A program made the position numbers and the translations under genes. A stretch of 64,000 nucleotides of DNA, from assembly GCF_900636965.1 (NCBI RefSeq), contig NZ_LR134331.1, positions 868,001 to 932,000 on the forward strand, in the 5' to 3' direction. The notes beneath the pieces were generated by a model. It was not told the origin of the DNA. It saw only the letters and a list, made by a program, of their open reading frames with translations, and ran no database searches. Positions 1 to 64,000 of this stretch are shown piece by piece. The DNA is from Lacticaseibacillus rhamnosus (GTDB lineage Bacteria; Bacillota; Bacilli; Lactobacillales; Lactobacillaceae). Position 1 is the stretch's first letter. The number at the start of each line of letters is the position of its first letter.

Positions 1-2
1 AC

Positions 3-2558
3 CAGTATCAACTGTTGGATAACTACCGTCGTAAAAATGCCGCACTGGCTGTCAAGACGCTACAGATTTCTGGATCACAACAGAATAATGTGCTCAAAGC
101 TGTCCTTGGTGAGAGAACACGAATGTCTAAGAGTGCTGCCCTAGAGCAGTATCAAGATATGTGGAACGCTGCTAACAAAGAAAACAGTGCATACAAGTCG
201 CAACAAGCAAAAATTAATGAAGAATTCAAGAATGATGCGACCATGCGTCACGTTGCTTTAGAAGGTTTAGAACGCGATCACCAGAATAAGATGAAGAGCC
301 TCTATGCCGGTGCTATCCAAGCCATGAAAGCACAGGGAACGTCTCGCTCCGAAATGCTAGCGGAACTGCAAACTGACTTTCATCTGACAGCATCGCAAGC
401 AGAGTCTGCGATGAATAGTTACGAAAATGCTATGGCGAAAGGCGTCAAGAGTAATCGCGACTTTGCGGCGGCAACTGAAGGATTTGGCAAAGCTGCGCAA
501 CAGGCAGGTGACCACTGGAACAATCTTGTATTTGACACCAAAACAGGAAAAGTTAAAACAAATCTTCCTGAAGTGTTGAAAGATACGGCCAGCACTAAAA
601 AAGGTTGGAAGCAACTTGTCTTTGACCTCAAGTACGCCAAGATTACATCAAATGCCAAGCAAATGATTGTCGAAGCGCTGGCATCATCTGAACAATGGCA
701 GAAATTGAGCGTTCCCGAAAAGAATGCAATTATCCGTACTCAGGGACGCGAGCAACTTGCTGATATTATGGATAAGTTTGTTTCCTGGAATAGTCTGTCG
801 CTTAAGGATCAGCAAGCAATTGTGAAGGGCGATTACACGCCTTTAGTAAATGCTTTAGTCAAGAGTGGAGACTGGAACAATCTCACCTTGAAACAGCAAG
901 AAGCCATTGTTAAGGATAAAGCAACAGTGCCATTAGTATCTTCACTTCAGCAAACCGGCGAGTGGCAGAAGCTCGACTTAAAAGTTCAAGAAGCGATTGT
1001 CAATGCTAAAGGCAAGAAAGATCTTGAAGACATCATTTTTGACATGGGAGTTTGGAACAAGCTTCCAAATACGCAGAAATATGCAACCCTAGTTTCTTTT
1101 GGCAAGCAAGACATCGCTGATATTATTGATCAGCTAAATTTGTGGAATACACTTACACCAAAAGAAATCAAGGCTGTAGCAAAGGGCGATACCAGCTCTT
1201 TGATAGCTGCTATTGATAAAGCAAATGACTGGAATCGATTAACTCTTGGCCAGCTAGAAGCAATCGTTAAAGATAAGGCTTCTGCAGGCTTAGTCCAGGC
1301 CATGATCAAAGCCGGAGAGTGGAATGGCCTATCAATAGAAGAAAAAACTGCTATTATGCAGACCAAAGGCAAATCCGACTTAGCCGATATGGTTGTTAAA
1401 TACGGTCTTTGGAACAGCCTTCCAAACTCTACCAAAAGTCTGTTGATGAACGATTCCGATGCTCGTACAAAATTGGAAAAAGCTGGAGTTGCAATTGATC
1501 AATATAATTTGTTTAAGAACCCCAACGAAAAAGGGCTAAAAGCAAATAATACTGATGTGCTTGGAAAAACAGAAGAAGCCAAAGGGAGCATTCAGAAATA
1601 CAACGAAGTTCTACCGGGATTAAAACTGTTCCCTGCCGATGCAAGTAAGGTTAAACATGAATCATCTTCAGGCGGAACGAGTATTGCTAAGTATAACGAG
1701 GTATTGCCGGGATTAAAACTGTTTCCCGGCGATTCAAGCAGCGTGACAAATCATGCGGAAAAAGGAAAGGAAGAAATAGGCAGCTTCAACGCTACAAATC
1801 CTCTCATGCGTTTCTTCCAAGGAAATTCGGGAAGCGTTGATGGAGCATCTAAGTCAGGTAAAAGTAGCATAACATCGTTTAACAGCAAAGTACCGATTAT
1901 GATGTTTTTCAATGGTAACGCAGATGGTGTTTCATCAGCGTCACAAATTGGTGTTAATGCGGTTGCTGCATTCGGTGGCAATGCTACCATCACAAAAACA
2001 TTCAGGATTAGTGCAGATATTGATCCCGCTGTACAACGACTTTTGAACAGTGGCAAGTTTGCACGAGGCACTCAAAACTTTACCGGTGGATTAGCAACTA
2101 TTAACGACGCATCTGGCACTCGTTATCAAGAGGTCGTCACACTACCAAATGGAGCAAAATTTGTGGCATATGGGCGAAATGTTACCTTACCACTTCCTCG
2201 ACATACAAAAATTGAAACTGCCATGCAGTCCGCAAGAAACTACTCGATTCCACGTTTTGCTGGTGGCACCACAGACTTCGGAGGCGCTGCTAATAGAATA
2301 AACCAATTGAATCCGCAAACGTTCGCAGCACGGACGCCAAGTACAGTGAATGTCAGCGGCATCACCAACAATATGACTTTATCCGACCAAACGATTGAAC
2401 GCCTTGGCAAAGCACTGGCTTCAAACGTTAAACCAGACAATGACAGGCCGATCTACCTAATTGTTGACGGTAAGGTTCTTGGCCAAGTCGTTGGGCCAAT
2501 GTTAAACAACGCAAACGGCAAGGCAATTCAATTGCAAACAAGAGGGGTGACAAGCTAA
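3..2558 (+). CDS. Phage tail tape-measure protein (C-terminal part, 5' end outside window)
   Basis: The reading frame is open from the first bases of the window, so the TTG at 15 is not a credible start and the gene begins upstream. The visible 850 or so residues show the expected order for a siphovirus tape measure: a charged helical stretch, then repeats, then a Gly/Ser/Thr-rich end. Nine degenerate units of 29-30 residues, each starting with Trp (WNxL or WQKL), run from 696 to about 1500. A second set containing KYNEVLPGLKLFP-like segments follows at about 1590-1960. Tape measures set tail length and help eject DNA. The stop overlaps the ATG of the distal tail gene by one base, the usual order in tail operons. 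Family assignment rests on repeats, size and neighbours. Confidence 0.85.
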   Translation, partial: QYQLLDNYRRKNAALAVKTLQISGSQQNNVLKAVLGERTRMSKSAALEQYQDMWNAANKENSAYKSQQAKINEEFKNDATMRHVALEGLERDHQNKMKSLYAGAIQAMKAQGTSRSEMLAELQTDFHLTASQAESAMNSYENAMAKGVKSNRDFAAATEGFGKAAQQAGDHWNNLVFDTKTGKVKTNLPEVLKDTASTKKGWKQLVFDLKYAKITSNAKQMIVEALASSEQWQKLSVPEKNAIIRTQGREQLADIMDKFVSWNSLSLKDQQAIVKGDYTPLVNALVKSGDWNNLTLKQQEAIVKDKATVPLVSSLQQTGEWQKLDLKVQEAIVNAKGKKDLEDIIFDMGVWNKLPNTQKYATLVSFGKQDIADIIDQLNLWNTLTPKEIKAVAKGDTSSLIAAIDKANDWNRLTLGQLEAIVKDKASAGLVQAMIKAGEWNGLSIEEKTAIMQTKGKSDLADMVVKYGLWNSLPNSTKSLLMNDSDARTKLEKAGVAIDQYNLFKNPNEKGLKANNTDVLGKTEEAKGSIQKYNEVLPGLKLFPADASKVKHESSSGGTSIAKYNEVLPGLKLFPGDSSSVTNHAEKGKEEIGSFNATNPLMRFFQGNSGSVDGASKSGKSSITSFNSKVPIMMFFNGNADGVSSASQIGVNAVAAFGGNATITKTFRISADIDPAVQRLLNSGKFARGTQNFTGGLATINDASGTRYQEVVTLPNGAKFVAYGRNVTLPLPRHTKIETAMQSARNYSIPRFAGGTTDFGGAANRINQLNPQTFAARTPSTVNVSGITNNMTLSDQTIERLGKALASNVKPDNDRPIYLIVDGKVLGQVVGPMLNNANGKAIQLQTRGVTS

Positions 2559-3271
2559 TGCCTTTTCATGACTTCACGTATTTAGGAAAACGGCCGAGCG
2601 ATTTCGGCGCGTACATTCATGTTGTTTCCCACGACATTGGCTTTCCTTCAAAGATTAAAACGATTGTGTCGGTGCCATTCAGTAACCAAAGCTATGACTT
2701 TTCAACAATTGGTGGGGTTCAGCCTTATAACGAACGCAAAGTGACCTATGTCATAAACGTTGTCAATAAATATGGATATGATCAAGTTTCAATGCACGAA
2801 TTAAAAACGGAAATAGCCAATTGGCTGTACTCAAGTAATTCAAAAGCGGAACTTTATGACGACAAGTTGCCTGATTATCATTTTTTGGCCGAGTTGCAAG
2901 AGGCGGCAGATTTAAAAGACGATGTTCGATCAGGAGAGCTAACAGTCGTATTCACTTGCTATCCATTCATGATTGCGAACAAGTTTGAAGGCGATGACGA
3001 TTGGGACACGTTTGATTTTAATAATGATGTTGCTCAGGACGTTGATTTCGAAATAAACGGCAGTCGGAGTTTTGAACTTATCAATAACAGCGTGACAATC
3101 GTGACACCGCAAATAACCACAAATGCGGCTTTGACTGTGCGCATTGGACAAATCGAGTATCAACTTCCACAAGGCACATCACAAGATATTCCCTTAGAGG
3201 TAGGAACAAACACGATTACCGTTACTGGATCGGGAAAAATCTCATTCGCATGGCACAGGGAGGTGATCTAA
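2558..3271 (+). CDS. Distal tail protein (Dit family)
   Basis: A 237-residue protein lying directly between the tape measure and the tail-associated protein, the normal place of Dit, the hub joining the tail tube to the baseplate. The N-terminus (HDFTYLGKRPSDFGAYI) and the segment around residues 95-145 resemble the phage tail family domain of Siphoviridae. The C-terminal 80 residues look like the usual beta-sandwich (galectin-like) domain. The ATG at 2558 overlaps the upstream stop (TAATG), so translation is probably coupled. Function is known for the family; assignment here is by context plus recognisable sequence. Confidence 0.8.
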   Translation: MPFHDFTYLGKRPSDFGAYIHVVSHDIGFPSKIKTIVSVPFSNQSYDFSTIGGVQPYNERKVTYVINVVNKYGYDQVSMHELKTEIANWLYSSNSKAELYDDKLPDYHFLAELQEAADLKDDVRSGELTVVFTCYPFMIANKFEGDDDWDTFDFNNDVAQDVDFEINGSRSFELINNSVTIVTPQITTNAALTVRIGQIEYQLPQGTSQDIPLEVGTNTITVTGSGKISFAWHREVI

Positions 3272-3272
3272 T

Positions 3273-4745
3273 TTGTATCAGGTCACAATTATTAATAATG
3301 ACAAGTCTATTGTTATCATGCGTCCTGGCGGCAGTAGAACAATGCTGACGTCCGCAGAAATTAAAACGGATATCAATTCAATTCCGTCATTTACGTTTAG
3401 TGTGTTGCCTAACAATCCTGGCTATAACGAGATAATGCCGATGGTCACAAGAGTGCGGGTTGTCCGAATAGATACCGGTGAGGTCCTTTTCGACGGTCGC
3501 GTTTTGGTTCCCACTAATGAAATGGCCGAAACTGGTGCTCTAGCACGTTCTTATACTTGTGAGGGTGCGCTCGCATTCTTCCACGATGTTGTACCCGGAT
3601 ACCAAACGTTTACCGGGACGCCTGCTACGATCATCAAGCAGCTGGTTGATATGTTCAATTCCCGAGTTGACCCATTTAAACAAATGCAGCTGGGGATTAT
3701 GCCAGAATCTACACAGTCACAAACCTTAGAAACGACTCCAGAAAAAGACCTGTATGATACGCTTCATGATTTTGTAGTGACCACATTAGGATATGATATC
3801 CGCGTTCGTTCTGCTCAGAATGGACGTTTTTTAGATGTTAAGTCACAGCTTGGCGAAACTGGCAAAACAATCATTCGTCTTGGCATCAATTTGAAAGCAA
3901 TGAAGGTTGAAACTGACCCTACTGGGATAATTACACGAGTTGTTCCTTTAGGAGCTGTCAAAGATAACGTGAGTTCCGAAGAGTCAGTTCAGCCTCGGGT
4001 TAATTTAACAGACGCTGGAAAATCGCTGTATGTGGATATTCCTGATTTGATAAATAAATACGGAGTCCTTGAAGGCGTACAAGTCTTTGATAATGCAAAA
4101 ACACCTGAGCAACTTCAAGAAGCTGTTAATTCATGGATAAGTGGACAGCGCCCAGTTACGCGGAAGTTTTCTGTTACAGCATTAGACCTTTCCCTACTTA
4201 GGCGTGCTCCAGAAGACTTCAAAGTATACAACTTCAATCGAGTAATTAATCCGCTAACCCAAACAGACGAAACAATGCGGATCGTTGGACAAACACTTGA
4301 CTTGATTCAACCTCAAAACGCTGAGCTCGTTATTGGTGATAAGTTTAAGTCTGGCGTTGATTATGCAGTCGATACTGTAGCAAAAAATCTTAATAATCAA
4401 CGCTTATATGGTCAGATCCAGAAAACAGTTCTCGGCCAATCGGCCCGTATCGAATTAGTGAACACTAATGCTCAGGATGCTTTAAAAGCAGCTCAAGAAG
4501 CACAGCAAACTGTTGACAAAATACAGACAGAGTTTAGTGATGCCGACATTAATGGCATCAAAAATTCGCTGACCGATATAAGCGATAAACTCAATTCGAT
4601 TACTGAAAATATTGGCGCAATTGGTAAAGACGTTGACCAGTTAAAAAAGGCACAAACGACCTCCACTGGAGCAACCCTTGCAACCATAGAAGAACGTGTC
4701 AAGAAATTAGAAGATGCTGCCAAACCGGCAGAAGGGAGCAAATAA
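3273..4745 (+). CDS. Tail-associated protein, Tal/prophage endopeptidase tail family
   Basis: A 490-residue protein starting at a TTG. A strong GGGAGGTGAT ribosome site ends a few bases upstream and no in-frame ATG is nearby. Residues 1 to about 380 match the gp27/Tal-like structural fold that forms the tail tip under Dit. Residues about 395-490 are Ala/Gln/Glu-rich and look like a coiled coil that could connect to the next protein. I see no clear peptidase or lysozyme motif, so this may be the purely structural version of the family. The stop overlaps the ATG of the receptor-binding protein by one base. Confidence 0.75.
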   Translation: MYQVTIINNDKSIVIMRPGGSRTMLTSAEIKTDINSIPSFTFSVLPNNPGYNEIMPMVTRVRVVRIDTGEVLFDGRVLVPTNEMAETGALARSYTCEGALAFFHDVVPGYQTFTGTPATIIKQLVDMFNSRVDPFKQMQLGIMPESTQSQTLETTPEKDLYDTLHDFVVTTLGYDIRVRSAQNGRFLDVKSQLGETGKTIIRLGINLKAMKVETDPTGIITRVVPLGAVKDNVSSEESVQPRVNLTDAGKSLYVDIPDLINKYGVLEGVQVFDNAKTPEQLQEAVNSWISGQRPVTRKFSVTALDLSLLRRAPEDFKVYNFNRVINPLTQTDETMRIVGQTLDLIQPQNAELVIGDKFKSGVDYAVDTVAKNLNNQRLYGQIQKTVLGQSARIELVNTNAQDALKAAQEAQQTVDKIQTEFSDADINGIKNSLTDISDKLNSITENIGAIGKDVDQLKKAQTTSTGATLATIEERVKKLEDAAKPAEGSK

Positions 4746-7700
4746 TGGTAGACAAGCAGGAACCATATCGTGATCCAGAGCATATTCCATACGAAAATTC
4801 AATTAGGGAAGACATCAACAACGGCTTTGTCGATAATATTTCTGAGTCGTTAGCCACGTGGATACGTAGCAAACAGTGGGGGTTAGACGTTCGTGAATCG
4901 CTTGCCCTTGCTGTTGAGTGGTTCAGCAAAATGAAAAATGAGACACCTCGAGGAACGTATCCAACCTTTGATGACCTCAAAAAGGCGTTTCCTAATGGAG
5001 ATGGCGGTAAGAGTATTTATGCGGTTTTGGATTCCCAACGATGGTATTACTACAAAAACGGTGCATGGCAGGATGGCGGAGTTTACCAGATACCGGCAAT
5101 CGATGCCGCTAAAATGGATCAGATTGGCCAATACCTCGACAATCTGTCCCGCAATAACCTCGTACCAAATGCTAAGTTTCAAAACGGGCTGATCAATAAT
5201 GCTGTTCCTTCGGTTGCCGGCGTTTTGCTTTCAGTAAGTCATCGTGAGGGCACAACGTGGGTAACGGTTCAATCACCTTCCGGCACCGTCAACAATCAAG
5301 GGGTTGGTATTGTCGTCCCTAGACTGAATAGCATCGGGCAACCCGTCATTGGCACCGGTAGCTACCGTCTTGGTGTTCGCATTGTTTCGGCAGTTGATCA
5401 AAATCTGAAAATCACGCTGATTCCGCGTAAGGCAAACGGTGACTGGCTACCCAGCTTTGACTTCGGGACGTTCAATGCACATGCACAAAAAATAATGGCT
5501 GTGAGAAACAGCGCTCATATTGACGTGACGGGGCAGGAGGACAATTTCTTGATTATGGTATGGAATACAGACGGACAGCCAGTCAGCTTTTCAGCAACTG
5601 ATTATTCACTCGTCAAGGAGGACGAAGTTTCAAACAATTCGGACCTAGAATCCGGATATATCGAAGCCGCAAACCGTGACAATGTATTCAGAAATTCGTT
5701 CTTCACTGAGGGGACAACCCCTTGGCAGAAGGGCGGTACGGATGTAGATTTCAGGAATGAGCTCTACGCGGACAAAAAATGGCTTCACGTGTGGACTGGA
5801 GGACACACTGGACAAAGCGTGAGCTATTTAGGTGCGGATGGTACCAAACTAGTAAACGGTGTCCGTAATACGGGTGTTCGCGGATCACTCATCATCAAGT
5901 TCAACGCTGCGAGTGTCATTGATATTCATGCTATTTTCCGTGATGTTAATGGGGCTGTTCTTGATGATGTTATCGTCAATACGGTAAAGTCGCGTGACTT
6001 GGCGGTTCCAACAAAGGTTAATTTCTTCATACCGCGAATTGGACGCCCCGATCTTTCGACAGTCCTCATCACTTTTAAGGATCATTACTCAGCCGCTTTT
6101 GACTTCAACGTCACCGAAATTGTCGGCTACCCGATCGCTTTTGAAAAACCTGACCGGCTATCTATGAACGTAGTTGACGATCCAACGCTAAAAACTGGAT
6201 CGGCCTACTTCCGTACATCAAATGGCGGTGCATACTCTCCAGTAATGTTGCTAAACCATCGCTGGATAAAATATTCGTGTCCAGCCGCGTCTAAACAGCC
6301 TACATCTCGTCTCGAATACCTGTTCAATAACGAAGAGACCACAAATGATGACTTCCGTACTCACAATGTTTTGGTTGAATGTGATGTGTTGGTTGACACA
6401 ACAGGAATTTACACCGTGAACGCTACCAGCTACGATTTAAATAACGCCAAGGTTCGAGATTATGTCATTACCGCTCTACCACTAACAGCTGGCGTTATTA
6501 ACCATATTGACTTCATATTGCCGCGTTTCCAGCCTGATGAATTCAACTATGGTTTCGGACTTTGCTCAACATCAACGGGTGACTTGTCTTATTCAGTATC
6601 AAACATTAACATTCGTGCTGATGTCGGTATTGATAACCAAGGGGAACACGCCTTCACTAGCGGAACAAATCTTCCGGTTATCAAAATCGACGGTACTTTA
6701 CCAACTCAAAAAGGCGATAAAACAACAGTAACGGTTAGAATTCTCAAAAATGGCATTGCCAAAAATTACTTCGCTAAGTTGTCTATTCAGGGCGACTCCT
6801 CGGCCACTTACGACAAGAAGAACTACAAGCTCAAGTTATACAGCGACCCTGATTGCACTGTAAAGGCCAAGTTCAAAGCAGCCCCAAGCTGGCTCAACGA
6901 GGGAACCATTGTCCTAAAAGCCAACTGGATTGACGTCACTCATGCGCTTAATATCGTCAGCGCCAAGCTGTTTGCCGAAATAACAGAGAACCGCGCGAAT
7001 GTGAACTCAAATCTGCTAAACGCAAGCATGCTCGGGGAAATTCAGGGAACCCCTGCGCTTCTGTATACGAACAGCTCTTTTCACGGGTTATACACCATCA
7101 ATACTGGCAAAGATGAGAATCTGTTTGGATTTGATAACGTGCCTTCAAATGCCGGTGTTCTAGAAGCACAAAATCATTTCACGGATAAAGGGTTCGGCAA
7201 GCCAACCATTGTCATCACTGATGACATCACAGCCAATCCTGATGCAGATATGGAAGTTCAAGTCGGCACGACAACTCCTGAATTTCAAGCGGCAACTAAC
7301 CGACTAGCACAGTTTGTTTCGCAGTCTGACGATGCTACGTTCCACGACCAATTCAGTCAATATCTTGACCTCGAAGCGGTTATCGACTTTCTAATCTTTT
7401 ACCAAGTTGCTGAATGCAGTGACTCTTATATCAAGAATATTGAGTACACCACATACGATGGCAACATCTGGCTACCAATTCCTTATGACCTTGATTCTAC
7501 ATGGGGTTTAAATTGGGACGGCAAGACAATATTCGACCCTGAAATGGATATGCTAAATACCGGTCTGACAAGCAAGAACTTTGCTAACTTCAAACTGAAC
7601 ATGCTTATGAATCGAACCCTCAAAGCGTTCAAGCCAGAAATCAAGGCACGGTATACTCAGCTGAGGACGTCTGTACTGACGCCAGACAAAGTCACCAGCA

Positions 7701-7858
7701 TGTTCGAGGAGTTCATGGATAGTGTTGGCACTAACGCCTACGCCAAGGAACTATCACGCTGGCCTAACATTCCTTCAACGTTCTTCGATTTCAAAACGCT
7801 TCGGAAGAACGTTATCACACGTTTCCGCATATCCGATTACATTTTCAAAAATTTGTAA
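4745..7858 (+). CDS. Large baseplate/receptor-binding protein with CotH-kinase-like C-terminus
   Basis: A 1037-residue protein at the receptor-binding position of the tail operon. The first 120 residues (DPEHIPYENSIREDINNGF and the tyrosine/tryptophan-rich DSQRWYYYKNGAWQDGG) form an N-terminal attachment module typical of lactobacillus phage tail tips. The middle (about 140-630) is repeated beta-rich, carbohydrate-binding-like sequence. From about residue 645 the protein resembles the CotH kinase family: QGDSSATYDKKNYKLK near 680 and WLPIPYDLDSTWG near 909 match the conserved lysine and D-L-D motifs of CotH. Binding of a host wall polysaccharide is inferred from position. Whether the CotH part is an active protein kinase cannot be told from sequence alone. 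Confidence 0.8.
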   Translation: MVDKQEPYRDPEHIPYENSIREDINNGFVDNISESLATWIRSKQWGLDVRESLALAVEWFSKMKNETPRGTYPTFDDLKKAFPNGDGGKSIYAVLDSQRWYYYKNGAWQDGGVYQIPAIDAAKMDQIGQYLDNLSRNNLVPNAKFQNGLINNAVPSVAGVLLSVSHREGTTWVTVQSPSGTVNNQGVGIVVPRLNSIGQPVIGTGSYRLGVRIVSAVDQNLKITLIPRKANGDWLPSFDFGTFNAHAQKIMAVRNSAHIDVTGQEDNFLIMVWNTDGQPVSFSATDYSLVKEDEVSNNSDLESGYIEAANRDNVFRNSFFTEGTTPWQKGGTDVDFRNELYADKKWLHVWTGGHTGQSVSYLGADGTKLVNGVRNTGVRGSLIIKFNAASVIDIHAIFRDVNGAVLDDVIVNTVKSRDLAVPTKVNFFIPRIGRPDLSTVLITFKDHYSAAFDFNVTEIVGYPIAFEKPDRLSMNVVDDPTLKTGSAYFRTSNGGAYSPVMLLNHRWIKYSCPAASKQPTSRLEYLFNNEETTNDDFRTHNVLVECDVLVDTTGIYTVNATSYDLNNAKVRDYVITALPLTAGVINHIDFILPRFQPDEFNYGFGLCSTSTGDLSYSVSNINIRADVGIDNQGEHAFTSGTNLPVIKIDGTLPTQKGDKTTVTVRILKNGIAKNYFAKLSIQGDSSATYDKKNYKLKLYSDPDCTVKAKFKAAPSWLNEGTIVLKANWIDVTHALNIVSAKLFAEITENRANVNSNLLNASMLGEIQGTPALLYTNSSFHGLYTINTGKDENLFGFDNVPSNAGVLEAQNHFTDKGFGKPTIVITDDITANPDADMEVQVGTTTPEFQAATNRLAQFVSQSDDATFHDQFSQYLDLEAVIDFLIFYQVAECSDSYIKNIEYTTYDGNIWLPIPYDLDSTWGLNWDGKTIFDPEMDMLNTGLTSKNFANFKLNMLMNRTLKAFKPEIKARYTQLRTSVLTPDKVTSMFEEFMDSVGTNAYAKELSRWPNIPSTFFDFKTLRKNVITRFRISDYIFKNL

Positions 7859-7879
7859 ATCAAACAGGAGGTGATGACA

Positions 7880-7948
7880 ATGCAAAAAAAATCAGAGATC
7901 ACCCACACATACAGCACTCACCGTTGGGCTTTTTCTAATCATCAGTGA
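7880..7948 (+). CDS. Possible 22-residue phage peptide
   Basis: A short frame (MQKKSEITHTYSTHRWAFSNHQ) starts at an ATG placed a good distance from a very strong ribosome site, CAGGAGGTGATGAC at 7865-7878. It lies between the receptor-binding gene and the next small gene and is followed at once by a hairpin. Many phages carry a tiny gene here (XkdX-like proteins are about twice this size), but no family is recognised. It could also be a decayed remnant whose ribosome site survives. Confidence 0.35.
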   Translation: MQKKSEITHTYSTHRWAFSNHQ

Positions 7949-7952
7949 CTAT

Positions 7953-7980
7953 GTCGCCAGCAAAAGCTAGCGGCTATTTT
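7953..7980 (+). terminator. Hairpin with T-run after the tail genes
   Basis: GTCGCCAGC pairs with GCTAGCGGC (one mismatch, one wobble) across an AAAA loop, followed by TATTTTT. This looks like a Rho-independent terminator or attenuator between the tail genes and the lysis cassette. The next gene's ribosome site begins immediately after it, so it may only partly stop transcription. Confidence 0.5.
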
Positions 7981-7999
7981 TATGGAAGGAAGTGAGAAA

Positions 8000-8293
8000 G
8001 TGACATTTTTTGGATACACGATTGGTGACTGGGCAGAGGTTATATCAATCATAGGGGTGGGTGTAAGTGCGGGCAGCTGGCTGTTCAAAAAGATTGCCTT
8101 AGATCCATTACGCTCTGATATTCAAGTTCTTTCAGAGACAATTAATCGTCAGCTAAAACTGCACGAACAATCGCTGGCAGACTTGGGACAACACTTGAGG
8201 ACACACGATGATGAGCTTGGCAGTCACTCGGTTAGGATTACTCGATTGGAAGACCATGTAGGCATTAAAGGAGAAGATAACCATGAAGATTAA
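8000..8293 (+). CDS. Small membrane-anchored phage lysis-region protein (XhlA-like layout)
   Basis: I place the start at the GTG at 8000, which has GGAAGGAAG eight bases upstream. The in-frame ATG at 7982 lacks such a site. The 97-residue product has one hydrophobic segment (about residues 10-30) followed by a heptad-rich helix (about 38-85). That is the layout of haemolysin XhlA-type and other small proteins preceding holins. Its last 11 bases overlap the holin gene. Role in lysis is inferred from position only. Confidence 0.6.
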   Translation: MTFFGYTIGDWAEVISIIGVGVSAGSWLFKKIALDPLRSDIQVLSETINRQLKLHEQSLADLGQHLRTHDDELGSHSVRITRLEDHVGIKGEDNHED

Positions 8294-8696
8294 TTGGAAA
8301 GTACGAGTATTAAGCGTCAAATTCTGGCTGGCCGTTGTGCCAGCTTCTTTGTTGGTGATCCAAACGGTAGCGGCAGTCTTCGGTTACAACTGGGACTTTG
8401 CTAGTTTGGGTAAAGAACTCACTGCAGTGGTCAATGCAGTGTTTGCATTATTGACCATTGTCGGGGTAGCGGTTGATCCAACCACGGAGGGCGTTAGTGA
8501 TAGTCAGCAGGCGTTAGCTTACCCGGCACTCATTACCACCAAGGCAGCTAAGATCAAGGCGCTAGAGGATCAGATTAAGGCACTGCAAGCGGATAAAGAG
8601 GCTGACCAGGTAACTGCTGCTAGTGAAGTGGTTCCAGAGACGTCTTCTGCAGCACCGGCGGAGTCAGCTCCGGCATCTTTTGCTCCACAGCAATAA
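8283..8696 (+). CDS. Phage holin, phi LC3 family
   Basis: The 137-residue protein opens with INWKVRVLSVKFWLAVVPASLL and continues through two hydrophobic segments (about 13-33 and 47-65) to GVAVDPTTEGVSDSQQALAYP. These are the hallmarks of the phi LC3 holin family of Gram-positive phages. Holins make membrane lesions that trigger lysis. The C-terminal 60 residues are an Ala/Glu/Lys-rich tail, longer than in the basic family and likely cytoplasmic. It sits just upstream of the endolysin cassette, as usual. Confidence 0.9.
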   Translation: MKINWKVRVLSVKFWLAVVPASLLVIQTVAAVFGYNWDFASLGKELTAVVNAVFALLTIVGVAVDPTTEGVSDSQQALAYPALITTKAAKIKALEDQIKALQADKEADQVTAASEVVPETSSAAPAESAPASFAPQQ

Positions 8697-8710
8697 GGAG
8701 GGGAAAATCA

Positions 8711-8983
8711 ATGAATGACTTAGATTTTAGAAACACGTGTCAGCGTTTAGTTGCTGATTATGCAAATGATCACATGGATAAGACCGATGGGGACTCAATC
8801 ACTCCGGATGATGTATATATCGTTTGGTCATGCAGAGCGCTTCAGAACTCAAAGGCACTGGCTAGTACAAAGGTCAGCGACGGCATGTACTACGAGATAA
8901 CATACAATGGTGATAAACATGAATTGTATCTTGATGCTTACAAAAAATTTGAAAATCGTGCAATCCAAATTGATAAAGAATAA
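8711..8983 (+). CDS. DUF6275 family phage protein
   Basis: A 90-residue soluble protein with a good ribosome site (AAGGAGGGG) and the stretch VYIVWSCRALQNSKAL...DGMYYEITYNGDKHELYLDAYKKFEN. I recognise this as the DUF6275 family found in phages and prophages of Firmicutes. Its function is not known. It lies between holin and endolysin and ends 12 bases before the endolysin start, so it is probably co-transcribed with the lysis genes. Confidence 0.7.
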   Translation: MNDLDFRNTCQRLVADYANDHMDKTDGDSITPDDVYIVWSCRALQNSKALASTKVSDGMYYEITYNGDKHELYLDAYKKFENRAIQIDKE

Positions 8984-8994
8984 AGGAGGAAACC

Positions 8995-10179
8995 ATGAAA
9001 CTAAAAACCAAACTAATTACCTTGGTAGTCGCCTTCTTGGCGGCTATTTCTTTTGCCTTGCCATCGCAGGCCAATGCGGCCAAGGGAGATCAGGGACCTG
9101 ATTGGTCAAAGTATCAGGGAGCAAGTGGACGATATGGAACAGGCCAAGACAAGTTCATCATCGCTCAGATTGGCGGTACTTACGGTGGTACTTACATCGA
9201 TCAGTGGACGTACGATAGCCAAATTGCCAGTGCCAAGGCGGCAGGAAAACGTGTGCATAGCTACATCTGGTATGGCGTTGGTGGAAGTAGCCAGTTGGGG
9301 TTAGAAGCACTTGACCGTTATATGCCTCGTATCAAAGCGCAGACACCAAAGGGAAGCATCGTTGCTTTGGATTACGAAGATGGTGCTTCCGGGAATATGG
9401 CAGCTAATACGGATGCAATTTTAGCTGGTATGCGGCGCATTCATTCAGAAGGCTACACGCCCATGTATTACAGTTACAAGCCATATACGTTGGCACATGT
9501 CGATTATCAGCGTATTCTGAAAGAATTTCCTAACAGCCTTTGGATTGCTGCTTACCGTGATTATCTACCAACTACCAAACCAGACTACGGTTATTTTCCG
9601 AGTATGGATGGGGTAGCTATTTGGCAGTACACGAGCGCATTTGGGCTGTCGCAAGGCCTCGATGGTAACATTGATCTGCTTGGTGTGACCGATAATGGAT
9701 ACTCGAAGCAGCCAGCAACTCCGTCGGTGCCTGTAACACCGGTACCAAGTCAACCAGCGAAATCGAATGCAGCCAGTGATACCGACTATGCGCAAGCGGG
9801 TGTTTTCAAGCCGTCCACGACGGTAAACATTCGCACGGGTGCCGGAACTGGATATGCATCTGTTGGTAGCTATGCACCCGGTGAAAGCGTGATTTATGAT
9901 CACGTGTATATCCGTGGCACATATGTTTGGGCACGTTATCTCAGCTATTCAGGCAGGTATCGTTATGTTGCCTTGGGCGTGAATGGTGGGGAGAGCTATG
10001 GCTCGCGTTCGTCTGGATATACTTCGCTGGTAAGCCACACGTACTACACAGTCCGATATGGTGACAGCTTCTGGAGCATTGCCAGAAAGTATGGCATCAG
10101 CATGTACACGCTGGCTGCTAACAACGGCAAATCAATCTATAGCCTGATTTATCCGGGCGAAAGCCTGTATATCAGGTAA
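8995..10179 (+). CDS. Secreted phage endolysin: GH25 muramidase, SH3b and LysM domains
   Basis: The 394-residue protein starts after AAAGGAGG. Residues 1-29 are a Sec-type signal peptide (KLKTK, hydrophobic core, ending SQANAA). Residues about 34-230 are a glycoside hydrolase 25 (lysozyme) domain: DWSKYQG near 36-42 and LDYEDG at 125-130 carry the catalytic acidic residues. An SH3-like wall-binding domain (VNIRTGAGTGY) spans about 270-335, and a LysM repeat (YTVRYGDSFWSIARKYGIS) lies at about 350-394. It cleaves the glycan of host peptidoglycan. The signal peptide means export by the host Sec machinery, with the holin then acting as trigger. Confidence 0.93.
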   Translation: MKLKTKLITLVVAFLAAISFALPSQANAAKGDQGPDWSKYQGASGRYGTGQDKFIIAQIGGTYGGTYIDQWTYDSQIASAKAAGKRVHSYIWYGVGGSSQLGLEALDRYMPRIKAQTPKGSIVALDYEDGASGNMAANTDAILAGMRRIHSEGYTPMYYSYKPYTLAHVDYQRILKEFPNSLWIAAYRDYLPTTKPDYGYFPSMDGVAIWQYTSAFGLSQGLDGNIDLLGVTDNGYSKQPATPSVPVTPVPSQPAKSNAASDTDYAQAGVFKPSTTVNIRTGAGTGYASVGSYAPGESVIYDHVYIRGTYVWARYLSYSGRYRYVALGVNGGESYGSRSSGYTSLVSHTYYTVRYGDSFWSIARKYGISMYTLAANNGKSIYSLIYPGESLYIR

Positions 10180-10186
10180 CAAAAAG

Positions 10187-10222
10187 GCCCTCTGCTCGCT
10201 AATGCGGGCGGAGGGCTTTCTG
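10187..10222 (+). terminator. Terminator after endolysin
   Basis: GCCCTC pairs with GAGGGC around an extended GC-rich stem, followed by a short T-rich tail. It begins 7 bases after the endolysin stop and closes the phage late operon. Confidence 0.8.
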
Positions 10223-10326
10223 TATGATTTTAGAAAAGCAAACGTTTCACCGCAATGTTTAATCTTAATTATTATTTCTTCTAGGCACAAAACTTAATTT
10301 TTCTATCGCCGATGGATTTTTTTTAA

Positions 10327-11004
10327 TTAAGCTGCATGACGCTGAACAACGGAGAGAAATAACTTAGTTAATTTATTTATGACTAAAGCAGTTACGAAGG
10401 TTGCCAGAAAAATGCTTGCTCCAAAAATAAAAGTATTGTTTATAAACAGGTATTTTCCACGAAATAGGCTAATAAATAATCCGTGATAAAGATACATCTC
10501 TAATCCAATATGTTTTGTTTTCTTCCAGAATGAGTTTTTAAAAGTAAAAGTATAACTGATCATAATAACGATGGCTGCAAATAGCAATGAACTAATTGCT
10601 TCTAATTTTCTTGACAAAAACAAAAATAGAAACAACACAAGTAAAAATATAATTGTGCCTATATATAACGACTTTGAGCGCATGACTTTCCCTAGCAATG
10701 GTTCATACAATGCCCATAGAATACCAAGAGAAAAGCAAAGAACCGTGTTGTACCAATTATGCGGGTATGAATTTAAATAAAAAAGGAGAAAAACTACTAT
10801 ATTACCTGTAACAACGAGCAATACTGTTGACGAAATGTGGGAACGGCATATTTTACCAGAAAGATAAAATATGAAATATAAAATTAACAGGATTTCCATA
10901 AACCAACTGTTAACAATAAAAGGATTGCCATTAATGAGACTTTTTAAAGCATCAGCAAGGCGAATTGACGACAGAACTTTATAATATCCATAGTAAACTA
11001 AAGC
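10327..11004 (-). pseudogene. Membrane acyltransferase (family 3), C-terminal fragment cut off by IS30 insertion
   Basis: On the minus strand the frame is open from the insertion edge (11004) to the stop at 10327, about 225 residues with several hydrophobic segments. The first in-frame ATG of the fragment is at 10899, but 35 further in-frame codons lie between it and the IS. The first five (ALVYY) come from the target duplication and repeat the last host codons of the N-terminal fragment beyond the IS. Removing the IS and one copy of the duplication gives one continuous protein of about 350 residues. The fold is that of acyltransferase_3 (OafA-like) enzymes that acylate surface polysaccharides. 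The stretch is AT-rich compared with the core genes to the right, suggesting acquired DNA. Confidence 0.8.
10990..11003. repeat. Target-site duplication, left copy
   Basis: ATAGTAAACTAAAG borders the left IS end and recurs at 12182-12195. A following C is also shared, so the duplication is 14 or 15 bp depending on where the IS end is drawn. Confidence 0.85.
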
Positions 11005-12181
11005 CCCAGTTTACAATTCAAGTGCAACACCCTGACGACTAGACCATAAAGGCCATGAAGACCTATTCTTGTTAGTGCTAGCTAAACAAGAAAGCAGGAA
11101 TCTTCATGACCCACTCTCAGACTAACACCCACAAGCATTACCAACAACTCAGTTTTAGCGACCGTGCTACAATTCAGGCCCTTCAGGCTGCTGGTGACAC
11201 CGCGACCGTGATTGCACAGAAGCTTCATCGCAGTAAAGCGACAATCTCACGAGAAATCACGCGTGGATCTGTAACTCAGCTCGACTCGAAGCGTCACTCG
11301 CATCAAGTCTATCTTGCGGAAACTGCCCAAGCCATGCACGACCGTAAACGCGATAGAACCGGTCACTACGCCTTTCTTAAGACCGGCCGTGCGTTCTTCA
11401 AGGCTCTCGCCAGGGAGCTTACTCGTAAGCCGCGCGTACACAGCGTTGATAGCTTCGTACACTTCTATCGCGACCAGGGCAAGGCTTGCCCTTCAACGAC
11501 AACTGTGTATCGCTACATCGACGCCGGGCTGCTTGAGCTAGACAACATGACACTTCCCAAGAAGCTCCGACGCCGCATCAAAGGCTATAAGAACGCCCAC
11601 AAGCGCAAGAATAAGAAGATATACGGCGACTCAATCGAGTTGCGTCCTGCGGCCGTGAATGACCGCACAGGCGTGGGACATTGGGAAGGCGACTTGGTCA
11701 AAGGTATTCGCTTAGCTGATGAGCCAGCATTAATGACGCTCACAGAACGGTACAGCCGGACTGAGATCATCGTCAAGATTCCTGACTATCATGCGGGCAC
11801 CTGCCTTAAAGCCTTGCAGGACACGATCGACGACTACGGGGCCAAGGAATTTGAGAGTATCACTTTTGACAATGGTTCCGAGTTTGCCAAGTTATCAGAG
11901 ATTGTTGGAACCCAGATTTACTTCGCACATCCGTACTCGCCTTGGGAGCGTGGCACAAACGAGAACGCCAATGGACTGCTTAGGGAATTCTTCCCGAAAG
12001 GGAAGTCTCTCAGAGCAGTTACCCTGGTTGAAATTCAAGCAGTCCAATCCGCACTGAACCATCGTCCCAGACGTATTCTGAACTATCTTCGCCCATGCGA
12101 TTACTACCGATGCATGGCGTAACAGCCTAGACCACTATCAAGAATTCGTTATCATCGTTGCACTTGACTTGAAAATTGAGG
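11004..12181 (+). mobile_element. IS30-family insertion sequence, complete, about 1178 bp
   Basis: The element is bounded by 25-bp imperfect inverted repeats at 11004-11028 and 12157-12181 (21 of 25 positions match; the inner GTTGCACTTGA core is perfect). It is flanked by a direct repeat of 14-15 bp. It holds one intact transposase gene filling most of its length. Upstream of the transposase, TTCTTGTT and AACAAGAA (about 11066-11092) can form a hairpin just before the start codon. The insertion interrupts an acyltransferase gene on the opposite strand. Confidence 0.93.
11106..12122 (+). CDS. IS30-family transposase
   Basis: An intact 338-residue transposase. The N-terminus carries a helix-turn-helix (SFSDRATIQALQAAGDTATVIAQKLHRSKATISREI). 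The catalytic DDE core is visible as GHWEGDLV near 196-203, TFDNGSEF near 256 and PWERGTNENANGLLREFFPKG near 278-298, exactly the IS30 signature. It cuts and joins the element ends. Nothing suggests inactivation, so the copy may be mobile. The start ATG follows AGCAGGAATCTTC, a weak ribosome site close to an upstream hairpin. Confidence 0.95.
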   Translation: MTHSQTNTHKHYQQLSFSDRATIQALQAAGDTATVIAQKLHRSKATISREITRGSVTQLDSKRHSHQVYLAETAQAMHDRKRDRTGHYAFLKTGRAFFKALARELTRKPRVHSVDSFVHFYRDQGKACPSTTTVYRYIDAGLLELDNMTLPKKLRRRIKGYKNAHKRKNKKIYGDSIELRPAAVNDRTGVGHWEGDLVKGIRLADEPALMTLTERYSRTEIIVKIPDYHAGTCLKALQDTIDDYGAKEFESITFDNGSEFAKLSEIVGTQIYFAHPYSPWERGTNENANGLLREFFPKGKSLRAVTLVEIQAVQSALNHRPRRILNYLRPCDYYRCMA

Positions 12182-12195
12182 ATAGTAAACTAAAG
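12182..12195. repeat. Target-site duplication, right copy
   Basis: ATAGTAAACTAAAG directly follows the right IS end and matches 10990-11003. Confidence 0.85.
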
Positions 12196-12571
12196 CGCTG
12201 ATAAAATATGACAGCATGAACGGCATAATACGATGACGAACGAATTGAGCAATATATGCATTCTTACGTGCTTGAAGTTGTTTAAGCAATCCGTATCCCG
12301 ATATAAAAAAGAAAACCGAAACTGCCAAGCGCCCTAATGCACCAACATGTACAAGCATGGAAGACGATGACCCAATACCAAGACGATAATCACTCATAGC
12401 GATATGGCTTAGAATAACAACAAATACGAGAACGCCTTCAAGCCTTCCTGTTGTATCAACTGATAATACGCCCTCTTTGTAGTCTGAACTAAAGCGCAGA
12501 CTACAAAGCAACAGGACTCCAAAAATTCCTACCAAAAAAAGCACAAAACCACCCCTAAATTTAGTCCCCAA
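12182..12571 (-). pseudogene. Membrane acyltransferase (family 3), N-terminal fragment
   Basis: Minus-strand frame of 130 host codons before the IS edge at 12182; a further 9 IS-derived codons lead to a stop. It contains an N-terminal hydrophobic helix, then GRLEGVLVFVVILSHI and GRLAVSVFFFISGYGLLKQL, the typical first helices of acyltransferase_3 enzymes. The only possible start in this frame near the 5' end is TTG at 12571, with no good ribosome site, and an in-frame stop lies just upstream. The 5' end may therefore also have decayed. Together with 10327-11004 it represents one interrupted gene. The substrate is unknown. Confidence 0.75.
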
Positions 12572-12677
12572 ATACTGGTACTTTTATTAGATCACAGCAC
12601 TGGAAGCGAAACCTATTGTATCATAAGGATACATCGGACACCACAAAATATGACTTTGTTAATTTCAGGGCGTAGTT

Positions 12678-12749
12678 TCATTGCTGATTGCGTTTAGGAC
12701 GGAAATGTTGATCAATTCGGTCACATATAATTTTAGCGTATTTATTCAA
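12678..12749 (-). CDS. Possible 23-residue peptide gene with promoter and strong ribosome site
   Basis: TTG start (12749) preceded by TTGAGGTGATCATC; the product is MNKYAKIICDRIDQHFRPKRNQQ if TTG is read as Met. A TATAAT box lies at 12769-12774 on the same strand. The peptide is basic and not hydrophobic, so it does not look like a membrane toxin. It could be a leader peptide or the surviving start of a decayed gene upstream of the interrupted acyltransferase. Confidence 0.35.
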   Translation of the reverse strand: MNKYAKIICDRIDQHFRPKRNQQ

Positions 12750-12768
12750 GATGATCACCTCAATTGAT

Positions 12769-12774
12769 ATTATA
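12769..12774 (-). promoter_or_regulatory. -10 box for the small minus-strand ORF
   Basis: TATAAT on the minus strand, about 20 bases before the ribosome site of the 23-residue frame. The -35 region is weak (TTTATA with a 16-bp spacer). Confidence 0.4.
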
Positions 12775-12990
12775 CAAACAAACGTTCCTTTATAAAGCGG
12801 TTATTTTTAATTTGCTTACATTTTGCTTGCGTAATATTGCTTTCGTTTAAATTCGATACAATATCCTAAAAGCTTTTGTATTCTGAAATGGCCGATAAAT
12901 GCATAAACAGTACTGTCAATATAATCCATTTAAAGTTTATGAAATGTTCCCTATATAATAGGAGAGATAAGAAGTCTTCATGGGTAAAAA

Positions 12991-13012
12991 GTTGCACTTG
13001 AGTTGACAATTT
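12991..13012 (+). repeat. Solo IS30-type terminal repeat
   Basis: Begins GTTGCACTTGA and matches the right terminal repeat of the nearby IS30 element at 19 of its first 21 bases. There is no second end or transposase around it. It looks like the leftover end of an older insertion. Confidence 0.55.
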
Positions 13013-13100
13013 GTTGCTTTGAAGCACGGGCATAATGCTGTAAAATAAGATACGTAAGCAACTAAATATTTTAGTCAGCCTGTAATACCTTGTCGTTCTG

Positions 13101-13128
13101 CCTCCCTTGCTCAGGGAGGCTTATTTTT
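13101..13128 (+). terminator. Terminator-like hairpin
   Basis: CCTCCCT pairs with AGGGAGG around TGCTC, followed by CTTATTTTT. No gene ends just upstream, so it may end a small RNA. Confidence 0.65.
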
Positions 13129-13229
13129 GTGCACAGAGTTGACAGAATCGACTCAAAAAGGCAAAAGGTTTACATATGCCGGATTAGGTAACTTACTATG
13201 AGCAAATTGTTTGCATACCCAGCATGACC

Positions 13230-13440
13230 ATGCGATACTGACGGTGAAGGAGAAAAACTCCAATAGCTAGGAGTAAAAAGCTCCTTAGGAGTTGGCAAGC
13301 TAAGCTGCTACCCACCCCAAGAATAATCGCGCATACGGACTGTATACTGGTAGGAACCTGCCCCCTCGGCGGGTCTTCCCGATTAAAACAATTCCTTGCC
13401 AACTCCGCCCCGTTCCAACTGTGGACGGGGTTTTGCATTC
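13230..13440 (+). ncRNA. Candidate structured RNA of about 200 nt
   Basis: GGAGTTGGCAAG (13288-13299) pairs perfectly with CTTGCCAACTCC (13395-13406). Inside the enclosed loop ACCTGCC (about 13356) pairs with GGCGGGT. Two small GGAG/CTCC hairpins precede it. CCCCGT/ACGGGG followed by a T-rich stretch ends it like a terminator. There is no sensible reading frame. It does not match tmRNA, RNase P or SRP RNA motifs that I know. Boundaries and strand are estimates; the plus strand is chosen because of the T-rich end. Confidence 0.35.
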
Positions 13441-13551
13441 ATTTTTTTGATGTGCACACAATGTGCACAAAATGTTATTAAAGTCTATTAAATAGGGATC
13501 TAGTTTCGCCCTTACTCTCCGTTTTATTGTCTCTAGTTGCTTTCCATAGCT

Positions 13552-13589
13552 TCCCAAAACGCTGATATGACAGTGTTTTGGGATTTTTA
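13552..13589 (+). terminator. Strong terminator hairpin
   Basis: TCCCAAAACGCTG pairs with CAGTGTTTTGGGA (13 bp, one wobble) with loop ATATGA and a T-run. Confidence 0.75.
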
Positions 13590-13730
13590 TTTTCTCTTGT
13601 TTTTGGATGTTTTAAAAATTTTGAGACTAAATTAAGACCTGCTGGACGAGACTAGATCTTTATTCTTAAAGCCTATGCTACAAAAGTAAAATTGACGCTA
13701 ATTTTTATTTGTAATAAATGTTTAAAGTAC

Positions 13731-13759
13731 TTGCCATTCTTGGCTGTCTCCGGTAGTCT
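13731..13759 (+). promoter_or_regulatory. Promoter of tRNA-Val
   Basis: TTGCCA, 17-bp spacer, TAGTCT, placed about 25 bases before the tRNA. Confidence 0.5.
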
Positions 13760-13784
13760 TGTACAAGTAGTAAGTAATCGTCAT

Positions 13785-13857
13785 GGAGGATTAGCTCAGT
13801 TGGGAGAGCGTCTGCCTTACAAGCAGAGGGTCACAGGTTCGAGCCCTGTATCCTCCA
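13785..13857 (+). tRNA. tRNA-Val (anticodon UAC)
   Basis: A 73-base cloverleaf: acceptor stem GGAGGAT pairs with ATCCTCC, anticodon stem TCTGC/GCAGA encloses CTTACAA with anticodon TAC, and the T arm has GGTTCGAGCC. The discriminator is A and the CCA end is not encoded. It reads valine GTN codons. tRNA genes are frequent phage integration sites, and a phage late arm ends 3.5 kb to the left. Confidence 0.95.
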
Positions 13858-13865
13858 TCAGTTTA

Positions 13866-13893
13866 CGTCCGCTGTCACTGCGGGCGTTTTTTT
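13866..13893 (+). terminator. tRNA-Val terminator
   Basis: CGTCCGC pairs with GCGGGCG (one wobble) followed by seven T, beginning 8 bases after the tRNA. Confidence 0.85.
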
Positions 13894-13947
13894 GAATTGT
13901 TAAGCTAATTCAACGTCTAAACTTTGATTGTGACATCGTGAAAGTTA

Positions 13948-13983
13948 AAAAAATCCTCCCTAAACTGTTGAATTAAGGGAGGA
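13948..13983 (-). terminator. Terminator of the minus-strand membrane protein gene
   Basis: TCCTCCCT/AGGGAGGA stem; read on the minus strand it is followed by a run of seven T. Confidence 0.8.
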
Positions 13984-14010
13984 GATTTAGTGTTGACGGT
14001 GGTATTTATG

Positions 14011-14664
14011 CTAACCATGCATGCGTGCTAAGTAGAGTAAAAGGGTCATGATTAATGGACTGAATTGATAAATGTAACGAGGCAATTTAAAGGGACGACG
14101 ACTGTTAATGACGGTGACAATGATGAACATGCCGCCAATGGCAATGAAGTTTATTCGTTGCTGTACATAGCCAAGGATGGCAACGACCAGTAGAAGAATC
14201 AGATCGGTCCACTTAGGAAAACGGTTGGCCCAAAGCCCGATCAGCGCAGGTAAATAGAGAAGCGCTAGGTCTAGTAGCATGGTGCGATTGAAGAAATGCA
14301 GGCTGGCATAGATTAGCGTAATTTGAAGTAGCAGGGCCTGACCAAAAACGACAGTGTCAAGCCAGAGCGCAGGCATTTTTTGCGTCTGTAAAAGAAACGC
14401 AATGACGATTTGAACAATAATGAGTGGCAGTAGCAGCCATTGATTGATTGTGCCGATGATACCGCTAACGCCTGCTATGAGCAGTAGGAGCATAAGCTTG
14501 TTTGAACTGACGAGTGTTGTTCCAGCAAGACATATTGTCATAAACAGTAATGCGACAAGTTGAAAAGTCCAGTTGACTTGCAGCGCCATAGCAATTAAAA
14601 ATGGGTAAGCAAGTGCCTGGCCTAAGAATGCGATTGCGTAGGCGCTTTGATCGATTTTTTTCAA
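14011..14664 (-). CDS. Polytopic membrane protein of unknown function
   Basis: A 217-residue, very hydrophobic protein with about seven predicted membrane segments separated by short loops. The start is TTG at 14664, preceded by AAAGGA at a good distance. No motif or family is recognised. It has its own terminator and is divergent from metK, so it is probably a single-gene unit. It could be an uncharacterised small transporter or a wall-related membrane protein, but nothing in the sequence decides this. Confidence 0.75.
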   Translation of the reverse strand: MKKIDQSAYAIAFLGQALAYPFLIAMALQVNWTFQLVALLFMTICLAGTTLVSSNKLMLLLLIAGVSGIIGTINQWLLLPLIIVQIVIAFLLQTQKMPALWLDTVVFGQALLLQITLIYASLHFFNRTMLLDLALLYLPALIGLWANRFPKWTDLILLLVVAILGYVQQRINFIAIGGMFIIVTVINSRRPFKLPRYIYQFSPLIMTLLLYLARMHG

Positions 14665-14761
14665 GATGGATGTCCTTTCTATATAGCCTCATTTTACAAA
14701 ACCACGTTGCCAGAGACAAAGATTTTCGGAATTTTTATATTTTTTATGTTATGCTACTAGA

Positions 14762-14842
14762 GTTGCAATACATTCCCGATGGGGTTCGTTAGCGATTAAC
14801 GAACATGCCTTGTAACCGAAAATCATGAGGGGGAAACAAACG
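14762..14842 (+). promoter_or_regulatory. SMK-box (SAM-III) riboswitch in the metK leader
   Basis: The leader has the SMK architecture known from lactic acid bacteria. GTTGCAA (14762-14768) can pair with TTGTAAC (14810-14816), TTCCCGATGGGG follows the first arm, GTTCGTT/AACGAAC makes the inner hairpin, and the ribosome site (GAGGGGG, about 14827-14833) is available for masking by the upstream pyrimidines. In this class SAM binding sequesters the Shine-Dalgarno region and shuts off metK translation. Assignment is by motif order; no covariance search was possible. Confidence 0.8.
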
Positions 14843-16027
14843 ATGCAAGAACGCCATTTATTTACTTCTGAGTCTGTATCAGAAGGACATCCGGATAAAA
14901 TTGCTGATCAAATCAGTGATGCCATTCTGGATGCAATGCTCGAAAAAGATCCGAATTCTCGAGTTGCGTGTGAAACAACTGTGACGACGGGATTGGTGTT
15001 GGTGGTCGGCGAGATTTCGACCAATGCTTATGTTGACATTCAGTCCGTTGTTCGTGGCACGATTAAGAAAATTGGTTATACAAAAGAGTCTGGGTTTGAT
15101 CCGGATAGTGTCGGTGTTTTGGTTGCACTTGATGAACAGAGCCCGGATATTGCCCAAGGTGTGGATGAAAGTCTTGAGGCCCGCGATTCCGATACCGATC
15201 CGTTAGATAAAATCGGTGCCGGTGATCAAGGGATGATGTTTGGGTTTGCCATTGACGAAACCGACACCTATATGCCATTACCGATTTCGTTGGCTCATGC
15301 CTTGATGCGTCAAACGGATAAATTGCGGCACGCTGGCGAAATCAGTTATCTGCGCCCAGACGCAAAGGCCCAGGTAACAGTAGAGTATGATGATAATGAG
15401 CAGCCTGTTCGGGTTGATACAGTAGTTCTTTCTGTTCAGCATGATCCTGACGTCACACTGGAAGAAATTCGGCGTGACGTAGAGGCTAAAATCATTCGGA
15501 AGATCATTCCAGCTGACATGATGGATGATGACACGAAAATTTATGTTAACCCGACCGGTCGCTTTGTCTTAGGTGGTCCGCAAGCCGATTCCGGATTGAC
15601 TGGTCGTAAGATTATTGTTGATACTTACGGTGGGTTTGCCCGGCATGGCGGTGGGGCCTTTTCCGGTAAGGATGCGACGAAGGTTGACCGCTCTGCTAGT
15701 TATGCAGCGCGTTATATTGCTAAAAATATTGTTGCAGCCGGCTTGGCTAAACGCGTGGAAGTGCAACTGGCTTATGCGATTGGCGTTGCTAAACCGGTGT
15801 CGGTATCTGTTAACACATTTGGCACCAACGTTATTTCTGAACAAGTAATTGAACAGGCTATTCGCGAGAACTTTGATTTGCGACCAGCTGGTATTATTAA
15901 AATGTTAGATCTTAAGCGGCCGATTTATGAACAAACAGCGGCTTATGGTCATTTTGGACGTACAGATGTTGATCTTCCTTGGGAGCACTTAGATAAGGTG
16001 CAAGCACTTCTCAAGTATCGAGATTAG
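14843..16027 (+). CDS. metK: S-adenosylmethionine synthetase
   Basis: Makes SAM from methionine and ATP in the cytoplasm. The ATG at 14843 is chosen because AGGGGG sits 9 bases upstream; the in-frame ATG at 14825 overlaps that site. The 394-residue length is normal. Signature motifs are GHPDKIADQ near residue 17, [12 protein letters not shown] near 120 and the [16 protein letters not shown] loop near 265. The first residues ([18 protein letters not shown]) are classical. Regulated by the SMK riboswitch in its leader and followed by its own strong terminator. Confidence 0.97.
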
Positions 16028-16039
16028 CGAGAAAAGAGG

Positions 16040-16079
16040 CGGCCTTGGACGGGCGTATTCCCATCCGGGTCGTTTTTTT
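16040..16079 (+). terminator. metK terminator
   Basis: A long GC-rich stem (about 14 pairs with one mismatch and some wobbles) with loop CGTATT and seven T, starting 12 bases after the metK stop. Confidence 0.85.
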
Positions 16080-16109
16080 ATGCTTTGGTAGTGTGAGATT
16101 AGCACTGGC

Positions 16110-16537
16110 ATCGCGCCGGCTCGCGCCTCACCTAACGCGCTCCCCGGCGCAGAACCCTGCGTGTAAGGACCTTAGGCGCAATGGTCAAAGTGTGACCAGC
16201 ACGGCTAAAGACGGCTTGATTTTAAGAAAATAGGCGGGAGGACGGGAAAGTTTTCTGATTTAGGCGATTAAGGGAACTGACATTGCGTTCTATAACACGC
16301 TCCCCGGCGCAGAAGTCTGCGTGTAAGGAGACCTTAAGCGCAATGGCCAAACCCGGGCCATCACGCTTAAGGCCGCTTACACTCCGACTTTTAATCGCGC
16401 CGGCTCGCGCCTCACCATAACGCGCTCCCCAGCCCAGAAACCTGCGTGTAAGGACCTTGGGCGCAATGGTCAAAGTGCGACCATCACGCCCAAGGCCACT
16501 TACACTCCGGTTTCTAACCGGGCTGGCTCGCGCTCAC
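16110..16537 (+). repeat. Palindromic repeat array 1 (three units plus an end fragment)
   Basis: Contains a terminal-module fragment (16110-16130), a degenerate unit from 16131, and two complete units (about 16291-16415 and 16416-16537). Each complete unit is an imperfect palindrome of about 122 bp, reading CATAACGCGCTCCCC, GTGTAAGG, CAATGG, then the matching arm CTTACACTCCG, and ending GGCTCGCGCTCAC. In unit 2 arm blocks GGCGC and CCTTAAGCG pair with GCGCC and CGCTTAAGG. In unit 3 AGCCC and CCTTGGGCG pair with GGGCT and CGCCCAAGG. The array ends about 10 bases before the ribosome site of the MFS gene and fills the gap after metK. Confidence 0.9.
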
Positions 16538-16556
16538 ATTTTTTAAGGAGTAATTT

Positions 16557-18050
16557 ATGAAGCAGAGAAAAACAAATGTTGCTGTTGTGACGGCGGCAAT
16601 TTTTATGGGTACTTTTATGACCGCCATCGAGGGGACGATTGTCTCAACTGCGATGCCGACGATTATTGGTAGTTTACATGGCGTGCATCTTATGAATTGG
16701 GTTTTTTCAATTTTTCTTTTGACTAATGCGATGGCAACGCCGATTTATGGGAAATTAAGTGACAAAATTGGCCGTAAACCGGTTTTCTTGATTGGGCTGA
16801 CTATTTTTGTTATCGGTTCTTTGTTATCGGGTTTGTCGCAGTCGATGGTGATGCTGATCGTCTTTCGCGCGATTCAAGGGGTCGGTGCTGGTGCCATTAT
16901 GCCGGTGACGTTTACCATCATTGCTGATATTTATCCGTTTGAAAAGCGGGCTAAAATGCTGGGGTTTAATGGTTCGATGTGGGGGATTGCATCTGTCATT
17001 GCCCCGTTACTGGGTGGCTTCATCGTGGATCAATTGAGCTGGCATTGGATCTTCTTCATTAATGTGCCACTCGGGTTAATCACTTTTGGTCTTGTTTGGT
17101 TCTTTTTGCAAGAAGATCGGCGTCAGGTACGGCAACCGTTGGATATGCGCGGTACGGTCTGGCTTTTGGTTGCGTTGTTAGCACTGATGTACGGATTCCA
17201 GACGCTTGCTGAACCCAATGCGATTTGGCAGTTAGCGGGGATGGCACTTATTGCCGTTGTTGGCTTTTGGCGTTTTTGGCAGGCAGAGCGGCAGGCAGTT
17301 GATCCGATTATTGATCTAAAACTCTTTGAAAATCGCACGTTTATCATTCATAACTTGATTGCCGCGTTGATTTCAGGGTTTGTGATTGGGTTTGAAGTTT
17401 ATATGCCGATGTGGATTCAAGGCATTCTTGGCATGGATGCATCACTTGGCGGTTTTGCCGTAACACCGAGTTCGTTGATGTGGGTGGTCGGTTCGTTTTT
17501 TGCCGGTAAGTTACTGGGACGTTTTCAACCTAAACCGATTCTGACAGGGGCCATGTTTTGGCTACTTGGGGGAAGCTTGGTCTTAGCGCTGGTGCCACAG
17601 TCAACGCCGTATTTTGTCTTCCTGCTAGTTGCTGGCTGTCTTGGCTTGGGATTTGGCTTGGTCATTACGATCACAACGGTTACAGCTCAGGCGGTGGTCA
17701 GCCCTGATCAAGTGGGTGTAGCGACGAGTTTTAATACGTTATCGCGGACGCTGGGGCAAACTTTGATGGTTTCCGTTTATGGGATCGTGCTTAACTTGCG
17801 GCTGACTCAAGGCGTAGCAGCTGATGGCCGGTTAAACAGTAATATGTTAAACGAACTGATCAATCCGCATACGGCAAAACAGTTACCGGCTAGCGTTTTG
17901 CCAACGTTACGTCAAATCCTTTATGAGGGGCTGCACAATATTTACTTCTTTTCAATTGTGATTGTGGCGCTCGCTTTGGTGGCCAATCATTTTGAAGCCA
18001 AAAAGGTTTTAGCAAAAGCTGCCACGCAAGAATCTGATGAAGAAGCTTGA
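16557..18050 (+). CDS. MFS multidrug exporter, DHA2 (EmrB/QacA-like) family
   Basis: A 497-residue integral membrane protein with about 14 hydrophobic segments. Motif A of the major facilitator superfamily is visible as GKLSDKIGRKPVF near residue 63. The D/E-rich first helix motif (FMTAIEGTIVSTAMPTI) and the GVGAGAIMPVTFTIIAD segment are typical of drug:H+ antiporter family 2. Start ATG follows TAAGGAGTAATTT. Expected to export lipophilic or cationic compounds using the proton gradient; the actual substrate is unknown. The only upstream DNA after the metK terminator is the repeat array, so its promoter must lie within or before the repeats. Confidence 0.88.
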   Translation: MKQRKTNVAVVTAAIFMGTFMTAIEGTIVSTAMPTIIGSLHGVHLMNWVFSIFLLTNAMATPIYGKLSDKIGRKPVFLIGLTIFVIGSLLSGLSQSMVMLIVFRAIQGVGAGAIMPVTFTIIADIYPFEKRAKMLGFNGSMWGIASVIAPLLGGFIVDQLSWHWIFFINVPLGLITFGLVWFFLQEDRRQVRQPLDMRGTVWLLVALLALMYGFQTLAEPNAIWQLAGMALIAVVGFWRFWQAERQAVDPIIDLKLFENRTFIIHNLIAALISGFVIGFEVYMPMWIQGILGMDASLGGFAVTPSSLMWVVGSFFAGKLLGRFQPKPILTGAMFWLLGGSLVLALVPQSTPYFVFLLVAGCLGLGFGLVITITTVTAQAVVSPDQVGVATSFNTLSRTLGQTLMVSVYGIVLNLRLTQGVAADGRLNSNMLNELINPHTAKQLPASVLPTLRQILYEGLHNIYFFSIVIVALALVANHFEAKKVLAKAATQESDEEA

Positions 18051-18135
18051 GCTATGAAGCCGGTAGTTACGTTAGCCAGTTGTTTGAGCCAAAATTTTTC
18101 TAATCAAGCCGTTGTATTATTTAGCGGACGGGCAT

Positions 18136-18185
18136 AAAAAAATCGGCCTTAGAGAACGTCAATTCGTTTCTCTAAGGCCGATTTT
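18136..18185. terminator. Bidirectional terminator
   Basis: AATCGGCCTTAGAGAA pairs with TTCTCTAAGGCCGATT, flanked by A-run and T-run; it serves the MFS gene and the converging MerR gene. Confidence 0.9.
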
Positions 18186-18226
18186 GCATAGCAGCGTTCA
18201 TCATCAAGCGCGAAAAGAGGTATCAA

Positions 18227-18697
18227 TCATTTCAGCAGGTTATCGGTCGTTTGCTGATTGATCGCGGCGGACGGTTTAATCGGCTGTTTATATAATTTAG
18301 CATTTTTTTCATTTACGACGGCCACGACATCATATGTGGGGTCATTTTCAAGAGGCCCAAAGTTTAGCAAGGTTTGCTGGTCATCGTATTGAATGTCTTG
18401 AAGGCGGGTACTCATGAGGACATGAAGCATGTCGGCTTTTTGATGCGACTTTTTGATTTCTTCACTGGCTTTAGCTAAGGTATAACCTTCATCCAGCATG
18501 GTTTTGATCATGACAATTAACGCAATATTGGACAGCGAATAACGTTTGTTGCCATTTGCTTCGTGGCGACGTGAATGAATCAGGTGCTTTTTTTCCCAAT
18601 AACGAATTTGGGTAGGGGTTGCACCGGTGACACGACTTGTTTCGCCGATGCCTAGTGAAATATCGAGTGATCGCAACCGCTTATTAAACAGTTCCAT
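18227..18697 (-). CDS. MerR-family transcriptional regulator
   Basis: A 156-residue protein. The N-terminal MerR-type winged helix is visible in SLGIGETSRVTGATPTQIRYWEKKHLIHSRRHEANGNKRYSLSNIALIVMIKTMLDEGYTL (about residues 14-73). A short helical segment and a C-terminal tail follow, with no obvious metal-binding cysteines. Start ATG follows GAGGAGAG. It is transcribed away from a second MFS exporter whose promoter has a 20-bp spacer and an inverted repeat, so local control of that exporter is likely (inference). Cys-poor MerR proteins usually sense organic compounds. Confidence 0.88.
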   Translation of the reverse strand: MELFNKRLRSLDISLGIGETSRVTGATPTQIRYWEKKHLIHSRRHEANGNKRYSLSNIALIVMIKTMLDEGYTLAKASEEIKKSHQKADMLHVLMSTRLQDIQYDDQQTLLNFGPLENDPTYDVVAVVNEKNAKLYKQPIKPSAAINQQTTDNLLK

Positions 18698-18720
18698 GAA
18701 AATCTCTCCTCTGATGAGCG

Positions 18721-18757
18721 TGCGCCGGGAAGCACGTTATGGTGAGCGTGAACCAGA
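18721..18757 (-). repeat. Decayed remnant of the palindromic repeat family
   Basis: TGCGCCGGGAAGCACGTTATG is followed by GTGAGCGTGAACCAG. This matches the junction between the start of one unit and the terminal module of the next, in minus orientation, as at 16411-16430. Only the junction survives. Confidence 0.55.
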
Positions 18758-18820
18758 CGAATTTGTTAAAACTGAATCCGCTGCCTTTAAAAAATATGCA
18801 GCGACTTTCAAATCACAACC

Positions 18821-18870
18821 TTGACAACTAGTTAGTTTAAATGTAATATAATCTCTTGTCAATATTACAT
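18821..18870 (+). promoter_or_regulatory. MerR-type promoter and operator for the second MFS exporter
   Basis: TTGACA (18821-18826) and TATAAT (18847-18852) are separated by 20 bp, the long spacing typical of MerR-activated promoters. The spacer contains the palindrome AACTAGTT. A second perfect inverted repeat, ATGTAATAT (18841-18849) and ATATTACAT (18862-18870), overlaps the -10 region. The adjacent divergent MerR gene is the natural regulator candidate. Confidence 0.65.
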
Positions 18871-18918
18871 TATGTGATATTAAAAGTATGAAACATTATA
18901 AAGAAATCAGGCGAAGTT

Positions 18919-20397
18919 ATGGACGTTAAAGATATCAACGGGAAACCTGTGAACGTACCGATGATGGTGATTACCCTCATTGTCGGGACATTCATCACGG
19001 TTCTTAATCAGACAATTCTCTCCACCGCGTTTCCAACGTTGATGAAGGCTTTTGATATTTCAACCGCAACCGTCCAGTGGTTGTCAACGGGATTCATGCT
19101 GGTAAACGGTATTATGATTCCTGTTTCGGCTTATTTAAGCGCAAAAGTCCCGTCAAAATGGCTCTATATGAGTGCCATGAGTACTTTCTTTGTTGGCACG
19201 CTGGTGGCGTTTGTTGCTAATAGTTTTGGCGTCTTATTAGCCGGACGATTGATTCAGGCGATCGGCGTCGGAATTACCATGCCGCTGTTACAAAACATCA
19301 TGATGTCGATTTTCCCACCAAATCGGCGTGGAGCTGCTATGGGAATGGCGGGGATCGCGATTGGGGTGGCACCTGCAATCGGACCGACACTTTCCGGCTA
19401 TGTCATCGATAATTTCGGCTGGCGGGTTTTGTTCGGCATGATCCTGCCAATCGCGGCGTTGGTGATTCTTGCGGCCATGTTCTTTTTCAAAAACGTGTTA
19501 CCACTTTCGAATCCGAAGCTGGATGTGCCGTCGCTGATTGAGTCGTCAATTGGATTTGGCGCTTTGTTGTACGGCTTTTCTGAAGTCGGTAATGACGGCT
19601 GGGGCGATCCAATGGTCCTTGGTTCCATTGCTGTCGGACTCATCTTCATTGTCATCTTTGGGTATCGGCAGTTGCATCTTAAGGAGCCGTTTGTCGAATT
19701 ACGAGTTTTCAAGAGTAAGATTTTTGCGTTATCGACTGCTTTAGGGACGATTGCCAACATGGCGATGGTCGGCGTTGAAATGATTTTGCCACTGTATCTG
19801 CAGATCATTCATGGTAAAAGTGCCTTGGAATCAGGACTAACGCTGTTGCCAGGGGCGCTTTTAATTGCCGTGATGAGTCCCGTTACCGGTCAGGTTTTTG
19901 ATCGCATTGGGGCAAAACGCTTAGCCCAGTTAGGTCTCTTCTTCCTGACGATTGCAACGTTGCCGTATTTCTTCTTAACGACGAATACGCCGTCAATCTT
20001 CATTACCGTGATTTATGCGGTGCGGATGTTTGGGATTTCGATGGTGATGATGCCATTGACCACCAACGGGATGAATGCACTGACACCTGATATGATTCGG
20101 CATGGTACCGCGGTGAATAACACGGTACGCTAGGTTGCGACTTCCATGACAACGGCGGTTTTGATTTCCGTGTTGTCAAATGTTACCAACCTCGCCAAGC
20201 CGGCTGCCAGCTTGTTGAAGCGTAATCCTTTGCAGTATAAACAGGATTTCCTCAATGCAACATTAAACGGTTACCACGCAGCCTTTTTATTAGCAGTTGG
20301 CTTTAGCCTGGTTGGCTGGGTGCTTGCATTTTTCCTGAATAGCCACGCCATGTCACAGGAAATCACGATTCAACCAGAAAAGAAGGTGAAGGCATGA
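18919..20397 (+). pseudogene. MFS multidrug exporter (LmrB/EmrB type) interrupted by an in-frame TAG
   Basis: The frame reads 404 codons to a TAG at 20131-20133 and then continues in the same frame to 20397. The sequence around the break is NTVR-stop-VATSMTTAVLISV. Members of this family have NxxRQVAxS here, so the TAG replaces a glutamine codon (CAG to TAG, one base). Read through, the protein is 492 residues with about 14 membrane segments and normal length. As written, the last two or three helices are missing, so the pump is probably inactive unless suppressed. A DUF4811 gene overlaps the end by 4 bases. The controlling promoter is at 18821-18870. Confidence 0.85.
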
Positions 20398-21119
20398 TTC
20401 TTTGGTTCTTAGGTCTAATGGTCATTGGCCTTTATCTCAGTTTCATCATGATGCATCGATCGGCAAAGCGGAGCACATTAATTGCCATTTTCAGTATTGG
20501 CTTGATGGGCAGTCTGTTACTGATGGTGCTTAACGATAATGCCCATTTTGGAATGGAAAAACGAACGACTACGGATGAACAAACGATTTATACGGCATCA
20601 CCCAATGCGCAGATGCCAATGTTATTGAAGCAAAATGTTGGCACTGCCGGTAAGCATGTTGTCTACATCTATAAAACCGATCCTAAGAAAAAAGTGGTGC
20701 ATACCAAAGCAGATCTGGCTGTCAGCAATCAGGTTGTGCAGACGACAGGAACAACGGCTTCGATGACAAGTCGCACAACTCGCTGGGAATATCAAAATAG
20801 CTTTTTCAGTGCATTGTTTAACCACCAAGGTGCAGGCCAGTTGGTGGCACAGCATAATCGACTCGTGATGCCTAAAAGTTGGATTGAGCTGACGACGACG
20901 CAAGCCAAACGTCTCGGCACTAAGCTCAAAGCCTTGCAACACCCGAATGCTCAGCAGAAAGCAACCATGGCTGCCGCGGTGAAAGCCAAAGCTGCTGAGT
21001 TGGCTCATGCGAATCCGAAACTGGCGAGCGATCAGGCTGCACTGTTGAAACAAGCACAAGCAACGGTTCAACAAGCAATGATTCAACAGGCGGTTAAAGA
21101 AGTTCAACAACAAAAATAA
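20394..21119 (+). CDS. DUF4811 membrane protein co-transcribed with the MFS exporter
   Basis: A 241-residue protein with two N-terminal membrane helices (about residues 1-20 and 27-48). An extracellular beta-rich part follows, then a C-terminal Ala/Gln/Lys-rich helix (about 165-241). The ATG overlaps the MFS stop (ATGA), meaning translational coupling. Proteins of this type regularly follow LmrB-like exporters in lactobacilli, so an accessory role in the same pump is plausible. Function is not established. The gene is intact although its partner carries a stop codon. Confidence 0.75.
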   Translation: MILWFLGLMVIGLYLSFIMMHRSAKRSTLIAIFSIGLMGSLLLMVLNDNAHFGMEKRTTTDEQTIYTASPNAQMPMLLKQNVGTAGKHVVYIYKTDPKKKVVHTKADLAVSNQVVQTTGTTASMTSRTTRWEYQNSFFSALFNHQGAGQLVAQHNRLVMPKSWIELTTTQAKRLGTKLKALQHPNAQQKATMAAAVKAKAAELAHANPKLASDQAALLKQAQATVQQAMIQQAVKEVQQQK

Positions 21120-21155
21120 CCGGTCCGAGTTAATGTTGATGACGATGCGACAATC

Positions 21156-21197
21156 AAAAAGCAGATATCAGCCGTTAAAGCTGTTATCTGCTTTTTT
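21156..21197 (+). terminator. Terminator after the DUF4811 gene
   Basis: AAAAAGCAGATA pairs with TATCTGCTTTTT; the last part overlaps the 3' end of the converging PAP2 gene. Confidence 0.85.
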
Positions 21198-21855
21198 CAT
21201 GGCGCTGATGACGGCGGGAGAAATACGGGCTAAAGTACCACCAGCTGAGCATTAATAAGGCAAACCCGAGCGCGAAGCCTGCGAAGACATCGGTTGGATA
21301 ATGAACCCGCACAAAAATTCGCGAATAACCGGTCAATCCAATCATGCCGCCAGCCAATAAGGTTATCGTCCATTTAACAGTCGGTCGCCTGACAAAAGTC
21401 CATGCTAAAAGAATCAAGGTTCCATAAAACATCATCGTGCCGCTTGAATGCCCACTTGGAAAACTGAACCCGCCAGCCTGTACCAAAGCGCGAATTTGCG
21501 GGTCGGCGATGAATGGACGCGGCCGTTGGACTAGATATTTAATACCAATATTTAGAATCCCCATCATGGCACCGACACTAGCCGTAAATAAAGCGGCGAT
21601 ACGATAACGATAGATCAAAAGCACCCCTGCTAACCCGAGCGTTAAAAAAATCAGAATGCTCGGATTGCCCAGTTCGGTAATGACGATGAGGATTGGCTTT
21701 AGCGCATCCACATGGAACCGGGTCACAAATGCGATGACATGCTGATCAGTCGTTTGAATCCAGCTGGCTTGATTGAGGATGCCAATTAAGAAAATAATGA
21801 AGATCATAAAAGCAGTACCTGAAAAATAAAGTGGCAATGACCGACGATGCAACAA
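21184..21855 (-). CDS. PAP2-family membrane phosphatase
   Basis: A 223-residue protein with about six membrane segments and all three phosphatase motifs: KYLVQRPRP, PSGHS and SRIFVRVHYPTDV. It belongs to the type 2 phosphatidic acid phosphatases that act on lipid phosphates such as phosphatidylglycerophosphate or undecaprenyl pyrophosphate. Start is TTG at 21855 (or the adjacent TTG) after an ideal AGGAGG. The substrate cannot be told from sequence. A second, unrelated undecaprenyl pyrophosphatase (UppP) is encoded at 42.3 kb. Confidence 0.92.
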   Translation of the reverse strand: MLHRRSLPLYFSGTAFMIFIIFLIGILNQASWIQTTDQHVIAFVTRFHVDALKPILIVITELGNPSILIFLTLGLAGVLLIYRYRIAALFTASVGAMMGILNIGIKYLVQRPRPFIADPQIRALVQAGGFSFPSGHSSGTMMFYGTLILLAWTFVRRPTVKWTITLLAGGMIGLTGYSRIFVRVHYPTDVFAGFALGFALLMLSWWYFSPYFSRRHQRHEKSR

Positions 21856-21993
21856 GACAACCTCCTGTAAACGTAAATTGATAACCGACTGAATACCGTT
21901 TAGTCGGCTTTTGGTTAATCCACGGTGACGCGTTGACGTTTCCGCAGATTGACAAAGAAAATAACTAATATGACTAGAATAGCATAAAGACCA

Positions 21994-22022
21994 TTGAACA
22001 CTTTCATGGTTTTTGCTATGAT
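21994..22022 (+). promoter_or_regulatory. leuS promoter
   Basis: TTGAAC, 17-bp spacer, TATGAT, followed directly by the T-box leader. Confidence 0.65.
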
Positions 22023-22028
22023 TGACGC

Positions 22029-22248
22029 AATCATCAAACGAACAAAGGAGTAGTAAGTCGGCGCGGGTTTCAGAGAGCAGGCGGTGGTGCGAGCCTGACG
22101 ATGCTAAGACTGAACTGACCTTTGAAGTTGCTGCGGTGAACGGAGTAATCGCAGCCGGCCGGACCGTTACCCCTTTTGAGCGCTGTGAAAGCAGAACTTA
22201 GGTGGTACCGCGGCTGAGCCGTCCTAATGAAGACTAGGGCGGCTTTTT
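22029..22248 (+). promoter_or_regulatory. Leucine T-box riboswitch
   Basis: The leader carries the AGAGAG motif of stem I (about 22072), a specifier-loop context GAACTGACC with CTG (22115-22117) as the likely codon, and the T-box sequence AGGTGGTACCGCGG (22200-22213). The leucine-independent terminator AGCCGTCCTA/TAGGGCGGCT plus T-run lies at 22217-22248. Uncharged tRNA-Leu would pair with the specifier and with TGGT of the T-box and prevent termination. CTG would be read by the tRNA-Leu(CAG) at 29507 in this window. Confidence 0.92.
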
Positions 22249-22275
22249 GTTTGAAAATAAGTGGGAGGTAACAAA

Positions 22276-24687
22276 ATGGCATACGATCATCATGAGATCG
22301 ATAAGAAGTGGCAGCGTTATTGGGCCGAACATAACGAATTCAACACCACAACCGATCCGAAGAAACCGAATTATTATGCATTAGACATGTTCCCATATCC
22401 ATCAGGCCAGGGCTTGCATGTTGGACATCCAGAAGGCTACACCGCGACCGATATTGTGGCGCGGATGAAACGAATGCAAGGATTTAACGTTTTGCATCCG
22501 ATGGGGTGGGATGCATTCGGTTTACCAGCTGAGCAATATGCCTTGAATACCGGTCACAATCCCCGGACTTTTACTAAGCAAAACATTGAAACGTTTAAGC
22601 GTCAAATTAATAGCCTTGGTTTTTCATATGATTGGAACCGGGAAATTAATACGACCGATCCGAATTACTACAAATGGACACAATGGATTTTTGAACAACT
22701 GTATAAACATGGACTAGCGTATGAAGCTGAAGTTCCGGTTAACTGGAGCCCTGATTTGGGAACCGTAGTCGCTAACGAAGAAGTGATTGATGGTAAAACG
22801 GAGCGGGGCGGTTTTCCGGTTGTTCGTAAGCCGATGCGGCAATGGATGCTAAAGATCACAGCGTACGCCGATAAATTACTTGCAGACTTGGATGATTTGG
22901 ATTGGCCTGAATCAATCAAGCAGATGCAACGAAACTGGATCGGCAAGTCAACCGGGGCGCAAATCACGTTTACGGTCACCGATACTCAGGAAAAGTTTGA
23001 CGTTTTCACAACGCGTCCGGACACCCTTTTTGGCGCAACTTATGTCGTCATGGCACCAGAGCACGACTTGGTTGAAAAGATTACGACGCCGGAACAGCAG
23101 GCAGTTGTTGATGCTTATATTGAAGAAGCGGCACATAAGTCCGATCTTGACCGGACGGCGCTCGATAAGGAAAAAACCGGCGTCTGGACAGGTGCTTATG
23201 CGACCAACCCCGTCAATGGCGAGAAGTTGCCGATCTGGATCTCGGATTATGTGCTGGCAACTTATGGTACCGGGGCGATTATGGCGGTGCCGGCCCACGA
23301 TGATCGCGACTATGCTTTTGCTAAGAAATTTGGCATCGAAATCAAACCGGTGATTGAAGGTGGCAATATTGACGAGGCAGCTTATACCGGCGATGGCGTG
23401 CACATTAATTCCGGCTTTCTTGATGGCTTAAACGAACAGGATGCCATTGATCGGATGATCGCATGGCTGGAAGATAAAGGCATTGGCCAGGAAAAAGTTA
23501 ACTATAAGTTGCGTGACTGGGTCTTTTCCCGGCAGCGTTATTGGGGCGAACCCATTCCAGTGATTCACTGGGAAGACGGCGAGACAACCCTGGTACCAGA
23601 AGATGAATTGCCGCTGACTTTGCCGGAAGAAGTTGATATCAAGCCAAGTGGAACCGGTGAGAGCCCGCTCGCCAACCTGACTGACTGGGTCAATGTTGTA
23701 GACAAGAACGGGCGTAAAGGTAAGCGTGAGACGAATACCATGCCGCAATGGGCTGGTTCTTCGTGGTACTTCCTGCGCTTTGTCGATCCACATAACAAAG
23801 AGGCCTTGGCTGATTATGACAAGCTCAAGCAGTGGATGCCAGTGGACCTTTATATCGGCGGGGCCGAACATGCCGTGCTGCATCTGCTGTACGCGCGTTT
23901 TTGGAATCTGTTCCTTTATGATATCGGCGCGATTCCAAACAAGGAACCATTCCAGCGCCTGTTTAACCAAGGCATGATCTTGGGTGATAATCATGAAAAG
24001 ATGAGTAAGTCCAAAGGGAATGTCGTTAACCCCGATGACGTGGTGGACGAATACGGTGCCGATACCTTGCGCCTGTATGAAATGTTCATGGGACCATTGG
24101 ATGCCGGTATCGCTTGGTCCACGGATGGTTTGGCGGGTGCCCGCAAGTTCTTGGATCGAGTATGGAGCGCCTTTATTGATGATGAAGGCAAGCTGCGCGA
24201 TCGTATCACCACCATTAATGACGGTCGTTTGGATAAGGTCTACAACGAAACGGTTAAAAAAGTAACCGAGGACTATGAGGCGTTGCATTTTAACACGGCG
24301 ATTGCCCAAATGATGGTCTTCATCAATTCGGCGCGCAAAGACGATGATTTGCCGCTAGAATATGTTGAAGGCTTTGTCAAAATGCTCGCACCGATCGCAC
24401 CGCACTTGATGGAAGAAATCTGGCAACGGCTGGGACATGATCACAGCTTAACCTATGCGCCGTGGCCAAGTTATGACGAAAGCAAGCTTAAAACCGACAC
24501 CTACGACATGATGGTGCAGGTCAATGGCAAACTTCGTGGTTCCATCACTGCGAGCGTTGATGAGACTGATGACGAGATCAAACAAGCTGCTTTAGCCAAT
24601 GAAAATGTCCAGAAGTATACGACAGGCAAGGATATTAAAAAAATCATTGTCGTACCACGTAAGATTATTAATATCGTTGCTAAGTAA
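22276..24687 (+). CDS. leuS: Leucyl-tRNA synthetase
   Basis: An 804-residue class I synthetase that charges tRNA-Leu. The start ATG at 22276 has GGGAGG 8 bases upstream; an in-frame GTG at 22261 overlaps that site. Class I signatures are clear: [15 protein letters not shown] at about 40-55 (HIGH box as HVGH) and EKMSKSKGN near 573. The CP1 editing domain ([27 protein letters not shown]) and the leucine-specific insertion are in place. The length is typical for Bacillota. Controlled by the T-box leader. No terminator seen downstream; a repeat array follows. Confidence 0.97.
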
Positions 24688-24779
24688 TGTGGTTGCATTT
24701 TGGTCAGACTGATAGGATAAGTTTGATTGCCACAATTGCGGTTCTAGAGACAAAAACTGCCTCTGGAATCGCTTTTTTG

Positions 24780-25060
24780 GTGAGCGCGAGCCGGCGCGGT
24801 TAGAAAGTAAGCGTGAGCCAGCCCGCTTAGAAGCCGGAGTGTAAGTGGCCTTGGGCGTGATGGCCGGTCTTTGGCCATTGCGACCAAGGTCCTTACACGC
24901 AGGCTTCTGGGCTGGCGAACGCGTTATGGGCGTAAACCAGAATATAAGTGGCCTCAGGCGTGATGGCCGGTCTTTGGCCATTGCGCCTGAGGCCCTTACA
25001 CGCAGATCCCTGCGCCGGGGAGCGCGTTATGGGCGTAAACCGGAGTATAAGTGGCCTTAA
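24780..25060 (-). repeat. Palindromic repeat array 2 (about two units, plus fragments)
   Basis: Minus orientation. The left end is a cut terminal module (24780-24806) directly abutting another terminal module that starts a full unit (24813-24928). A 103-bp internal unit (24929-25031) and a truncated arm to about 25060 follow. In the full unit AGCCC and AGAAGCC pair with GGGCT and GCTTCTAAG. The array fills most of the 519-bp gap between leuS and the flippase gene; no gene is visible there. Confidence 0.88.
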
Positions 25061-25144
25061 CCATTATGTGAAGGCAATGGTTTAGTTTACGTGACTACGA
25101 TTTTCAAAGATTTCTTTTGATTCAACAAAGAAACTCAGTAAAGA

Positions 25145-25173
25145 TTGCAAGTGAGGCTGGGATTGCCTAAAAT
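25145..25173 (+). promoter_or_regulatory. Promoter of the flippase-rsuA genes
   Basis: TTGCAA, 17-bp spacer, TAAAAT, 34 bases before the start codon and downstream of repeat array 2. Confidence 0.6.
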
Positions 25174-25206
25174 ATAAAGGATTACGCAACACGACAGGAG
25201 CTTATC

Positions 25207-26850
25207 ATGGAAAATTCGCTGGGCGGCGGGACGCAACCGCCACGTTCAGACAAGGAAAAAATGATCCGCGGTTCGGCGTGGATGACTGCCGGCAGTGTTT
25301 TTTCGCGGATTCTTGGTGCTATTTATGTCATTCCGTGGCGTATTTGGCTTGGAGCGGCTTTTTTAACGGCTAATGCTTTATTTACTAAAGGCTATCAGAT
25401 TTACAGCCTGTTTTTGATTATTTCAACTGCTGGTGTGCCTGGCGCGGTTTCCAAACAAGTTGCCCGCTATAATGCGATGGGTGAATATAAAACCGGTATG
25501 CGGCTTTTTTATCACGGGACATTTGCCATGTTCATTATGGGGATCCTGTCTTGTGGGGCAATGTGGTTGCTAGCGCCATTGCTCGCAGCAGGGGATGCCC
25601 GGATGATTCCGGTTTTCCGCTCGTTGGCATGGCCACTGTTGCTGATTCCATCGTTGAGCCTGATTCGGGGCTTTTTCCAAGGCTATAACGAAATGGCGCC
25701 TAGTGCGATCAGTCAGTTTATTGAACAGGTTGCCCGTATTCTGTATATGCTTGTCATGACTTATGCCATCATGGTTGCCGGTAACCATGATTACCTGAAT
25801 GCGGTTGTGCATTCAACCTTTGCGGCATTCATTGGGGCAGTTTTTGGACTTGGCTTATTGGTCGTGTATTTTGTTCGGCAGAAACCGCGATTGGATACTT
25901 TGGTGGCACACAGTAAACAGGCGCTCAATATCAGCGTTAACGAAATTTTAGTTGATGTTGCGCGGCAGGCGATTCCGTTCATTATCATGGATTCAACGAT
26001 TAATATTTACTATATTGTTGATCAATACACGTTTAATCCAATGATGAAGGCGTTCTACTTAGTTAGCGAAGATCAGCTTGATCGGTTCTATGCATTATTT
26101 GCCGGCAACGCCAACAAGCTGATCATGATCATTGTCAGTCTTGCAGTGGCCATGGCAATTACGGTTGTTCCTTTGCTGGCTGGCGCAAAAACGCGCGGGG
26201 ATGTTGAAGGTTTAGCGCGGCAAATTACGAACACGTTGCAGCTTTTCTTCATCGTCATGATTCCATCGGCGTTAGGCATGGTGGCCGTTGCGCGTCCGTT
26301 ATATGTTTTGTTTTATCGTGATATGGACTTCCTTGGGATTCGCTTGTTACAATTTTCGTCAATTTTGGCGATTCTTCTAGGATTATTTACGGTATTGGCT
26401 GCTATTCTTCAAGGGTTGTTTAATAATCGATTGGCGATTCAGGAGATGCTGGTTGGTCTCGCTGTTAAAGTCATTGCGCAATGGCCGATGATCTTCTTCT
26501 TTAATGTTTACGGGCCGGTGATGGCGACAATGTTGGGCATGACGGTGTCTAGTTTGTTGATGTTGTATTCGACTAATCGGATGTACAATATTCATGTCAG
26601 ACAGACCATTCGGCGCGGCGTCGGTATTTTAGCTTTTTCCCTGATTATGTGTGCGGTTTGCTACTTGATCGTGGACGTATCCGGTATTCTCATTAACCCT
26701 GAGAGTCAGTTTGGCGCAGCGTTTGTTTTACTGGTAGCAGTTGGTGTTGGCGTTTTGATTTACGGTTATTTGATTTTGAAAACACGTTTGGCCGATATGA
26801 TCATTGGTGCACGGGTCAGTCGGCTGCGCGAAATTTTACACATCCGGTGA
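25207..26850 (+). CDS. MurJ/SpoVB-like polysaccharide or lipid II flippase
   Basis: A 547-residue protein with about 14 membrane segments. It shows the MOP-superfamily N-terminus (RGSAWMTAGSVFSRILGAIYVIPW) and the TAGVPGAVSKQVARYN segment typical of the SpoVB/YtgP branch. Proteins of this branch move lipid-linked wall precursors across the membrane. YtgP of B. subtilis is a MurJ-type lipid II flippase, so a role in peptidoglycan synthesis is likely. ATG follows CAGGAGC. The stop is 4 bases before the pseudouridine synthase start, an arrangement common in lactobacilli. Confidence 0.85.
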   Translation: MENSLGGGTQPPRSDKEKMIRGSAWMTAGSVFSRILGAIYVIPWRIWLGAAFLTANALFTKGYQIYSLFLIISTAGVPGAVSKQVARYNAMGEYKTGMRLFYHGTFAMFIMGILSCGAMWLLAPLLAAGDARMIPVFRSLAWPLLLIPSLSLIRGFFQGYNEMAPSAISQFIEQVARILYMLVMTYAIMVAGNHDYLNAVVHSTFAAFIGAVFGLGLLVVYFVRQKPRLDTLVAHSKQALNISVNEILVDVARQAIPFIIMDSTINIYYIVDQYTFNPMMKAFYLVSEDQLDRFYALFAGNANKLIMIIVSLAVAMAITVVPLLAGAKTRGDVEGLARQITNTLQLFFIVMIPSALGMVAVARPLYVLFYRDMDFLGIRLLQFSSILAILLGLFTVLAAILQGLFNNRLAIQEMLVGLAVKVIAQWPMIFFFNVYGPVMATMLGMTVSSLLMLYSTNRMYNIHVRQTIRRGVGILAFSLIMCAVCYLIVDVSGILINPESQFGAAFVLLVAVGVGVLIYGYLILKTRLADMIIGARVSRLREILHIR

Positions 26851-26854
26851 TTTT

Positions 26855-27565
26855 ATGCGATTAGATAAATATTTAAGTCATTTACAGTTTGGTAGTCGAA
26901 AAGAAGTCAAAGCCTTGATTCGCGACAAGCGCGTTCGGATTGCTGGGGAGTTAGTGACGGATCCGGGCTACAATATTCTTCCGGGTGTTGCCGTTGAGGT
27001 TAATGATGCTCAAGCGGACGGGCCACTTGAAGTCGATTATTTAATGAACAAACCGGCTGGCGTCATCACCGCAACCGAAGATCCAACGCAATCAACGGTA
27101 TTGGACTTGATTCGACCGCATGATTATCGGCCCGGCCTTTATCCAGTCGGGCGCCTTGATAAAGATACAACCGGACTGCTATTGCTCACAACTGATGGCA
27201 ATTTAGGGCATACTTTGTTAGCACCGAACCACCATGTGCCAAAAACTTATGCCGCTAAGTTAGCCAAGGCACTTACAACTGAGATGAAACACCAGTTAGA
27301 ACATGGCGTTGCTTTAAAAGACTTTACAACGGCACCAGCTGATGTTCAGGTTGTACCGGCGACTGACAATAAAGAAATTTATATCACAATTACAGAAGGC
27401 AAATACCACCAAATTAAGCGGATGTTGCTGGCCGTTGATAATGAAGTCGTCGCATTGACACGAATTGCAATGGGACCATTACGTTTGCCTGAGGACTTAG
27501 ACGCCGGTGAGTATCGGGCACTGACGGATGATGAGCGTTCGCTACTGGATCAGATGGTACGCTAA
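26855..27565 (+). CDS. RsuA/RluB-family rRNA pseudouridine synthase
   Basis: A 236-residue enzyme starting at MRLDKYLSHLQFGSRKEVKALI, the S4 RNA-binding domain (about 1-60). The catalytic domain follows with the signature GRLDKDTTGLLLLTTDG near residue 102, where the aspartate attacks uridine. It modifies a uridine in ribosomal RNA; 16S or 23S cannot be decided from what I see. The ribosome site is weak (CCGGTGAT), and translation is probably coupled to the flippase gene ending 4 bases upstream. Confidence 0.93.
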   Translation: MRLDKYLSHLQFGSRKEVKALIRDKRVRIAGELVTDPGYNILPGVAVEVNDAQADGPLEVDYLMNKPAGVITATEDPTQSTVLDLIRPHDYRPGLYPVGRLDKDTTGLLLLTTDGNLGHTLLAPNHHVPKTYAAKLAKALTTEMKHQLEHGVALKDFTTAPADVQVVPATDNKEIYITITEGKYHQIKRMLLAVDNEVVALTRIAMGPLRLPEDLDAGEYRALTDDERSLLDQMVR

Positions 27566-27650
27566 GTTTAAGCTTTACTTTTTCGTTAACGGATCCATTG
27601 TCATGGCATAGTTGCACCCCTATACTGATAGACAAGAAAGGGTGAGCGCA

Positions 27651-27866
27651 ATGGACCAACAACAATATATTTGCCCCAAATGTCAAAATACAAGCTATAT
27701 TTCGGATCGGTTTCAGGCAACGGGCGGTAATTTTTCCAAAATCTTTGATGTTCAAAACAAGAAGTTCGTGACGATTTCGTGTACCCGCTGTGGTTATACC
27801 GAGCTATATCGCAGTGAAACCAGTTCGGGGATGAATGTCTTGGATTTTCTATTAAATGGCGGTTGA
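27651..27866 (+). CDS. Small zinc-ribbon protein
   Basis: A 71-residue protein with two CxxC pairs (CPKCQ near the start and CTRCGY near residue 46). They form a zinc ribbon of the kind found in small nucleic-acid-binding or regulatory proteins of Bacillota. Start ATG at 27651 follows AAAGGGTGAGC. It stands alone between rsuA and a bidirectional terminator. Role unknown. Confidence 0.8.
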   Translation: MDQQQYICPKCQNTSYISDRFQATGGNFSKIFDVQNKKFVTISCTRCGYTELYRSETSSGMNVLDFLLNGG

Positions 27867-27929
27867 TTTTGACCGATTTGGCGGGTCGTGTTCGTTAAGA
27901 TTCATGAAGATGAGCGCCGCAGACGACAT

Positions 27930-27970
27930 AAAAACGTCCTTAGAAGTTCGAAATTCTAAGGACGTTTTTT
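27930..27970. terminator. Bidirectional terminator
   Basis: AAAACGTCCTTAGAA pairs with TTCTAAGGACGTTTT; serves the zinc-ribbon gene and the converging nnrD. Confidence 0.9.
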
Positions 27971-27996
27971 GACTGCGTTGATTGTCATCTTTTGAG

Positions 27997-28827
27997 CTAA
28001 TTTGCTGATTCGGATAATTGCTTCAGGTAGGCTGGTAGTTCCTGAATGACCATGGTTGGTAAGGCGACGTAGCTGTTCATAGCTACAATGTCTGCTACAT
28101 GCGAGTGAACAAAAACCGCAGCTAACACAGCTTGGGTCAAAGGATGGAATTGCCCCGCAAAAGCAGCAATGATGCCGGTTAAGGTGTCACCGGAGCCGCC
28201 AGTTGCCATGGCTGGTCCGCCAGCTGTGTTGGCATAGATTTCGTTTCCGATGAATACATGCGTTTGGGCACTTTTGGCAATGATGATTCCAGGGATTTTT
28301 GCGGCTGCTTGTTGACTGGCTTCAATTGTTTGCGCTGCGAGTGCCAAGCCGGAGAGACGTTGCCATTCGACTTGATGCGGTGTCCAAATTAGCTGGGCTT
28401 GGGGATAGGCGAGGTGATGAGCGGCGACAAGGGTAATGGCCGAACTGTCAATAATGAGCACTTGGGCTTGACTAACGGCTGCAAAGACACGCTTTAAAAT
28501 TTTCAAAGCAGTCGTGTCCGTGCCTAATCCCGGTCCCACAACAATGACGGTCGCTTGATGGATCGCTGTCTCCAGTGCCGAAGTGGAAGCATCCAGGATC
28601 ATCGCTTCAGGTAAGCGGGCGTGTAAAGCGCTGCGATTGACAGGATTGGTCGCAACACTAACCAGTCCGGCACCGGTGTAAACAGCCGCACTGGCACTCA
28701 TAATTGCTGCACCACCATATTGCGCATTACCGCCGATGATAAGGATTTTACCGAAGCTGCCTTTATAAGTATTCCGTGATCGCGGACGAACAATGGCACG
28801 CGCTAATTGTTCCGTCAGTTGTTTCAT
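27997..28827 (-). CDS. nnrD: ADP/ATP-dependent NAD(P)H-hydrate dehydratase
   Basis: A 276-residue ribokinase-fold protein matching the C-terminal half of YjeF: GKILIIGGNAQYGGAAIMSASAAVYTGAGLV near the N-terminus, VVGPGLGTD, and the nucleotide/catalytic motif GGSGDTLTGIIAAF near residue 212. It repairs NADHX and NADPHX, damaged hydrated cofactors. The epimerase half is not present in this protein. The start overlaps the stop of the upstream NUDIX gene (ATGA), so the two form an operon of nucleotide-housekeeping enzymes. Confidence 0.93.
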   Translation of the reverse strand: MKQLTEQLARAIVRPRSRNTYKGSFGKILIIGGNAQYGGAAIMSASAAVYTGAGLVSVATNPVNRSALHARLPEAMILDASTSALETAIHQATVIVVGPGLGTDTTALKILKRVFAAVSQAQVLIIDSSAITLVAAHHLAYPQAQLIWTPHQVEWQRLSGLALAAQTIEASQQAAAKIPGIIIAKSAQTHVFIGNEIYANTAGGPAMATGGSGDTLTGIIAAFAGQFHPLTQAVLAAVFVHSHVADIVAMNSYVALPTMVIQELPAYLKQLSESAN

Positions 28828-29324
28828 GGTGTGGGCACCTCTTTTAAAACCGTCCAGTCATTAAATGTTTGCGTGGATAAATTCGGGGTGCCGGTTTGCA
28901 GGTAGTCTTTGGCAAACATGACAAGTGGTGAGGCGTTTTCCCAAGTTAACTTTGCTAGCGGCAGGGCACATGCTCCCAGTGAGTCTTGACCTGTAAACTG
29001 TGGGACTGACGATGCCAACTGTCCACCGGTTAACGTCAATGCATAGAACACGCAAATATGTTGATTAATCGTCCAACGTTCATATTGCCACGGATAAACA
29101 AAGCTGGTTGCCCCTAACTGTCGGTCGATTGTGGCAGTTAGGCCGGTTTCTTCGCTAAACTCCCTCAAGACATCATGCTCAAGTGGTTCGGGACCATCCA
29201 AGCTGCCACCGGGAAGATCGAATCGATGAATGTACGGTCCGCCATTTTTCCGAATGACGATCAAGCGCTGGTCAATGGTTGCAATGCCATAACAGCCAAA
29301 CGCGCGATGGGTTTTATGTGTCAT
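28824..29324 (-). CDS. NUDIX hydrolase
   Basis: The start is placed at the ATG at 29324, which has GGAGG 8 bases upstream; the frame extends further up without a ribosome site. The 166-residue product has a NUDIX box, GGSLDGPEPLEHDVLREFSEETGL, close to the consensus GX5EX7REUXEEXGU (Asp-Gly-Pro replaces part of the loop). It hydrolyses a nucleoside diphosphate-linked compound; the substrate is unknown. Overlaps nnrD by 4 bases. Confidence 0.88.
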   Translation of the reverse strand: MTHKTHRAFGCYGIATIDQRLIVIRKNGGPYIHRFDLPGGSLDGPEPLEHDVLREFSEETGLTATIDRQLGATSFVYPWQYERWTINQHICVFYALTLTGGQLASSVPQFTGQDSLGACALPLAKLTWENASPLVMFAKDYLQTGTPNLSTQTFNDWTVLKEVPTP

Positions 29325-29410
29325 TGTCTCGCCTCCATCGTCTAAGCGTAGCACGGAGAGGGAGGTGAGACAATGAGTACCTTGGCTGGTCCCCATTTTG
29401 TCCCCCTGGA

Positions 29411-29448
29411 AACAAAAACAAAGCCCTCCTAAGATAACCTAGGAGGGC
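29411..29448 (-). terminator. tRNA-Leu terminator
   Basis: GCCCTCCTA/TAGGAGGGC stem; on the minus strand it is followed by TTTGTTTTTG. Confidence 0.8.
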
Positions 29449-29506
29449 TAAAACGTTGATGTATAGGCATTTCATTTTCTAAAGAAGGCTAAAATATCCT
29501 ATGAAA

Positions 29507-29591
29507 TGCCGCGAACAGGAATCGAACCTGCACGGGAATAAATCCCACAGCGACCTGAACACTGCGCGTCTGCCAGTTCCGCCATCGCGGC
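29507..29591 (-). tRNA. tRNA-Leu (anticodon CAG)
   Basis: An 85-base class II tRNA with a long variable arm. Acceptor GCCGCGA pairs with TCGCGGC, the anticodon loop is TTCAGGT with CAG, and the T arm has GGTTCGATTCC. The discriminator is A; CCA is not encoded. It reads CUG, the codon that appears as specifier in the leuS T-box in this window. Confidence 0.95.
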
Positions 29592-29720
29592 AACAACAAT
29601 AATGATTATAGCGGATGCGTAGAAGGGGCGCAAGCAAAACTTTAAATATTTTTCCGGGTTGTCCGATTCAAAAAATGTTAGGATAAAGCAACGTGATTAT
29701 TTGAGAAGGGTGGTAGCATC

Positions 29721-30194
29721 ATGTCAATTTACGATTTTGAAGTAACGCTAGAAGACGGTTCCAAGTATTCATTGAATAAATATAAAGGCCGGCCGATGTT
29801 GATCGTCAATACGGCAACCAAATGTGGTTTTGCCCCGCAGTTCGACGGTTTGGAAGCATTGTATAAAAAGTATCAAAAAGCAGGCTTGATCGTGTTAGGA
29901 TTTCCATCAAATCAGTTTAAGCAAGAGCTGGCGGATGGACATGCTGCAGCAGAGGCATGTCGAATGAAGTACGGGGTCAGCTTTCCGATGCATCAACTGA
30001 TCAAGGTCAATGGTCAGCAGACGGCGCCGTTGTTTAAGTATTTAAAGACCGAGGCTCCAGGTGAATTGGGTAAGTCGATCAAATGGAACTTCACCAAGTT
30101 TTTGGTCGATCGCAACGGTCATGTTGTGAAGCGCTTTGCACCTAAAACAACTCCTGAAGCAATCGAGCCAGCGGTTGAGGAGCTGTTATCCTAA
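29721..30194 (+). CDS. Glutathione peroxidase family protein (cysteine type)
   Basis: A 157-residue thioredoxin-fold peroxidase. The catalytic tetrad is visible: Cys in NTATKCGFAPQ (residue about 35), Gln in GFPSNQF, Trp-Asn in KWNFTKFLVD. Cysteine replaces selenocysteine, as usual in bacteria. It reduces hydroperoxides, in lactobacilli probably with thioredoxin rather than glutathione as electron donor (family knowledge). ATG follows GAAGGGTGG. Single-gene unit. Confidence 0.95.
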   Translation: MSIYDFEVTLEDGSKYSLNKYKGRPMLIVNTATKCGFAPQFDGLEALYKKYQKAGLIVLGFPSNQFKQELADGHAAAEACRMKYGVSFPMHQLIKVNGQQTAPLFKYLKTEAPGELGKSIKWNFTKFLVDRNGHVVKRFAPKTTPEAIEPAVEELLS

Positions 30195-30300
30195 GGCTTT
30201 AAAAGGATTGCCGGATGACTGATTGGGTACTTGATGACGGTGGACATGGTTCTACTGGATGCGTACAATGACAACAAAAGCAAGAAAGCAGGGATCATTG

Positions 30301-31509
30301 ATGGAAGATTTGCCAACTGATATTGCAACGTTTGTGGACACGCACTTAGTTGATCGCCATAATAGCAATGCTGTGAAGTGGGACGGTCTGAAAGAAGAAT
30401 TTGGCCGGGCTGACTTGTTGCCTATGTGGATTGCCGACACTGAGTTTAAGGCGCCTCAAGCAGTTTTGGATGCATTGACAGCTCGCGTCAAGGAAGGGAC
30501 GTTTGGCTATTCCATTCGCCCGCAGTCTTATTACGAAGCGTTCATTAACTGGCAAAAAGAACGACACGGCATCACGGTTGAACCTGAGTGGATGCGTTTT
30601 GGCGTTGGCGTTGTCAAATCACTGTATGCGATGGTGAACTGGCTGACAGAACCTGGTGATCCGGTCCTCATCATGCAGCCGGTTTATTATCCCTTTATGA
30701 ATGCCATTAATGATCTTGGACGTAAAGTCGTATCAGTTGACTTGCAATTAACCGCTGATGGTTGGCGCATGGATTTTGACCAATTAGAAAAGACCTTGGC
30801 GGCGAATGAAATTAAAGCGATGATTCTGTGTTCACCGCACAATCCGGTTGGTCGGATCTGGACCCGAGATGAGTTAGAACAACTTTTTGCCATCACAAGT
30901 CGGTATGATGTGACAGTGGTTTCTGATGAAATTCACGGTGATCTTGAAGTGAGTGGGCCGAAGTTTACATCCGCTCTACAGGTCGCTGAAGGTAAAGCTC
31001 GAAAAAAGCTTGTTGTGCTCAATGCGCCGTCAAAAACATTTAATTTAGCCGCCTTGCTGAATTCACACATTATTATTCCCGATCAAGCGTTGCGTACGAG
31101 TTATGATGCCTTCATTAAGCAGCTGCATCCGGTTGATACGAGCTTGATGGGGCAAGTGGCCGGTGAAGCTGCTTATCGGCATGGCGCTGCTTGGTTAGAT
31201 CAGGTCTTACAAGTGGTTCGCTACAATTATCGGCAACTGCAAGCTTGTTTAGCCGCGGCGGCACCACAAGCGACCCTGGCCGACTTACAAGGGACTTATT
31301 TGGCTTATGTTGATATTGGTGCTTATGTTGCGCCAAGTCAGATCAAAGACTTTGTTGAAGGGGTGTGCGGATTGGCCGTTGATTATGGTGCATGGTTTTC
31401 ACCGCAAACGGCAACTTATATTCGTTTAAATTTAGCTACTGATCCTAAGCTTGTTGCCGAGGCGATTAACCGACTAACCACTCATTTGGCACAGCAGCCG
31501 CAGCGGTGA
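30301..31509 (+). CDS. PatB/MalY-type C-S lyase (cystathionine beta-lyase family aminotransferase fold)
   Basis: A pyridoxal-phosphate enzyme of about 402 residues. I use the ATG at 30301 (CAGGGATC upstream); an in-frame ATG at 30268 is possible but lacks a ribosome site. Fold type I features are PMWIADTEF near the N-terminus, SPHNPVGRIW near 180, SDEIHGDLE near 210 and the Schiff-base lysine in NAPSKTFNLA near 245. MalY/PatB enzymes cleave cystathionine and cysteine conjugates, giving homocysteine, pyruvate and ammonia, and contribute to sulfur aroma compounds. Confidence 0.9.
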   Translation: MEDLPTDIATFVDTHLVDRHNSNAVKWDGLKEEFGRADLLPMWIADTEFKAPQAVLDALTARVKEGTFGYSIRPQSYYEAFINWQKERHGITVEPEWMRFGVGVVKSLYAMVNWLTEPGDPVLIMQPVYYPFMNAINDLGRKVVSVDLQLTADGWRMDFDQLEKTLAANEIKAMILCSPHNPVGRIWTRDELEQLFAITSRYDVTVVSDEIHGDLEVSGPKFTSALQVAEGKARKKLVVLNAPSKTFNLAALLNSHIIIPDQALRTSYDAFIKQLHPVDTSLMGQVAGEAAYRHGAAWLDQVLQVVRYNYRQLQACLAAAAPQATLADLQGTYLAYVDIGAYVAPSQIKDFVEGVCGLAVDYGAWFSPQTATYIRLNLATDPKLVAEAINRLTTHLAQQPQR

Positions 31510-31636
31510 TCGGGACAAGAATTAAATTGCCTTTTTCAAGATAAAACTCGAATTCAAAGAGACGGAATGGTTCTCCTTGAATCCGAGCTTTTTTAATATT
31601 GTGCTGCACAAACCAGTTTACTTGATATGGGACGTG
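31466..31636 (-). pseudogene. Remnant resembling the C-terminus of a GyrI-like effector-binding domain
   Basis: Directly after the phosphoesterase stop the same minus-strand frame stays open for 56 codons and looks protein-like: VPYQVNWFVQHNIKKA, then GEPFRLFEFEFYLEKG and NLILVPIT. This resembles the end of GyrI/AraC effector-binding domains (xxGEPFxxYE... ending in xxIPI). No start codon with a ribosome site is present and the end overlaps the 3' end of the C-S lyase gene. Probably a gene tail left by deletion; chance similarity is possible. Confidence 0.4.
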
Positions 31637-32965
31637 TTATCGAAGCTTGAGGCGTAAATACTGATCGCCTAGATTGTGATCCTGAACAATGGTTTTCAGA
31701 TATCGGCGTAACATGGCTGAACGTTCAAGCACGGACCAACCGGGGTCGGCATGCAACCGTTTAAGTTCAGCGCGACTTGGATGATCATTTCCGGTGAAAA
31801 AGCGCCAATTCAAAATACCCATTAATCTGGCAGCGGCGTCAAGATCACGCTGATTGGTCACATTATTGTCCATTAAATCACCATAGGCTAACGCTTCACC
31901 ATCTTGCAGAAATAATTTTTTCAAGTAACGCTGATAGTGCAAGAGATCAGGATTTTTTCGCTGTTTTGCGGTGAGATAAGGCGTCAGGTCGGTGATCTGT
32001 TTTTGATAAGTAATTTGCTGGGGACCAAACGTGACGACCCCATAACTAGCGGGACTAATAGAAAATGCACCACTGACAATTTCGATAGTCGGGCACTGGC
32101 CAGCTGGGTCGCGGCTGATGTCTTGAGCATGAATATGCCCGGAGAAGACTAAGGGCACGTGATAGCGGGTTAACAATTTTTTTAACGCGTCACTGTTGTC
32201 TAAAACATAACCTTGATTGACGGCTTCGTTATGCGTGTATAGATTGTGATGCATGAAAATAATTGACTTGCGATGCGCGCGGGCACCCAGCGCTAATTGG
32301 CGGCGCACCCAGGTCATCGTTTGCGGAGAAAGCTTACCACCTGTATTAGGCGGACGATTAGATGGCTCAATCGTGTAAATGTTGCTATCTAGCAGCAATA
32401 ATTGGTATTGGTGATTGAGATTTACGCGATAACTTAGACTGTTCCCATCTTGGGCAGCAGCTTGTTCATAACTGCTGTGGAAGATCTGGCGCCAGTCGCT
32501 GGGGCTAATTTGTTCAGTCAGGCGTTGTTGGCGTCCCTTATAAGCGCGGGCCCAACCGTCATAAATATCGTGATTTCCGGGGATGATTAACACTTTAATG
32601 CCGTGGTCAACAAGCGGTTGTAGTCGGTGCATCAAGCTTTCAGCACTGGTTTTCTCACCGTTAAACGTCACATCCCCAGTGATAATTAAGGCGGTTGGCC
32701 GTGATTTTAAGGCGTTTTGCACTAATGCATGAATAGCAACTGGTTGATAATCCATATCTTTACCCGCGGCTGATCGTTTGATTTGGGTATAGGCGCTGCG
32801 TTCATCGTGCAAACTAGGCGCAATAAAATGCGTATCACTAAGCACCCAGATGCGTGGATGGGCATCGTCAGTTAACGGTGTTTGGTGATCAGGGTGGATT
32901 TGGGTTAATCCTAATGCGAGCAGGAACATACCAAACAGTGCTACCAAATATTTACCGACTTTCAT
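31637..32965 (-). CDS. Secreted calcineurin-like metallophosphoesterase
   Basis: A 442-residue protein with an N-terminal signal/anchor (KVGKYLVALFGMFLLALGL). The full metallophosphoesterase motif set follows: VLSDTHF near 44, ALIITGDVTFNGE near 95, IIPGNHDIY near 127, IIFMHHN and FSGHIHAQD. Two metal ions bound by these residues hydrolyse phosphoesters. Export points to extracellular nucleotides or phosphorylated wall/medium compounds as substrates (inference). Downstream the frame continues past the TAA into a short protein-like remnant. Confidence 0.9.
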   Translation of the reverse strand: MKVGKYLVALFGMFLLALGLTQIHPDHQTPLTDDAHPRIWVLSDTHFIAPSLHDERSAYTQIKRSAAGKDMDYQPVAIHALVQNALKSRPTALIITGDVTFNGEKTSAESLMHRLQPLVDHGIKVLIIPGNHDIYDGWARAYKGRQQRLTEQISPSDWRQIFHSSYEQAAAQDGNSLSYRVNLNHQYQLLLLDSNIYTIEPSNRPPNTGGKLSPQTMTWVRRQLALGARAHRKSIIFMHHNLYTHNEAVNQGYVLDNSDALKKLLTRYHVPLVFSGHIHAQDISRDPAGQCPTIEIVSGAFSISPASYGVVTFGPQQITYQKQITDLTPYLTAKQRKNPDLLHYQRYLKKLFLQDGEALAYGDLMDNNVTNQRDLDAAARLMGILNWRFFTGNDHPSRAELKRLHADPGWSVLERSAMLRRYLKTIVQDHNLGDQYLRLKLR

Positions 32966-33179
32966 TTTCTGCCTCCAAAGTTGATTCTACCATGACAAAA
33001 GACCAGCGCCAGATTGACTTATTTAGGTATAAGCATTAATTGCCGGATGCGAATTTGGGAGTGGAGGACTGCAGGCAGTTGTTGAAAATCTTCGCAGCTT
33101 ACTTCATCGGTTATGGTAAAATAAAGCATCGTTTCACCGTATGAACCAAAATAATTGTTTTTAAAGAGAGGAAAGAATC

Positions 33180-33446
33180 ATGCAAGTCATCGTAACCGTT
33201 ATTGGGACAGATAAGGTCGGGATCATAGCGCAGGTTACCACTGCACTCGCTAATTTAGATGTTAATATCTTAGATGTGTCACAAACCATTATGCAAGGCG
33301 CCTTTACCATGATGTTATTGGCTAAAATTCCGGATGATGCCAGTTTCAAAACTGTTAAGCAACAACTAACAGCTTTAGGCGACAAAATCGGTGTGGAGAT
33401 CAAAGTTTCCCGTCAGGAGATTTTTGACGCGATGCACCGTCTGTAA
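33180..33446 (+). CDS. ACT domain-containing regulatory protein (UPF0237 family)
   Basis: An 88-residue protein made of a single ACT domain (VIVTVIGTDKVGIIAQVTTALANLDVNILDVSQTIMQGAFTMML). It is related to GcvR-type ligand sensors and likely binds an amino acid. ATG follows AGAGAGGAAAG. In many Bacillota this gene directly precedes a PFL (UPF0210) gene, as here, and the two are taken to form an operon of unknown role. Here a 123-bp palindromic repeat unit lies in the intercistronic gap. Confidence 0.93.
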   Translation: MQVIVTVIGTDKVGIIAQVTTALANLDVNILDVSQTIMQGAFTMMLLAKIPDDASFKTVKQQLTALGDKIGVEIKVSRQEIFDAMHRL

Positions 33447-33457
33447 GCTGGTTTAGT

Positions 33458-33580
33458 CATAACGCGTTCGCCGGCGCAGGGGTCTGCGTGTAAGGACCTT
33501 AAGCGCAATGGCCAAGAAGCGGGCCATCACGCTTAAGGCCGCTTACACTCCGACTTCTAAGCGCGCCGGCTCACGCTCAC
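33458..33580 (+). repeat. Palindromic repeat 3 (single complete unit)
   Basis: One complete 123-bp unit from CATAACGCGTTCGCC to GGCTCACGCTCAC. Central arms CCTTAAGCG/CGCTTAAGG and CAATGGCC/GGCCATCA pair, as do outer GGCGC/GCGCC. It sits between the ACT and PFL genes of a likely operon, 12 bases after the first stop and ahead of the second ribosome site, so it should be present in the transcript. Confidence 0.92.
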
Positions 33581-33600
33581 TATAAAGGAGTAGCTTGATC

Positions 33601-34944
33601 ATGGAGACGCAACAGATTAAAGAAACAATTGAAATGATCAGTGAGGAAAATCTGGATATTAGAACGATAACCATGGGGATTTCCTTGCTGGATTGTGTGA
33701 CGGGTAATTTACAAACAACCGCTGATCATGTTTACGCTAAGATTATGAAAAAGGCGGCCAATTTGGTAGCGGTGGCGGATGCCATTAGTGATGAGTATGG
33801 CATTCCGATTGTGAATAAGCGGATCAGTGTGACCCCGGTTAGTCTTTTAGCTGGAGCGGATCAAATGCTTGATTTTCGGCCGGTTGCCTATGCGATGGAT
33901 CGTGCCGCTAAGGATCTGGGCGTAGATTTAATCGGTGGGTATTCGGCATTAGTCCAAAATGGCAGTACCAAGGCCGAAACCGCGCTGATGAAGAGTTTGC
34001 CGGAAGTGTTAGCAACGACAGAACGGGTCTGCGCTTCGGTAAATATTGGCAGTACGCGTAGTGGATTGAACATGGATGCCGTTAAGTTGATGGGAACGGT
34101 GGTCAAACAGGTGGCTGATCGGAAGCCGCAAAATGCCATGAAGCTGGTCGTCTTTTGTAATGCAGTTGAAGATAATCCGTTTATGGCAGGAGCCTTCTGG
34201 GGGATTTCAGAAGGTGATGTTGCGATCAACACCGGTGTTTCCGGTCCCGGCGTGGTACAGCGCGCACTCGCCGCTGAACCGGATGCCAGTTTTGAACAAG
34301 TATGCGAAACAATTAAACAAACGGCATTTAAGGTATCACGAATGGGGCAATTTGTTGGAAAGGTTGCTGCTGATCGGCTAAAGGTACCGTTTAATATTGT
34401 CGATTTAAGTCTCGCACCGACGCCGGCTCAAGGTGATTCCGTCGCCCAGATTTTAGAAACGATGGGTCTTAGCCATGTTGGCACGCCAGGAACCACTGCG
34501 GCACTCGCTTTGCTTAACGATGCGGTCAAAAAAGGCGGGATCATGGCTGCTGAACGAGTAGGCGGTCTATCCGGTGCGTTTATCCCGGTTTCTGAGGACG
34601 CCAACATGATCACAGCAGCGGCTAATGGTCAAATCAGTTTGGAAAAATTGGAAGCGATGACGGCAGTTTGTTCCGTTGGGTTGGATATGGTTGCCGTTCC
34701 TGGTGATACGCCAGATGCAGCAATTAGCGGGATGATTGCCGATGAAGCAGCGATTGGCATGATTAACAATAAAACCACTGCAGTGCGCGTGATTCCGGTA
34801 CCCGGTAAGCAAATCGGTGATCAAGTCGAATTTGGCGGCTTGTTTGGAACTGCCCCGATTATGGCGGTTAATGATGGGGATGCCAGTCAATTTATTAATC
34901 GCGGCGGTCGCATCCCGGCACCAATCCATAGCTTTAAGAATTAA
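33601..34944 (+). CDS. PFL family protein (UPF0210)
   Basis: A 447-residue cytoplasmic protein distantly related to pyruvate formate-lyase/ribonucleotide reductase-like folds. The ATG at 33601 follows AAGGAGTAGCTTG. Family segments seen include [20 protein letters not shown] at the N-terminus, [15 protein letters not shown], and [12 protein letters not shown] near 210. Function is unknown; pairing with an ACT sensor gene suggests a metabolite-responsive role. Confidence 0.92.
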
Positions 34945-35026
34945 CCCGCTACTTTAAATTCTTAGCATGGAAGCATTTCTGATGGCCGGTTTATTTTTTT
35001 AATAACGTACTTTGCAGTTGCATTCG

Positions 35027-35075
35027 AAAAATGCCTTGCCCGTCTCATGATTTTATGGCGGCGCAAGGCATTTTT
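35027..35075 (+). terminator. Terminator after the ACT-PFL operon
   Basis: AAAAATGCCTTGC pairs with GCAAGGCATTTTT. Confidence 0.85.
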
Positions 35076-35110
35076 AATTGACGGCGTAATCTATTCATGA
35101 GGTGAGAATG

Positions 35111-36178
35111 ATGTTTGTAGCGTTGGATGAAGAAAACCGGCGAGTCATATTAACCAGTCATGAACAGGCGCAACAACTACGCAACCGATCGTTCCATTGT
35201 CCAATCTGCAAACAACACGTTTTGATTAAAAATGGTGTGGTGATGCCGGCACATTTTGCTCATCGGCAGCGATCAGACAATGAAGGAGAACCGGAGAGTG
35301 TCGAACACCTGACAGGTAAAAGTTGGCTGGTAACCTGGCTTCGATTGCATCAGCAGGCGGCTACGTTGGAGTACTATGATGCCAACATTCGGCAGCGGGC
35401 AGATATTCTTGTTCACCGTAACCCGCCAAAAGTATTGGAATTCCAAGCCAGTCCGTTAAGTATTCCCGATTTGAAAAAGCGTACCACGATGTATCACGCG
35501 CGTGGGTGGGAAGTCACTTGGATTTTAGGACGGCGGTATCAGCATAACCGTGGTAAAAGACAGGCACGAAAGTTTTTAACGTTGGAAGACAACTTGTTGA
35601 CACTGTGGTATTTGAATTCGCAAGCTGGCAAACTTACACGGGTTCAGCTGATGCCAAATGGACGTCTATTGACTTATTATGTTCAGCGGTGCTCTCCTAA
35701 ACAATGTTGGCAACCGGAACTGGTAGATGGGTTGCGTCAGACTAGGCATATCGGTTTGTCTTTACAAAAGCGAGTACCTTCATGGCTGGCGCTTCAGGCG
35801 TTAGCATATCAGCAGCATCATAACTTACACGGGGTTCCATGGATTGTGCATCACCGTTCACATCCGCTGCGGCATTTTGGCATCCCGGAATTATTGTTAA
35901 GGGTTAAATGGTTACTGACGTTTGAAGGGCGGACGTTTACGGATCGCGACAATTTAAACTTCTGGCTGGCGGCGCTACCGAATGTCTGGACGCCGTTGTT
36001 GCCAGCAGGAACCCTCGGCACACTAATCGGTAAACACTGGTTGGAACTGCTACAAACAGCTGGGTTTATTCGGCGTGATCATTTGGGGTATCGTTGGCGT
36101 CAGTTACCGCACTGGTTTACGGATATTGATCACAAACTTGTTGCTCCATCATGCATCGTCCCAAGCGCAAAGCCCTGA
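35111..36178 (+). CDS. coiA: Competence protein CoiA
   Basis: A 355-residue protein; start ATG at 35111 gives good spacing from GAGGTGAG. It has the CoiA N-terminal zinc finger (CPICKQHVLIKNGVVMPAHFAHR), the nuclease-like segment RADILVHRN and EFQASPLS, and the basic middle part. CoiA acts with RecA/DprA on incoming single-stranded DNA during transformation. It faces spxH and the relQ cluster, the normal yjbF-yjbH neighbourhood, without the pepF gene often found between them. Its last codons overlap a decayed palindromic repeat. With comFA and cinA-recA also in this window, part of a competence set is present. Confidence 0.92.
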   Translation: MFVALDEENRRVILTSHEQAQQLRNRSFHCPICKQHVLIKNGVVMPAHFAHRQRSDNEGEPESVEHLTGKSWLVTWLRLHQQAATLEYYDANIRQRADILVHRNPPKVLEFQASPLSIPDLKKRTTMYHARGWEVTWILGRRYQHNRGKRQARKFLTLEDNLLTLWYLNSQAGKLTRVQLMPNGRLLTYYVQRCSPKQCWQPELVDGLRQTRHIGLSLQKRVPSWLALQALAYQQHHNLHGVPWIVHHRSHPLRHFGIPELLLRVKWLLTFEGRTFTDRDNLNFWLAALPNVWTPLLPAGTLGTLIGKHWLELLQTAGFIRRDHLGYRWRQLPHWFTDIDHKLVAPSCIVPSAKP

Positions 36179-36265
36179 GAGAAAGGACTCAGAAGCAATA
36201 ACGACGATGGGACAGCGCGGTCAATTGCTTCGTTAACTCCTAAGTGCGCCGGTTTAAGCGTAAAA
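36158..36265 (+). repeat. Diverged relative of the palindromic repeat family
   Basis: AAGCGCAAAGCCCTGAGAG, AAGGACTCAGAAGCAAT and CTAAGTGCGCCGGTTTAAGCG follow in the order and spacing of the family's left arm and terminal module, with many changes. It starts inside the last codons of coiA and continues into the gap to spxH. Confidence 0.5.
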
Positions 36266-36267
36266 AA

Positions 36268-36290
36268 AACCCTGCATAATCGCAGAGCCC
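36268..36290 (-). terminator. Weak terminator for the spxH unit
   Basis: Minus strand: CTCTGCGATTATGCAGGG followed by a run of eight T. The stem is short. It lies about 130 bases past the spxH stop. Confidence 0.45.
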
Positions 36291-36418
36291 GCTAAAAACC
36301 AGTAAATTTTAGTTTATTTGATGTTGCCGCTAGCAAAAAGGTTGGGTTAAAATCCAACTACAAAAGTTGCTTCATTCAGACGAAGACTAAGTGTTGGTGA
36401 AATCAAAGTTGCCCATAG

Positions 36419-37054
36419 TTAGAAAAATCGGAAATGACTGCCCATGTTTTCTGGTCGCTCAGTAAAGAAGTGGGAGGGATCGGTTCGAATGAGCTCGCAA
36501 AGGCGGGGAATAAGATCAGGATCACTAATCTGTTCAATTAAAACGGCATGCCCATCATCAACTTTGCGATCGGTATCGACAATCACCAAAGATGGGGTTT
36601 GGGTAATGCCCATTTGATTAGCAGTGCGTTGATCGGAATCAAAGCCCATTTTGACTTCTGACCGTTGTCGATCTTCGTAAAACATCTCATGATCTAAGTG
36701 GCATTTGGTTAACATTTTCGCCACAAACGCTGCATCGTATTGATATTGAACTAAAGGCGCGTGCTGTTGTAGTCGTAACAGCAACATCCGGGCCTTTTTG
36801 TTTCCTTGATATTGGGCAGCTTTGTAATCTAAAGCAAGATTATAAGCAGCTCGCAATAACTGGTTGCGTTTGGCGAGGCTGTGAACATTTAATTGTTCGC
36901 ACTGCATAAACTGTTCGATAATATCCAGATTTAAAACCGGAACAAAGTGAACTTTGACTTCCTGTTCGAATTTGTCCAACTGGTGTAGCAGCTTTTGTTC
37001 GGTGCTAAGACAGACACTGCCAATAGGATTGAAAAAAAGAAAGATTTCTAACAC
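36419..37054 (-). CDS. spxH: DsbA-family adaptor SpxH (YjbH)
   Basis: A thioredoxin/DsbA-fold protein of about 211 residues. GGAGG on the minus strand is ideally placed for the GTG at 37054 (product LEIFLFFNPIGSVC...); the ATG at 37060 is too close and the TTG at 37069 overlaps the site. SpxH/YjbH delivers the stress regulator Spx to ClpXP for degradation. The N-terminal FFNPIGSVC segment corresponds to the redox site, here with one Cys. Upstream neighbours (CYTH, then the divergent relQ-nadK-rlu) fit the yjbH-K-M-N-O cluster. Confidence 0.85.
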   Translation of the reverse strand: MLEIFLFFNPIGSVCLSTEQKLLHQLDKFEQEVKVHFVPVLNLDIIEQFMQCEQLNVHSLAKRNQLLRAAYNLALDYKAAQYQGNKKARMLLLRLQQHAPLVQYQYDAAFVAKMLTKCHLDHEMFYEDRQRSEVKMGFDSDQRTANQMGITQTPSLVIVDTDRKVDDGHAVLIEQISDPDLIPRLCELIRTDPSHFFTERPENMGSHFRFF

Positions 37055-37123
37055 GGTCATGGCCTCCAATTTGCTGGCAACAAATTTCTATACTTACTTT
37101 ATCAGAAAACCGAAAAGTAACAA

Positions 37124-37717
37124 TTATTTAGCTTGTGAATCGTGCACATGCATGTATGCACGTTGCACCTTATTAATAACGGGTTGTTTTTTTATGTGAA
37201 AATGGCGTAGTAAATCATCGTAAAATTTTTGCGCTACAGCAAGATTCTGATACTCCATTTCCAGTTCAAAATCAGAAGTCTGGTCGATATAAAAGGTCTG
37301 ATCGAGCGTTAACAAACCAGCCGGCAAATGGGCAAGTCTTCTGGTTGTCTTGGCTTGGGTTTGAGGAGCAACCGTTGCCGGATCAATCCCCCGGGCAGCC
37401 AGAGCCTGAGTCACTTGGCCTGATTTGAGCTCGCCTTGTTCGATTAGTTTCTGTGCCTCCACTAAACTCAATGGATCGGTGATTTCTTCTAAGTCGCGCT
37501 GGGTACTTTCATTAGGTACTTTAAGGGTTTGTTCCGCATGGTCGGCAAACTGACGGATACGCAAACCAAGCCGCGCTGCTTTGACAGCACCGTCAGCTGT
37601 GTCATAATAGGTGTTCATTTGGCTAAAGGCCGGTTCAAAATCAAAATAATTCAAAAGCGCTAAGAAAGCATTTTTGCTTAAACAAGTTTTGAATTCCTGC
37701 TCGCGGGAAATAGACAT
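37124..37717 (-). CDS. CYTH-domain protein (triphosphate tunnel metalloenzyme)
   Basis: A 197-residue protein; start ATG at 37717 follows TGGAGG. The CYTH signature ExExK appears as REQEFKTCL at residues about 5-13. Further charged strand residues (YYDTAD, LRIRQFAD, TLKVP, EMEYQ) line the tunnel. Family members hydrolyse inorganic triphosphate or related triphosphates. It lies with spxH on the minus strand, divergent from relQ, matching the yjbK position in B. subtilis. Confidence 0.88.
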   Translation of the reverse strand: MSISREQEFKTCLSKNAFLALLNYFDFEPAFSQMNTYYDTADGAVKAARLGLRIRQFADHAEQTLKVPNESTQRDLEEITDPLSLVEAQKLIEQGELKSGQVTQALAARGIDPATVAPQTQAKTTRRLAHLPAGLLTLDQTFYIDQTSDFELEMEYQNLAVAQKFYDDLLRHFHIKKQPVINKVQRAYMHVHDSQAK

Positions 37718-37883
37718 GATTTGCCTCCAGAAACAACGGCACCGGTTACATGCCAAAAATATGATAGAATGATGGTCGTGAGTGTCATATTTAGCCAAAG
37801 TCAACATCGCGTTTAGCTGACGTGGTGACGACTAGCCAGATGGACATCACATTATCTAGTAGTTTAGTATGGGAGGGCCAGTA

Positions 37884-38561
37884 ATGCAAAGGGACTGGGA
37901 CAGTTTCTTAATGCCATATGAACAAGCGGTCGGGGAATTGAAAATCAAATTTCGCGGGATGCGTAAACAATTTCAACAGGCAAACGAGCATACGCCCATT
38001 GAATTCGTGACGGGGCGGGTAAAACCGGTCAGTTCGATTATCGAAAAGCAAAGTCGGCGGTTTATCAGCGATGAGCTCCTGGAACAAGACATGCAAGACA
38101 TTGCTGGCCTGCGCATTATGTGCCAATTTGTGGAAGATATTTACCAAGTGGTTGACTTGTTGCGGCAGCGAACCGACATGAAGATTGTGGAAGAACGCGA
38201 CTATGTGACCAACGTCAAGCCCTCAGGATACCGCAGCTACCATGTGGTCATCGAATATCCCGTTCAATTGATTCATGGTGAAAAAAAGATTCTTGCGGAA
38301 GTCCAGATTCGAACCATGTCCATGAATTTCTGGGCAACGATCGAGCATAGTCTGAATTATAAATATAATGGCGAGTTTCCCGATACGTTAAAGGCGCGAC
38401 TCAAACGCGCTGCTGAAGCTTCCTTTATGCTTGATAAAGAAATGTCGGATATTCGCGAAGAAATTCAGGAAGCACAACATTTATTTGTCTACGGTAAAGG
38501 CCAACAGCCGTATTCAGATACAACCGATGACTCAAAGCCTGATGATAAAAAGGATGAATAA
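37884..38561 (+). CDS. relQ: Small alarmone synthetase RelQ (GTP pyrophosphokinase)
   Basis: A 225-residue synthetase-only Rel homologue without hydrolase or regulatory domains. Key segments are [51 protein letters not shown] and [22 protein letters not shown]. It makes (p)ppGpp from GTP/GDP and ATP. Start ATG at 37884 is set by GGGAGGG; an in-frame ATG at 37869 overlaps this site. First gene of a relQ-nadK-rlu operon whose junctions are one base apart or overlapping. Confidence 0.95.
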
Positions 38562-38562
38562 G

Positions 38563-39360
38563 ATGCGTGTGACAGTTTTTCATAACAGCATACCTGCTTC
38601 AATTAAAGCAGCGCAGAAACTACTTAAGTTATTAAAAAATGGCCATTTTGAACTCGATGAGCGCCATCCTCAAGTTGTGATCACCATTGGCGGCGATGGC
38701 ACGCTGCTGTCAGCCTTTCACCGTTATGCCGACCAATTGGATACGATTCGCTTTATCGGCGTGCATACAGGGCATTTAGGCTTTTATACGGACTGGCGTG
38801 ATTTTGAAATTGAGGATTTAGTCATTGCTTTAAAAGAAGACTCAGGCCAAAGTGTCAGTTATCCGCTATTAGATGTTCGGGCGATTTATGCAGATGCTAC
38901 GAGTGCCCATTATTTGGCGCTGAATGAGGCAACACTGAAGCGTCTGAATGGCACGATGCGGACAGAAGTTTATATTAAAGGCGACTTTTTTGAAAGTTTT
39001 CGCGGGGATGGGCTGTGCGTCTCGACACCGACCGGATCAACTGCCTATAGTAAGTCAAATGGCGGGGCCGTGATTCATCCGCGTCTTGATGCCTTACAAA
39101 TTACAGAGATTGCCTCAATCAATAACCGGGTTTTCCGGACCCTCAGTTCACCGATTATTACCGCACCAGATGAATGGGTCACTTTGGAACCAACCGGGCG
39201 GGATGATTATGTGATGACAGTTGACCAGTTTGTGATTAATCCGCCGACGATTAAGCAGATTCGTTATAAAATTGCAAAAGAGCGCATTCACTTTGCCCGT
39301 TATCGGCACATGCATTTTTGGGACCGTGTGGAGGATGCGTTTATTGGAGCAAAACATTAA
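38563..39360 (+). CDS. nadK: NAD kinase
   Basis: A 265-residue enzyme making NADP from NAD. Signature motifs are [15 protein letters not shown] near residue 43 and NEATLKR (NE/D motif) near 122, plus the conserved [21 protein letters not shown]. The ATG at 38563 is one base after the relQ stop, with GGATGAATAAG as ribosome region. Position after relQ and before a RluD-type synthase is conserved in Bacillota. Confidence 0.96.
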
Positions 39361-40262
39361 TGCGATTTGAATGGCAATACGAGGGACCGCCGCTCAAATT
39401 GGCGGCTTTTTTAAAACAACAGGGTTTCTCCCGGGCCCAACTTAAAAAGCTGCGTTATCAAGGCGGCTTTATTTTTGTTAATAAACGGCAGCGGCATACA
39501 GCTTATCCGCTGCGAAACGGCGATCGGATTCTGGTCCAAACCGCGCCTGAGCAAGCCGCCGCTAGTGTTGTCCCGTATGAACATGAATTTCCGATTTGTT
39601 ATGAAGACGATGATTACTTGGTCGTTAATAAGCCTGCCGGGGTAGCATCGATTCCAGCAGTTGGCCGGCGAAATGACAGCATGGCCAATATGGTTAAGGC
39701 ATATTTGATTAAGACCCATGCAGAAAGTCAGGCAGTTCATGTTGTCACGCGGCTAGATCGCGACACCAGCGGCTTAATGGTGTTTGCTAAGCATAGTTTG
39801 GCGCACAGTTTGCTGGATCGGCAATTGCACAGCGAGAATTTTTTAAAACAGTACTTGGCGCTGGTGACGAGTAAGTCATTGCTGTCCGCACATGGCTGGA
39901 TTATATTGCCAATTGGTGTCAGCACAGGATTTTACATGCGCCGTGTCGTCAGTGAGACCGGTAAGCCATCTGTGACTGAATATCAAACACTTGCGCAAAA
40001 TTCGCACGCCGCCGCGGTACTGGTAACGTTACACACAGGCCGTACCCATCAGATTCGCGTTCATTTTGCCGCGATCGGACATCCGTTGTTTGGCGATGAT
40101 CTGTATAATCGGCAAGCTGATGATTTCAAGCGGCAAGCCTTGCATTGCGCGCATTTGCGGTTTTGGCAGCCGTTGCAAAAACAGTGGGTCGATTTGCATG
40201 CACCGTTACCAACTGACATGGCAAAGCTTAGCGACCACTTGCATTTACCAGTTGTTTATTAG
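39360..40262 (+). CDS. RluD/RluA-family pseudouridine synthase
   Basis: A 300-residue RNA-modifying enzyme; start at 39360 overlaps the nadK stop (TAATG). It has an N-terminal S4-like region (about 15-70) and the catalytic motif RLDRDTSGLMVFAKH near residue 132, and further on GRTHQIRVHFAAIGHPLFGDDLY. It converts specific uridines of rRNA to pseudouridine. Equivalent to yjbO of B. subtilis by position. Confidence 0.94.
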   Translation: MRFEWQYEGPPLKLAAFLKQQGFSRAQLKKLRYQGGFIFVNKRQRHTAYPLRNGDRILVQTAPEQAAASVVPYEHEFPICYEDDDYLVVNKPAGVASIPAVGRRNDSMANMVKAYLIKTHAESQAVHVVTRLDRDTSGLMVFAKHSLAHSLLDRQLHSENFLKQYLALVTSKSLLSAHGWIILPIGVSTGFYMRRVVSETGKPSVTEYQTLAQNSHAAAVLVTLHTGRTHQIRVHFAAIGHPLFGDDLYNRQADDFKRQALHCAHLRFWQPLQKQWVDLHAPLPTDMAKLSDHLHLPVVY

Positions 40263-40342
40263 GCATGGCGTCATTGATGAAGGGGACACTGGCAAGTCGT
40301 TTGGCCGCATGAAGACTGAGACATCATTTGCAGCTTCTAAAT

Positions 40343-40390
40343 AAAAGTATCCCATTTTCACGCGATCGCGAAAATGGGATACTTTTTATT
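40343..40390. terminator. Bidirectional terminator
   Basis: AAAAGTATCCCATTTTC pairs perfectly with its complement across ACGCGATCGC; serves the rlu operon and apbE. Confidence 0.92.
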
Positions 40391-40405
40391 TTTGCCACTG
40401 TCAGG

Positions 40406-41464
40406 TTAAAAATTCCCTTTATGATAGCCGGAATCAGCATCGAACTTAAATTGTTTCTTGAGTCCGTTAGTTAAGTAAATCTTTTTGTCGTTGGTGATAA
40501 AGATGGCTTGAATGTGCTGACTGTTTTTGGCATTCATGTACTGTAAGCCATCCTTGAGCCCCTTGTCAAAAGCGGCGTTTGACAAGGCATCCCCGTCCAC
40601 GCTGTTTTTGGAAACAATGGTGACCGAGGCCAGATTGTTGTCGTATGGGTAACCGGTTTTGGGATCAAAGAGATAGATATATTTGTGACCGTGCGAGATT
40701 AGGTATTGCTCATATGTGCCGGCAGTGACGATGGATTCGTTGCTTTCCGGGATTGTCCCAACGGCAGTACCGCGCGCGGCTGTCGGGTCTTGAATCCCGA
40801 CATGCCAATCACGTTTCGCTCCAAGTGGTGAATGACCCATGACCACGACATTACCGCCAAGATCAATAATGGCGGCGGTCACCCCATCTTTACGCAAGAC
40901 TTCGCGAACCTTGTCGGCAACCCAACCTTTGGCAATACCGCCAAAGTCAAGCCGCATCCCTTTTTTGGTTAGGTAGGCCGTGTTGTTTTTGGTGTCAAGC
41001 TTGACATCGCGCCAGTTAACGAGCGGCAATGCTTGGGTGATTTCGCTTTGTGCGGGAACACGCGCACCAGGCAGCCCGATTTGCCAGAGATTGGTAACAG
41101 CACCGATTGCCATGTCAAAACTGCCATTTGAGTTTTTGGAGAAATAATAGGCCTTTTCCAGTAGCGGCATAAAATCTTTTGGAACCTTGACAGGCTTGAC
41201 ACCGGCATTGGCGTTGATTTTATCAAGCACTGAACCGCCACGAGTCAAGGTAGCTTCGGCGTCAACATGATGGATCATCGCAAAACCATCTTTTAAAGCT
41301 GACTTTTTGCCTTTATCGTAAATGGTAAGCGTACATGTTGTCCCCATGACGAATTCATTACGTGTATATGGCGTTTTTAGATAGGTCGCCTGTGTTTTCT
41401 TTTGGCACCCGGCTAATGTTAAAAGTCCCATGAAAGCAATGAGACCGATGAATATTTTACGCAT
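40406..41464 (-). CDS. apbE: FAD:protein FMN transferase (flavin transferase lipoprotein)
   Basis: A 352-residue lipoprotein: signal peptide MRKIFIGLIAFMGLL followed by lipobox LAGC at about 17-20. ApbE motifs are FVMGTTCTLTIYD, AMIHHVDAEATLTRGGSVLDKIN, FDMAIGAVTNLW, RLDFGGIAKGWVADKV and, near the end, DGDALSNAAFDKG. It attaches FMN to extracellular or membrane flavoproteins, such as those in extracellular electron transfer or fumarate reductases. Bounded by two strong terminators, so a single-gene unit. Confidence 0.95.
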   Translation of the reverse strand: MRKIFIGLIAFMGLLTLAGCQKKTQATYLKTPYTRNEFVMGTTCTLTIYDKGKKSALKDGFAMIHHVDAEATLTRGGSVLDKINANAGVKPVKVPKDFMPLLEKAYYFSKNSNGSFDMAIGAVTNLWQIGLPGARVPAQSEITQALPLVNWRDVKLDTKNNTAYLTKKGMRLDFGGIAKGWVADKVREVLRKDGVTAAIIDLGGNVVVMGHSPLGAKRDWHVGIQDPTAARGTAVGTIPESNESIVTAGTYEQYLISHGHKYIYLFDPKTGYPYDNNLASVTIVSKNSVDGDALSNAAFDKGLKDGLQYMNAKNSQHIQAIFITNDKKIYLTNGLKKQFKFDADSGYHKGNF

Positions 41465-41607
41465 GTTACTTAACCCTCATTTCATTTTTCCCTTTAATAT
41501 CATAACGCTCGTTTTCTAAAAAGAAAAACGCGACTCGCCTCACTGTGATTTAGACGAACCGATATTGGCCAAGTCAGGTTTACCATCAACGAATTACTTG
41601 GGTACAT

Positions 41608-41656
41608 TAAAAAGGCCGACCTCAGAGACGAATTTGTCTCTGAAGCCGGCCTTTTT
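41608..41656. terminator. Hairpin between apbE and cutC
   Basis: AAAAAGGCCG...TCAGAGAC pairs with GTCTCTGA...CGGCCTTTTT; in position to terminate cutC on the minus strand. Confidence 0.85.
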
Positions 41657-41680
41657 AGTGTCTTGAATAAACAAAAAAAG

Positions 41681-42319
41681 CTAGAAGGCGATCAATTTGG
41701 TGCCATGAAGCTCCTTAACGCCTAATTGTTCGCTGATAGTAGCGGCATTTTGGCTAGTGATGCCGCCGCCGGGAAGAATCGTGATTTGTTTTTCCGCTGC
41801 ATGGGCGATCAGCGCCTGTAGATGTGGCAAGGTTGTTTCAATTGGCGTTGATAGTGGGCCACCATGCGTCAAAATCCGATCAACGTGATGTGCGGCTAGC
41901 CAGTCAATGGCGGCCAGCTGCTTGGTTTCGGGAATGGCATCAAAAGCCATGTGGAAGACAACACTCATACCGGCGCTTGCTGCGATCAAACTCGTCATGG
42001 CATCTTCATCAATTGTCCCGTCCGGCAGTAAGGCACCGAATGCAACGCCATCAACGCCAAGTGCCTGCGCCTCGAATAAATCGGCTTCCATGATTTTCAA
42101 CTCGGTGTCATTGTAAACAAAATTGCCTCCGCGCGGCCGAATCATAGTGACGAGGCTGCGACCATGTTCATGGACATACTTGGCACTTTCAGCCATCACA
42201 CCTTTGGAAACGGTCGTCCCACCAACCGCCAAATTATCATTGAGTTCAATTCGATCAGCGCCTGCAGCAAGTGCCTTGGGAATGTCGGTATAGTTTTCAA
42301 CAGCAACTTCTCGTAACAT
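41681..42319 (-). CDS. cutC: CutC family protein
   Basis: A 212-residue TIM-barrel protein: REVAVENYTDIPKALAAGADRIELNDNLAVGGTTVS at the N-terminus, MIRPRGGNFVYND, VFHMAFDAIP and ILTHGGPLSTPIE. The family was named for copper homeostasis, but that role is disputed and the reaction is unknown. The 212-residue length fits. It lies just downstream of uppP on the same strand (gap 19 bases), so possibly co-transcribed. Confidence 0.9.
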   Translation of the reverse strand: MLREVAVENYTDIPKALAAGADRIELNDNLAVGGTTVSKGVMAESAKYVHEHGRSLVTMIRPRGGNFVYNDTELKIMEADLFEAQALGVDGVAFGALLPDGTIDEDAMTSLIAASAGMSVVFHMAFDAIPETKQLAAIDWLAAHHVDRILTHGGPLSTPIETTLPHLQALIAHAAEKQITILPGGGITSQNAATISEQLGVKELHGTKLIAF

Positions 42320-42338
42320 GGTAACCTCCTGTCGTTAT

Positions 42339-43157
42339 TTAAAGAAACATCACAAGTAACACGATGGCACCCAGAATGATTCGATACCAGCCAAACGGTT
42401 TGAAGTCGTGCGTTTGGACGAATTTAAGCAGCCATTTGATAGCAACGATGGCGACTAAGAAGGACACGACTGAGCCGGTTAGTAACACAACCCATTGCTC
42501 GCCGGTAAAGCCATTGCCTTGCAACAAATACTTGCCAATTTTTAAGATAGAAACGCCAACCATGGTCGGAATAGCCAAGAAGAAAGAGAACTCTGTCGCA
42601 ACATAGCGCGATGTCCCAATCAATAAGGCCCCCAAAATGGTGGCACCAGAGCGGGAAGTCCCCGGAACAATTGACAGAACCTGGAACAAGCCGATTAACA
42701 AAGCGGTTTGATAGGTGATGTCGGCCAAACTTGTAATGTGCGCCTGCTTATTCTTGAGGTAATTTTCCAAAACAATGAATAAAACCCCGTAAAGGATCAA
42801 AGTCGTTGCGACAACGAGTGGTGTATGTAGATGTTTGTCCATCCAGTCATTGAGCGGTAAGCCGACAACGACAGATGGCAGCACCGCAATGATGACTTTG
42901 GCCCATAACTGCCAAGTATCTTTTTGCGCCTGGACAGTCGGTTTGGAAAATGGGTTTAATTTATTGAAGTAAAGCAAAATAACCGCTAAGATTGCCCCAA
43001 ACTGAATGACGTATTCGAACATGTTCATAAATTGCCGTCCTTGCGACAACTTAACGACCTGGTCAACCAGATCAATGTGGCCGGTGGAGCTAATCGGCAG
43101 AAATTCTGTCAGCCCCTCGACAATGCCGATAATCACGGCCTTGATAATATCAAACAT
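42339..43157 (-). CDS. uppP: Undecaprenyl-diphosphate phosphatase
   Basis: A 272-residue membrane enzyme with about eight hydrophobic segments. It has both catalytic signatures, [14 protein letters not shown] near residue 17 and [15 protein letters not shown] near 160. It recycles the undecaprenyl carrier lipid for wall synthesis and gives bacitracin tolerance. Start ATG at 43157 follows TGGAGGG; the frame extends 12 codons further without a ribosome site. Confidence 0.95.
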
Positions 43158-43282
43158 AATAACCCTCCAATTCTCAATGTTAACAGTATACAAGGTTTTA
43201 TCCTACTTGCCATAGTGCAAATGCAATTTAGCGAGATCTTATATAATCTGTGTGGTTAATGGTGAACTGATTTGTGGCAAGC

Positions 43283-43317
43283 AAAAAGCGGCTTAAGCAA
43301 ATTGCGTTAAAGCCGCT
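43283..43317 (-). terminator. Terminator of the 6-phosphogluconolactonase gene
   Basis: AGCGGCTT/AAGCCGCT stem; minus-strand T-run follows. Confidence 0.7.
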
Positions 43318-43361
43318 GTTAAAAGATCTGATTTAAAGCCGCTTTTCAGTTTGAAAGTCGG

Positions 43362-44402
43362 CTATTTGGTTGCCAGAAACAAAACGTTAACGGCTTCCGG
43401 AGTTGGAATATCGCGCTGTTCTTCGGTTAGCAGCCCGGTTTTAGAATCCCGGCTGTATAAAGTCCCGTTGCTAGTGTTTTGATTAACTGCCAAGACATAG
43501 CGTTCGGTGAGGTCGAAGTTGAAATCACGTGGAAAATCGCCGGCGGTACTGATTTGTTGCAGTTGTGATAAGTTGCGACCATCCGGACTGACAGCAAAAA
43601 CGGTTAAACTATTGAAGCCGCGATTTGAAACATATAGGAACCGTTGATCACTGCTTAGGCGAATAGCTGCGGCACCATTATGATCCGTATAATCTTCCGG
43701 AATAGTCGGTAAGGTAGCAATAAGTTCAAAACTTCCGGTGGCAGCATCATAGCTTAAGATGCTGACCTGACTCGAGAGTTCCCCAAGTAAATAAGCAACC
43801 GGATTGTTATGATTAAATGCAATATGGCGCGGACCAAACCCAGGTTCAGCGTGGAAGACAACGGGATCGCCAAGCTTGCCAGCATCACTAATCGTGTAAG
43901 TGGTCAAAGTGTCATTACCAAGATCAGCGACTGCCAAGCGTTGAAAATCTGGCGTCACGGCAGCGAAATGGACATGGGCGCCGTCTTGTTCCGGACGCGG
44001 ACCGTTACCGGTGTGCACAATTTCGTCTGTCGCAGTTAAGCTATGATCACGGTTGATCTTATAGACGTTGATGCGCCCTTCATGATAATTGCTCGCGTAT
44101 ACAAGTTGACGATTTTCATCGATTGAGATGTGGGCAGGAGAAGAGCCGGGTTGTAAAACGCGATTAATCAGCTTAGGAGGATTAACGTTGAGATCATAAC
44201 TGGCTACACCGCCTTGATCCCCTTCAGCATCAACCGCATATAAAATATGGTCATCTGAAACGGCTAAATAAGTAGGGGAACCTAAATCGGTAATATACGG
44301 TTGCGGGGCAGTTAATTGGCCTTGTGTGTCGTCAAACGTACCAGTATAAATACCAGCACCGCCGTGACGGGTATAACCGCCTAACAAGAGTCTTTGTTTC
44401 AT
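43362..44402 (-). CDS. pgl: Lactonase family beta-propeller protein, probable 6-phosphogluconolactonase
   Basis: A 346-residue seven-bladed propeller of the YbhE/Pgl type: QRLLLGGYTRHGGAGIYTGTF at the start, SPAHISIDENRQLVYASNYHEGRI, GPRPEQDGAHVHFAAVTPD, DHNGAAAIRLSSDQRFLYVSNRG and GDFPRDFNFDLTERYVLAVNQNT. It would hydrolyse 6-phosphogluconolactone in the pentose phosphate route. ATG at 44402 has AAGGAG 10 bases upstream. Confidence 0.88.
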   Translation of the reverse strand: MKQRLLLGGYTRHGGAGIYTGTFDDTQGQLTAPQPYITDLGSPTYLAVSDDHILYAVDAEGDQGGVASYDLNVNPPKLINRVLQPGSSPAHISIDENRQLVYASNYHEGRINVYKINRDHSLTATDEIVHTGNGPRPEQDGAHVHFAAVTPDFQRLAVADLGNDTLTTYTISDAGKLGDPVVFHAEPGFGPRHIAFNHNNPVAYLLGELSSQVSILSYDAATGSFELIATLPTIPEDYTDHNGAAAIRLSSDQRFLYVSNRGFNSLTVFAVSPDGRNLSQLQQISTAGDFPRDFNFDLTERYVLAVNQNTSNGTLYSRDSKTGLLTEEQRDIPTPEAVNVLFLATK

Positions 44403-44645
44403 AGACAAAACGCTCCTTTCGAATTTGCTTTGAGTATAGCATGTTTTGGGGATGCTTATGCTATGATATAGAGCGTGAGCCGCCCCAACATAGCTGGTTA
44501 ACTTGCTGCCAGCTGTCCTTCAAAGCAGCGGCTTATCTGTCACTTTTCGAGGTACAGCAAGACCGACAAAAACGAACGTACCGCATCTTTTTTAGTACTG
44601 CGATATAGGCTTAAAAATATCACAAGTAAAAACGGAGGCAACAAC

Positions 44646-45020
44646 ATGCAATTTACGGCAACGATCACTGCCATTGGTAAAGACGCTTTAAGTTCAAAAG
44701 ATCCCATGATTATTTTATTTGGCCCGGAAGCCACAGATGCACTGCGCGATGTTGCAGTGATTCAGCAGTTTGATGATCCCGCGGCCTTATCCCAATTCTC
44801 CATTCAGGCGGGGGATCGGCTGACGATTGACGGGACAGCTTTCACCATGACTTACGTGGGCCAGTTAGCCATCAGCAATTTGAAGACAATCGGTCACGTC
44901 ACCTTATTATTCCAAGACGTACCAGCCGAAAAGCCAATGCAAAATGCCATTTATCTCAAACCCACCCAACGGCCGGCATTTCGTGTTGGAACAACATTGA
45001 CCTATAACACGCAAGCTTAG
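44646..45020 (+). CDS. Orphan PTS glucitol/sorbitol-type EIIA component
   Basis: A 124-residue cytoplasmic protein with the glucitol EIIA fold: DPMIILFGPEATDALRDVAVIQQF, GDRLTIDGTAFTMTYVGQLAISNLKTIGHVTLLF. The phosphorylatable histidine of this family lies in such a region (GHVTLLF). The matching EIIB and EIIC genes are absent from the neighbourhood, so it may serve a distant transporter or act as a regulator. ATG follows CGGAGG. Confidence 0.85.
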   Translation: MQFTATITAIGKDALSSKDPMIILFGPEATDALRDVAVIQQFDDPAALSQFSIQAGDRLTIDGTAFTMTYVGQLAISNLKTIGHVTLLFQDVPAEKPMQNAIYLKPTQRPAFRVGTTLTYNTQA

Positions 45021-45039
45021 CGGTTGTTAATTGGATATT

Positions 45040-45069
45040 AAAAAACACCTGTAATGACAGGTGTTTTTT
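45040..45069. terminator. Bidirectional terminator
   Basis: AAAAAACACCTGT pairs with ACAGGTGTTTTTT across AATG. Confidence 0.92.
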
Positions 45070-45339
45070 TTACCATGATGCCTTGCGAACACCGGGAATT
45101 TGACCTTTGTGAGCCAAATCGCGGAAGTTCAAGCGTGACATTTTGAATTTACGCATGTAAGCATGTGGCCGACCGTCAAGTTCATCACGGCTGTGTGCGC
45201 GAACAGGGGAAGCATTCCGCGGTAACGCCTGCAAAGCAGCATAATTATGCTCGGCCTTGTACTTGGCACGCAGCGGAGCGTACTTGGCAATCGTCGCTTC
45301 GATCTTTTTTTCTTTGGCAATCTTTGACTTCTTAGCCAT
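45070..45339 (-). CDS. rpsN: Ribosomal protein S14, long zinc-independent form
   Basis: An 89-residue S14 ([24 protein letters not shown], then [28 protein letters not shown] and [22 protein letters not shown]). It lacks the two CxxC pairs of the 61-residue zinc-binding S14 normally encoded in the ribosomal protein operon. It stands alone, far from ribosomal protein genes, as do C-minus paralogues that replace the zinc form when zinc is scarce. A Zur operator was not obvious upstream. Confidence 0.95.
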
Positions 45340-45453
45340 CTATGCAATCACTCCTTGTTTGTCGTTTGTATTGGATACTGGTATTCGAACAGTTCAACCC
45401 ACATAGCATAGCACAGCAATAAGTCACTCGCAACACTTACAAAAGATAAGCGG

Positions 45454-46443
45454 TTAGTATTGATCACCATTGAAAATCGAGTTTTTGACAATGACATAAT
45501 CGACCTTGGTTAAAGCTTCCAGATCGCGACCACCGGCATAGGAAACAGCGGATTGTAAATCTTCTTGCATTTCCTTTAATGTATCGCCGATCTTACCCTT
45601 AACTGGCAGCAGGATTTTTTTGCCTTCAACGTTATGATGGGTGCCTTTTTGATACTCGGAAGCTGAACCGTAATATTCCTGATATTCTTTGCCATCAATG
45701 GTGACGTGCTTACCAGGCGTTTCTTCATGGCCTGCAAATAGAGAACCAATCATGCACATGGTGGCACCGAAGCGAATGGACTTGGCAATGTCGCCATTGT
45801 TACGGATACCGCCGTCTGCGATGATGGGTTTACGCGCTGCTTTAGCGCACCAACGGACAGCTGCAAGTTGCCAACCGCCTGTCCCGAAACCGGTCTTGAG
45901 CTTGGTAATGCAGACCTTACCGGGACCGATGCCGACTTTCGTTGCATCGGCGCCGGCATTTTCCAGTTCACGAACAGCTTCAGGCGTTCCGACATTACCA
46001 GCGATCACAAACGTTTTTGGCAAATAGTGTTTGATATGCTGAATCATGTCAATGACGATTTGGGCGTGACCGTGGGCAATGTCAATGGTCACATAATCTG
46101 GCGTCAAATCGTTAGCAGCCAGCGCTTCGATAAAATCAAATTCTTCATCCTTAACGCCAACACTAATTGACGCGATCAAACCGCGCTTTTTCATGTCGCG
46201 GACAAAATCCATGCGCCGCTCTGGCTGAAAGCGATGCATAATATAGAAGTAATCGTGTTCGGCCAGCCAGATCGCCAAAGGTTCATCAATGATGGTCTGC
46301 ATATTGGCAGGAACAACCGGAATTTTAAACGTGTGTGGGCCAAATTTCACGCTGGTATCAACCTCTTTACGTGAGCGCACCACACATTTGTTGGGAATCA
46401 TTTGAATATCTTCGTAATCAAAAATCTGCATGCCGTTGTTCAT
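45454..46443 (-). CDS. guaC: GMP reductase
   Basis: A 329-residue IMPDH/GMPR-fold enzyme that turns GMP into IMP with NADPH. The catalytic cysteine loop is [22 protein letters not shown]. Other motifs are [30 protein letters not shown] near the N-terminus and [19 protein letters not shown]. Start ATG at 46443 is chosen from GAAAGGA 8 bases upstream; upstream in-frame ATG/GTG positions lie in or before that site. It matches the Bacillus-type GuaC rather than IMP dehydrogenase (no CBS domains). Confidence 0.93.
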
Positions 46444-46487
46444 CGGATTCATCCTTTCGCAAAAGCCGAACATTGTTAAGTATTATT

Positions 46488-46541
46488 GGTGTTATTCAAA
46501 ACACCAAGTGCTAAGATACGCGATTAAAATGTAAAAGTCAA
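46488..46541 (-). promoter_or_regulatory. guaC promoter and leader hairpin
   Basis: Minus strand: TTGACT (46541-46536), 17-bp spacer, TATCTT (46518-46513). The hairpin GGTGTT/AACACC (46488-46505) lies at or just after the start point. Confidence 0.65.
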
Positions 46542-46587
46542 CCAAAATACTTTCTTTTCTTTTTAATGTTCGTGTTTTGCTTAAAAA

Positions 46588-46612
46588 TAAGAAAAGCCGG
46601 GACATCCCGGCC
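46588..46612 (-). terminator. Terminator of corA
   Basis: GCCGGGA/TCCCGGC stem followed on the minus strand by TTTTCTTATTTTT. Confidence 0.75.
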
Positions 46613-46626
46613 AGGTAGCAAGTGGA

Positions 46627-47574
46627 TTAGAAAAATTTGTTTCGCCAAAATTGAAAGGCAAGAACCATCGCAATCGCAATTGAAATGGCAATCGTGATGA
46701 TCCAGCTCACCTTCATATCTGCTAGTGGCAAGTGGACATTCATGCCATAAAATGAAAAGACCAACGTGGGAATGGTCAGTAAGATTGAATAGGATGTCAG
46801 AAATTTCATGACGCCATTCATGTTATTGTTAATGATTGACGAATAAGTATCAGCCGTTTCGTTAATAATGGAATTGCTAATCTGCGCCATTTCAACCGCT
46901 TGCTGATTTTCGATGATGGTATCTTCCAGAAGATCCTGATCATCTTCGTTTAGATGCAATGGGTTGGTGCGTTTGAGTTGTTCCAGGACATTACGGTCGG
47001 TTCGCAGACTCATCATAAAGTAAACCAAGGAGCGTTGAATGCCCATTAATCCGTAAAGTTCTTCGTTGCGCAAGTTGCGTTGAAGTTTATTTTCGTTGGC
47101 TTCGCGGGCTTTGTTGAGATCGCGCAGGTAGGTCAGGTAACTGATCGAGATCTGATACAGTATCTGTAAGACGGTGCGATTTTGATGTTGCGGATTGAAG
47201 TTGCTTATTTTGCCTTCCGAAAAAAGGCTCAGCAACGGTATCGGTTCTTCGTTAATCGTAATCACCGCAATATTTGTAATAATAATGGCAAGCGGAGCCG
47301 TTTCATAAACTACTTTTTTTCGGGCGTCACGGGTAACAACGGGCATGTCAAAAATAAACAAGTGGCTGTCATTGTCTTCATCATACTCATACCGTGCGCC
47401 TTCATCCGGATCAAGGCCATATAGTAGGAATGCTTCTGATAGATTGGCTTTAGTCTGCAATTGTTCCCGTTCTTTTGGGGTGGGGTTGACCACATTGATC
47501 CAGACGCCGGGACTGATCCGCGATTGTGGATTTAGCCGGCCGGTTTTGTCATCGAAACGATAAATTGAAAGCAT
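46627..47574 (-). CDS. corA: CorA-family magnesium/divalent cation transporter
   Basis: A 315-residue protein with a large cytoplasmic helical domain and two C-terminal membrane helices (about 255-277 and 287-308). The family motif YGMN lies at the end of the first helix (FYGMNVHLP). ATG at 47574 has AAGGAG 9 bases upstream. Forms pentameric Mg2+ (or Co2+/Ni2+) channels. Confidence 0.92.
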   Translation of the reverse strand: MLSIYRFDDKTGRLNPQSRISPGVWINVVNPTPKEREQLQTKANLSEAFLLYGLDPDEGARYEYDEDNDSHLFIFDMPVVTRDARKKVVYETAPLAIIITNIAVITINEEPIPLLSLFSEGKISNFNPQHQNRTVLQILYQISISYLTYLRDLNKAREANENKLQRNLRNEELYGLMGIQRSLVYFMMSLRTDRNVLEQLKRTNPLHLNEDDQDLLEDTIIENQQAVEMAQISNSIINETADTYSSIINNNMNGVMKFLTSYSILLTIPTLVFSFYGMNVHLPLADMKVSWIITIAISIAIAMVLAFQFWRNKFF

Positions 47575-47639
47575 GGCAGTCTCCTTGGCTTTTTCTCTTA
47601 GTTTACAACAAGCGGCCAAGCTATGCAGGAAGGAAAATC

Positions 47640-48482
47640 ATGCGAAAACGTGAAGCAAAAATTGAATTGGCGGCTCAACAAACGCCTTTATTTGCGTGTC
47701 CGGTGTGCGCTCAGCCAATGCAGGTCAAAGCCGGATCGCTTATTTGTTCTAAAGGACACCGGCGCGATTTCAGTCGTAAAGGGACCGTGAACTTCTTGAA
47801 TCAACAAGTCGCGACTGAATATACAGCTACGATGCTAGCAGCCAGACGGCGAATGTTGACGGCGGGATTGTTTACACCGTTTTTGGACGCTATGGCAGCT
47901 AAATTAGTCCCGCATCAGCGCCTATTAGATGTTGGTTGCGGTGAGGGGACACCAACTGCTTACTTGGCTCACCAAAAGCAACAGATGGCAGTCGGTTTCG
48001 ATATTTCAGCACCGGCAATTAACTTAGCGGGTAGTTTGGCAGCGCCAGTATTATTTGCCGTGGCCGATTTGGCGCACCTACCATTTGTCAACGATGCTTT
48101 TGACACGGTTATCGACATTTTCTCGCCAGGCAACTACCGGGAGTTTCGGCGCGTATTACGACCAACAGGACAGCTGCTGAAGATTATTCCACGCGCCGGC
48201 TATTTAAAAGAGTTGCGTGAAGGGTTATATTCTGGAACACGTAAGGCTGAATATGATAACCAGCCTGTGCGTGAACGGTTTTTAGCAGCGTTTCCTCAAG
48301 CAACCATCCAATCAATAACGTATGATTTTCCACTGGTTGCAGATCAGTTTACCGATTTGATGACCATGACGCCACTGTCTTGGCAAGCACCGGCTGAACG
48401 GCGCCAGGTAATGTTAACCAATCCGCCAAAAAGTATTCATATTGAGGTTGATTTACTCACCGTTTCGAATCTTGTCAAGTAA
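47640..48482 (+). CDS. rlmA: 23S rRNA (guanine-N1) methyltransferase RlmA family
   Basis: A 280-residue SAM-dependent enzyme. The N-terminal zinc finger (FACPVCAQPMQVKAGSLICSKGH) is typical of RlmA. The Rossmann motif I is LLDVGCGEGTPTAYLA near residue 98, and FDTVIDIFSPGNYREFRRVL follows. In Gram-positives the enzyme (TlrB/RlmA-II) methylates G748 of 23S rRNA and can affect tylosin sensitivity. ATG follows AGGAAGGAA. Confidence 0.9.
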   Translation: MRKREAKIELAAQQTPLFACPVCAQPMQVKAGSLICSKGHRRDFSRKGTVNFLNQQVATEYTATMLAARRRMLTAGLFTPFLDAMAAKLVPHQRLLDVGCGEGTPTAYLAHQKQQMAVGFDISAPAINLAGSLAAPVLFAVADLAHLPFVNDAFDTVIDIFSPGNYREFRRVLRPTGQLLKIIPRAGYLKELREGLYSGTRKAEYDNQPVRERFLAAFPQATIQSITYDFPLVADQFTDLMTMTPLSWQAPAERRQVMLTNPPKSIHIEVDLLTVSNLVK

Positions 48483-48598
48483 AAGGGTTGAAAACAGGAA
48501 TAACCGGTGTTAATATGCTTTTAAGCTATTTATTTCGGGCTTTTATCAGGGCTAGCTTTTGGGTAATTGATAAAAGTTTGCGATAAATTACTTCACTA

Positions 48599-48642
48599 AC
48601 GTATCGCTTCGCTGAGTGCGCTCCGAAGCAATGCGTTTTTTT
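48599..48642 (+). terminator. Terminator after rlmA
   Basis: ACGTATCGCTTCG pairs with CGAAGCAATGCGT (one mismatch, one wobble) followed by seven T. Confidence 0.7.
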
Positions 48643-48680
48643 CTTGCTTAAAATCAGGTTGGCGCCAAGTTTTTGCTTTG

Positions 48681-48901
48681 TAACGCGCTTCCCGGTGCAG
48701 GGATCTGCGTGTAAGGACCTGAGTCGCAATGACCAAGGGCGGGGGACATCACGCTCGGCGCTAAGTCCGCCTTTACGCCCATAACGCGTTCACCGGCGCA
48801 GGAATCTGCGTGTAAGGACCTGAGTCGCAATGGCCAAGAGCGGGCCATCACGTCTCAGGCCGCTTACACTCCGATTCCTAACCGCGCCGATTCACGCTCA
48901 C
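48681..48901 (+). repeat. Palindromic repeat array 4 (two units)
   Basis: A decayed first unit (48681-48779) and a complete terminal unit (48780-48901). In the second, GGCGC and AGGAATC pair with GCGCC and ATTCCTAAC of the terminal module, and CCTGAG pairs with CTCAGG. In the first, the right arm is scrambled (CGCTCGGCGCTAAGTC). The array ends just before the trmL promoter and, with the rlmA terminator, fills the 485-bp gap. Confidence 0.88.
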
Positions 48902-48929
48902 TGCGGGTTGGTGTTAACACAATAGAATG

Positions 48930-48938
48930 TGCTACACT
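48930..48938 (+). promoter_or_regulatory. trmL extended -10 promoter
   Basis: TGCTACACT, an extended -10 box, 30 bases before the start codon. Confidence 0.5.
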
Positions 48939-48967
48939 GAAAGCACTTGTGTTGAAGGGACGATAAC

Positions 48968-49477
48968 ATGGCGAATCATATTGTTTTATTTGAACCGTTA
49001 ATTCCAGCGAACACTGGTAACATTGCGCGGACTTGTGCAGCGACCAATAGCTATTTGCACTTGATTAAGCCATTGGGATTTGAGACTGATGATAAGCATT
49101 TGCGCCGCGCCGGGTTGGATTATTGGGCCAAGGTTCGAATTGTCTATCATGATAGTCTTGATGACTTCATGGCAACGGTCAAGGATCCGCAGCATTTGTA
49201 TCTCATCACCAAATTTGCAGATCAAACCTATTCTGATCGCGATTACACCGATACGCATGCCGACCACTATTTCCTTTTTGGCAAAGAAACCACTGGACTG
49301 CCTGAGGGATTTATGCGGGAACATGAAGATCAGTGCCTTCGTATCCCCATGACGGCAAACGTGCGCGCTCTCAATTTATCCAATTGTGCAGCATTAGTGG
49401 TTTATGAAGCTTTACGACAGCAGCATTTTGCCGGACTGGAAACCGTGCATACCTATGAACATGACAAACTAAAGTGA
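48968..49477 (+). CDS. trmL: tRNA (cytidine(34)-2'-O)-methyltransferase
   Basis: A 169-residue SPOUT methyltransferase: [24 protein letters not shown] at the N-terminus, [12 protein letters not shown] near 100 and the knotted SAM site [28 protein letters not shown]. It methylates the wobble base of tRNA-Leu species. ATG follows AAGGGACG. A DUF1149 gene follows after 23 bases. Confidence 0.95.
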
Positions 49478-49500
49478 AAATACGCTAGGAGGCGCAACCC

Positions 49501-49908
49501 ATGGAAGCAAAACGTTATCCGATTACGGTTGAATCATTTCATTATGATCTCGTGAAACAAGGAACCCCAGTGAAGAACGATTTACAGGTAGCCATGCGTC
49601 AGATTCAGTGGTCTGACCCTAAGAAACAGGCAGAATTAAAAAAAGGCAATCTTTTTGAAATGATGATTCCCTTTGACGTGGTGCCTGACAATGCCGGATT
49701 TGAAATTTCCGGTAAGATCACCCAAATTGTTCAGGTTATGGATTATTTCGGTGAAGCAAATGAGCTGCCACAAGAAGAACTGGGCAAATTGAGTCGGCCA
49801 CTGGTTGAAACCATTGAAACCTTAACCTATCAGGTGACAGCGGTAGCCTTGGATCAAGGCGTTAATCTTCAGTTCGGCGCAAGTGACGAACAACCTGGCC
49901 AAGCTTAA
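49501..49908 (+). CDS. DUF1149 family protein (SecB-like fold)
   Basis: A 135-residue protein. VESFHYD near the N-terminus and LSRPLVETIETLTYQVTAVALDQGVNLQF near the C-terminus match the DUF1149 family of lactic acid bacteria and streptococci, which has a SecB-like fold by family knowledge. Function is unproven; a chaperone role is only a suggestion from the fold. ATG follows TAGGAGGCG. Confidence 0.75.
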   Translation: MEAKRYPITVESFHYDLVKQGTPVKNDLQVAMRQIQWSDPKKQAELKKGNLFEMMIPFDVVPDNAGFEISGKITQIVQVMDYFGEANELPQEELGKLSRPLVETIETLTYQVTAVALDQGVNLQFGASDEQPGQA

Positions 49909-49932
49909 GCAGGTAGTGAATAGGAAAAGATC

Positions 49933-49961
49933 AAAAAGGCGGCCGGAAAGCTGCCTTTTTT
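49933..49961 (+). terminator. Terminator after the DUF1149 gene
   Basis: AAAAAGGCGGC pairs with GCTGCCTTTTT. Confidence 0.8.
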
Positions 49962-49963
49962 GC

Positions 49964-50291
49964 TGAGCGCGAGCCGGAGCGGTTAGAAACCGGAGTGTAA
50001 GCGGCCTCAGACGTGATGGCCCGGGCTTGGCCATTGCGGCTGAGGTCCTTACACGCAGGTTTCTGCGCCGGCGAACGCGTTATGGGCGTAAACCAGAACA
50101 TAAGCAGTCTCAGCCGTGATGGCCAGGTTTTGGCCATTACGCCCAAGGTCCTTACACGCAGGCTACTGGGCTGGCGAACGCGTTATGGGCGTAAACCAGA
50201 ACATAAGCGGCCCCAGCCGTAATGGCCCAGGCTTTGGCCATTGCGCCCAAGGTCCTTACGCTCTGACTTCTGCGCCGGAAAGCGCGTTATG
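49964..50291 (-). repeat. Palindromic repeat array 5 (three units, 122 + 103 + 104 bp)
   Basis: Minus orientation, so the terminal module (TGAGCGCGAGCCGG) is at the left, right after the DUF1149 terminator. Unit borders (GTTATG) fall at 50084, 50187 and 50291. In the terminal unit AGAAACC pairs with GGTTTCT; the internal units end TTATGTTCTGGTTTACGCC. It fills most of the 525-bp gap before ftsK and creates a spurious open frame running into ftsK. Confidence 0.92.
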
Positions 50292-50402
50292 CCCAAACAT
50301 AACCCCGGCTATTGTAAAAACCGGCATAACGACCCACCGCATATCTCAAAAGAACATAGCAAAATCACCGCAGTGGCTTTTTAAATGCGGGCTCAGCTCG
50401 TG

Positions 50403-50408
50403 TATAAT
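50403..50408 (+). promoter_or_regulatory. ftsK -10 box
   Basis: TATAAT 25 bases before the ftsK start; the -35 region is weak. Confidence 0.5.
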
Positions 50409-50433
50409 AGGCAGGAATGAAAGGAGCATGACC

Positions 50434-52734
50434 ATGGCACAAAAACGTGGCGGGCGCAGGCGACCGCGCAAAAAACGACCAACTAAACAGCAACAGCACA
50501 CCTTAAGTTGGGTTGGCGCGCTATTTGTCGTGTTCGCGAGCCTGGCATTTTTCCGTCTCGGCATTGTTGGAACGGTCCTTGCCAACGTTTTTCGGTTAGT
50601 AGTTGGCGATAGTTTTCTGGTAGTCAGTGCTGCGACTGTTGTGACCGGTATCTGGTTTTTATTGGCAGATCGGTTGCCGAAGTTGGCGCGGCATGTCTGG
50701 ATCGGGTTAAGTATCATTCTGATCGCCGCACTGGTTTTACTAACAGCACAGGCAATGGCGACACTGAATGTCCACAGTCATTATTTGCTAGCGACTTGGC
50801 ACCTGTTGCAAAATGATTTTGGGTTAATGACAACCGCGTCACAAGTCGGAGGCGGCTTGCTTGGTGCAGGACTTTTTGCGTTGTTGGCGCCATTATTAAG
50901 TAGCTTAGGCGCAACCATTCTTGCGTGGTTTGGTGTCATTGCCGGTATCCTCGTGTTTTTGGGGGTGGGCGCCAACCAGGTTTTTAACTGGTTGCAAGCT
51001 TTTGGACAGGCTTGCAAACGTGGATTGATTCAGGTATCTGATCACATAACGGCGCTAAAAAAAGCAGATGCTAAAAAGGCTGCCACTCGTCCAACATCGA
51101 CGCCAGAAGCTGCAACGGATGCTGCTCACACGCAATCAGAACCATCATCGGAGCGAGCCGATGACTTCACGATTAAGGGGCCAACTCCGGTTAAACCGTT
51201 GCCGCAAAGTGAAGCGCCTGCCCCAACGAAACCAGCAAGTGCCGCACCTGTGAGTGAGTCATCTGCTGCCACTGCGCAGGTGCCCGCCAGCAAGCTGGAC
51301 GCAGACATGCCGGCTTCAGACTATCAGTTGCCTAGCCTAGCCATGCTGACGGCGACACCGCCTGTCGACCAAAGTGCAGAATATCAGGCAATTAAAACGA
51401 ACCGTACAAAACTGAAGGAAACTTTTGAAAGCTTTGGGGTTAAGGTGGGCGTTAAAAGTGCGACATTAGGGCCGTCAATTACGCAATATGAGATTCAGCC
51501 CGCGGTCGGCGTAAAGGTTTCAAAAATTGTGAATCTATCCGACGACTTGGCATTGGCTTTAGCTGCAAAAGATATTCGGATTGAAGCACCGATCCCCGGG
51601 AAATCGTTAATCGGAATTGAAGTGCCCAATCAACATATTGCAACAGTCGGGTTTAAAGAGGTCATGGCGGAGACGCCTAAGGCACCGAATCATCCCTTAG
51701 TGTTACCACTTGGCCGGGATGTTAATGGTCAAGTGGTCACCTTTGATCTAACCAAAATGCCGCACCTACTAATTGCCGGCGCAACCGGTTCAGGTAAGTC
51801 AGTGATGATCAATGTGATCCTGACGAGTATCTTGATGCGTACGAAGCCAACTGATGTCCGGCTGATGTTAATCGATCCCAAACGTGTTGAATTGTCCGTT
51901 TATAATGGCGTGCCGCACTTATTGACGCCAGTCGTGACCGAAGCAAAAAAGGCGCCAAGTGCTTTAAATAAGATTTTAACCGCAATGGATGAACGCTACC
52001 AACGATTTGCGGCAGCAGGCGTGCGTAACATGAAAGAATTTAATCAAAAAGTAGCAGCAAATCCTGCCAGTGGTCAGTCCAAAATGCCGTATATCGTTGT
52101 CATTATTGATGAGTTAAGTGACTTGATGATGGTTGCGGGTCACGAAATTGAAACCGCCATTGTACGACTGGCCCAAATGGCGCGCGCTGCCGGCATTCAT
52201 GTTATCATTGCCACACAACGGCCATCTGTGGATGTTATCACGGGGTTGATGAAGGCTAACATTCCATCACGTATTGCTTTTGCCACATCTAGCGGCATTG
52301 ATTCACGTACGATTCTTGACAGTAATGGCGCAGAAAAACTTCTGGGCCGCGGTGATATGCTGTTTTCACCGATTGGCGCTTCCAAGCCATTACGAGTTCA
52401 AGGTGCGTTTATCCCGTCTGTTGATGTAGAACGGGTTGTGAAAGCTATCACGGATCAAGTGGCACCAGCTTATGTAGACAGTATGACGCCGACTGAAAAT
52501 GTTGAAACCGAGCAACAAGGGGATTCTGAAGACGAGTTGTACGATGATGCCAAGGCATTTGTCATTGCACAACAAAGCGCTTCTACATCAATGCTGCAAC
52601 GACGCTTTCGAATTGGCTATAATCGTGCGGCACGATTGATTGACGATCTTGAAGCTAATCAGATTGTTGGCCCCAGCGAAGGCAGTAAGCCCCGGAAAGT
52701 TTTCGTTACACCAACAGATGGGAATCAGTCATGA
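50434..52734 (+). CDS. ftsK: DNA translocase FtsK/SpoIIIE
   Basis: A 766-residue protein. I place the start at the ATG at 50434 (AAGGAG 7 bases upstream); the long upstream extension reads through a repeat array and is spurious. It has four N-terminal membrane helices (about 25-170), a Pro/Ala/Ser-rich linker (about 210-290), then the RecA-like motor with Walker A GATGSGKS near 449 and Walker B VVIIDELSDLMMV near 570. A C-terminal gamma winged helix (about 700-766) recognises KOPS-type sites. It pumps chromosome DNA across the closing septum. First gene of the block ending at recA. Confidence 0.95.
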   Translation: MAQKRGGRRRPRKKRPTKQQQHTLSWVGALFVVFASLAFFRLGIVGTVLANVFRLVVGDSFLVVSAATVVTGIWFLLADRLPKLARHVWIGLSIILIAALVLLTAQAMATLNVHSHYLLATWHLLQNDFGLMTTASQVGGGLLGAGLFALLAPLLSSLGATILAWFGVIAGILVFLGVGANQVFNWLQAFGQACKRGLIQVSDHITALKKADAKKAATRPTSTPEAATDAAHTQSEPSSERADDFTIKGPTPVKPLPQSEAPAPTKPASAAPVSESSAATAQVPASKLDADMPASDYQLPSLAMLTATPPVDQSAEYQAIKTNRTKLKETFESFGVKVGVKSATLGPSITQYEIQPAVGVKVSKIVNLSDDLALALAAKDIRIEAPIPGKSLIGIEVPNQHIATVGFKEVMAETPKAPNHPLVLPLGRDVNGQVVTFDLTKMPHLLIAGATGSGKSVMINVILTSILMRTKPTDVRLMLIDPKRVELSVYNGVPHLLTPVVTEAKKAPSALNKILTAMDERYQRFAAAGVRNMKEFNQKVAANPASGQSKMPYIVVIIDELSDLMMVAGHEIETAIVRLAQMARAAGIHVIIATQRPSVDVITGLMKANIPSRIAFATSSGIDSRTILDSNGAEKLLGRGDMLFSPIGASKPLRVQGAFIPSVDVERVVKAITDQVAPAYVDSMTPTENVETEQQGDSEDELYDDAKAFVIAQQSASTSMLQRRFRIGYNRAARLIDDLEANQIVGPSEGSKPRKVFVTPTDGNQS

Positions 52735-52742
52735 GGGAGACT

Positions 52743-54005
52743 ATGCAAAAAGAAATCAAGCCGGGCGTTTGGCTTATGGTTTTGCCAACCACCCAATTTA
52801 AAACTACTCGGATCAATATTCAGTTTTTAACCCCATTGCGGCGAGATACGGTCACAAAACGAACGTTGCTGACCAGTCTTTTGGAGACAAATAGTCAGGA
52901 GTATCCAACTCAGGCAGCTATGGCGGCCCATTTAGAGTCACTTTACGGTGCAAACTTCAGTATTGGTGTTGCGCGCGAAGGCCGACTGCACCGGGTTGGG
53001 GTGACAATGAGTACTGTGGACGATCGGTTTACGGATGCACCGTTGTTACCAAAGGCAGCAGCGTTTTTGAAGACGGTTTTGTTTTCCCCCAACTTTCAAG
53101 CTGGGCAATTTGACGCGGCAACTTTTGATCGGGAAAAGCAAAACTTGGATCACTATCTGGCCAGTTTAGATGATGATCGTCAAACGCAGGCAGCATTGGG
53201 TGTCCAGCGTCTGTATTTCGGCGTTGATCCTGATCAGGCCATCCCCAGCTTTGGCACGCGTGAAGATCTTGCGCCGATCACGACAGCGAGTTTAACCGCC
53301 TATTACCACCAAATGATCAGTGAAGATCAAGTCGTTATCACCGTTTTAGGCGATGTTCAGGCTGAAAAAGTGGCGGCTTTGTTTGCTGATTGGCCACTGG
53401 CGGCGCGCTCGCAAACCACCCCCGCGATTGCATTTAATTTACCGGAGCATGCCGAAGTCGTCAGCCAAACCGCCAAAGTCGTTGCCCAACAAGCTAAATT
53501 TGATCTTGCCTATCATGTCAGCACGGATTTGATGGGTCCAAAGTATGCAGCTACTTTAGTGGCAGAAGAATTGTTTGGCGGTTCAAGTTTGTCATTGCTC
53601 TTCACCAACGTTCGCGAAAAGGCCAGTCTGGCTTATTATGCGAGTTCCATGTTGGATACTTTTCGCGGCTTGATGTTGGTTCAAACCGGGATTGAAAGCA
53701 AAGATCAGGCGCGGGTTGCGGATTTGATTCAGCAGCAACTGGCAGCCATTGTGCGCGGTGATTTTTCCGATGACCGGTTGCAGGCGATTAAAGATGGCAT
53801 TTTGGATCATCAGCGTGCAGCGTATGATAGTCCGCGGTTTTTGACAAATCAGGCGCTGTATCGACTGTTAGTGCCGGACGCACCGCAAGACTTTGAAAGC
53901 TTTGCTAGCCGAATTCAGGCCGTGGATCGGCAGGCAGTGCAACAAGCGGCTGCCGCGATGAAACTGCAAGCGACGTATTTTCTGACTGGGGAGGACAGCG
54001 AATGA
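52743..54005 (+). CDS. yfmF: M16-family protein YfmF (inactive protease partner)
   Basis: A 420-residue peptidase M16-like protein. The ATG at 52743 follows GGGAG; the ATG at 52731 overlaps the ftsK stop. The zinc-binding HxxEH motif is not seen at the usual N-terminal position, so this is the non-catalytic partner of YfmH. These proteins (ymfF/ymfH in B. subtilis) are linked to the EF-P 5-aminopentanol modification pathway. Ends overlapping yfmH by 4 bases. Confidence 0.88.
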   Translation: MQKEIKPGVWLMVLPTTQFKTTRINIQFLTPLRRDTVTKRTLLTSLLETNSQEYPTQAAMAAHLESLYGANFSIGVAREGRLHRVGVTMSTVDDRFTDAPLLPKAAAFLKTVLFSPNFQAGQFDAATFDREKQNLDHYLASLDDDRQTQAALGVQRLYFGVDPDQAIPSFGTREDLAPITTASLTAYYHQMISEDQVVITVLGDVQAEKVAALFADWPLAARSQTTPAIAFNLPEHAEVVSQTAKVVAQQAKFDLAYHVSTDLMGPKYAATLVAEELFGGSSLSLLFTNVREKASLAYYASSMLDTFRGLMLVQTGIESKDQARVADLIQQQLAAIVRGDFSDDRLQAIKDGILDHQRAAYDSPRFLTNQALYRLLVPDAPQDFESFASRIQAVDRQAVQQAAAAMKLQATYFLTGEDSE

Positions 54006-55294
54006 AGACACAATATTTCCGTGATGTTGATGAAACACTCATCACAACGACGCTGCCCAACGGTTTGCGCCTGCAAGTGGTGCCGCGCCCGGCGTATCAT
54101 AAAAGTTATGCGATCATGACCACTGATTATGGTGCGATTGATACGCGCTTTGCACCGGACGGCAAGCAGATGGTGACTTATCCAGCCGGTATCGCCCATT
54201 TTTTGGAACATAAGTTATTTGAAAAAGAAGATCATGATGCATTTGATCTTTTCGGCGAGACCGGTGCGTCAGCCAATGCGTTTACCAGTGCGACAAAAAC
54301 CAGCTTCTTATTTTCCACGACCACTCAATTAAATAAGAACCTGCAAATTTTGCTTGATTTTGTGCAGGCACCGTTTTTTTCCACGGAATCGGTGGCTAAA
54401 GAGCAAGGCATTATCGGCTCGGAAATTCAAATGTATCAAGATGATCCAGGTTGGCGGGTGTACGCTGGTTTGCTGGAAAACCTTTTCCCCAATCATCCAG
54501 CGCATGTTGACGTGGCAGGGACAGCAGCAAGTATCGCTCAGATTACGCCGGAGATGCTTTATACCATTCACCGCGTTTTTTATCAACCAAGTAATATGAC
54601 CTTGGTGATTGTTGGCAATATTGATGCGGAGAATGTGATTGATTTTGTTGCTGCCAATCAGGCTCAAAAGACATTTCCAACGCGACAGCCAATTGTGCGA
54701 GGCGTTGAAGCAGACGTGCAAACAGCAGATATTATTCCTTATCGGGAGTTGAAAATGCCGGTCAGTCGTCCCAAAACGCTGGTTGGCTTTAAAGGACAGG
54801 TGGCAATTCCGCAGACGGCTGCTGGTTGGCGGTATCAATTAAGTATTCGCCTATTGCTGGAAGTTTTGTTTGGAGATTCATCGCAGCTTTATCAAGCATG
54901 GTATGATCGCGGTTTGATTGATGACTCGTTTGATTTTGATTTTACGAATCAGCGTAGTTTTAGTTATGGGCTTGTTGGCGGCGACACCGATGATCCTCAA
55001 GGCTTAAGCGCCGCCATTAAGGAAGTATTGGCACATGCTGCGGATCAGGCTGATTTGAATAGAAATCGGGTTGCGCTAATTAAACGCGCGTCACTCGGCA
55101 AATACTATGCCGGACTGAATGGGTTAAATGGCGTTGCCAACCAATTAAGCGCCTTAAGCTTTGGCGAAGCGTCTTTGTTTGATTTTCCGCAAATATTAAA
55201 CAGGATTAGGTTTGAAGATCTTGAGCAGTTAATTCCTAAACTTTTTAATGCTGAAGCTTTAACGGTTTTGACAATGCTTCCGGAGGGAAAATAA
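54002..55294 (+). CDS. yfmH: M16-family zinc protease YfmH
   Basis: A 430-residue peptidase with an intact HFLEH zinc motif near residue 65 (AHFLEHKLFEKEDHDAFDLF) and the GASANAFTSATKTSF segment typical of M16 enzymes. Pairs with the inactive YfmF. The start overlaps the yfmF stop (ATGA) and the stop overlaps the ymfI start (TAATG), so the three genes are translated together. Confidence 0.93.
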   Translation: MKTQYFRDVDETLITTTLPNGLRLQVVPRPAYHKSYAIMTTDYGAIDTRFAPDGKQMVTYPAGIAHFLEHKLFEKEDHDAFDLFGETGASANAFTSATKTSFLFSTTTQLNKNLQILLDFVQAPFFSTESVAKEQGIIGSEIQMYQDDPGWRVYAGLLENLFPNHPAHVDVAGTAASIAQITPEMLYTIHRVFYQPSNMTLVIVGNIDAENVIDFVAANQAQKTFPTRQPIVRGVEADVQTADIIPYRELKMPVSRPKTLVGFKGQVAIPQTAAGWRYQLSIRLLLEVLFGDSSQLYQAWYDRGLIDDSFDFDFTNQRSFSYGLVGGDTDDPQGLSAAIKEVLAHAADQADLNRNRVALIKRASLGKYYAGLNGLNGVANQLSALSFGEASLFDFPQILNRIRFEDLEQLIPKLFNAEALTVLTMLPEGK

Positions 55295-56022
55295 TGCGAT
55301 CGGCTTTAATCATTGGCGCTTCTGGTGATATTGGCCAAGCGGTAGCAGCAAAATTGGCGGCAGCAGGGTGGTCGCTTTATCTGCATTACTTTAAGCATGA
55401 GCAAGTTGTGATGGATCAAATGAGGGCTTATCAAGCAGCATATCCGCATCAGGACTTTATTCCGTTACAATATGATTTGACGGATGACCGTCATCTAGAC
55501 GAACTCACAAATCAACTTTTTAGTCTTGATGCTGTCATTTTTGCAGCCGGCATGACCTATTATCATCTTTTTAAAGAAACCACGGTCCCTGAGATGACGA
55601 CTTTGATGCGGGTCCATTTGTTAACGCCGATGGTTCTTTTGACTAAAGTGGAGCGTAAATTGGCACAATCTGGTCATGGACGCGTTATTTTCATTGGATC
55701 TGTCTATGGTGGTACCGGATCAGCGATGGAGGTGGCCTATAGCACGGTCAAGGGAGCGCAAAGTGCCTTTGTGAAGGCTTATGCACAAGAAGTTGCCAGT
55801 CTTGGCATTACCGTGAACGTTGTTGCCCCCGGAGCCGTCACCACCAAAATGAATACAAAGATGTTTGACTCCGATACACTCGCCAAAGTTCAGGCAGAGA
55901 TTCCCGCGGCTCGGTTTGCGACCCCCCAGGATATTAGTTACTATGTCAGTATGCTGGTTGCCGAGGAAGCGGCTTATCTAACCGGACAGACACTGTACGT
56001 AACAGGCGGCTGGCGCATGTAG
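55294..56022 (+). CDS. ymfI: SDR-family oxidoreductase YmfI (EF-P 5-aminopentanone reductase)
   Basis: A 242-residue short-chain dehydrogenase. NAD(P)-binding motif is LIIGASGDIGQAVA near residue 5, catalytic Ser in IFIGSVYGGTGS and YxxxK in VAYSTVKGAQSAF near 148. C-terminal VAEEAAYLTGQTLYVTGGWRM is classical SDR. In B. subtilis YmfI reduces the aminopentanone on EF-P; context here supports the same role. I do not see efp in the window. Confidence 0.88.
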   Translation: MRSALIIGASGDIGQAVAAKLAAAGWSLYLHYFKHEQVVMDQMRAYQAAYPHQDFIPLQYDLTDDRHLDELTNQLFSLDAVIFAAGMTYYHLFKETTVPEMTTLMRVHLLTPMVLLTKVERKLAQSGHGRVIFIGSVYGGTGSAMEVAYSTVKGAQSAFVKAYAQEVASLGITVNVVAPGAVTTKMNTKMFDSDTLAKVQAEIPAARFATPQDISYYVSMLVAEEAAYLTGQTLYVTGGWRM

Positions 56023-56061
56023 TAAACAAAGGATTTCTTAAGGCTTTCAGACGGTTTTTCA

Positions 56062-56070
56062 TGCTATACT
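56062..56070 (+). promoter_or_regulatory. Extended -10 promoter of the rodZ-pgsA genes
   Basis: TGCTATACT 39 bases before the rodZ start. Confidence 0.55.
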
Positions 56071-56108
56071 AAAAATGGTTAATAAAAAATAGCGGGTGAA
56101 GAAAACAT

Positions 56109-57044
56109 ATGGATGAAATTGGGCAAAAATTACGGGACGCCCGGATTGAAAAAGGCTATACCATTGATGATCTACAACAAATTACCAAAATTCAAAAACG
56201 CTACCTGATTGCGATCGAAGAAGGTCATTTCGATGCGTTGCCAGGCGACTTTTATGTGCGTGCCTTTATCAAGCAATATGCCGATACGGTTGGGCTTGAC
56301 GGGGATGAATTGTTGACGCAATTTCAGCAGGATATCCCGGAACCGCAACCCCAAGAATACGCTGCACAGTCAGTTGAAAATAAGACTCGGGCGACCCGCG
56401 CCGAAGAAGCGAGTCCGGTTAACCGTTTGCGGCGCTATCTTCCGCAGATTGCGATTGCTGCCTTTGTGATTGTTGCCATCATCGTCATTTATGTCGTGAT
56501 GCTATTTTCACAATCCGGACCGAAACAAACGATTCCCGCGGATTCCGAGAGTGTTGCGGTTTCGTCCAAGCGCAGTAGTTCTAAGGCATCGAAATCATCA
56601 AAAACCTCATCATCCTCGAAGTCTAGCAAGTCTTCTGCATCAAGTAGTTCCAAGTCATCAGAAAAGGCATCTAAAGAAAGCAAAAAGAAGAGTGACAAGC
56701 TCGACATTTCTGTTGCTGCGGCAAATGGTGCTACTCAGGCAGTTACGTTGAAGAATTTGCCGACCAGCGGGAATAAACTTACACTCGGTGCAAACGGGGC
56801 GACCGCTTGGATTTCAGTCATTGTCAATGGTTCGACAACTTGGCAGGGTTCCTTGACATCCGGAAATACACAAGAGGTGACATTACCAGATAATACGTCC
56901 ACCTTCCAAGTCCGCTCAGGGAATGCGACTGCTACAACGATTGAGTTGAATGGCAAGAAGGTTGACATTTCAAACGGTACCAGTGTTGTTCGGACGATTA
57001 CCTTCACAAGCAGTACAAGTGAAAGTGAGGCTTCTCAAGAATGA
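56109..57044 (+). CDS. rodZ: RodZ-like HTH membrane protein (YmfM)
   Basis: A 311-residue protein: HTH_25 domain (DEIGQKLRDARIEKGYTIDDLQQITKI, about residues 2-70), one membrane helix (about 115-137) and a Ser/Lys-dense low-complexity linker (about 150-200). A C-terminal extracellular DUF4115 beta domain follows (about 205-305). RodZ links MreB-type cytoskeleton to wall synthesis and shape. The position just before pgsA is conserved. Confidence 0.88.
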   Translation: MDEIGQKLRDARIEKGYTIDDLQQITKIQKRYLIAIEEGHFDALPGDFYVRAFIKQYADTVGLDGDELLTQFQQDIPEPQPQEYAAQSVENKTRATRAEEASPVNRLRRYLPQIAIAAFVIVAIIVIYVVMLFSQSGPKQTIPADSESVAVSSKRSSSKASKSSKTSSSSKSSKSSASSSSKSSEKASKESKKKSDKLDISVAAANGATQAVTLKNLPTSGNKLTLGANGATAWISVIVNGSTTWQGSLTSGNTQEVTLPDNTSTFQVRSGNATATTIELNGKKVDISNGTSVVRTITFTSSTSESEASQE

Positions 57045-57634
57045 ATCTCCCTAATAAGTTGACGCTGATTCGCATTTTCTTAATTCCTGTTTTCACTTTG
57101 TTATTGGCATTCAATTGGCCAGCTGGTTATCTGACAATTGCCGGGACAAAAGTTGCCATGAGCTGGTTTATCGCCTTGATCATCTTCATTGTGGCTTCAC
57201 TTACCGATTTTGCGGATGGTCAGATTGCCCGGCGCAAACATTTAGTGACCAATTTTGGAAAATTTGCCGATCCGTTGGCCGATAAATTGTTAGTCATGAC
57301 TGCATTTTTGTTCCTGACAGCAGCTGGACAGATTCCGGCATGGGGAACGGCGATTATCCTATGGCGTGAGTTAGCGGTGACGGGATTGCGACTATTGCTT
57401 TCCAATGAAGGAGAGGTACTGGCTGCTGCTTGGCCCGGAAAGATTAAGACCAATACGCAAATGTTTGCGATCATCTTTTTGATGCTCAATAACGCATGGT
57501 TCAACAACATTAACATTCCGTTTGCGCTAATCCTTTTCTATGTTGCAGTGTTCTTCACGATTTATTCTGGCGTGGAATATTTTTACAAGAATCGCGGCGT
57601 TTTTGCAGATTCATTTGGATCTAAACAGCAGTAA
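57041..57634 (+). CDS. pgsA: CDP-diacylglycerol-glycerol-3-phosphate 3-phosphatidyltransferase
   Basis: A 197-residue membrane enzyme making phosphatidylglycerophosphate. The CDP-alcohol phosphotransferase motif is complete: TDFADGQIARRKHLVTNFGKFADPLADK near 58-86. Four or five membrane segments follow. The ATG overlaps the rodZ stop by 4 bases (ATGA). Confidence 0.95.
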   Translation: MNLPNKLTLIRIFLIPVFTLLLAFNWPAGYLTIAGTKVAMSWFIALIIFIVASLTDFADGQIARRKHLVTNFGKFADPLADKLLVMTAFLFLTAAGQIPAWGTAIILWRELAVTGLRLLLSNEGEVLAAAWPGKIKTNTQMFAIIFLMLNNAWFNNINIPFALILFYVAVFFTIYSGVEYFYKNRGVFADSFGSKQQ

Positions 57635-57646
57635 TATCGTTTTTTT

Positions 57647-57674
57647 ACCCAGGCTGATAGCTTGGGTTTTTTTG
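57647..57674 (+). terminator. Terminator after pgsA
   Basis: ACCCAGGC pairs with GCTTGGGT followed by T-run. Confidence 0.8.
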
Positions 57675-57862
57675 TGCCCGTCATTCGGCGCAAAACGGAA
57701 CGGGTAGTAAAATAAAACTGAACCTTGTTGGGCTTGGAGGCATTGTTTATGTTAATGGTTGGGTGATTGCAGCAGATTGGCAGCAGAATTTTTGAATATT
57801 GAGTGAATGCATTAAAGGGCAGATGTGCTAAACATCGAATTCTATTGTTAGGTGGGAAAAAT

Positions 57863-59104
57863 ATGCAAGCAGAAATTATTGCTATCGGAACGGAAATTCT
57901 GATGGGACAAATCACAAATACAAATGGCGCGTATATGGCTAAACAACTGGCTACATTAGGTATTGCAAGCTATCATCAACAGGTTGTTGGGGATAACGCA
58001 AAACGACTGGCTGACGCGATAAGTTTGGCTGAACAACGCAGTGATATCGTTATTTTGATTGGCGGTTTAGGACCAACACCGGATGATTTAACGAAGCAAA
58101 CCCTAGCCGCACACCTGAATTTACCCTTGGTGGAAGACGCTGGCGCTATGGCCAAGTTGGCTGCGCGGGTTAAACAACAGCAACGTCCAATGACACCCAA
58201 TAATCGCTTGCAAGCGATGTATCCCAAAGGCGCAATCGTATTGGCCAATCGTGTTGGGTTGGCGGTCGGCGCATGGGTTGAGCAGCGCCAACACGCCTAT
58301 GTTTTATTGCCGGGACCACCTAAAGAGTTTGTGCCAATGGTTGATCATGAACTGTTGCCACGACTGGCAAAATATAGCGGGCATCAAGAAGTTTTGGAAA
58401 GTCGCGTGATGCGTTTCTTTGGTGTCGGCGAATCGCAACTTGTGACAGATTTAAGTGATTTAATTGCCAACCAGACGAATCCGACACTTGCAACTTATAT
58501 AAAAGATCATGAGGTGACAGTTCGGGTAACTGCGAGTGGCAAAACACAAGCAGAAGCCGCGGCAAAACTTGAGCCAATGATCGGCATCATTATGGATCGT
58601 GAAGGCCGCTACTTTTACGGCTACGGTGACGATAACAGTCTTGCTCAGGAATTAGTCAAAGCATTGGCGGCTAGTGATAAGCAAATTAGTGCCGCTGAAA
58701 GCCTGACTGCAGGTGCATTTCAAGCGGCATTGGGAGACGTTCCGGGAGTCTCGGCTTATTTCAAAGGCGGCTTCGTTACGTACGCTTTAGCGACAAAAGC
58801 TGCATTTTTAAATATCGATGCCCGTCAGCTAGCAGAACATGGTGTGGTGAGTGAATTTACTGCCAAAGCAATGGCAGAGCATGCTCGTCAACGAGCCGCG
58901 GCAGACATTGCCGTTAGTTTTACCGGAGTTGCCGGTCCTGACAAGCTGGAAGGACAGCCAGCCGGCACCGTCTGGATTGGTTTGGCGCGGTTAGGAGAGA
59001 AACCAATAGCACAAGTTTATCATTTTCCGGGTGGGCGAAATGACGTCCGCAAGCGCGCCGTTATGACGGGGATGATGATGGTGTTGAAGCGTTTACGCGA
59101 ATAA
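57863..59104 (+). CDS. cinA: Competence/damage-inducible protein CinA
   Basis: A 413-residue protein; start ATG at 57863 after AGGTGGG. N-terminal molybdopterin-binding-like domain (AEIIAIGTEILMGQITNTNGAYMAKQL, ILIGGLGPTPDDLTKQ) and C-terminal nicotinamide-nucleotide amidase domain (SAAESLTAGAFQAALGDVPGVSAYFKGGFVTYA near 283). It recycles pyridine nucleotides and is co-expressed with recA in competent cells of streptococci. recA starts 51 bases downstream with no terminator between. Confidence 0.95.
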   Translation: MQAEIIAIGTEILMGQITNTNGAYMAKQLATLGIASYHQQVVGDNAKRLADAISLAEQRSDIVILIGGLGPTPDDLTKQTLAAHLNLPLVEDAGAMAKLAARVKQQQRPMTPNNRLQAMYPKGAIVLANRVGLAVGAWVEQRQHAYVLLPGPPKEFVPMVDHELLPRLAKYSGHQEVLESRVMRFFGVGESQLVTDLSDLIANQTNPTLATYIKDHEVTVRVTASGKTQAEAAAKLEPMIGIIMDREGRYFYGYGDDNSLAQELVKALAASDKQISAAESLTAGAFQAALGDVPGVSAYFKGGFVTYALATKAAFLNIDARQLAEHGVVSEFTAKAMAEHARQRAAADIAVSFTGVAGPDKLEGQPAGTVWIGLARLGEKPIAQVYHFPGGRNDVRKRAVMTGMMMVLKRLRE

Positions 59105-59155
59105 CAGCAAATAGTTGTGGATGGAACAAGCTCATTAAACAGGAGGCGGTAAGAG

Positions 59156-60208
59156 ATGGCAGAAACCGAACGACAGGAAGCATTGGCAACGGCGTTAAAG
59201 AAGATTGAGAAGAATTTTGGCAAAGGGGCCATTATGCGGATGGGGGACAAAGTGGAGACACGCGTTTCTGCTGTTTCCAGCGGATCACTTGCAATTGATG
59301 ATGCACTTGGTGTTGGTGGGCTGCCACGTGGACGAATTGTTGAAATCTATGGTCCGGAAAGTTCCGGAAAAACGACTGTGGCCTTGCATGCAGTTGCCAT
59401 GGTTCAGCAACACGGTGGCACGGCCGCTTATATTGATGCCGAAAATGCCATGGATCCCAAATATGCAGCGGCACTTGGCGTCAATATTGATGAGCTGTTG
59501 CTTTCACAGCCGGATACCGGTGAACAAGGATTGGAAATTGCCGATGAGCTGGTTGCATCGGGAGCCATTGATATTTTAGTGGTTGATTCAGTGGCAGCTC
59601 TGGTACCGCGCGCAGAAATTGAAGGGGACATGGGTGATGCACACGTTGGGTTACAGGCACGGCTAATGTCACAGGCCTTACGAAAGTTGTCTGGGGCGAT
59701 CAATAAAACCAAAACAATTGCCTTGTTCATCAACCAGATCCGGGAAAAAGTCGGTATTGTATTCGGCAATCCTGAAATTACGCCGGGCGGTCGGGCGCTG
59801 AAGTTTTATGCCACTGTGCGTATGGAAGTGCGCCGTTCTGAGCAGATCAAAAACGGTGCCGATATTATTGGCAATCGCACCAAAATCAAAGTGGTTAAAA
59901 ATAAAGTTGCACCGCCGTTTAAGACTGCCATTGTTGATATTATGTATGGTCAAGGCATTTCCCAAAGCGGTGAACTTGTCGACATGGCGGTTGAAAAAGA
60001 CATCATTGAAAAGGCGGGTTCGTGGTATGCCTACCAAGGCGAGCGCATTGGTCAAGGACGTGAACACGCTAAAAGCTATCTTGAAACGCATGAGGAGCTG
60101 CGCCGAACCATTGAAAAACAAGTCCGGCTTGCTTATGGAATGTCGCCGGATCACGTTATCGATCAAGCGGACACGGAGACAGATACTACCACATCTGCTG
60201 CATCATGA
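59156..60208 (+). CDS. recA: Recombinase A
   Basis: A 350-residue protein with Walker [10 protein letters not shown] near residue 65, Walker [13 protein letters not shown] near 138, the signature [27 protein letters not shown] and the C-terminal acidic tail. It mediates homologous recombination, SOS induction and transformation. RBS AGGAGGCGG. No clear DinR/LexA box was found just upstream; expression may be shared with cinA. A four-unit palindromic array follows directly. Confidence 0.97.
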
Positions 60209-60271
60209 CTGGTTAAAAGGGGTGCTTGTTGTGCTGCGAGCGAATCGTGTGTGGAAATGGCTCACGCTTTT

Positions 60272-60702
60272 CATAACGCGCTCGTAGTCGCGGCAATCGA
60301 AGTGTAAGGACCTTGATCGCAATGACCAAAGCCCGGCCATCACGGCTGAGGCCACTTATGTTCTGGCTTACGCCCATAACGCGCTCGCCGGCGCAGAAGT
60401 CTGCGTGTAAGGACCTCAGGCGCAATGGCCAAAGTGCAGCCATTACGCCTGAGGCCGCTTATGTTCTGGCTTACGCCCATAACGCGCTCGCCAGCCCAGA
60501 AACCTGCACATAAGGACCTTGGTCGCAATGACCAAAGACCGGTCATCACGCCCAAGGCCACTTATGTTCTGGCTTACGCCCATAACGCGCTCCCCGGCGC
60601 AGAAGTCTGCGTGTAAGGACCTCAGTCGCAATGGCCAAAGTGCGGCCATTACGCCTGAGGCCACTTACACTCCGACTTCTAAGCGCGCCGGTTCGCGCTC
60701 AC
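60272..60702 (+). repeat. Palindromic repeat array 6 (four units, exact 103-bp period)
   Basis: Units start with CATAAC at 60272, 60375, 60478 and 60581: three steps of exactly 103 bp, then a 122-bp terminal unit ending CGCGCTCAC at 60702. Units alternate variants: u2 GGCGC/AGAAGTC, u3 AGCCC/AGAAACC, u4 GGCGC/AGAAGTC. Internal units end TTATGTTCTGGCTTACGCC; only u4 has the terminal module, whose ACTTCTAAGCGCGCC pairs with its own left arm. Lies between recA and rny and fills most of the 620-bp gap; no gene is visible in it. Confidence 0.95.
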
Positions 60703-60717
60703 TAAATTTGCCTCCAG

Positions 60718-60746
60718 TTGACACCTTGCAGGCCAGCACGTAAACT
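60718..60746 (+). promoter_or_regulatory. rny promoter
   Basis: TTGACA, 17-bp spacer, TAAACT, just downstream of repeat array 6. Confidence 0.7.
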
Positions 60747-60829
60747 AATAGAGGTGTAATAATTTAAAAAAAGCATCAAAGATTTTGATCAACTTGATGA
60801 TTGAATCGCTTAGATGATGCGGAGGTGAA

Positions 60830-62404
60830 ATGATGAGTTCAGTAACACTGGTCTCAATAACCCTCGCAGCAGTCATCGCTTTAGCGGTCGGTTTATTGAT
60901 CGGATTTGCACTTCAAAAGAAGCTCCACCAGAACAGTTTGGATCGAGCGACGCAGACAGCAGAAGGTATCATTGAGGCCGCTAAAAAAGAAGCAGCGACT
61001 TTAAAAAAAGAGAAACTGCTAGAAGCAAAAGATGAGAATCATCGCTATCGAACCCAACTTGAAGACGAATTGAAAGATCGGCGGGCGGAAGTCCAGAAGT
61101 CAGAACATCGACTGAACCAGCGAGAAGATACTCTTGATCGGCGTGATGACACGCTTGATCGTAAAGAGCAGAGTCTTGCTGACCGGGAAGCAAATTTGAA
61201 CAAGCGGCAGCAACAGTTAGATGAACGTGAACAAGCTATCTCTTCTGAAATCAGCAAACAACAGACAGAACTCGAACGAATTGCCGAGCTAAGCCATGAG
61301 CAGGCTCGGACTCAGATCCTTGACCAGACACAATCAGAATTGACGCATGAACGCGCCGTGATGATTAAAGAAAGCGAAGATGAAGCAAAGGAGGCCGCAG
61401 ATAAGAAAGCCAAGGTACTGATTGCGGATGCAATTCAGCGCAGTGCTTCAGATATCGTTGCCGAGACAACGGTTACGGTTGTTAATTTACCAAATGACGA
61501 CATGAAAGGCCGAATTATCGGTCGTGAAGGTCGAAATATCCGGACACTTGAGACTTTGACGGGGATTGACTTAATTATTGACGATACCCCGCAAGCCGTT
61601 GTTTTGAGCGGATTTGATCCGATTCGACGGGAAATCGCGCGAATCGCGTTGGAGAAGCTCATTCAAGATGGCCGAATTCATCCGGCCCGCATTGAAGAAA
61701 TGGTTGATAAGGCACGCAAAGAGATGGATGACCGCATTCGTGAAATCGGCGAACAAGCTATTTTTGATGTGGGTATTCATAACATGCACCCTGACTTGAT
61801 TAAGATTTTGGGTCGCTTGCATTTTCGTACGAGTTACGGTCAGAATGTTCTGGATCATTCGATTCAGGTTGCAAAGCTGGCCGGTGTGATGGCTGCTGAA
61901 TTAGGAGAAGATGTTACCTTAGCAAAACGCGCGGGGTTATTACATGATATTGGTAAGGCGCTCGATCATGAAGTCGATGGATCCCACGTTGAAATTGGGG
62001 TCGAGCTAGCAACAAAGTACAAAGAACCAAAGACGGTGATTAATGCCATTGCGTCCCATCATGGTGACGTTGAACCAACTAGTGTCATTTCGGTACTAGT
62101 CGCCGCCGCTGATGCTATTTCCGCCGCTCGTCCAGGCGCGCGGTCGGAATCACTTGAAAATTACCTGCATCGCTTAGAGAAATTGGAGGCTATTGCCAAC
62201 AGTCATGCTGGCGTTGACCATAGTTTCGCGATCCAGGCCGGTCGTGAAGTACGGGTGATCGTTCAGCCAGAAAAACTTTCTGATGATCAGAGTGTCATTT
62301 TGGCTCGCGACATTCGCAATGAAATTGAAAAAGAATTAGAGTATCCGGGTCACATCAAGGTTACAGTCATTCGAGAAACCCGAACCGTTGAATATGCTAA
62401 ATAA
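60830..62404 (+). CDS. rny: Ribonuclease Y
   Basis: A 524-residue membrane-anchored endoribonuclease: N-terminal helix (about 5-28), a long coiled coil (about 40-205) rich in Glu/Lys/Arg, a KH domain (about 210-275, [19 protein letters not shown]), then the HD domain with [10 protein letters not shown] near 372 and ASHHGDVEP. It starts mRNA decay in Bacillota. Start ATG at 60830 after GGAGGTG; ATG at 60833 is equally possible. Confidence 0.96.
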
Positions 62405-62446
62405 GTTTGCAGTTAGGCCTTATTAAAGGGCACTATATGTAAACCA

Positions 62447-62487
62447 AAAAGATCCGCAAGCGGTAATTGAGCTTGCGGATCTTTTTG
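62447..62487. terminator. Bidirectional terminator
   Basis: AAAGATCCGCAAGC pairs with GCTTGCGGATCTTT; serves rny and the converging yigZ-type gene. Confidence 0.92.
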
Positions 62488-62492
62488 CGTTT

Positions 62493-63146
62493 TTAAGGCT
62501 TGTGAACTTCTGACGTGGCATATGGGACCTCACGATACTGACTTGTACCGATCTGTGGGTCAAATTGGCCGTGTAGGAAATCCTTGATTAAGGCGAGGTT
62601 CTTGTCTAACTGGTCAGCATCAAGATGTAACGTCAGTGTCACTGCTACGCCATAATCAATGGTTGCGATTGTGAGGTTGTGCGTTTCTAAAAAATGCTGC
62701 AGTGGATTAAGATCCGCATATGGAATCTGAAAAGTAACAGCCTTTTGCTTAATTCGGGCTACAATGCCAATTGTTTCAATTGCGGCGTTGACATTGCCGG
62801 CATAAGCGCGAATCAGACCGCCGGCACCAAGCTTGATCCCGCCAAAATAACGCGTCGTCACGGCGAGTGTATCGCGAAGTTCATGTTGCAAGAGGCCTTC
62901 AAGTGTCGGGGAGCCAGCAGTTCCGGATGGTTCGCCGTTATCGCTGGCCCGCTGGATTTGGTTTTCGTTACCGAGCACGTAAGCAAAGACATTGTGATTT
63001 GCTTTGGCATGCTCGTGGCTGATGCGATCAATAATAGCCTTTGCCTCGTCTTCATCATGAATACGAGCGAGGTGGGTGATGAAACGAGACTTTTTAATGA
63101 TTTGAGTGTAATTTCCGGATTCTTTTATGGTGAGATATGGCTTCAT
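62493..63146 (-). CDS. YigZ/IMPACT family protein
   Basis: A 217-residue protein with UPF0029 (IMPACT) N-terminal domain (KKSRFITHLARIHDEDEAKAIIDRI, ANHNVFAYVLG, RASDNGEPSGTAGSPTLEGL, TTRYFGGIKLGAGGLIRAY) and a C-terminal DUF1949 domain. Start ATG at 63146 after AAGGAG. The family is tied to translation/ribosome function; exact role is unclear. Divergent from comFA, the usual arrangement (yvyE/comFA). Confidence 0.92.
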   Translation of the reverse strand: MKPYLTIKESGNYTQIIKKSRFITHLARIHDEDEAKAIIDRISHEHAKANHNVFAYVLGNENQIQRASDNGEPSGTAGSPTLEGLLQHELRDTLAVTTRYFGGIKLGAGGLIRAYAGNVNAAIETIGIVARIKQKAVTFQIPYADLNPLQHFLETHNLTIATIDYGVAVTLTLHLDADQLDKNLALIKDFLHGQFDPQIGTSQYREVPYATSEVHKP

Positions 63147-63176
63147 TATGCGTAATCTCCTTTTGAGGTGATGAAA

Positions 63177-64000
63177 ATGGATCTGGCAGGTGCCCAACTC
63201 ACACAGCGTGAACTGGCGCGTTTAGCTGTCTCTAATATATCACACGCAACTGTTGTGCCGGCATTGGTAAAAGACCATCATCAGTGGCAATGTCAGCGAT
63301 GTTGCAGCCGAAGACCTGTTGCACTGCCAGATGGCCGAATTTATTGTCCGGAGTGTGTTGCTTTAGGACGACTGACCAATGCCGATCATCTTTATCGGTT
63401 TGAACAGGCGCATCTGCCGGTTGGTGATGGTCAATTAACCTGGCATGGTTTACTAACACCTGATCAACAGGCGGCATCGGATGCATTACAGGCGAGTGTC
63501 GCAGCAGGTCGTGAACATTTGATTTGGGCGGTTACCGGGGCGGGGAAGACTGAAATGCTTTTTCCGACTATTGCCCAGCTGATCCAGCAGCAAAAGCGGG
63601 TGGCCATTGTTTCACCACGAATTGACGTGATTCGGGAACTGGCACCACGATTTCGAACGGCATTTGCAACCACACCCATTTCCGTGCGTTATGGTGGGCA
63701 TTTTGATCAAACGGATAGTGATTTGCTCTTAGCAACGGTTCATCAATTATTACGCTTTTATCGGGCATTTGACTTAATTGTCGTAGATGAAGTTGACGCG
63801 TTTCCTATGCGCGGAACACCAATGTTACATCAAGCAGTGAGGCAGGCACGCCGCGGCTCGGTTGCTTATTTGACTGCCACTCCTGATCGTCAATTAAAAC
63901 AGGCAATTCGGCGGGGGCGGCTTGGGGTTAGTCGACTTTTTCGCCGTTTTCACGGGCATCCATTACCGGTTCCTCGGATTCAATTAGTGAACTTACGGCA
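63177..64000 (+). CDS. comFA: Late competence helicase ComFA (5' part, runs off window)
   Basis: Frame open from the ATG at 63177 (GAGGTGATG upstream) to the window end, about 274 residues. A four-cysteine zinc finger lies near residues 40-65 (CQRC, then YCPEC). Walker A AVTGAGKTEM follows near 120 and the DEVD helicase box (IVVDEVDAFPMRG) near 203. ComFA is a DEAD/DEAH-type ATPase that helps pull transforming single-stranded DNA through the ComEC channel. comFC would be expected downstream, outside the window. Confidence 0.93.
   Translation, partial: MDLAGAQLTQRELARLAVSNISHATVVPALVKDHHQWQCQRCCSRRPVALPDGRIYCPECVALGRLTNADHLYRFEQAHLPVGDGQLTWHGLLTPDQQAASDALQASVAAGREHLIWAVTGAGKTEMLFPTIAQLIQQQKRVAIVSPRIDVIRELAPRFRTAFATTPISVRYGGHFDQTDSDLLLATVHQLLRFYRAFDLIVVDEVDAFPMRGTPMLHQAVRQARRGSVAYLTATPDRQLKQAIRRGRLGVSRLFRRFHGHPLPVPRIQLVNLR

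Follow-up and report, generated by a model that had tools for sequence, protein, structure and literature searches.

The array at positions 60272–60702 of the window, that is of the whole stretch of 64,000 nt analysed here, on balance probably represents a locus of a repeat family of the Lactobacillus casei group, made up of small non-autonomous hairpin elements which would have spread as complete hairpins and grown into arrays by duplication in place. Single units and arrays occupy sites at which relatives lack a unit, and are present on plasmids as well; in arrays of complete units, a short sequence similar to the local 5' flank recurs between the units; and the internal units of 103 bp have lost most of their 3' arm, their halves being mostly of different types, with a complete and coherent unit at the 3' end.

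RESULTS

The array and the other repeat loci of the window

The array consists of three 103-bp units and one longer unit. The original prediction had given it a 103-bp period with unit starts (CATAACGCGCTC) at 60272, 60375, 60478 and 60581, and both a sequence search and Tandem Repeats Finder bore this out: the latter reported a period of 103 for 60302–60667, as well as for 49998–50291 and 24842–25057. The 103–104-bp step said to be shared with other arrays was thus recovered in these two, but it is not general, exact 103-bp units defining one class of arrays only. The three truncated internal units (60272–60580, + strand) are each made of a 5' arm, a core hairpin and the shared linker CTTATGTTCTGGCTTACGCC. 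The complete terminal unit (60581–60702, + strand; a row of the 76-unit alignment A1, see below) has the 5' arm, the core and a 3' arm which, as located by motif search and alignment, spans 60664–60702 (+ strand) and is the 'terminal module' of the original prediction. The terminal sequence, with up to three mismatches, was found at 60664 and at six other sites of the window (0.02 expected by chance) and the internal linker at seven sites (0.01 expected). The RNA fold z-score of the array was -6.7.

The flanking ORFs (59156–60208 and 60830–62404) are those of genes that we take to be recA and, probably, rny. A promoter-like TTGACA-17-TAAACT stretch of the downstream gene, noticed by eye and checked for position, lies 3' of the array (60718–60746, + strand); similar sequence is also present in relatives. 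After the probable rny gene, a palindromic stretch (62441–62492) matches its own other strand and recurs in two congeners (G005 and G006); it is perhaps a terminator.

Five other loci were delimited. Locus 1 (16131–16537, + strand) begins with a truncated fragment (16134–16212), followed by two complete units (16291–16413 and 16416–16537) which both have the 3' arm; Tandem Repeats Finder gave a period of 123 for 16291–16537. Locus 2 (24780–25068, - strand) starts with a remnant at its 5' side, followed by a 103-bp unit, a complete unit and, 3' of the latter, the remnant of another 3' arm (24780–24807), as if one unit lay inside another. Locus 3 (33458–33580, + strand) is a single complete unit, locus 4 (48681–48901, + strand) one truncated and one complete unit, and locus 5 (49963–50291, - strand) two units of 103/104 bp and one complete unit.

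The complete unit is a covarying imperfect palindrome

The terminal module had been regarded as an end piece foreign to the internal units. It is instead one half of the unit itself: the complete unit is an imperfect palindrome of about 120 bp in which the module, as 3' arm, matches that unit's own 5' arm (e.g. CAGCCC with GGGCTG, and CGGCGC with GCGCCG). A structure of 43 pairs was scored in 76 complete units from this genome and its relatives (alignment A1, reduced from 85 units by dropping L117 and near-identical units). In it 94.8% of the cells were paired, versus at most 41.9% when the 3' partners were slid; change on both sides was seen in 24 of the 43 pairs, with 316 double-changed cells observed versus 101 after shuffling. 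Among 179 units picked by a profile search, 94.7% of the cells were paired and 30 of the 43 pairs changed on both sides. RNAalifold independently predicted 35 pairs, all within the same hairpin.

The ends of the unit, AACGCG and CGCTC, are conserved, in part by construction for alignment A1, whose rows were picked with a pattern fixing AACGCG and a TC..GCT end. In the profile-picked set, columns 4–6 pair with columns 119–121 in at least 176 of the 179 units, and column 7 pairs with column 118 in most. The imperfections are kept as well: seven column pairs remain mismatched in the 179 units (T.C in 178, C.T in 171, T.C in 173, C.T in 169, A.C in 169, C.A in 162 and A.C in 151), and an AA bulge is retained in 163. 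Coupling across the stem was high in every helix tested (excess from 0.51 to 0.67) and exceeded coupling along the strand, which was 0.03 between the outer helix and the core, 0.03 for outer–lower, 0.18 for outer–inner and 0.21 for inner–lower; because of the latter two values, neighbouring helices are not fully independent.

In 6 of the 179 complete units, a fully complementary triplet stands in place of the conserved TGC/TCC loop, in both directions, and no one-step intermediate of such a correction was present among the 179. In one unit (L177), the 3' arm contains a run of 21 nt that is exactly reverse-complementary to the 5' arm. Template switching is described, in the accessible text of PMC8794818, as leaving changes of this kind.

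A diverged tandem family (L117, contig C16 of G023) has the same ends (CATAACGCGCTC ... GGCTCACGCT) and a different core; there the ends would seem to have outlived the middle.

Copy number and distribution

The 431-bp array used as query gave 48 matches in this genome, and the stretches of the genome that were read contain 200 non-overlapping units or fragments. A covariance model run on nine genomes found at least 150 matches in each of five carriers (this genome, G000, and G005, G006, G017 and G028), 2 in G025 and 7 to 20 weaker ones in G003, G011 and G023; beyond the 150, some matches may be to the second strand of palindromes already counted. A BLAST search gave a match in 7 of 30 genomes of the genus, five of them with 26 to 38. 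The linker of the 103-bp class had 76 hits here and a single one in each of G005 and G028, and the remaining 27 congeners had none; this class thus appears nearly confined to the present lineage. Copies were present in 14 of 72,556 plasmid records, and no match was obtained in 50,697 phage records. The family is a large one of hairpin-forming, apparently mobile repeats belonging to the L. casei group. Placement in this group, with L. rhamnosus as the probable species here, is deduced from genome size, G+C and how the five carriers are related; a RecA scan of named genomes gave 80 loci and no near relative. No description of it was found in the open-access literature on lactobacillus repeats, including the accessible parts of PMC3792948 and PMC1590033, a body of text that mostly excludes subscription papers; the survey of PMC2267715, in its accessible part, covers L. 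johnsonii as sole lactobacillus and does not describe the family.

Array architecture and polarity

Architecture was compared over 76 arrays, units less than 60 bp apart being joined into one array. These came from 26 of the 30 BLAST loci, from 40 stretches with strong hits to the model and from the window; dropping duplicates removed L001 and L008 from the 30 BLAST loci, then L012 and L023, the latter step bringing 79 arrays down to 76. The original prediction placed one terminal module at the end of every array and none in the internal units. Locus 1 already departs from this, with the module in both units of 16291–16537 (at 16376 and 16499), and in 34 of the 69 multi-unit arrays of this genome every unit keeps its 3' arm, truncated units or remnants being present in the other 35. 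Terminal modules therefore do occur inside arrays, an observation that the prediction had itself named as counting against it. A weaker form of the claim holds: the 3' side closes with a complete unit in 75 of the 76 arrays, in a sample where arrays devoid of a complete unit are under-represented, the 40 stretches (L207–L246) being strong hits to the complete unit.

The linkers distinguish two classes. In the 35 arrays without 5'-intact truncated units (L207, whose first remnant has no 3' arm, is counted among them), the linker is locus-specific, with 8.76 of 10 positions alike within loci versus 4.61 between loci, and it resembles the array's own 5' flank (6.13 versus 4.46, 0 of 5000 permutations, 25 loci). 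Where truncated units are present (34 arrays), all loci share one linker type (8.45 within versus 8.44 between), and it matches the array's own flank weakly (5.5 versus 5.27, 277 of 5000 permutations). The proposed pairing of TTATG in one unit with CATAA in the next can be drawn on paper, but it has no support from covariation because the linker is nearly identical in all loci of the 103-bp class.

Complete and truncated units also differ in their cores. The three variable core pairs were all Watson-Crick in 97 of 113 complete units versus 16 of 45 truncated ones (random-partner baselines of 0.244 and 0.175, respectively). Core coupling in truncated units was 0.33, versus 0.29 after shuffling; in complete units it was 0.81, or 0.86 when subsampled to 45. 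The halves of a truncated unit look like intact alleles of different types, and such units are likely to be hybrids. Exchange between direct neighbours found no support as the source of the mismatched 103-bp units, there being no excess of the matching half in the adjacent unit (6 of 43 in the next and 4 of 19 in the previous one, 0.175 at random); in the next-but-one unit it was found in 8 of 25 cases (same random value). Because of this negative result, we hold the hairpin-repeat explanation less firmly.

The polarity claimed for the array is real and runs 5' to 3', the first units being more decayed. In arrays of complete units, the core was coherent in 12 of 21 first, 13 of 14 middle and 35 of 36 last units (first versus last, Fisher p = 2.5e-4); in arrays with truncated units, the last unit was coherent in 28 of 33. 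In 20 arrays outside the alignment, the paired fraction was 0.89 in the first and 0.966 in the last unit (higher in 13, equal in 3, p = 0.003).

The same sites in other species and on plasmids

Unit number at orthologous sites was compared in four congeners and on plasmids of L. paracasei, L. plantarum and Pediococcus. Arrays differ in unit number at such sites, both between species and between plasmids of one species. At loci 3, 4 and 5 no unit was detected in the four congeners, apart from a short end-like remnant seen by eye at locus 5 in G017; the three remaining loci of the window vary among congeners in how many units they have, in orientation or in presence. At locus 1, G005 and G028 have a left flank identical at 379 of 398 positions and a nearly identical apex, and the stem base is changed on both arms, with seven double-changed pairs, in a comparison where a misaligned stretch near the tip inflates the count of pairs changed on one side only. 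No such stem swap was seen at locus 2 between the same two genomes (0 double-changed pairs). In G006 (L188, contig C5), about 2.7 kb of other sequence stands at locus 1 in place of the repeat array.

For plasmids, the records read were 6 of 8 for the DUF956-IID site, 5 of 13 for the PTS site and 2 of 5 for the L172 site, the Pediococcus plasmids L183 and L184 being left out of the analysis. The five records of the PTS site comprise three with a unit, one L. plantarum stub and one Pediococcus record without the second flank of the site. There, the flanks of two L. paracasei plasmids are 99.5% and 99.0% identical, and the elements between them about 76%, in a comparison where the L175 element was delimited about 5 nt short; a plasmid of Pediococcus inopinatus carries the same element as one of the two, and the L. 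plantarum plasmid retains the 5' end only. A second plasmid site showed a stub in four of the records read, a single unit in a fifth and a stub together with two units in a sixth. L182 is without most of the unit found in L172, a loss between short direct repeats.

A search for target-site duplications gave no consistent signal (3.42 for own flanks versus 3.28 for permuted ones, 722 of 5000, 53 arrays), with one clean site, in G028, where AAAAT stands on both sides. Transposition is for that reason deduced from the site differences and the dispersal of the copies. No mobilising enzyme was found with PF01797 (Y1), the sole transposase family searched.

DISCUSSION

How the arrays may have formed

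In the explanation that we favour, the spreading unit would be the complete hairpin, recognised as a folded single strand by a putative enzyme for which the conserved mismatches could serve as marks. Arrays would lengthen as units duplicate in place and then diverge or are replaced; the 103-bp units would arise by exchange between copies together with a loss inside the 3' arm, and the matching of the arms would be restored, at least partly, by hairpin-templated (template-switch) copying. Two processes may make the last unit special: where the right breakpoint of a tandem duplication falls within the 3' arm, only the last copy would keep that arm, and fresher units may lie at the 3' end beside an A/T tract. 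The freshness of the 3' end exceeds what breakpoint duplication gives, which suggests addition or renewal there. Units would multiply in place and be degraded by exchange and slippage, the complete palindrome being the coherent unit. Recent tandem duplication alone would not lead one to expect what is seen, namely that units are only slightly, though significantly, more alike at variable sites within an array (0.64) than between arrays (0.59; 0 of 1000 permutations).

A more specific version, which we put forward tentatively and regard as doubtful, is that copies exchange segments of the stem as paired modules while the DNA is folded. Each helix lying between two conserved mismatch loops would then be tied to its partner arm much more closely than to its neighbours along the strand; the mismatches would again be marks for a putative hairpin enzyme, and coherent units would be added at the 3' side as the 5' end decays.

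We think it unlikely that gene conversion of whole units between dispersed copies, with no hairpin DNA involved, accounts for both the swapped units and the matched arms. It would explain differences between units at fixed sites whose linkers and flanks are unchanged, but the change of seven pairs on both arms around a shared apex, at locus 1 of G005 and G028, would require two matched tracts, and perfectly complementary loops arise without one-step intermediates.

Gene context and a possible role in RNA

Paired changes in a stem are usually taken as evidence of a functional RNA, and a role as structured RNA at the transcript level has been proposed for the ERIC and NEMIS repeats. The repeat could also be a structured mRNA element, its hairpin being kept by compensatory selection and acting on the 3' gene by controlling its translation or stability, a reading that has about the same rather low probability as gene conversion. 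The strong fold and the covariation are what such an element would display. Gene context, scored by simple ORF calling for 75 of the 76 arrays, goes in the same direction: the 3'-side gene is co-directional in 54 of 75 (p = 1.8e-4), and 25 of 76 arrays are followed within 40 nt on the 3' side by an SD-like motif, versus 2 of 76 when the antisense strand was checked 5' of the array. However, 21 of the 75 arrays face the opposite way, related species have filled or unfilled sites, and at recA-rny the array lies upstream of the promoter-like sequence of rny. The half-changed pairs also speak against it, since they are free of G.U bias on the element strand (38 G.U versus 74 A.C in the first set, 112 versus 166 in the larger one) and thus give no sign of RNA wobble there; the lean towards A.C could mean that a functional RNA is the opposite strand. 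At the six repeat loci, finally, no Rfam 15 family matched above the gathering score.

In 32 of the 76 arrays a tract of five A or five T is found no more than 14 nt from the 3' end, and in 3 of the 76 at this distance from the 5' end, a bias which may stem from a target preference or from selection for a position sparing the SD.

The model of the original prediction, a terminator-defined array growing by insertion of 103-bp internal units through slippage or rolling amplification, now appears improbable. The polarity and the differences in unit number on which it drew are real, and truncated units are present in 34 of the 76 arrays. Growth by adding internal units is nevertheless a poor fit: these units are diverse, with core halves mostly unmatched, and so do not look like recent copies; the coherent unit stands at the 3' end; the terminal module is found in every unit of about half of the multi-unit arrays (34 of 69); and the 103-bp linker, with 76 matches here, has one match each in 2 of 29 congeners.

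Relation to known repeats

We read the element as working like BOX, REPIN or MITE repeats while fitting none of their definitions in full. MITEs are short, have ends that pair with each other and exist in many copies; RUP, ERIC and NEMIS are among the named repeats. The present family is like them in being short, in its pairing ends (the column pairs 4–6 with 119–121 amounting to terminal inverted repeats), in its many dispersed copies (200 units or fragments here and the model matches of the five carriers) and in the relatives' sites without units. It differs in that no parental insertion sequence was found, one transposase family having been searched, and in having no consistent target-site duplication.

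The likeness to the BOX elements of Streptococcus pneumoniae, as far as the accessible text of PMC3049150 describes them, is broad: both are small dispersed repeats with more than 100 copies per genome, modular, with one module in tandem, fold into hairpins and are of uncertain mobilising enzyme, strain-variable length being described for BOX. A BOX, however, is boxA-boxB(n)-boxC, made of distinct modules of which only B is repeated, whereas here the whole palindrome repeats, units with both arms recurring in 34 of 69 arrays, and the 'end' is its 3' arm. The same source, in the part seen, reports target-site duplications for BOX and an over-representation between convergent genes; here there is no consistent duplication, and a gene of the same direction follows 54 of 75 arrays. 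BOX is set apart here by its description.

In the accessible portions of PMC3116915, PMC8266576 and PMC3733652, REP and REPIN sequences are dispersed intergenic hairpins with a conserved mismatch or bulge in a variable stem, and their clusters are reiterated in tandem together with segments of flanking DNA. The present family shares this, its seven conserved mismatches being found in 151 to 178 of 179 units; it differs in its size (about 120 bp and 43 pairs, against REP stems tabulated at 5–13 bp in the available part of PMC3733652) and in forming one long hairpin, not two inverted REPs. Neither a GTAG nor a CGTC tag is present at the conserved ends of the aligned unit (AACGCG and CGCTC). PF01797 (Y1/RAYT) had no match in this genome, G005 or G017, seven in G006 and one in G028, and was found in 13 of 30 genomes of the genus, mostly non-carriers. 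Mobilisation by such an enzyme in this genome was rejected for want of a PF01797 match. That the family is of a REP/REPIN-like type and mobilised by a Y1 (RAYT) transposase is very improbable, given a domain absent from three of the five carriers and mostly found in non-carriers, an aligned unit with no conserved GTAG and a stem far longer than those of REPs, even though two carriers (G006 and G028) have Y1 genes and the mismatches conserved in a covarying hairpin recall E. coli REP, where correction of the bulge abolishes or severely lowers TnpA-REP activity according to the text available from PMC8266576.

The maintenance of hairpins by template switching, as presented in the accessible text of PMC8794818, is similar in its multi-base compensatory changes and in the matching of a stem in one step; there it is described for RNA genes, whereas the present case is a dispersed DNA repeat in which mismatches are nevertheless kept.

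The interest of the family lies in its many copies, in which the two arms of a DNA hairpin are seen to change in concert. Its hundreds of copies combine strong covariation, without the G.U bias of an RNA on that strand, with perfect loop corrections free of intermediates, and they thereby offer a natural test bed for the extent to which hairpin-templated DNA copying can imitate RNA selection. The family would also point to a putative mobility enzyme, and it may provide a marker, variable in length and type, for lactobacilli and their plasmids.

Three Rfam families scored above the cut-off elsewhere in the window: a SAM-III (SMK box) riboswitch at 14758–14845, overlapping the start of the ORF 14825–16027; a T-box leader at 22036–22229, upstream of the ORF 22261–24687; and a 23S-methyl RNA motif at 48530–48642, directly upstream of repeat locus 4. 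A 15-bp tandem repeat (2.2 copies) lies at 21056–21088.
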